Part shown: positions 1 through 10,604 of the stretch, in pieces
How positions within the stretch are numbered: position 1 is the stretch's first letter
Layout: each line of letters begins with the position of its first letter
Assembly: GCA_014523665.1 (NCBI GenBank)
Contig: JAATVR010000208.1
Span: forward strand, 1-10,604
Reading direction: 5' to 3'
From: Nitrososphaerales archaeon TH526
Lineage (GTDB): Archaea > Thermoproteota > Nitrososphaeria > Nitrososphaerales > Nitrososphaeraceae
DNA length: 10,604 nucleotides
The notes under the pieces: generated by a model
Database searches by the model: none
What the model was told of the DNA's origin: nothing
What the model saw: the letters and a program-made list of their open reading frames with translations, nothing else
Program-made: the position numbers and the translations under genes

Positions 1-318
1 CGTTTCCTTCTCATTTTCTCCTTGCCAAATAATTGCTGCCTTATTCTTGAATTGTGAGTCCACATGTCTATCAATGCAATTTACGGAAGCATTCAGTGAA
101 CCTCCGACAAACCATTTTGCAAAAGGGGGATCCCAGGTTAATGTCCTATCCCAGTATTTGAACCATACCAAATTTTTTGCCTGTTGGTCCCAGAACTGTT
201 CTGGATCTTCCAACGCATTCTTTCTTAGTATATTGTATTTCTTACCTTGGAGAGATATTTTGGCCCGTGAGATATCTTCGTATATATTTGATACCTCATT
301 AGATTTGAGGTCAGACAT
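1..318 (-). CDS. acs: Acetyl-CoA synthetase (AMP-forming), N-terminal part, cut by window edge
   Basis: This is the first 106 residues of a longer protein; the gene runs off the left edge. The family joins acetate (or a related short acid) to CoA through an acyl-adenylate in the cytoplasm. The visible part matches the family's N-terminal domain: a helical start, then FWDQQAKNLVWFKYWDRTL, FAKWFVGGSLNASVNCIDRH near residues 66-85, and KNKAAIIWQGE near 91-101. The catalytic adenylation motifs lie outside the window. The ATG at 318 is preceded by a TATA-like box at about 26 nt, which fits a leaderless start. It is divergent from the small winged-helix gene to the right. The substrate could be another short acyl acid such as propionate or 3-hydroxypropionate; the N-terminus cannot decide. 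Confidence 0.88.
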   Translation of the reverse strand, partial: MSDLKSNEVSNIYEDISRAKISLQGKKYNILRKNALEDPEQFWDQQAKNLVWFKYWDRTLTWDPPFAKWFVGGSLNASVNCIDRHVDSQFKNKAAIIWQGENEKET

Positions 319-340
319 TACAATATGTTAGAAGATCCGA

Positions 341-352
341 ATAATTTTAAAA
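341..352 (-). promoter_or_regulatory. TATA box of the acyl-CoA synthetase gene
   Basis: On the minus strand this reads TTTTAAAATTAT, centred about 26-28 nt before the ATG at 318. That places the predicted transcription start at or next to the start codon. Seen by eye; no TSS data. Confidence 0.5.
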
Positions 353-452
353 CCTTATGGGGAAGTTAATTTTATCTGAATACGTCAAAACTCTAGAAAT
401 CATACTATAGAGTATAATATCCATATAGAAGTTTCTTACTGTAGAATGTGTC

Positions 453-465
453 AATATATTAAAAT
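453..465 (+). promoter_or_regulatory. TATA box of the small winged-helix gene
   Basis: The stretch AATATATTAAAAT is centred about 30 nt before the GTG at 490. It predicts transcription starting at or just before the start codon, so probably a leaderless or very short-leader mRNA. Confidence 0.5.
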
Positions 466-489
466 AAAGAAATTCAGTGTATCTTAATT

Positions 490-756
490 GTGAAATACAG
501 AAGCAGAACAGAAATAGTAGCAATGATCCTAGAGGCTGCAAATGGAGGAGCAACCAAGACAAAAATAATGTATAAAGCTTTCCTTAGCTACGCACAGCTA
601 AGAGAATATCTTTCGGTACTCATTGAGAACAACTTATTAGAGTATCTTGAGGGTTCTCAAACATACAAAACAACTGAGAAGGGTCTGAATTTTCTAAGAA
701 TGCATAACGAAATAGGCGAGCTTTTACAGACATCAGCAAAACAAGGCGGAGCCTAA
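490..756 (+). CDS. Small winged-helix protein (ArnR1-like/HTH_45 type)
   Basis: An 88-residue soluble protein consisting of almost nothing but a winged helix-turn-helix domain. Residues 4-17 (RSRTEIVAMILEAA) form the first helix, GATKTKIMYKAFLSYAQLREYLSVLIENNLLEY (20-52) the HTH with its recognition helix, and YKTTEKGLNFLR (59-70) the wing and following helix. This Y-x-T-x-x-G-x-x-(F/L)-L ending is characteristic of the archaeal family abundant in Thaumarchaeota, usually annotated as predicted transcriptional regulators. Its targets cannot be told from the sequence. It starts with GTG, and a TATA-like box sits just upstream. It is a single-gene unit, divergent from acs and convergent with cdvA, with a T-run after the stop. 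Confidence 0.85.
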   Translation: MKYRSRTEIVAMILEAANGGATKTKIMYKAFLSYAQLREYLSVLIENNLLEYLEGSQTYKTTEKGLNFLRMHNEIGELLQTSAKQGGA

Positions 757-770
757 AATATTTACAAATC

Positions 771-782
771 TTCCTTTTTTTC
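771..782 (+). terminator. T-run terminator after the winged-helix gene
   Basis: TTCC followed by seven Ts begins about 15 nt after the stop codon, and more T-rich sequence follows to about 835. Archaeal RNA polymerase stops at T-runs without needing a hairpin. The region lies between convergent genes. Confidence 0.45.
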
Positions 783-849
783 TAAAAGATTAAGTGAGAT
801 TTAATTTATATTCAAATTATTTATTTTTTATTTGTTACTAAAATTTAAT

Positions 850-1665
850 TTAATCATGTTGTAGAACCTCGTTAAGCCAGCTAGTTTCAGCCTCATCATC
901 AGTTTCTTTATGAATAGTCTTATGATGATCATTATTGTAGTCATTGTCTGCTGCTGCAGCACTAACAGCTTGAGGCCCTGTCACGGGGATATCACCTTCA
1001 GGGGATTGCGAATTTGAGTTAGATTTTGGTTGATCCGATATAGATGAATTTGGTACTGAATTCAAATCTATCCTCTCAAATGTCTGTTGGTTTAACCTAG
1101 ATATGACGTTATTGATCTCTCCTTTTTCTAAGTTAATATGTTCTATTAGGTCATTCGTAGATAGGCTAATTTGTTGATATGTTTCTTCTGTGATCTCATT
1201 GCTTCTATACTGTAACTTAGCGTCAAATAGTACCGATTTTATATTCTGGCTTTCGGTATCTATCTGTTTCAGTCTTTCTTGCAATTGTTCCAGAACTATT
1301 TTTCCTTTATCCTCAAGGTCTTGCAATCTCTTCTGGTACTTTATATAGACCAATTCTACGTCCTCCCTCATCAAATCATTAGCTGTAACCATCTCCTGTA
1401 ATGCTTTGATCCTTTGTAATGCGAGGTTTTTCTGCCTAAGTAACTTCTGTACATCCAATCTCCATTTTGGAATAAAGATCACGTAATCACCCTGTACTAA
1501 TAATTGCTCGTATACTAACTGCTTTAACCCTGCATAACCGCAATCTACACTAACAGATTCTATAGAGCCGTCAATATCTGTTACCATACCAATAACTTTT
1601 CCCATGTAGGTTCCGTACATATCCTTAACCTGTTTACCAATAAACTCTAACTTTACTTCACTCAT
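850..1665 (-). CDS. cdvA: Cell division protein CdvA
   Basis: CdvA is the archaeal-specific component of the Cdv/ESCRT division machinery: it binds membrane at mid-cell and recruits the ESCRT-III homologue CdvB. The 271-residue protein shows the expected order. Residues 1-75 form a PRC-barrel-like beta domain (GKQVKDMYGTYMGKVIGMVTD, then YVIFIPKW). Residues 76-200 form a long charged coiled coil. Residues 203-257 are a hydrophilic Ser/Asn/Asp-rich linker, and a short hydrophobic tail, SWLNEVL (262-268), closes the protein. In Sulfolobus the C-terminal peptide of CdvA binds the winged-helix domain of CdvB; the tail here is the natural candidate for that contact (inference). The ATG start lies about 26 nt after a TATA-like box, so the mRNA may be leaderless. 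It lies downstream of the PAC2 gene but has its own promoter. No cdvB or cdvC is in the window, which is usual for Thaumarchaeota, where cdv genes are dispersed. Confidence 0.88.
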   Translation of the reverse strand: MSEVKLEFIGKQVKDMYGTYMGKVIGMVTDIDGSIESVSVDCGYAGLKQLVYEQLLVQGDYVIFIPKWRLDVQKLLRQKNLALQRIKALQEMVTANDLMREDVELVYIKYQKRLQDLEDKGKIVLEQLQERLKQIDTESQNIKSVLFDAKLQYRSNEITEETYQQISLSTNDLIEHINLEKGEINNVISRLNQQTFERIDLNSVPNSSISDQPKSNSNSQSPEGDIPVTGPQAVSAAAADNDYNNDHHKTIHKETDDEAETSWLNEVLQHD

Positions 1666-1685
1666 GCAAACGCTTTATTAAGCCG

Positions 1686-1692
1686 ATATAAT
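1686..1692 (-). promoter_or_regulatory. TATA box of cdvA
   Basis: Minus-strand ATTATAT centred about 25 nt before the cdvA ATG. It lies in the 126-bp gap after the PAC2 gene, so cdvA can be transcribed on its own. Confidence 0.5.
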
Positions 1693-1791
1693 GGCAATGT
1701 TGTCAAAATTGTTGAATTATTTGGCAAAAGATTTTCATCGTAGGCGAATTTGAAAACTTTTGTTAGATTACGTATCTTTTTCTATTCCAGT

Positions 1792-2538
1792 TTACGCTAT
1801 CCCAGGGGGTTTGCCCCCATGATCCATCACATTTTCTAGGTAATTCATTTGCTGTTCCATAAACTTTTTGCGCTTTTCTTCCTCTTCTAACTCTTTCATA
1901 TCCAAAGAAGGGATTCCTAGAATCTCTGTTAATGTATGTAGAATAGCCTTAGCAGTCATAGGTTGTATAACATTAGGATTATCGATTTCGCCCAGAATGC
2001 ACATCGCATTTAATCCTCTTTCCTTTGCAAGGCCTAGTATTAGACCATTGAATCCTATAATCTGTCCTTCTCCCTCTAAGACATTCATATTGAATTTACT
2101 TATCTTATCAACAATCTGTTCATTATTTACTGCGCCATACACTCCACACGAAGTAGAGGTAGAAGTATTTTGTCTCAAGGCTGCGCCTATTGAATACAAT
2201 ATTTTTACATCAACTCTTTCAGCCATTTTCAGAACTTCATAGCATATTTCGTACAATCTTCGTGGATCTGAAGGATTAAAATCTCCTGTAAATATTACAA
2301 GATCATATTTAGAAACCCAATAAAATTTATAGCTTGACTGAACATACCTAATGATACCTTGGTTATATGTTACAAAAGGTGGCCAAAATGCATAAATTTC
2401 GGCGAAGAGGTCAGCTGCGAGTCTAGTAGCCAAAAGAGTCATTCCCATACCTGCAACATTGCCCATATCAGGCAAAGCAGCAACCATAGTTGGTTGTGAG
2501 ACAAAAGTGGGAATCTTATGAATCTTTAAATTAAGCAT
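1792..2538 (-). CDS. PAC2-family protein (proteasome assembly chaperone homologue)
   Basis: A 248-residue soluble protein of the PAC2 (formerly DUF75) superfamily, whose eukaryotic members help assemble the 20S proteasome and whose archaeal members include PbaA/PbaB-like chaperones. Visible family features are the N-terminal ALPDMGNVAGMGMTLLATRL (residues 21-40), the FTGDFNPSD strand-turn (83-91), and the glycine-rich GEGQIIGFNGLILGLAKERG (156-175) followed by AMCILGEI. A charged helix (LEEEEKRKKFMEQQMNYLENV, 217-237) ends the protein. Unlike PbaB, it has no C-terminal hydrophobic-Tyr-X proteasome-activating motif: it ends PPGIA. It is encoded upstream of cdvA on the same strand with a 126-bp gap, so co-transcription is possible but not required. 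A role in proteasome assembly is inferred from the family only. Confidence 0.85.
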   Translation of the reverse strand: MLNLKIHKIPTFVSQPTMVAALPDMGNVAGMGMTLLATRLAADLFAEIYAFWPPFVTYNQGIIRYVQSSYKFYWVSKYDLVIFTGDFNPSDPRRLYEICYEVLKMAERVDVKILYSIGAALRQNTSTSTSCGVYGAVNNEQIVDKISKFNMNVLEGEGQIIGFNGLILGLAKERGLNAMCILGEIDNPNVIQPMTAKAILHTLTEILGIPSLDMKELEEEEKRKKFMEQQMNYLENVMDHGGKPPGIA

Positions 2539-2589
2539 ACTCTACTGTTGGTAGAATTATTTTCCGGAATAAAAATTATTGCAAGATGG

Positions 2590-2601
2590 ATTTAAATATA
2601 A
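2590..2601 (+). promoter_or_regulatory. TATA box of the zinc-ribbon gene
   Basis: ATTTAAATATAA is centred about 43 nt before the GTG at 2638. It predicts a transcription start near 2621 and a leader of roughly 17 nt. Confidence 0.45.
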
Positions 2602-2637
2602 TTTAGACTTGAAGTTTTATCGCATACATGTCAGTCA

Positions 2638-2763
2638 GTGGAAAATAAATCTGTTGACATCACTTCTGAAACAGATGAAGCAACAAAATATTGTGTAGAG
2701 TGTGGAGCGAAAATGTCCAAATCGTTGCGGAGTTGCTCTGCCTGTGGAGAAAGTCAGATTTAA
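2638..2763 (+). CDS. 41-residue double-CxxC zinc-ribbon protein
   Basis: A very small gene translating to 41 residues. The first 15 are acidic and probably disordered. The rest is a compact zinc ribbon, with YCVECGAKMSKSLRSC (18-33) continuing to SACGE: the two knuckles are C19-x2-C22 and C33-x2-C36, ten residues apart, which fits binding of one zinc. Thaumarchaeal genomes hold many tiny zinc-ribbon proteins of unknown function; some may bind nucleic acid or protein partners. The start is GTG. The ATG at 2628 is in another frame and stops after six codons. A TATA-like box upstream and a T-rich tract downstream support a separate short transcript between two minus-strand genes. Confidence 0.65.
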   Translation: MENKSVDITSETDEATKYCVECGAKMSKSLRSCSACGESQI

Positions 2764-2773
2764 ATTTTACCTA

Positions 2774-2792
2774 TTATTTTTGTCTTCTCTTG
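2774..2792 (+). terminator. T-rich terminator after the zinc-ribbon gene
   Basis: A pyrimidine-rich tract (TTATTTTTGTCTTCTCTTG) follows the stop by about 11 nt, in the short gap before the convergent SpoIIM-family gene. Confidence 0.4.
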
Positions 2793-2816
2793 TTTAGCAA
2801 ATAAGTGACAAACAAG

Positions 2817-3359
2817 TTAAATGCTAATTCTAATATCGGATAATCCATTCAATCTACTAATCATTTCCCATTCTATTATTGCCCCGCTCAAGAGTAAGAT
2901 TACTACAACTCCTATCTCTACTAAAGTAGACAAAAGATATTCCCTCCAATGCTTTCTCTTCAATAAAGAATAGAAGAGCATACCGCTTCTGGATATGGCA
3001 AGACCATAGGCAACAATTTCCATCAATCCGAAAGGGGTAATAAGAATCAGTAAAGGTGGGATATCATTAAGATTAGCAGATGTTGCTGCAATTGCATTAA
3101 ATACCATACCTGTTGAAAAACCAGAAAAAATTCCTAGGCCTACACCTAGTAATGGAACAAACATGCCTAATGCAATCTTTGCATTATTAATGAATATCCC
3201 TGTCTGATCAATATCTTCAATTTGATCCATGAACCGGTTTTTTAGATCATTTACTTCTGAGCTGCTCATATATATTGATGAACCCCAATAATATGAGATA
3301 AGAAAAGTGATTATACCAAATGCAAGATACAATAAACGTCTCTTGATGGTGAGATGCAA
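2817..3359 (-). CDS. SpoIIM-family (stage II sporulation protein M-like) integral membrane protein
   Basis: A 180-residue membrane protein. Hydrophobic segments lie at about 8-25, 59-92, 100-130 and 142-163, with an extended polar loop (31-57) after the first. The PPLLILITPFGLMEIVAYGL stretch (101-120), with Pro-Phe-Gly and a buried Glu114, is the hallmark of the SpoIIM/DUF95 family. In Bacillus, SpoIIM takes part in peptidoglycan remodelling during engulfment. Archaea lack sporulation and murein, so the archaeal role is unknown. The start codon is TTG with an in-frame N-terminus MHLTIKRRLL. It is supported by a TATA-like box about 27 nt upstream; the next in-frame Met is 30 residues on, past the first membrane segment. 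It is divergent from the DP1 gene. Confidence 0.82.
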   Translation of the reverse strand: MHLTIKRRLLYLAFGIITFLISYYWGSSIYMSSSEVNDLKNRFMDQIEDIDQTGIFINNAKIALGMFVPLLGVGLGIFSGFSTGMVFNAIAATSANLNDIPPLLILITPFGLMEIVAYGLAISRSGMLFYSLLKRKHWREYLLSTLVEIGVVVILLLSGAIIEWEMISRLNGLSDIRISI

Positions 3360-3382
3360 TTCAGTGTATGGGTATTTGCTCC

Positions 3383-3393
3383 TATAATTATTT
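3383..3393 (-). promoter_or_regulatory. TATA box of the SpoIIM-family gene
   Basis: Minus-strand AAATAATTATA, centred about 28 nt before the TTG start at 3359. This predicts an mRNA starting within about 3 nt of that codon and supports the unusual TTG start. Confidence 0.5.
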
Positions 3394-3424
3394 GTAGTTA
3401 TTATTCATTCGTCTGTTACAGAAA

Positions 3425-3436
3425 TGTAATTAAAGA
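3425..3436 (+). promoter_or_regulatory. TATA box deciding the DP1 start
   Basis: TGTAATTAAAGA is centred about 26 nt before the GTG at 3456. This is the main reason to prefer that codon over the more distal ATG at 3354. Confidence 0.45.
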
Positions 3437-3455
3437 TGGCGCTTTCATAGTCAAG

Positions 3456-5036
3456 GTGGACAATTTGGATTTCGGGCCAGAAATATCCAATGCCCTATGT
3501 TTTGCAATTAGTAAAGGATATCAGGTACATCCTGACGCTTTTGAAATGCTCAAAGGGCTTGATATAGATATTCTAGGGATCATTCAAGACATTATTAAAG
3601 CCAAGGTAACTAGTAAAGATAATTCTATAATTCTGGTAGAAGATATAAAAATGGTCGTTGATAAGCATTCTAAAAATGGAGAATCTCAAAATCAAAACAG
3701 TTCTTGCAATAAGTCTTCATCATCATCATTAGATTTATTACATATACGCAATACTGATACATCAGAACAAGTATCATACAAAGTACTTTTAGATCCAACT
3801 CCCATAATTAATAGTGGAGAAGGAGTTGAAGGGTATACTTCGCTATTTAGAAGCAGATATGAAAAATCTATGCACATCTTGTCCTTACGCCCCGATAGTA
3901 GACGAATAACAAGAGTAAAAACTCTGAAGAAAAAAAATACAGATACTGGGAATCAGAAATCATACATGCGGCATGAACAATTCTCTGGATCATCTTCAAC
4001 AATGGTTGTAGCTGGCTTGGTTATGTCAAGACAGTTCAAGCGTCATGGATTAGAAATAGTGATAGATGATTTTAGTGGAGATTTACATGCAATGGGTACG
4101 ACAGAGGATATAAAAAAACAGGGATCGTTGATTACCACAGATCAAATGGTTATGTTAGAATTAGAGAACAGTGGGAAAAGTCAAAATTTCGTTATAAAAA
4201 ATATAATATCACCTGATATTCCGGATCATTTACCAAACAGAGCCAAATCTGAATCCTACGTGGTATTAATCTCAGACTTACATGTAGGAAGTAAATATTT
4301 CATGGAAACCGCATTTATGAAATTTTTGAATTGGATGTCATCAGCCGACGACGATGAAATTGTAAGGAAGATCAAATTTCTATGTATTGGTGGTGACTTG
4401 ATCGATGGCATAGGAATATTCCCTAATCAAGACAAAGAATTACTTGAATTAAATATTAATAGTCAGATGTCACACGTAATGGACTTACTCTCACGTATAC
4501 CTAAACACATTAATGTTTTTGTTATTCCTGGAAATCATGATCCGGGTCGAAGAGCATTGCCACAACCTTCCATTCCTAGGCAAAACTCTGAAAAACTTTA
4601 CACATTTCAAAATTTTAAGATGCTTGGAAATCCCAGTCTAATCGAATTGAATGGTGTAAAGATACTAATGTACCACGGGCAGAGTCTAGATGACATCATA
4701 GGTACGATCCCTGATCTAAGTTATGCTAAGCCTGCGGAAGCAATGAAAGTATTATTGAGGGCAAGACATCTTTCTCCAATTTACGGAGAACGTACTCCTA
4801 TAGCACCCGAACAAGAAGACCATATGGTAATTACTGAAGTTCCAGACATATTTCATTCAGGACATATACATGTTCTAGATGCTCAAAATTACCGCGGCAC
4901 ATTAATAGTAAATTCTGGAACTTGGCAGGGACAGACAAACTTTCAAAGAACAATGGGCATTATTCCTAATCCTGGAGTTGCAGTTATAGTTGATCTGTCT
5001 ACACTTCAACCATTTATAATGGACTTTAATCAGTAG
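3456..5036 (+). CDS. polB: DNA polymerase D (Pol II) small subunit DP1, 3'-5' exonuclease
   Basis: DP1 is the proofreading subunit of the archaeal replicative polymerase PolD, partner of DP2, which is also in this window. Numbered from the GTG (526 residues): an N-terminal helical domain (about 1-75), a Ser/Asn-rich low-complexity linker (about 80-95), an OB-fold region (about 180-260), and a calcineurin-like phosphoesterase domain. All the metal-binding motifs are present: SDLHVG (D274, H276), GGDLIDG (D314), PGNHD (N360, H361), MYHG (H407) and HSGHIH (H470, H472), so the nuclease should be active. An in-frame ATG at 3354 would add 34 mostly hydrophobic residues and begin inside the divergent SpoIIM-family gene. 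The GTG is better placed relative to a TATA box, and the residues just after it (ALCFAISKGYQVHPDAFEML) look like a normal DP1 start. The 3' end overlaps the end of orc1 by 11 bp, tail to tail. Confidence 0.93.
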   Translation: MDNLDFGPEISNALCFAISKGYQVHPDAFEMLKGLDIDILGIIQDIIKAKVTSKDNSIILVEDIKMVVDKHSKNGESQNQNSSCNKSSSSSLDLLHIRNTDTSEQVSYKVLLDPTPIINSGEGVEGYTSLFRSRYEKSMHILSLRPDSRRITRVKTLKKKNTDTGNQKSYMRHEQFSGSSSTMVVAGLVMSRQFKRHGLEIVIDDFSGDLHAMGTTEDIKKQGSLITTDQMVMLELENSGKSQNFVIKNIISPDIPDHLPNRAKSESYVVLISDLHVGSKYFMETAFMKFLNWMSSADDDEIVRKIKFLCIGGDLIDGIGIFPNQDKELLELNINSQMSHVMDLLSRIPKHINVFVIPGNHDPGRRALPQPSIPRQNSEKLYTFQNFKMLGNPSLIELNGVKILMYHGQSLDDIIGTIPDLSYAKPAEAMKVLLRARHLSPIYGERTPIAPEQEDHMVITEVPDIFHSGHIHVLDAQNYRGTLIVNSGTWQGQTNFQRTMGIIPNPGVAVIVDLSTLQPFIMDFNQ

Positions 5037-6252
5037 AGAATAATCCTGTGAGAATAGAATCCTCTTTTAAGGCTTCCTTCACAGTTGAATGTGGTACGGT
5101 GATCCTAATTTTTTGTGATCTACCATATCTTCCTTGACTTACTACATCACTAGTTATTAGTCCTAATTGATCTAACTCACTCATAATTTGGGTTATTCGA
5201 CGTTGGGTCAATGGCTCTTGCTCAATACGTCTACATATATCTGAGTATATTTCATATACTTCCCCAGTGTTACCGTTTTTTGATTTCAATATTGCTAATA
5301 TTATCATTTTGGTATGCGTTGTTGAATTTCTCAAAACTTCATAATTTGTGTCCTTTTCAATTTTTTCTTGTGCTAATCTAATATGCTTTTCTTCAACTTT
5401 ATTCGCTCTTTCTATTTCTGCAATTTCAGCTGCTACTCTTAAAAGGTCAATCGCCTTTCTGGCATCTCCATGCTCTCTACCGGCCATAGCTGCACAAAGA
5501 TTAATAGCCGCACTTGAAACTGCGTCCTCATTAAATGCTAACATTGTCCTTTCTGCAAGGATTCTTCGCAGTTGTTCTACAGTATACGGATTGAACACCA
5601 ACTCTTCTTCGCTGAGACTACTCCTAACTCTTGGATCAAGTTTATCCTTAAATGTTAGACTATTAGATATTCCTATTAGGCTAATAAACGATTCAGTTGA
5701 GATTCTCTCGTTAGCCCTAGTAAAATTATAGAGTATATCATCCCCATTCTTTTCTACCAGTGAATCAATTTCATCTATAACAAGAATCACATAAAGTTTT
5801 TTCTTTCTTTGAATGAATTCTAATATTCTATCGGTAGCCTCACCCATTGATAAGCCTGTAAAATGAACCTGTAATTTTTTTTCTCCTTTATTGATACCCA
5901 TTTTTTCAGCAATTTCATGCAAGACCTTATATGCTGTATTTGCACTCTTTGCGTTTACAAATGGTACTATTAATTCTATTCCTAATTCCTCGCCCTTAAT
6001 AGAAAGTCGATGTAAGACATTCTTAATCACGGCAGTCTTTCCTGTTCCCGGTTTTCCAAAAAGCAATAAATTAGACGGTCGAGACCCTTTTAAAACAATA
6101 GATAAAGTATGTGCGATAGTCTTACTTTCCTCGTCTCTAAATGGAAGTCGGTCAGGCACATAATCTATAGTTAATGTTCTTCTATCTTTAAGAACTAGCG
6201 ACGTACCTGAAGCCGCTTTATCAAATATACTATCAAGGCTATCATCATTCAA
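5026..6252 (-). CDS. orc1/cdc6: Replication initiator Orc1/Cdc6
   Basis: Orc1/Cdc6 binds origin recognition boxes through its AAA+ and winged-helix domains, melts DNA and loads the MCM helicase. The 408-residue protein has Walker A GKPGTGKT (66-73), Walker B VIDEID (158-163), sensor 1 GISN (194-197), the DPRVRSSL arginine-finger region (206-213), sensor 2 GDARKAIDLL (262-271) and a C-terminal winged helix (about 310-390) with the wing QGRYGRSQKI. Length and order are typical. The only usable start is TTG at 6252: a stop codon lies three codons further upstream. A GGGAATGATG stretch about 7 nt before it could act as a weak Shine-Dalgarno sequence. The promoter abuts an ORB-like element, so the protein may repress its own gene (inference). 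It lies next to the putative origin, the classic archaeal arrangement. Confidence 0.95.
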   Translation of the reverse strand: MNDDSLDSIFDKAASGTSLVLKDRRTLTIDYVPDRLPFRDEESKTIAHTLSIVLKGSRPSNLLLFGKPGTGKTAVIKNVLHRLSIKGEELGIELIVPFVNAKSANTAYKVLHEIAEKMGINKGEKKLQVHFTGLSMGEATDRILEFIQRKKKLYVILVIDEIDSLVEKNGDDILYNFTRANERISTESFISLIGISNSLTFKDKLDPRVRSSLSEEELVFNPYTVEQLRRILAERTMLAFNEDAVSSAAINLCAAMAGREHGDARKAIDLLRVAAEIAEIERANKVEEKHIRLAQEKIEKDTNYEVLRNSTTHTKMIILAILKSKNGNTGEVYEIYSDICRRIEQEPLTQRRITQIMSELDQLGLITSDVVSQGRYGRSQKIRITVPHSTVKEALKEDSILTGLFSTD

Positions 6253-6263
6253 ATTTATTCATC

Positions 6264-6293
6264 ATTCCCATTCCCATTCCCATTCCCATTACC
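6264..6293 (+). repeat. Hexamer tandem repeat ATTCCC x4 plus ATTACC
   Basis: Four perfect ATTCCC units and a fifth with one change lie directly upstream of the orc1 TTG, inside its likely 5' leader and promoter. On the orc1 strand this reads (GGGAAT)n and creates a row of in-frame ATG codons every six bases. Confidence 0.9.
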
Positions 6294-6296
6294 ATG

Positions 6297-6305
6297 TAAA
6301 TATAC
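6297..6305 (-). promoter_or_regulatory. TATA box of orc1/cdc6
   Basis: Minus-strand GTATATTTA, which predicts a transcription start near 6275 and a leader of about 22 nt. It directly adjoins the ORB-like element to its right, so Orc1 bound there would compete with TBP/TFB. Confidence 0.5.
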
Positions 6306-6307
6306 CC

Positions 6308-6324
6308 CTCACCCCTGTTTTTCC
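6308..6324 (-). promoter_or_regulatory. ORB-like element 1 (degenerate)
   Basis: On the minus strand GGAAAAACAGGGGTGAG, matching the two strong boxes at 13 of 17 positions, including GGAAA and AGGGGT. It forms an inverted pair with element 2: the 11-mer AGGGGTGAGGG occurs in both, on opposite strands. Confidence 0.6.
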
Positions 6325-6330
6325 TTTCCA

Positions 6331-6460
6331 ACATAAGAAGGATACTAAACTAATAAGGTGTTAACAACAAGTTAACAAACGATTTTAAACAAGAGAATCA
6401 ATTATTGTTAATTCTTAGCTTAACTGTCTATTAATAGATATAATAGATAATGAGATATGA
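6331..6460. other. AT-rich candidate duplex-unwinding element
   Basis: This stretch is 24% G+C by hand count, bracketed by inverted ORB-like elements 1 and 2. It contains two GTTAAC palindromes 11 bp apart (6360 and 6371) and alternating TA-rich sequence from about 6430 to 6450. Its position fits an unwinding element; no melting calculation was done. Confidence 0.5.
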
Positions 6461-6468
6461 ACTGCAAA

Positions 6469-6485
6469 AGAAATCAAGGGGTGAG
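6469..6485 (+). promoter_or_regulatory. ORB-like element 2
   Basis: AGAAATCAAGGGGTGAG, matching the strong boxes at 13 of 17 positions. It is on the opposite strand from the other three elements. Confidence 0.6.
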
Positions 6486-6546
6486 GGTCAATACATTGTT
6501 CGATTGGGTGTTAACGCTGGTTCACAATCATACTTTGCTAGCATAA

Positions 6547-6589
6547 AATGTCCCAAAACATACCCCTTTATTTCCACTGGAGAGTTAAT
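6547..6589 (-). repeat. 43-bp direct repeat, copy 1, containing a strong ORB
   Basis: Identical at all 43 positions to copy 2, with a 61-bp period. The minus strand at 6559-6582 reads CTCCAGTGGAAATAAAGGGG followed by TATG, very close to the ORB pattern known from Sulfolobus and Pyrococcus origins (CCAGTGGAAAC-type half followed by AAAGGGGT). This is the most likely high-affinity Orc1 site. Confidence 0.85.
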
Positions 6590-6607
6590 AACACTTTTAA
6601 CATTGTT

Positions 6608-6650
6608 AATGTCCCAAAACATACCCCTTTATTTCCACTGGAGAGTTAAT
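6608..6650 (-). repeat. 43-bp direct repeat, copy 2, containing a strong ORB
   Basis: Perfect second copy; the ORB core is at 6620-6643 on the minus strand. Only the 18-bp spacer between copies and the outer flanks differ, which marks the repeat borders sharply. The GTTAAT word is included at its right end. Confidence 0.85.
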
Positions 6651-6668
6651 CTGAACTACATCTTGTGA

Positions 6669-6683
6669 TTTGTTATTAACAAA
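6669..6683. repeat. Perfect inverted repeat TTTGTTA-T-TAACAAA in the origin region
   Basis: A 7-bp arm on each side of one central base. It contains the recurrent TTAAC/GTTAA word on both strands and could be a dyad protein-binding site. Confidence 0.6.
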
Positions 6684-6797
6684 CAATGAGAAAACGATTT
6701 AATCCCAGCTTCTCATCATTTTTTCTTAACAGTTTGCAATCAATAAAGCATGTTAAAGAATGTTAATGATGATTCAAGATAATGTTAACATCAACTG

Positions 6798-6815
6798 AAA
6801 TAATAAATTAAAAAT
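6798..6815 (-). terminator. T-rich terminator of the membrane-anchored winged-helix gene
   Basis: On the minus strand the sequence after the stop runs ATTTTTAATTTATTATTT, a typical archaeal T-rich stop, about 13-30 nt past the stop codon. It would keep transcription from running into the origin. Confidence 0.5.
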
Positions 6816-6828
6816 ATGCAGAACGTGT

Positions 6829-7458
6829 CTATACTGATTCCAAATCCTGCTCAGTCCTAGTTGTGGCGTTCAAATCACTATGCAAATCACGCAAATGCCG
6901 TAATCCTGTTTCAGTAATGCTATATTTAAATGGCTTAGAACTTGTATCTCTCATCACAAAACCTGAGTGATATAATCCATTCATTATGCGGGATGTATGT
7001 TCACGTGTCTTTCTGACCCTCTCTTGAATTTGCCTTGTCGTCATTGGCTTCTCCCTTAATAATAACAATATTTGCTCTAAAGTATCTAAGTAAGTACGCG
7101 TTTGTGATGGCACAGGTTTCTCTCTTGATCCTTCAATAATCACACCATCTTGTGACATCATATCAATATCACGTTCCGAATCTCCCTTTGTACTATCGAT
7201 ATCACGTGATACTAATCGAGTCCTTTCTGATAATTCTAACATGTCAACCTTAGCTTTAAGCTCAGCAATCGCTTCATCATATAAGTGCAGTTTATTGGCG
7301 TATTGTCTTATTTTGTTATCAATAATCGCATTTTTTAGGGAATTGTTATTATACTTAAAGAATTTTACAGCCTTGTAAGATAGTATTATTGCAACTCCGC
7401 AAAAAAAAGAAACTACTACTAACAGCAGGGTGTGCATATCATAGCCGTCAAACATCAC
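6829..7458 (-). CDS. Membrane-anchored coiled-coil winged-helix protein
   Basis: A 209-residue protein with one N-terminal membrane segment (LLLVVVSFFCGVAIILSYKA, 11-30) followed by basic residues (K31, K35), so the rest is probably cytoplasmic. Residues 41-76 form a predicted coiled coil (NKIRQYANKLHLYDEAIAEL and following). An acidic, hydrophilic linker covers 80-115. Residues 122-192 are a MarR/ArsR-like winged helix: LDTLEQILLLLREKPMTTRQ, then TREHTSRIMNGLYHSGFVMR, then a wing FKYSITETGLRHL. I do not know a named family with this exact arrangement. It could be a membrane-bound transcription factor, or a protein tethering the neighbouring origin to the membrane (inference from position). 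The GTG start lies about 26 nt after a TATA-like box, and an 18-bp palindrome covers that start. An ATG at 7455 is the alternative start. Confidence 0.8.
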   Translation of the reverse strand: MMFDGYDMHTLLLVVVSFFCGVAIILSYKAVKFFKYNNNSLKNAIIDNKIRQYANKLHLYDEAIAELKAKVDMLELSERTRLVSRDIDSTKGDSERDIDMMSQDGVIIEGSREKPVPSQTRTYLDTLEQILLLLREKPMTTRQIQERVRKTREHTSRIMNGLYHSGFVMRDTSSKPFKYSITETGLRHLRDLHSDLNATTRTEQDLESV

Positions 7459-7471
7459 ATCTAGATGTGAT
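7454..7471. promoter_or_regulatory. 18-bp perfect palindrome over the start of the membrane-anchored winged-helix gene
   Basis: ATCACATCTAGATGTGAT is a perfect dyad spanning about -13 to +5 relative to the predicted transcription start at 7458. A dimeric winged-helix protein bound here would block transcription. The gene's own product is an obvious candidate ligand, but this is inference. Confidence 0.6.
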
Positions 7472-7479
7472 ATATCATT

Positions 7480-7487
7480 GATATAAC
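7480..7487 (-). promoter_or_regulatory. TATA box of the membrane-anchored winged-helix gene
   Basis: Minus-strand core TTATAT centred about 26 nt before the GTG at 7458. It sits just downstream of the stop codon of the preceding small gene, so the two genes need not share a transcript. Confidence 0.5.
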
Positions 7488-7489
7488 TT

Positions 7490-7864
7490 TTATTTTTGAT
7501 GGATTAATTTTTGTATTATTTCATCTACAAGTGATATCACGTTACGACTATCAGTCTGAGATATCATATCACGTTTGATGCTTTCCATAAGATGTGATGT
7601 GTTATCTAATATTACTTCTATTGTATGAAATGTCCCTTCATCAATCATGTTTAGATATCTTAGGATAATCAGACTATAGAGAATTCCAATGACTTTTTGT
7701 TGAGATTGTTTGAGCTGTCTATAATATGCACCTTTACTTATCCTGTCAGGCGGGCTCCTGCCGGAGGATTTATTATAAAGTATATAAATCTGGCGTTCAG
7801 TAAATAAAGAATTTGTAATAATGTGTCTGATTATATCATTATATTGTATTTCATTAGAAGCCAA
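7490..7864 (-). CDS. Unknown small helical protein with possible HTH
   Basis: I do not recognise this family. From the TTG at 7864 it has 124 residues; a TTG at 7876 would give 128. It appears all-helical, with no membrane segment or signal peptide. The middle resembles a helix-turn-helix: LFTERQIYILYNKS, a short Gly/Pro loop, then ISKGAYYRQLKQSQQKVIGI, a layout like the sigma-region-4-type HTH in which a Ser/Lys-Gly turn precedes the recognition helix. The second half is hydrophobic-periodic with LVDEIIQKLIHQK at the end, possibly for dimerisation. The loop codes for SSGRSPPDR and is a small GC-rich island (about 7743-7770) in an AT-rich gene. The 7864 start is preferred because a TATA-like box lies about 26-29 nt upstream. 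Its place between the origin-proximal membrane protein and the PolD large-subunit operon suggests a DNA-related role, but that is only context. Confidence 0.68.
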   Translation of the reverse strand: MASNEIQYNDIIRHIITNSLFTERQIYILYNKSSGRSPPDRISKGAYYRQLKQSQQKVIGILYSLIILRYLNMIDEGTFHTIEVILDNTSHLMESIKRDMISQTDSRNVISLVDEIIQKLIHQK

Positions 7865-7886
7865 TGTACTATACAAATTGGTATAG

Positions 7887-7898
7887 CTAAATAATATT
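7887..7898 (-). promoter_or_regulatory. TATA box of the unknown helical protein gene
   Basis: Minus-strand AATATTATTTAG, centred 26-29 nt before the TTG at 7864. It is one half of a compact divergent promoter region shared with the GGGP synthase operon. Confidence 0.42.
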
Positions 7899-7935
7899 CT
7901 TTATGGATTTGACCCAAGTGACTTATCAAAGCAAT

Positions 7936-7943
7936 GATATATA
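7936..7943 (+). promoter_or_regulatory. TATA box of the GGGPS-DP2 operon
   Basis: GATATATA is centred 25-26 nt before the GTG at 7965 and directly abuts the other candidate GTG at 7944. A transcript from this box would not include 7944, which decides the start. Confidence 0.5.
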
Positions 7944-7964
7944 GTGCTTCGGAATGATTTGAAT

Positions 7965-8705
7965 GTGGAACGCAGGGTCGAGAATTACATATTAGACGAA
8001 TTAAAGAAGTATGGTTCGCTGTGCTTTCCACTCATTGATTCAGAAAACTCTATCAATGCTGCACTTATAGGAAATAAGGCTCAGAATCTAGGTGCATCTG
8101 CAATACTTATCGGTGGTTCGTCAGCGACAGATCAAATTGAACTAGCAGAAGTAGTCTTTACTATTAAGTCCAAAATCAATATACCTGTAATACTATTTCC
8201 GGGGAATGTAACTGGAGTTGTACCTAAAGCTGATGCAATTCTTTTCAGTTCCCTACTTAATTCAGAGAATCCTTACTTTATTACTGGGGCGCAGGCTTTG
8301 GGAGCTTTGTCAGTTAAAAAATATAACATCGAGGCATTACCGACTGGATATCTTGTAATCGGTGAACATACAACGGCATGGTTTGTTGGTCAAGCTAGGT
8401 CTATCCCTTTTGATAAGAGAGGAATAGCAGTAATGTATGCGTTGGCAGCGCAGTATTTAGGGATGAGATTTCTATACCTAGAAGCTGGATCAGGTGCGGC
8501 TCACAGTATTCCCCCAGATATGATAGCAGCAGTACGAAAACAATTTGCTGGTGTTTTAATCGTGGGTGGTGGCGTTAGTACTCCTGAGAAAGCTAAGGAA
8601 ATCGCTATGGCAGGTGCAGATATAATAGTAGTTGGAACAATGATAGAGAAAGATGATGATTGGGAGAATAAACTATCTTCTATTATACGCTCAATAAGGA
8701 GATGA
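7965..8705 (+). CDS. Geranylgeranylglyceryl phosphate synthase (GGGPS)
   Basis: This enzyme makes the first ether bond of archaeal membrane lipids, joining sn-glycerol-1-phosphate to geranylgeranyl diphosphate with Mg2+ at the membrane surface. The 246-residue TIM barrel shows the family motifs: PLIDSE (22-27), ILIGGSS (47-53), LFPGN (77-81), FSSLLNSENPYFITG (94-108), YLEAGSGA (171-178), IVGGGVS (199-205) and GADIIVVGT (217-225). The glycine-rich phosphate-binding loops near the C-terminus are intact. The GTG at 7965 is preferred over the in-frame GTG at 7944 because of the TATA box and because family members begin close to the first helix (VENYILDELKKYG). It is the first gene of an apparent operon with DP2, 13 bp downstream. 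Confidence 0.94.
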   Translation: MERRVENYILDELKKYGSLCFPLIDSENSINAALIGNKAQNLGASAILIGGSSATDQIELAEVVFTIKSKINIPVILFPGNVTGVVPKADAILFSSLLNSENPYFITGAQALGALSVKKYNIEALPTGYLVIGEHTTAWFVGQARSIPFDKRGIAVMYALAAQYLGMRFLYLEAGSGAAHSIPPDMIAAVRKQFAGVLIVGGGVSTPEKAKEIAMAGADIIVVGTMIEKDDDWENKLSSIIRSIRR

Positions 8706-8706
8706 T
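8696..8706 (+). promoter_or_regulatory. Shine-Dalgarno sequence of the DP2 gene
   Basis: AAGGAGATGAT is nearly complementary to the 3' end of archaeal 16S rRNA (one mismatch to GGAGGTGAT). It overlaps the GGGPS stop codon and lies 12 nt before the DP2 ATG. It is one of the clearest ribosome-binding sites in the window, as expected for an internal operon gene. Confidence 0.6.
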
Positions 8707-8718
8707 AATTACACAATA

Positions 8719-10604
8719 ATGACGATAACTAGCGATGGTATAACTCGTCTGAGGAATACCCATATGCCAGTTTATTACATGAATTATCAACAAGATATTC
8801 TGAGAAAAGTAGAGCAAATTTATGAATTAGCCTCAAAAGCAAGAAAAGTAGGTCTAGATGCTTCAAATGCGATTGAGTCTAAGATTGCATACGATCTGGC
8901 TGATAGGGTGGCAAAAATGCACGATATTGATATTGCAAGTAGGCTAAGGACCTTATTAGAACGGACCACTAAAGAAAAAGCGGCACTCAAGATTGCCGAA
9001 GAAATTGCTTTGGGAGAATATGATGCAGGTGATCTCAGAACTCGACTTGATAATGCCGTCCGAGTGAGCTTAGCTGTAGTCACAGAAGGTGTTACTGTGG
9101 CACCCTTACAGGGTATCTCCAATGTTCAACTTAAAAATAATTCTGATGGTAGTACCTACCTTTCAATCTCATTCGCTGGGCCAATACGGTCCGCTGGAGG
9201 AACCGAAGCGGCACTTACTATGTTGATAGCAGATCATGCTCGAAAGGTTGTTGGTATAAGTAAATATATCGCAAACTCATACGATGATGAAACTGGTCGA
9301 TTTGTAGAAGAACTTCGTACATATGAACGCGAAGTAGGTAATTTCCAATTCAAAGTTTTGGATGAAGACGTCATTAAATGCATCAAAAGTTTACCCGTGG
9401 AACTTGACGGTATTGATACCGACCAGGTAGAGGTTTCAGGTCACAGAAACATGAGGCACATCTCTACCGATAGGGTACGTGGGGGTGCATTAAGGGTAAT
9501 GAATGATGGTATTATTGGCAGAAGTAGAAAGTTACTAAAACTCGTCGAAGCTCTAGACCTTGATGGCTGGGAGTGGCTTAAAGATCTAAAAGGAGCAGTA
9601 CAAACTGGTGATGGTGACGATGCTGCTAATCACAGAATGTCAGAAGTTATTACCGGAAGACCTGTACTTTCTATGCCAAAGCGGTTGGGTGGATTTAGAT
9701 TAAGATATGGCAGGTGTTATAATACTGGCTTCGCAACAATTGGAATTCATCCCGCAGTTCCAGTTCTTTTAGATCACGCGATAGTTGTAGGAACGCAGAT
9801 AAAAATGGACGTACCAGGCAAAGCATCCACCATAGGCCTAGTAGATGATATAGATCCACCTATAGTGCGACTTAATGATGGGAGTGTTTTGCAAGTAAGA
9901 ACTGCTGAACATGCATCAGCTGTACGACAAAGAGTTGAAAAAATACTTTATCTTGGTGACATACTTATAAGCTATGGTGATTTTCTTGAAAATAATGCTG
10001 AGCTGCTTCCTGCGTCTTACGTAGAAGAGATATGGCTTCAAGAATTACACTCCCATCTGTCAAATTCAAGTATTTCAAACCTGCAAAGATCAGAAATTAA
10101 TCCCCAATTGATTAAACTAACGAGCGAATCATTCAAGGACATACCAAATGTAAAAGACGCATTTAGAATTAGCCTGATGTTAGGCATACCATTATATCCA
10201 AGGTATTCTTTTTTCTGGGAACATATTAGTATAGACGAGGTATTATTCCTAAAGGAAAACCTAATTTGTTCCTATATTCCGGACGATGACGATAATAAAG
10301 CATCATATTCTTATTTCTTAATTAAAAATAATTTTCAATTAAAAGATATTTTGGAGCGACTTGGAATATACCATTCATTAGTAGATGAAGAGCATATTAA
10401 GATAGATAATCCTGACCAGGTATACTCTTTGCAGAGACTCCTGTTTTCTGATTCCAGTATCCATACAGAAAGATATGGTTTACAGTTCTGTGCTAATGAT
10501 AATATCAAATCATTGAATACAATAGAATTTGTCTCATATATTTCTGGAATTCGATTGATGCCAAAATTTGCTTCTTCAATTGCAGTAAGGGTCGGCCGCC
10601 CTGA
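8719..10604 (+). CDS. polC: DNA polymerase D (Pol II) large subunit DP2, N-terminal part, cut by window edge
   Basis: DP2 is the catalytic subunit of PolD, the archaeal replicative polymerase, and pairs with the DP1 encoded at 3456-5036. The reading frame stays open for 628 codons to the window end. Family features are the N-terminal helices IYELASKARKVGLDASNAIE (about 34-53), the strongly conserved FAGPIRSAGGTEAALTMLIA near 150-175, RGGALRVMNDGI near 255, CYNTGFATIGIHPAVPVLLD near 333-352, and GTQIKMDVPGKA just after. FRISLMLGIPLYPRYSFFWE near 480-500 also fits. The catalytic Asp-containing motifs and zinc-binding modules lie beyond the window. No intein interrupts the visible part. The ATG at 8719 is chosen because a Shine-Dalgarno sequence precedes it; ATG 8764 is possible. 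Confidence 0.95.
   Translation, partial: MTITSDGITRLRNTHMPVYYMNYQQDILRKVEQIYELASKARKVGLDASNAIESKIAYDLADRVAKMHDIDIASRLRTLLERTTKEKAALKIAEEIALGEYDAGDLRTRLDNAVRVSLAVVTEGVTVAPLQGISNVQLKNNSDGSTYLSISFAGPIRSAGGTEAALTMLIADHARKVVGISKYIANSYDDETGRFVEELRTYEREVGNFQFKVLDEDVIKCIKSLPVELDGIDTDQVEVSGHRNMRHISTDRVRGGALRVMNDGIIGRSRKLLKLVEALDLDGWEWLKDLKGAVQTGDGDDAANHRMSEVITGRPVLSMPKRLGGFRLRYGRCYNTGFATIGIHPAVPVLLDHAIVVGTQIKMDVPGKASTIGLVDDIDPPIVRLNDGSVLQVRTAEHASAVRQRVEKILYLGDILISYGDFLENNAELLPASYVEEIWLQELHSHLSNSSISNLQRSEINPQLIKLTSESFKDIPNVKDAFRISLMLGIPLYPRYSFFWEHISIDEVLFLKENLICSYIPDDDDNKASYSYFLIKNNFQLKDILERLGIYHSLVDEEHIKIDNPDQVYSLQRLLFSDSSIHTERYGLQFCANDNIKSLNTIEFVSYISGIRLMPKFASSIAVRVGRP

Follow-up and report, generated by a model that had tools for sequence, protein, structure and literature searches.

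Does the gene-free stretch beside the orc1/cdc6 gene of Nitrososphaerales archaeon TH526 represent a chromosomal origin of replication, and of which elements is it built? We have analysed the complete contig on which it lies (C49; 10,604 bp, hereafter the window), which belongs to a draft genome of 4.9 Mb in 833 contigs. The nearest named relatives, represented by four loci with 94-95% identity in Orc1, are Nitrososphaerales or Nitrososphaeraceae archaea. Judged from its sequence, the gap can be regarded with near certainty as an origin of chromosomal replication. More specifically, it is very probably an Orc1/ORB origin of the oriC1 type, extended by a module of two ORBs around an inverted repeat to which a putative factor, here called X, would bind.

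The gap runs from 6253 to 6828 (576 bp), exactly as delimited in an earlier note on this DNA, and is bounded by the start of orc1 at 6252 (minus strand) and by the end of the next ORF at 6829. The initiator gene (5026..6252, minus strand, TTG start) encodes 408 amino acids with Pfam matches to Cdc6_C and Cdc6_lid and a TIGR02928 match above cut-off. Its best relatives in the PDB are 2v1u and 2qby_A, which we take to be DNA-bound initiator structures. The gap and orc1 together are flanked on either side by genes for DNA polymerase D. The small subunit DP1 (3354..5036, plus strand) was recognized by Pfam DNA_pol_E_B, the name of the subunit being derived from this match and the context, and the large subunit DP2 (8719..10602 and onward, plus strand, open at the end of the window) by PolC_DP2_N and PolC_DP2_central. 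Linkage of PolD genes to the origin has been reported for several euryarchaea (as described in PMC2643942). The Pfam scan further yielded CdvA (850-1665), PAC2 (1792-2538) and a SpoIIM-like protein (2817-3359), all on the minus strand, a PcrB-family protein (7944-8705, plus strand) and an ORF that lacks a Pfam match (7490-7876, minus strand). The cell-division gene cdvA is separated from the origin by some 4.6 kb. A mechanically called ORF of 72 amino acids (6450-6668, plus strand) lies inside the gap and overlaps boxes B, C and D discussed below; the family alignment across this stretch contains many indels, and the ORF is probably not a gene. In the leader of orc1 a short tandem repeat of CATTCC units (6263-6296) was observed, with fewer copies in the relatives of the genus that were read.

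As a reference for the boxes we used the 20-position common archaeal ORB of Ori-Finder 2, TCCA[CG]T[TG]GAAA[TC][GA]AAGGGGT, as given in PMC4164010. The four best scores in the window are those of boxes A to D, with A tied with one place at 1890. Boxes C (6562..6581) and D (6623..6642), both on the minus strand and 61 bp apart, match all 20 positions. Allowing three mismatches at most, CCAGTGGAAANNAAGGGG was found twice against 0.04 expected, and exact CCASTGGAAANNAAGGGG occurs twice in the whole 4.9-Mb draft genome, precisely at C and D (reversed control 0). The two strong ORBs that the earlier note had described are therefore perfect ones, and their core pattern is found nowhere else in the genome. 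Box A (6311..6330, minus strand) scores 14/20, with a degenerate dyad and an intact G-string, and box B (6463..6482, plus strand) scores 15/20. On score alone A and B are not significant, since shuffled windows contain on average 3.54 places that score at least 14 (5 observed) and 0.74 places that score at least 15 (3 observed). We have nevertheless accepted both because they share the core GAAAN3-4AGGGG, which occurs four times in the window, exactly in the four boxes (0.15 expected, two at the most), and because an alignment of 27 family rows shows conservation of at least 95% in columns of both boxes. When the core pattern is applied strictly, A or B is missed in some family members (e.g. 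L011, L012, L019 and L025).

Box B alone is on the plus strand, so that it forms an inverted pair with A, the dyad halves of both pointing to the AT-rich stretch between them (6331..6462). This candidate unwinding element of 132 bp has a GC content of 24.2%, so that the degenerate inverted pair around a 24% GC stretch, also proposed in the earlier note, holds. The composition as such is not unique: 147 of the 10,473 windows of 132 bp are equally AT-rich (own overlaps included), and these form eight clusters. Inside the element, the six adjacent columns of an AATCAA string (6396..6401, plus strand) are conserved at 95% or more in the 27 family rows. In one congener (L005, also L036) box A itself is tandemly duplicated at a distance of 58 bp.

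Boxes C and D are each contained in one copy of an exact direct repeat of 43 bp (6547..6589 and 6608..6650, plus strand), the copies being 61 bp apart. To what extent is this layout shared? An Orc1/Cdc6-family match was present in 58 of 61 genomes (own included), in some of them as a paralog or a fragment only. A C-D pair could be assigned in 39 of the 50 upstream regions first examined, the 11 regions that have none deriving in part from contig ends, and in 56 of the 71 orc1-upstream regions of a wider set. The spacing in these 56 regions, for which the search was restricted to 58-65 bp, was 61 bp in 32 cases, 62 in 14, 60 in seven, 64 in two and 59 in one. The 15 regions in which no pair was assigned, five of them with less than 220 bp of sequence, count against the origin reading. 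A scan of 397 genomes of the phylum for two occurrences of GAAAYRAAGGGG, anywhere in the genome and with 36-66 bases in between (a tandem spacing of 48-78 bp), returned a pair in 42 genomes and none for the reversed control. Of these 42, 40 belong to the same order (89 genomes scanned) and none to other orders of its class (2 scanned); the remaining two, G496 at 60 bp and G576 at 70 bp, come from the other 306 genomes of the phylum. All 40 matches within the order are spaced at 60-62 bp, though 48-78 bp was permitted, and as the pattern is strict the remaining 49 genomes of the order may still hold a pair. A separate scan of the class, covering 250 genomes, found exact CCASTGGAAAYRAAGGGGT in 39 of them (reversed control 0), and pairs 61 bp apart were also encountered in other orders of the class (G064, G067, G071 and G087). 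The full layout thus recurs within the family, and the tandem pair across much of the order and in some orders of the class beyond it. The box architecture that the earlier note had considered worth recording, and for which it had suggested an upstream alignment, is not special to this genome. Two variations on the theme were observed. A third tandem ORB follows 40-41 bp beyond D in four of the five origins of family f2 that were read (L039, L052, L218 and L219), and at family f9 loci (e.g. L055, L234 and L239) the ORB dyad is altered, with TGGA for TCCA. Such altered boxes may escape consensus-based tools, and a joint change of Orc1 and its box is possible.

The sequences that flank C and D suggest concerted evolution of the two boxes in part of the genera. 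Over the 14 nucleotides beyond the G-string, in 39 genomes, C and D agree at a fraction of 0.555 within genomes versus 0.350 between genomes, the corresponding C/C and D/D values between genomes being 0.357 and 0.348. When the D boxes were dealt out among the genomes, a control that ignores relatedness, at most 242 matches were obtained in 10,000 trials versus 303 observed. At the level of genera, C is closer to D of the same genome than to the orthologous C in g1 (13.8 of 14 versus 11.5; 4 genomes), g2 (14.0 versus 11.0; 5 genomes) and g11 (11.5 versus 7.0; 4 genomes), whereas the trend is opposite in g12 (4.7 versus 8.7; 3 genomes), g6 (8.0 versus 8.5; 5 genomes) and g8 (1.5 versus 14.0; 2 genomes). 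The pattern fits homogenisation of C and D, by gene conversion or unequal exchange, in three of the six genera with at least two genomes. The likeness could alternatively derive from selection for a shared extended site, a reading that is weakened by the fact that the flanking letters differ between congeners.

The earlier note's inventory of the gap was incomplete, as it overlooked two related features. The first is an inverted repeat, TTAACA-T-TGTTAA (6597..6609), that is located between C and D at 345 bp from the start of orc1 and matches the pattern TTAACA-N-TGTTAA at 12 of 12 positions. The second is an array of 13 TTAACA elements on both strands (6359..6790), where dinucleotide shuffles give a mean of 1.03 and in none of 1000 cases as many as 13. 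Outside the gap, the window holds 0.06 copies per 576 bp. Both features recur in relatives. In all 28 family origins with assigned boxes, none of 200 shuffles reached the TTAACA count. For a wider comparison, enrichment was defined as at least four copies with no more than 3 of 200 shuffles reaching the count, within at most 700 bp upstream of orc1 and in regions of at least 500 bp; L045, L056, L232, L235 and L237 were too short and stand outside the count. By this definition all 49 testable regions of families f1 (28), f2 (5), f3 (2) and f9 (14) show enrichment, as against none of the 12 testable ones of families f4, f6, f7, f8, f10-f14 and f16. The four enriched families group together with support (99/96) in a 71-row tree of Orc1, the deep joins of which involve long branches, and the array label requires 3 changes on this tree versus 12.0 when shuffled. 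A borderline region of 324 bp (L228; three copies, 5 of 200 shuffles) was scored negative in the tree. In addition, six or seven copies were counted in four regions outside the order (two of f18, one each of f20 and f22), a number reached by 0 to 3 of 200 shuffles.

Within the clade the inverted repeat scores at least 9 of 12 in 47 of 47 rows, at an offset of 15-17 nucleotides from C, and at least 10 in 41 of these 47, whereas the nine rows that stem from other families or orders all stay below 10, three of them scoring 9. In the phylum scan the score was at least 10 for 37 of the 40 matches within the order and 7 for G496, G576 being left out. In four complete relatives the origins (451-460 bp) hold 10 (G005), 7 (G023), 9 (G027) and 8 (G016) copies of TTAACA, versus 5, 6, 3 and 4 copies, respectively, in the densest 500-bp window of the 400-800 kb sampled. 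Since all 12 testable regions of the other families lack the array, X should be dispensable for some Orc1/ORB origins. As a source of a GTTAAC string we also considered dif sites and rejected them: in the text of PMC2958812 that we could consult the string occurs only in the flanks of oligonucleotides, and Thaumarchaea are described there as lacking xerA.

What could X be? The first candidate is the product of the next ORF (6829..7458, minus strand), for which hydropathy, sequence and a predicted model indicate a transmembrane helix at the N-terminus, followed by a long helix and, at the C-terminus, by a winged helix-turn-helix (wHTH) domain (residues 115-209). A homolog is found upstream of orc1 and on the same strand in 70 of the 72 genomes that have both genes on one contig, the exceptions being G087 and G090, at a distance of 519-3436 bp (median 985). 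Outside these 72 are four genomes in which the arrangement could not be assessed, five that have orc1 but gave no wHTH hit, and G064, where the hit lies beside an ORB pair on C287 and the Orc1 matches are on other contigs. The Pfam and NCBIfam matches of the protein are below cut-off, and where it has been named the annotation is mostly predicted transcriptional regulator. The model has a mean pLDDT of 68.7, and its fold matches, which cover the wHTH part, are tied between PadR, MarR and AspA. A profile search with the wHTH against PDB sequences gave a single hit (E 0.019), which we attribute to chance. Proteins with a wHTH of the PadR/MarR/AspA kind generally bind palindromes as dimers, and it is for this property, together with the position beside the origin, that we put the protein first. 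According to the predicted model its wHTH fold resembles that of AspA, the centromere protein of pNOB8, no more than those of PadR and MarR, and the window protein carries a transmembrane helix and a long helix in front of the wHTH.

An explanation that we regard as unlikely, though as the least unlikely of the alternatives, is that the C-D module and the TTAACA elements constitute a centromere-like or membrane-tethering site, at which dimers of the transmembrane wHTH protein bind the palindromes, spread along the array, and keep the origin attached to the membrane during segregation. Yet the wHTH gene also occurs in families that have no TTAACA array at their origins, and the three tied folds cannot pick a function. 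Moreover, ParA and ParB partners as in the AspA-ParBA partition system are missing among the ten window proteins scanned with Pfam. The threonine of the REHT recognition helix is present in 7 of the 12 array-negative rows and absent in L258, L262 and L268, which come from genomes scored array-positive or borderline, and the comparison was left unused. A combined form, in which the origin would be a chromosome anchor where the wHTH protein binds TTAACA-N-TGTTAA between the Orc1-bound boxes, spreads over the array, and so links initiation as well as segregation to the membrane, seems to us rather improbable.

Could the TTAACA elements instead be operators that control transcription of orc1 or of the upstream genes and have no part in replication? 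Their position directly upstream of orc1 would agree with this. Moreover, the draft genome holds two other dense TTAACA clusters, both near contig ends (G000:C53:5160-5235 and G000:C147:2889-2970; L216 and L217). The former packs seven copies in about 76 bp, which is locally denser than the origin, so that the element is clearly not exclusive to it, and neither cluster has a good ORB in the bases read (the best score 13 and 14 of 20). These clusters possibly belong to regulated genes or to a mobile element. Genome-wide, pairs of TTAACA are not enriched (61 places versus 79 for the reversed control). Against the operator explanation stands that the strictest element of the array lies between two ORBs, 345 bp from the start of orc1 and at its near-constant offset from C throughout the clade, and we consider this explanation improbable.

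A second line of evidence, on activity, was sought in GC skew, a check that the earlier note had put forward. The 833 contigs of the genome itself make it unusable for this purpose, and the cumulative skew of the window, which has its minimum around 7300-7700, beside the gap and not inside it, follows the strands of the genes and was left unused. For sampled stretches of four complete relatives the outcome was mixed. For G005, sampled as 40 stretches of 20 kb, the two-arc model fits best with an origin at 1.52-1.56 Mb, near orc1 at 1.48 Mb (r 0.495, permutation 95% 0.418), which supports an origin at orc1. The fits were not significant for G023 (r at most 0.28 versus 0.42) and G016 (0.485 versus 0.541), and in G027 the best fit, a weak one (r 0.452, permutation 95% 0.438), falls at 0.58-0.68 Mb, some 1 Mb away from orc1 (1.73 Mb, r 0.05), and argues against it. 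That the gap is an Orc1-autoregulated promoter or a dormant origin, with replication starting elsewhere, is favoured by the lack of skew support for orc1 in three of these four relatives and by a second Cdc6 paralog in the genome (G000:C238:414-1421; L002; 30% identity), but archaeal GC skew is generally weak according to PMC12999951, the ORB core pattern is unique to the gap in the whole genome, and the paralog locus, which we rejected as a further origin, has a best ORB of 14/20 in 2921 bases read. We judge a promoter or dormant origin here very unlikely.

We thus return to the origin reading, which is supported by the Orc1 ortholog, the perfect ORBs, the inverted pair around an AT-rich stretch, the flanking PolD genes and the recurrence in relatives; the candidate origin of the earlier note appears well founded on these sequence features. 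In the proposed mechanism Orc1, encoded next door, would bind boxes A to D. The A/B pair, with its dyad halves facing the AT-rich stretch, would set the polarity, so that the stretch would be unwound and two MCM helicases loaded in between. C and D, which have the highest scores, lie outside this pair and to one side of it. With a helical pitch of 10.5 the distance between C and D corresponds to 61/10.5 = 5.8, or about six turns, which probably places both boxes on similar faces of the helix. Together with TTAACA-N-TGTTAA they would form a second module, in which a dimer of X is flanked by two Orc1 molecules that share one face of the helix. Such a complex may serve as a nucleoprotein anchor that nucleates assembly, after which X would bind additional TTAACA elements within and near the AT-rich stretch and tune or organise initiation. 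X could be the wHTH protein encoded next to the gap or a nucleoid protein with a role like that of UBP, which binds the ucm motif in Sulfolobus. The A/B part follows a published model, in which inverted ORBs surround a DUE and MCM is loaded in between (as described in PMC6742236 and PMC12141716), and in which one Orc1 monomer binds per ORB with a fixed polarity and its AAA+ domain on the G-string (PMC6742236, PMC12141716 and PMC3936714, in the sections consulted).

The analysis provides a base-level origin map for Nitrososphaeraceae and relatives. The conserved composite module leads one to expect that a further factor binds the origin in these archaea, and it opens two testable questions, on the cooperation of Orc1 boxes and on a membrane protein acting at an archaeal origin. 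In addition, the concerted evolution of C and D suggests that paired origin boxes can undergo homogenisation inside one genome.

How does the locus compare to known archaeal origins? The origins of Nitrosopumilus maritimus, for which a single mapped origin is cited in PMC4010727, and Nitrosocaldus cavascurensis, which has ORB repeats beside cdc (PMC5797428), are likewise thaumarchaeal, but the parts of these two sources at hand describe neither a base-level box layout nor a second motif. A full-text search of open-licence papers gave, among the matches listed, no base-level description of an ORB-inverted repeat-ORB module. The haloarchaeal oriC1 (Haloarcula hispanica) shares the inverted ORBs with G-strings and the adjacent orc1, whereas its accessory repeat is G-rich and located between the inverted ORBs, and the TTAACA-N-TGTTAA found here is located between tandem ORBs. 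Sulfolobus oriC1 (three ORBs in all; ORB3-DUE-ORB2, ucm), as outlined in PMC12141716, is similar in its adjacent orc1-1, in the inverted ORBs that flank an AT-rich region, in a further ORB and in the presence of a non-ORB element. In Sulfolobus that element, ucm, which we compared by its description only, is one motif midway in the DUE (PMC12141716), whereas the origin described here has an outer tandem pair 61 bp apart, an inverted repeat in between and about a dozen TTAACA elements.
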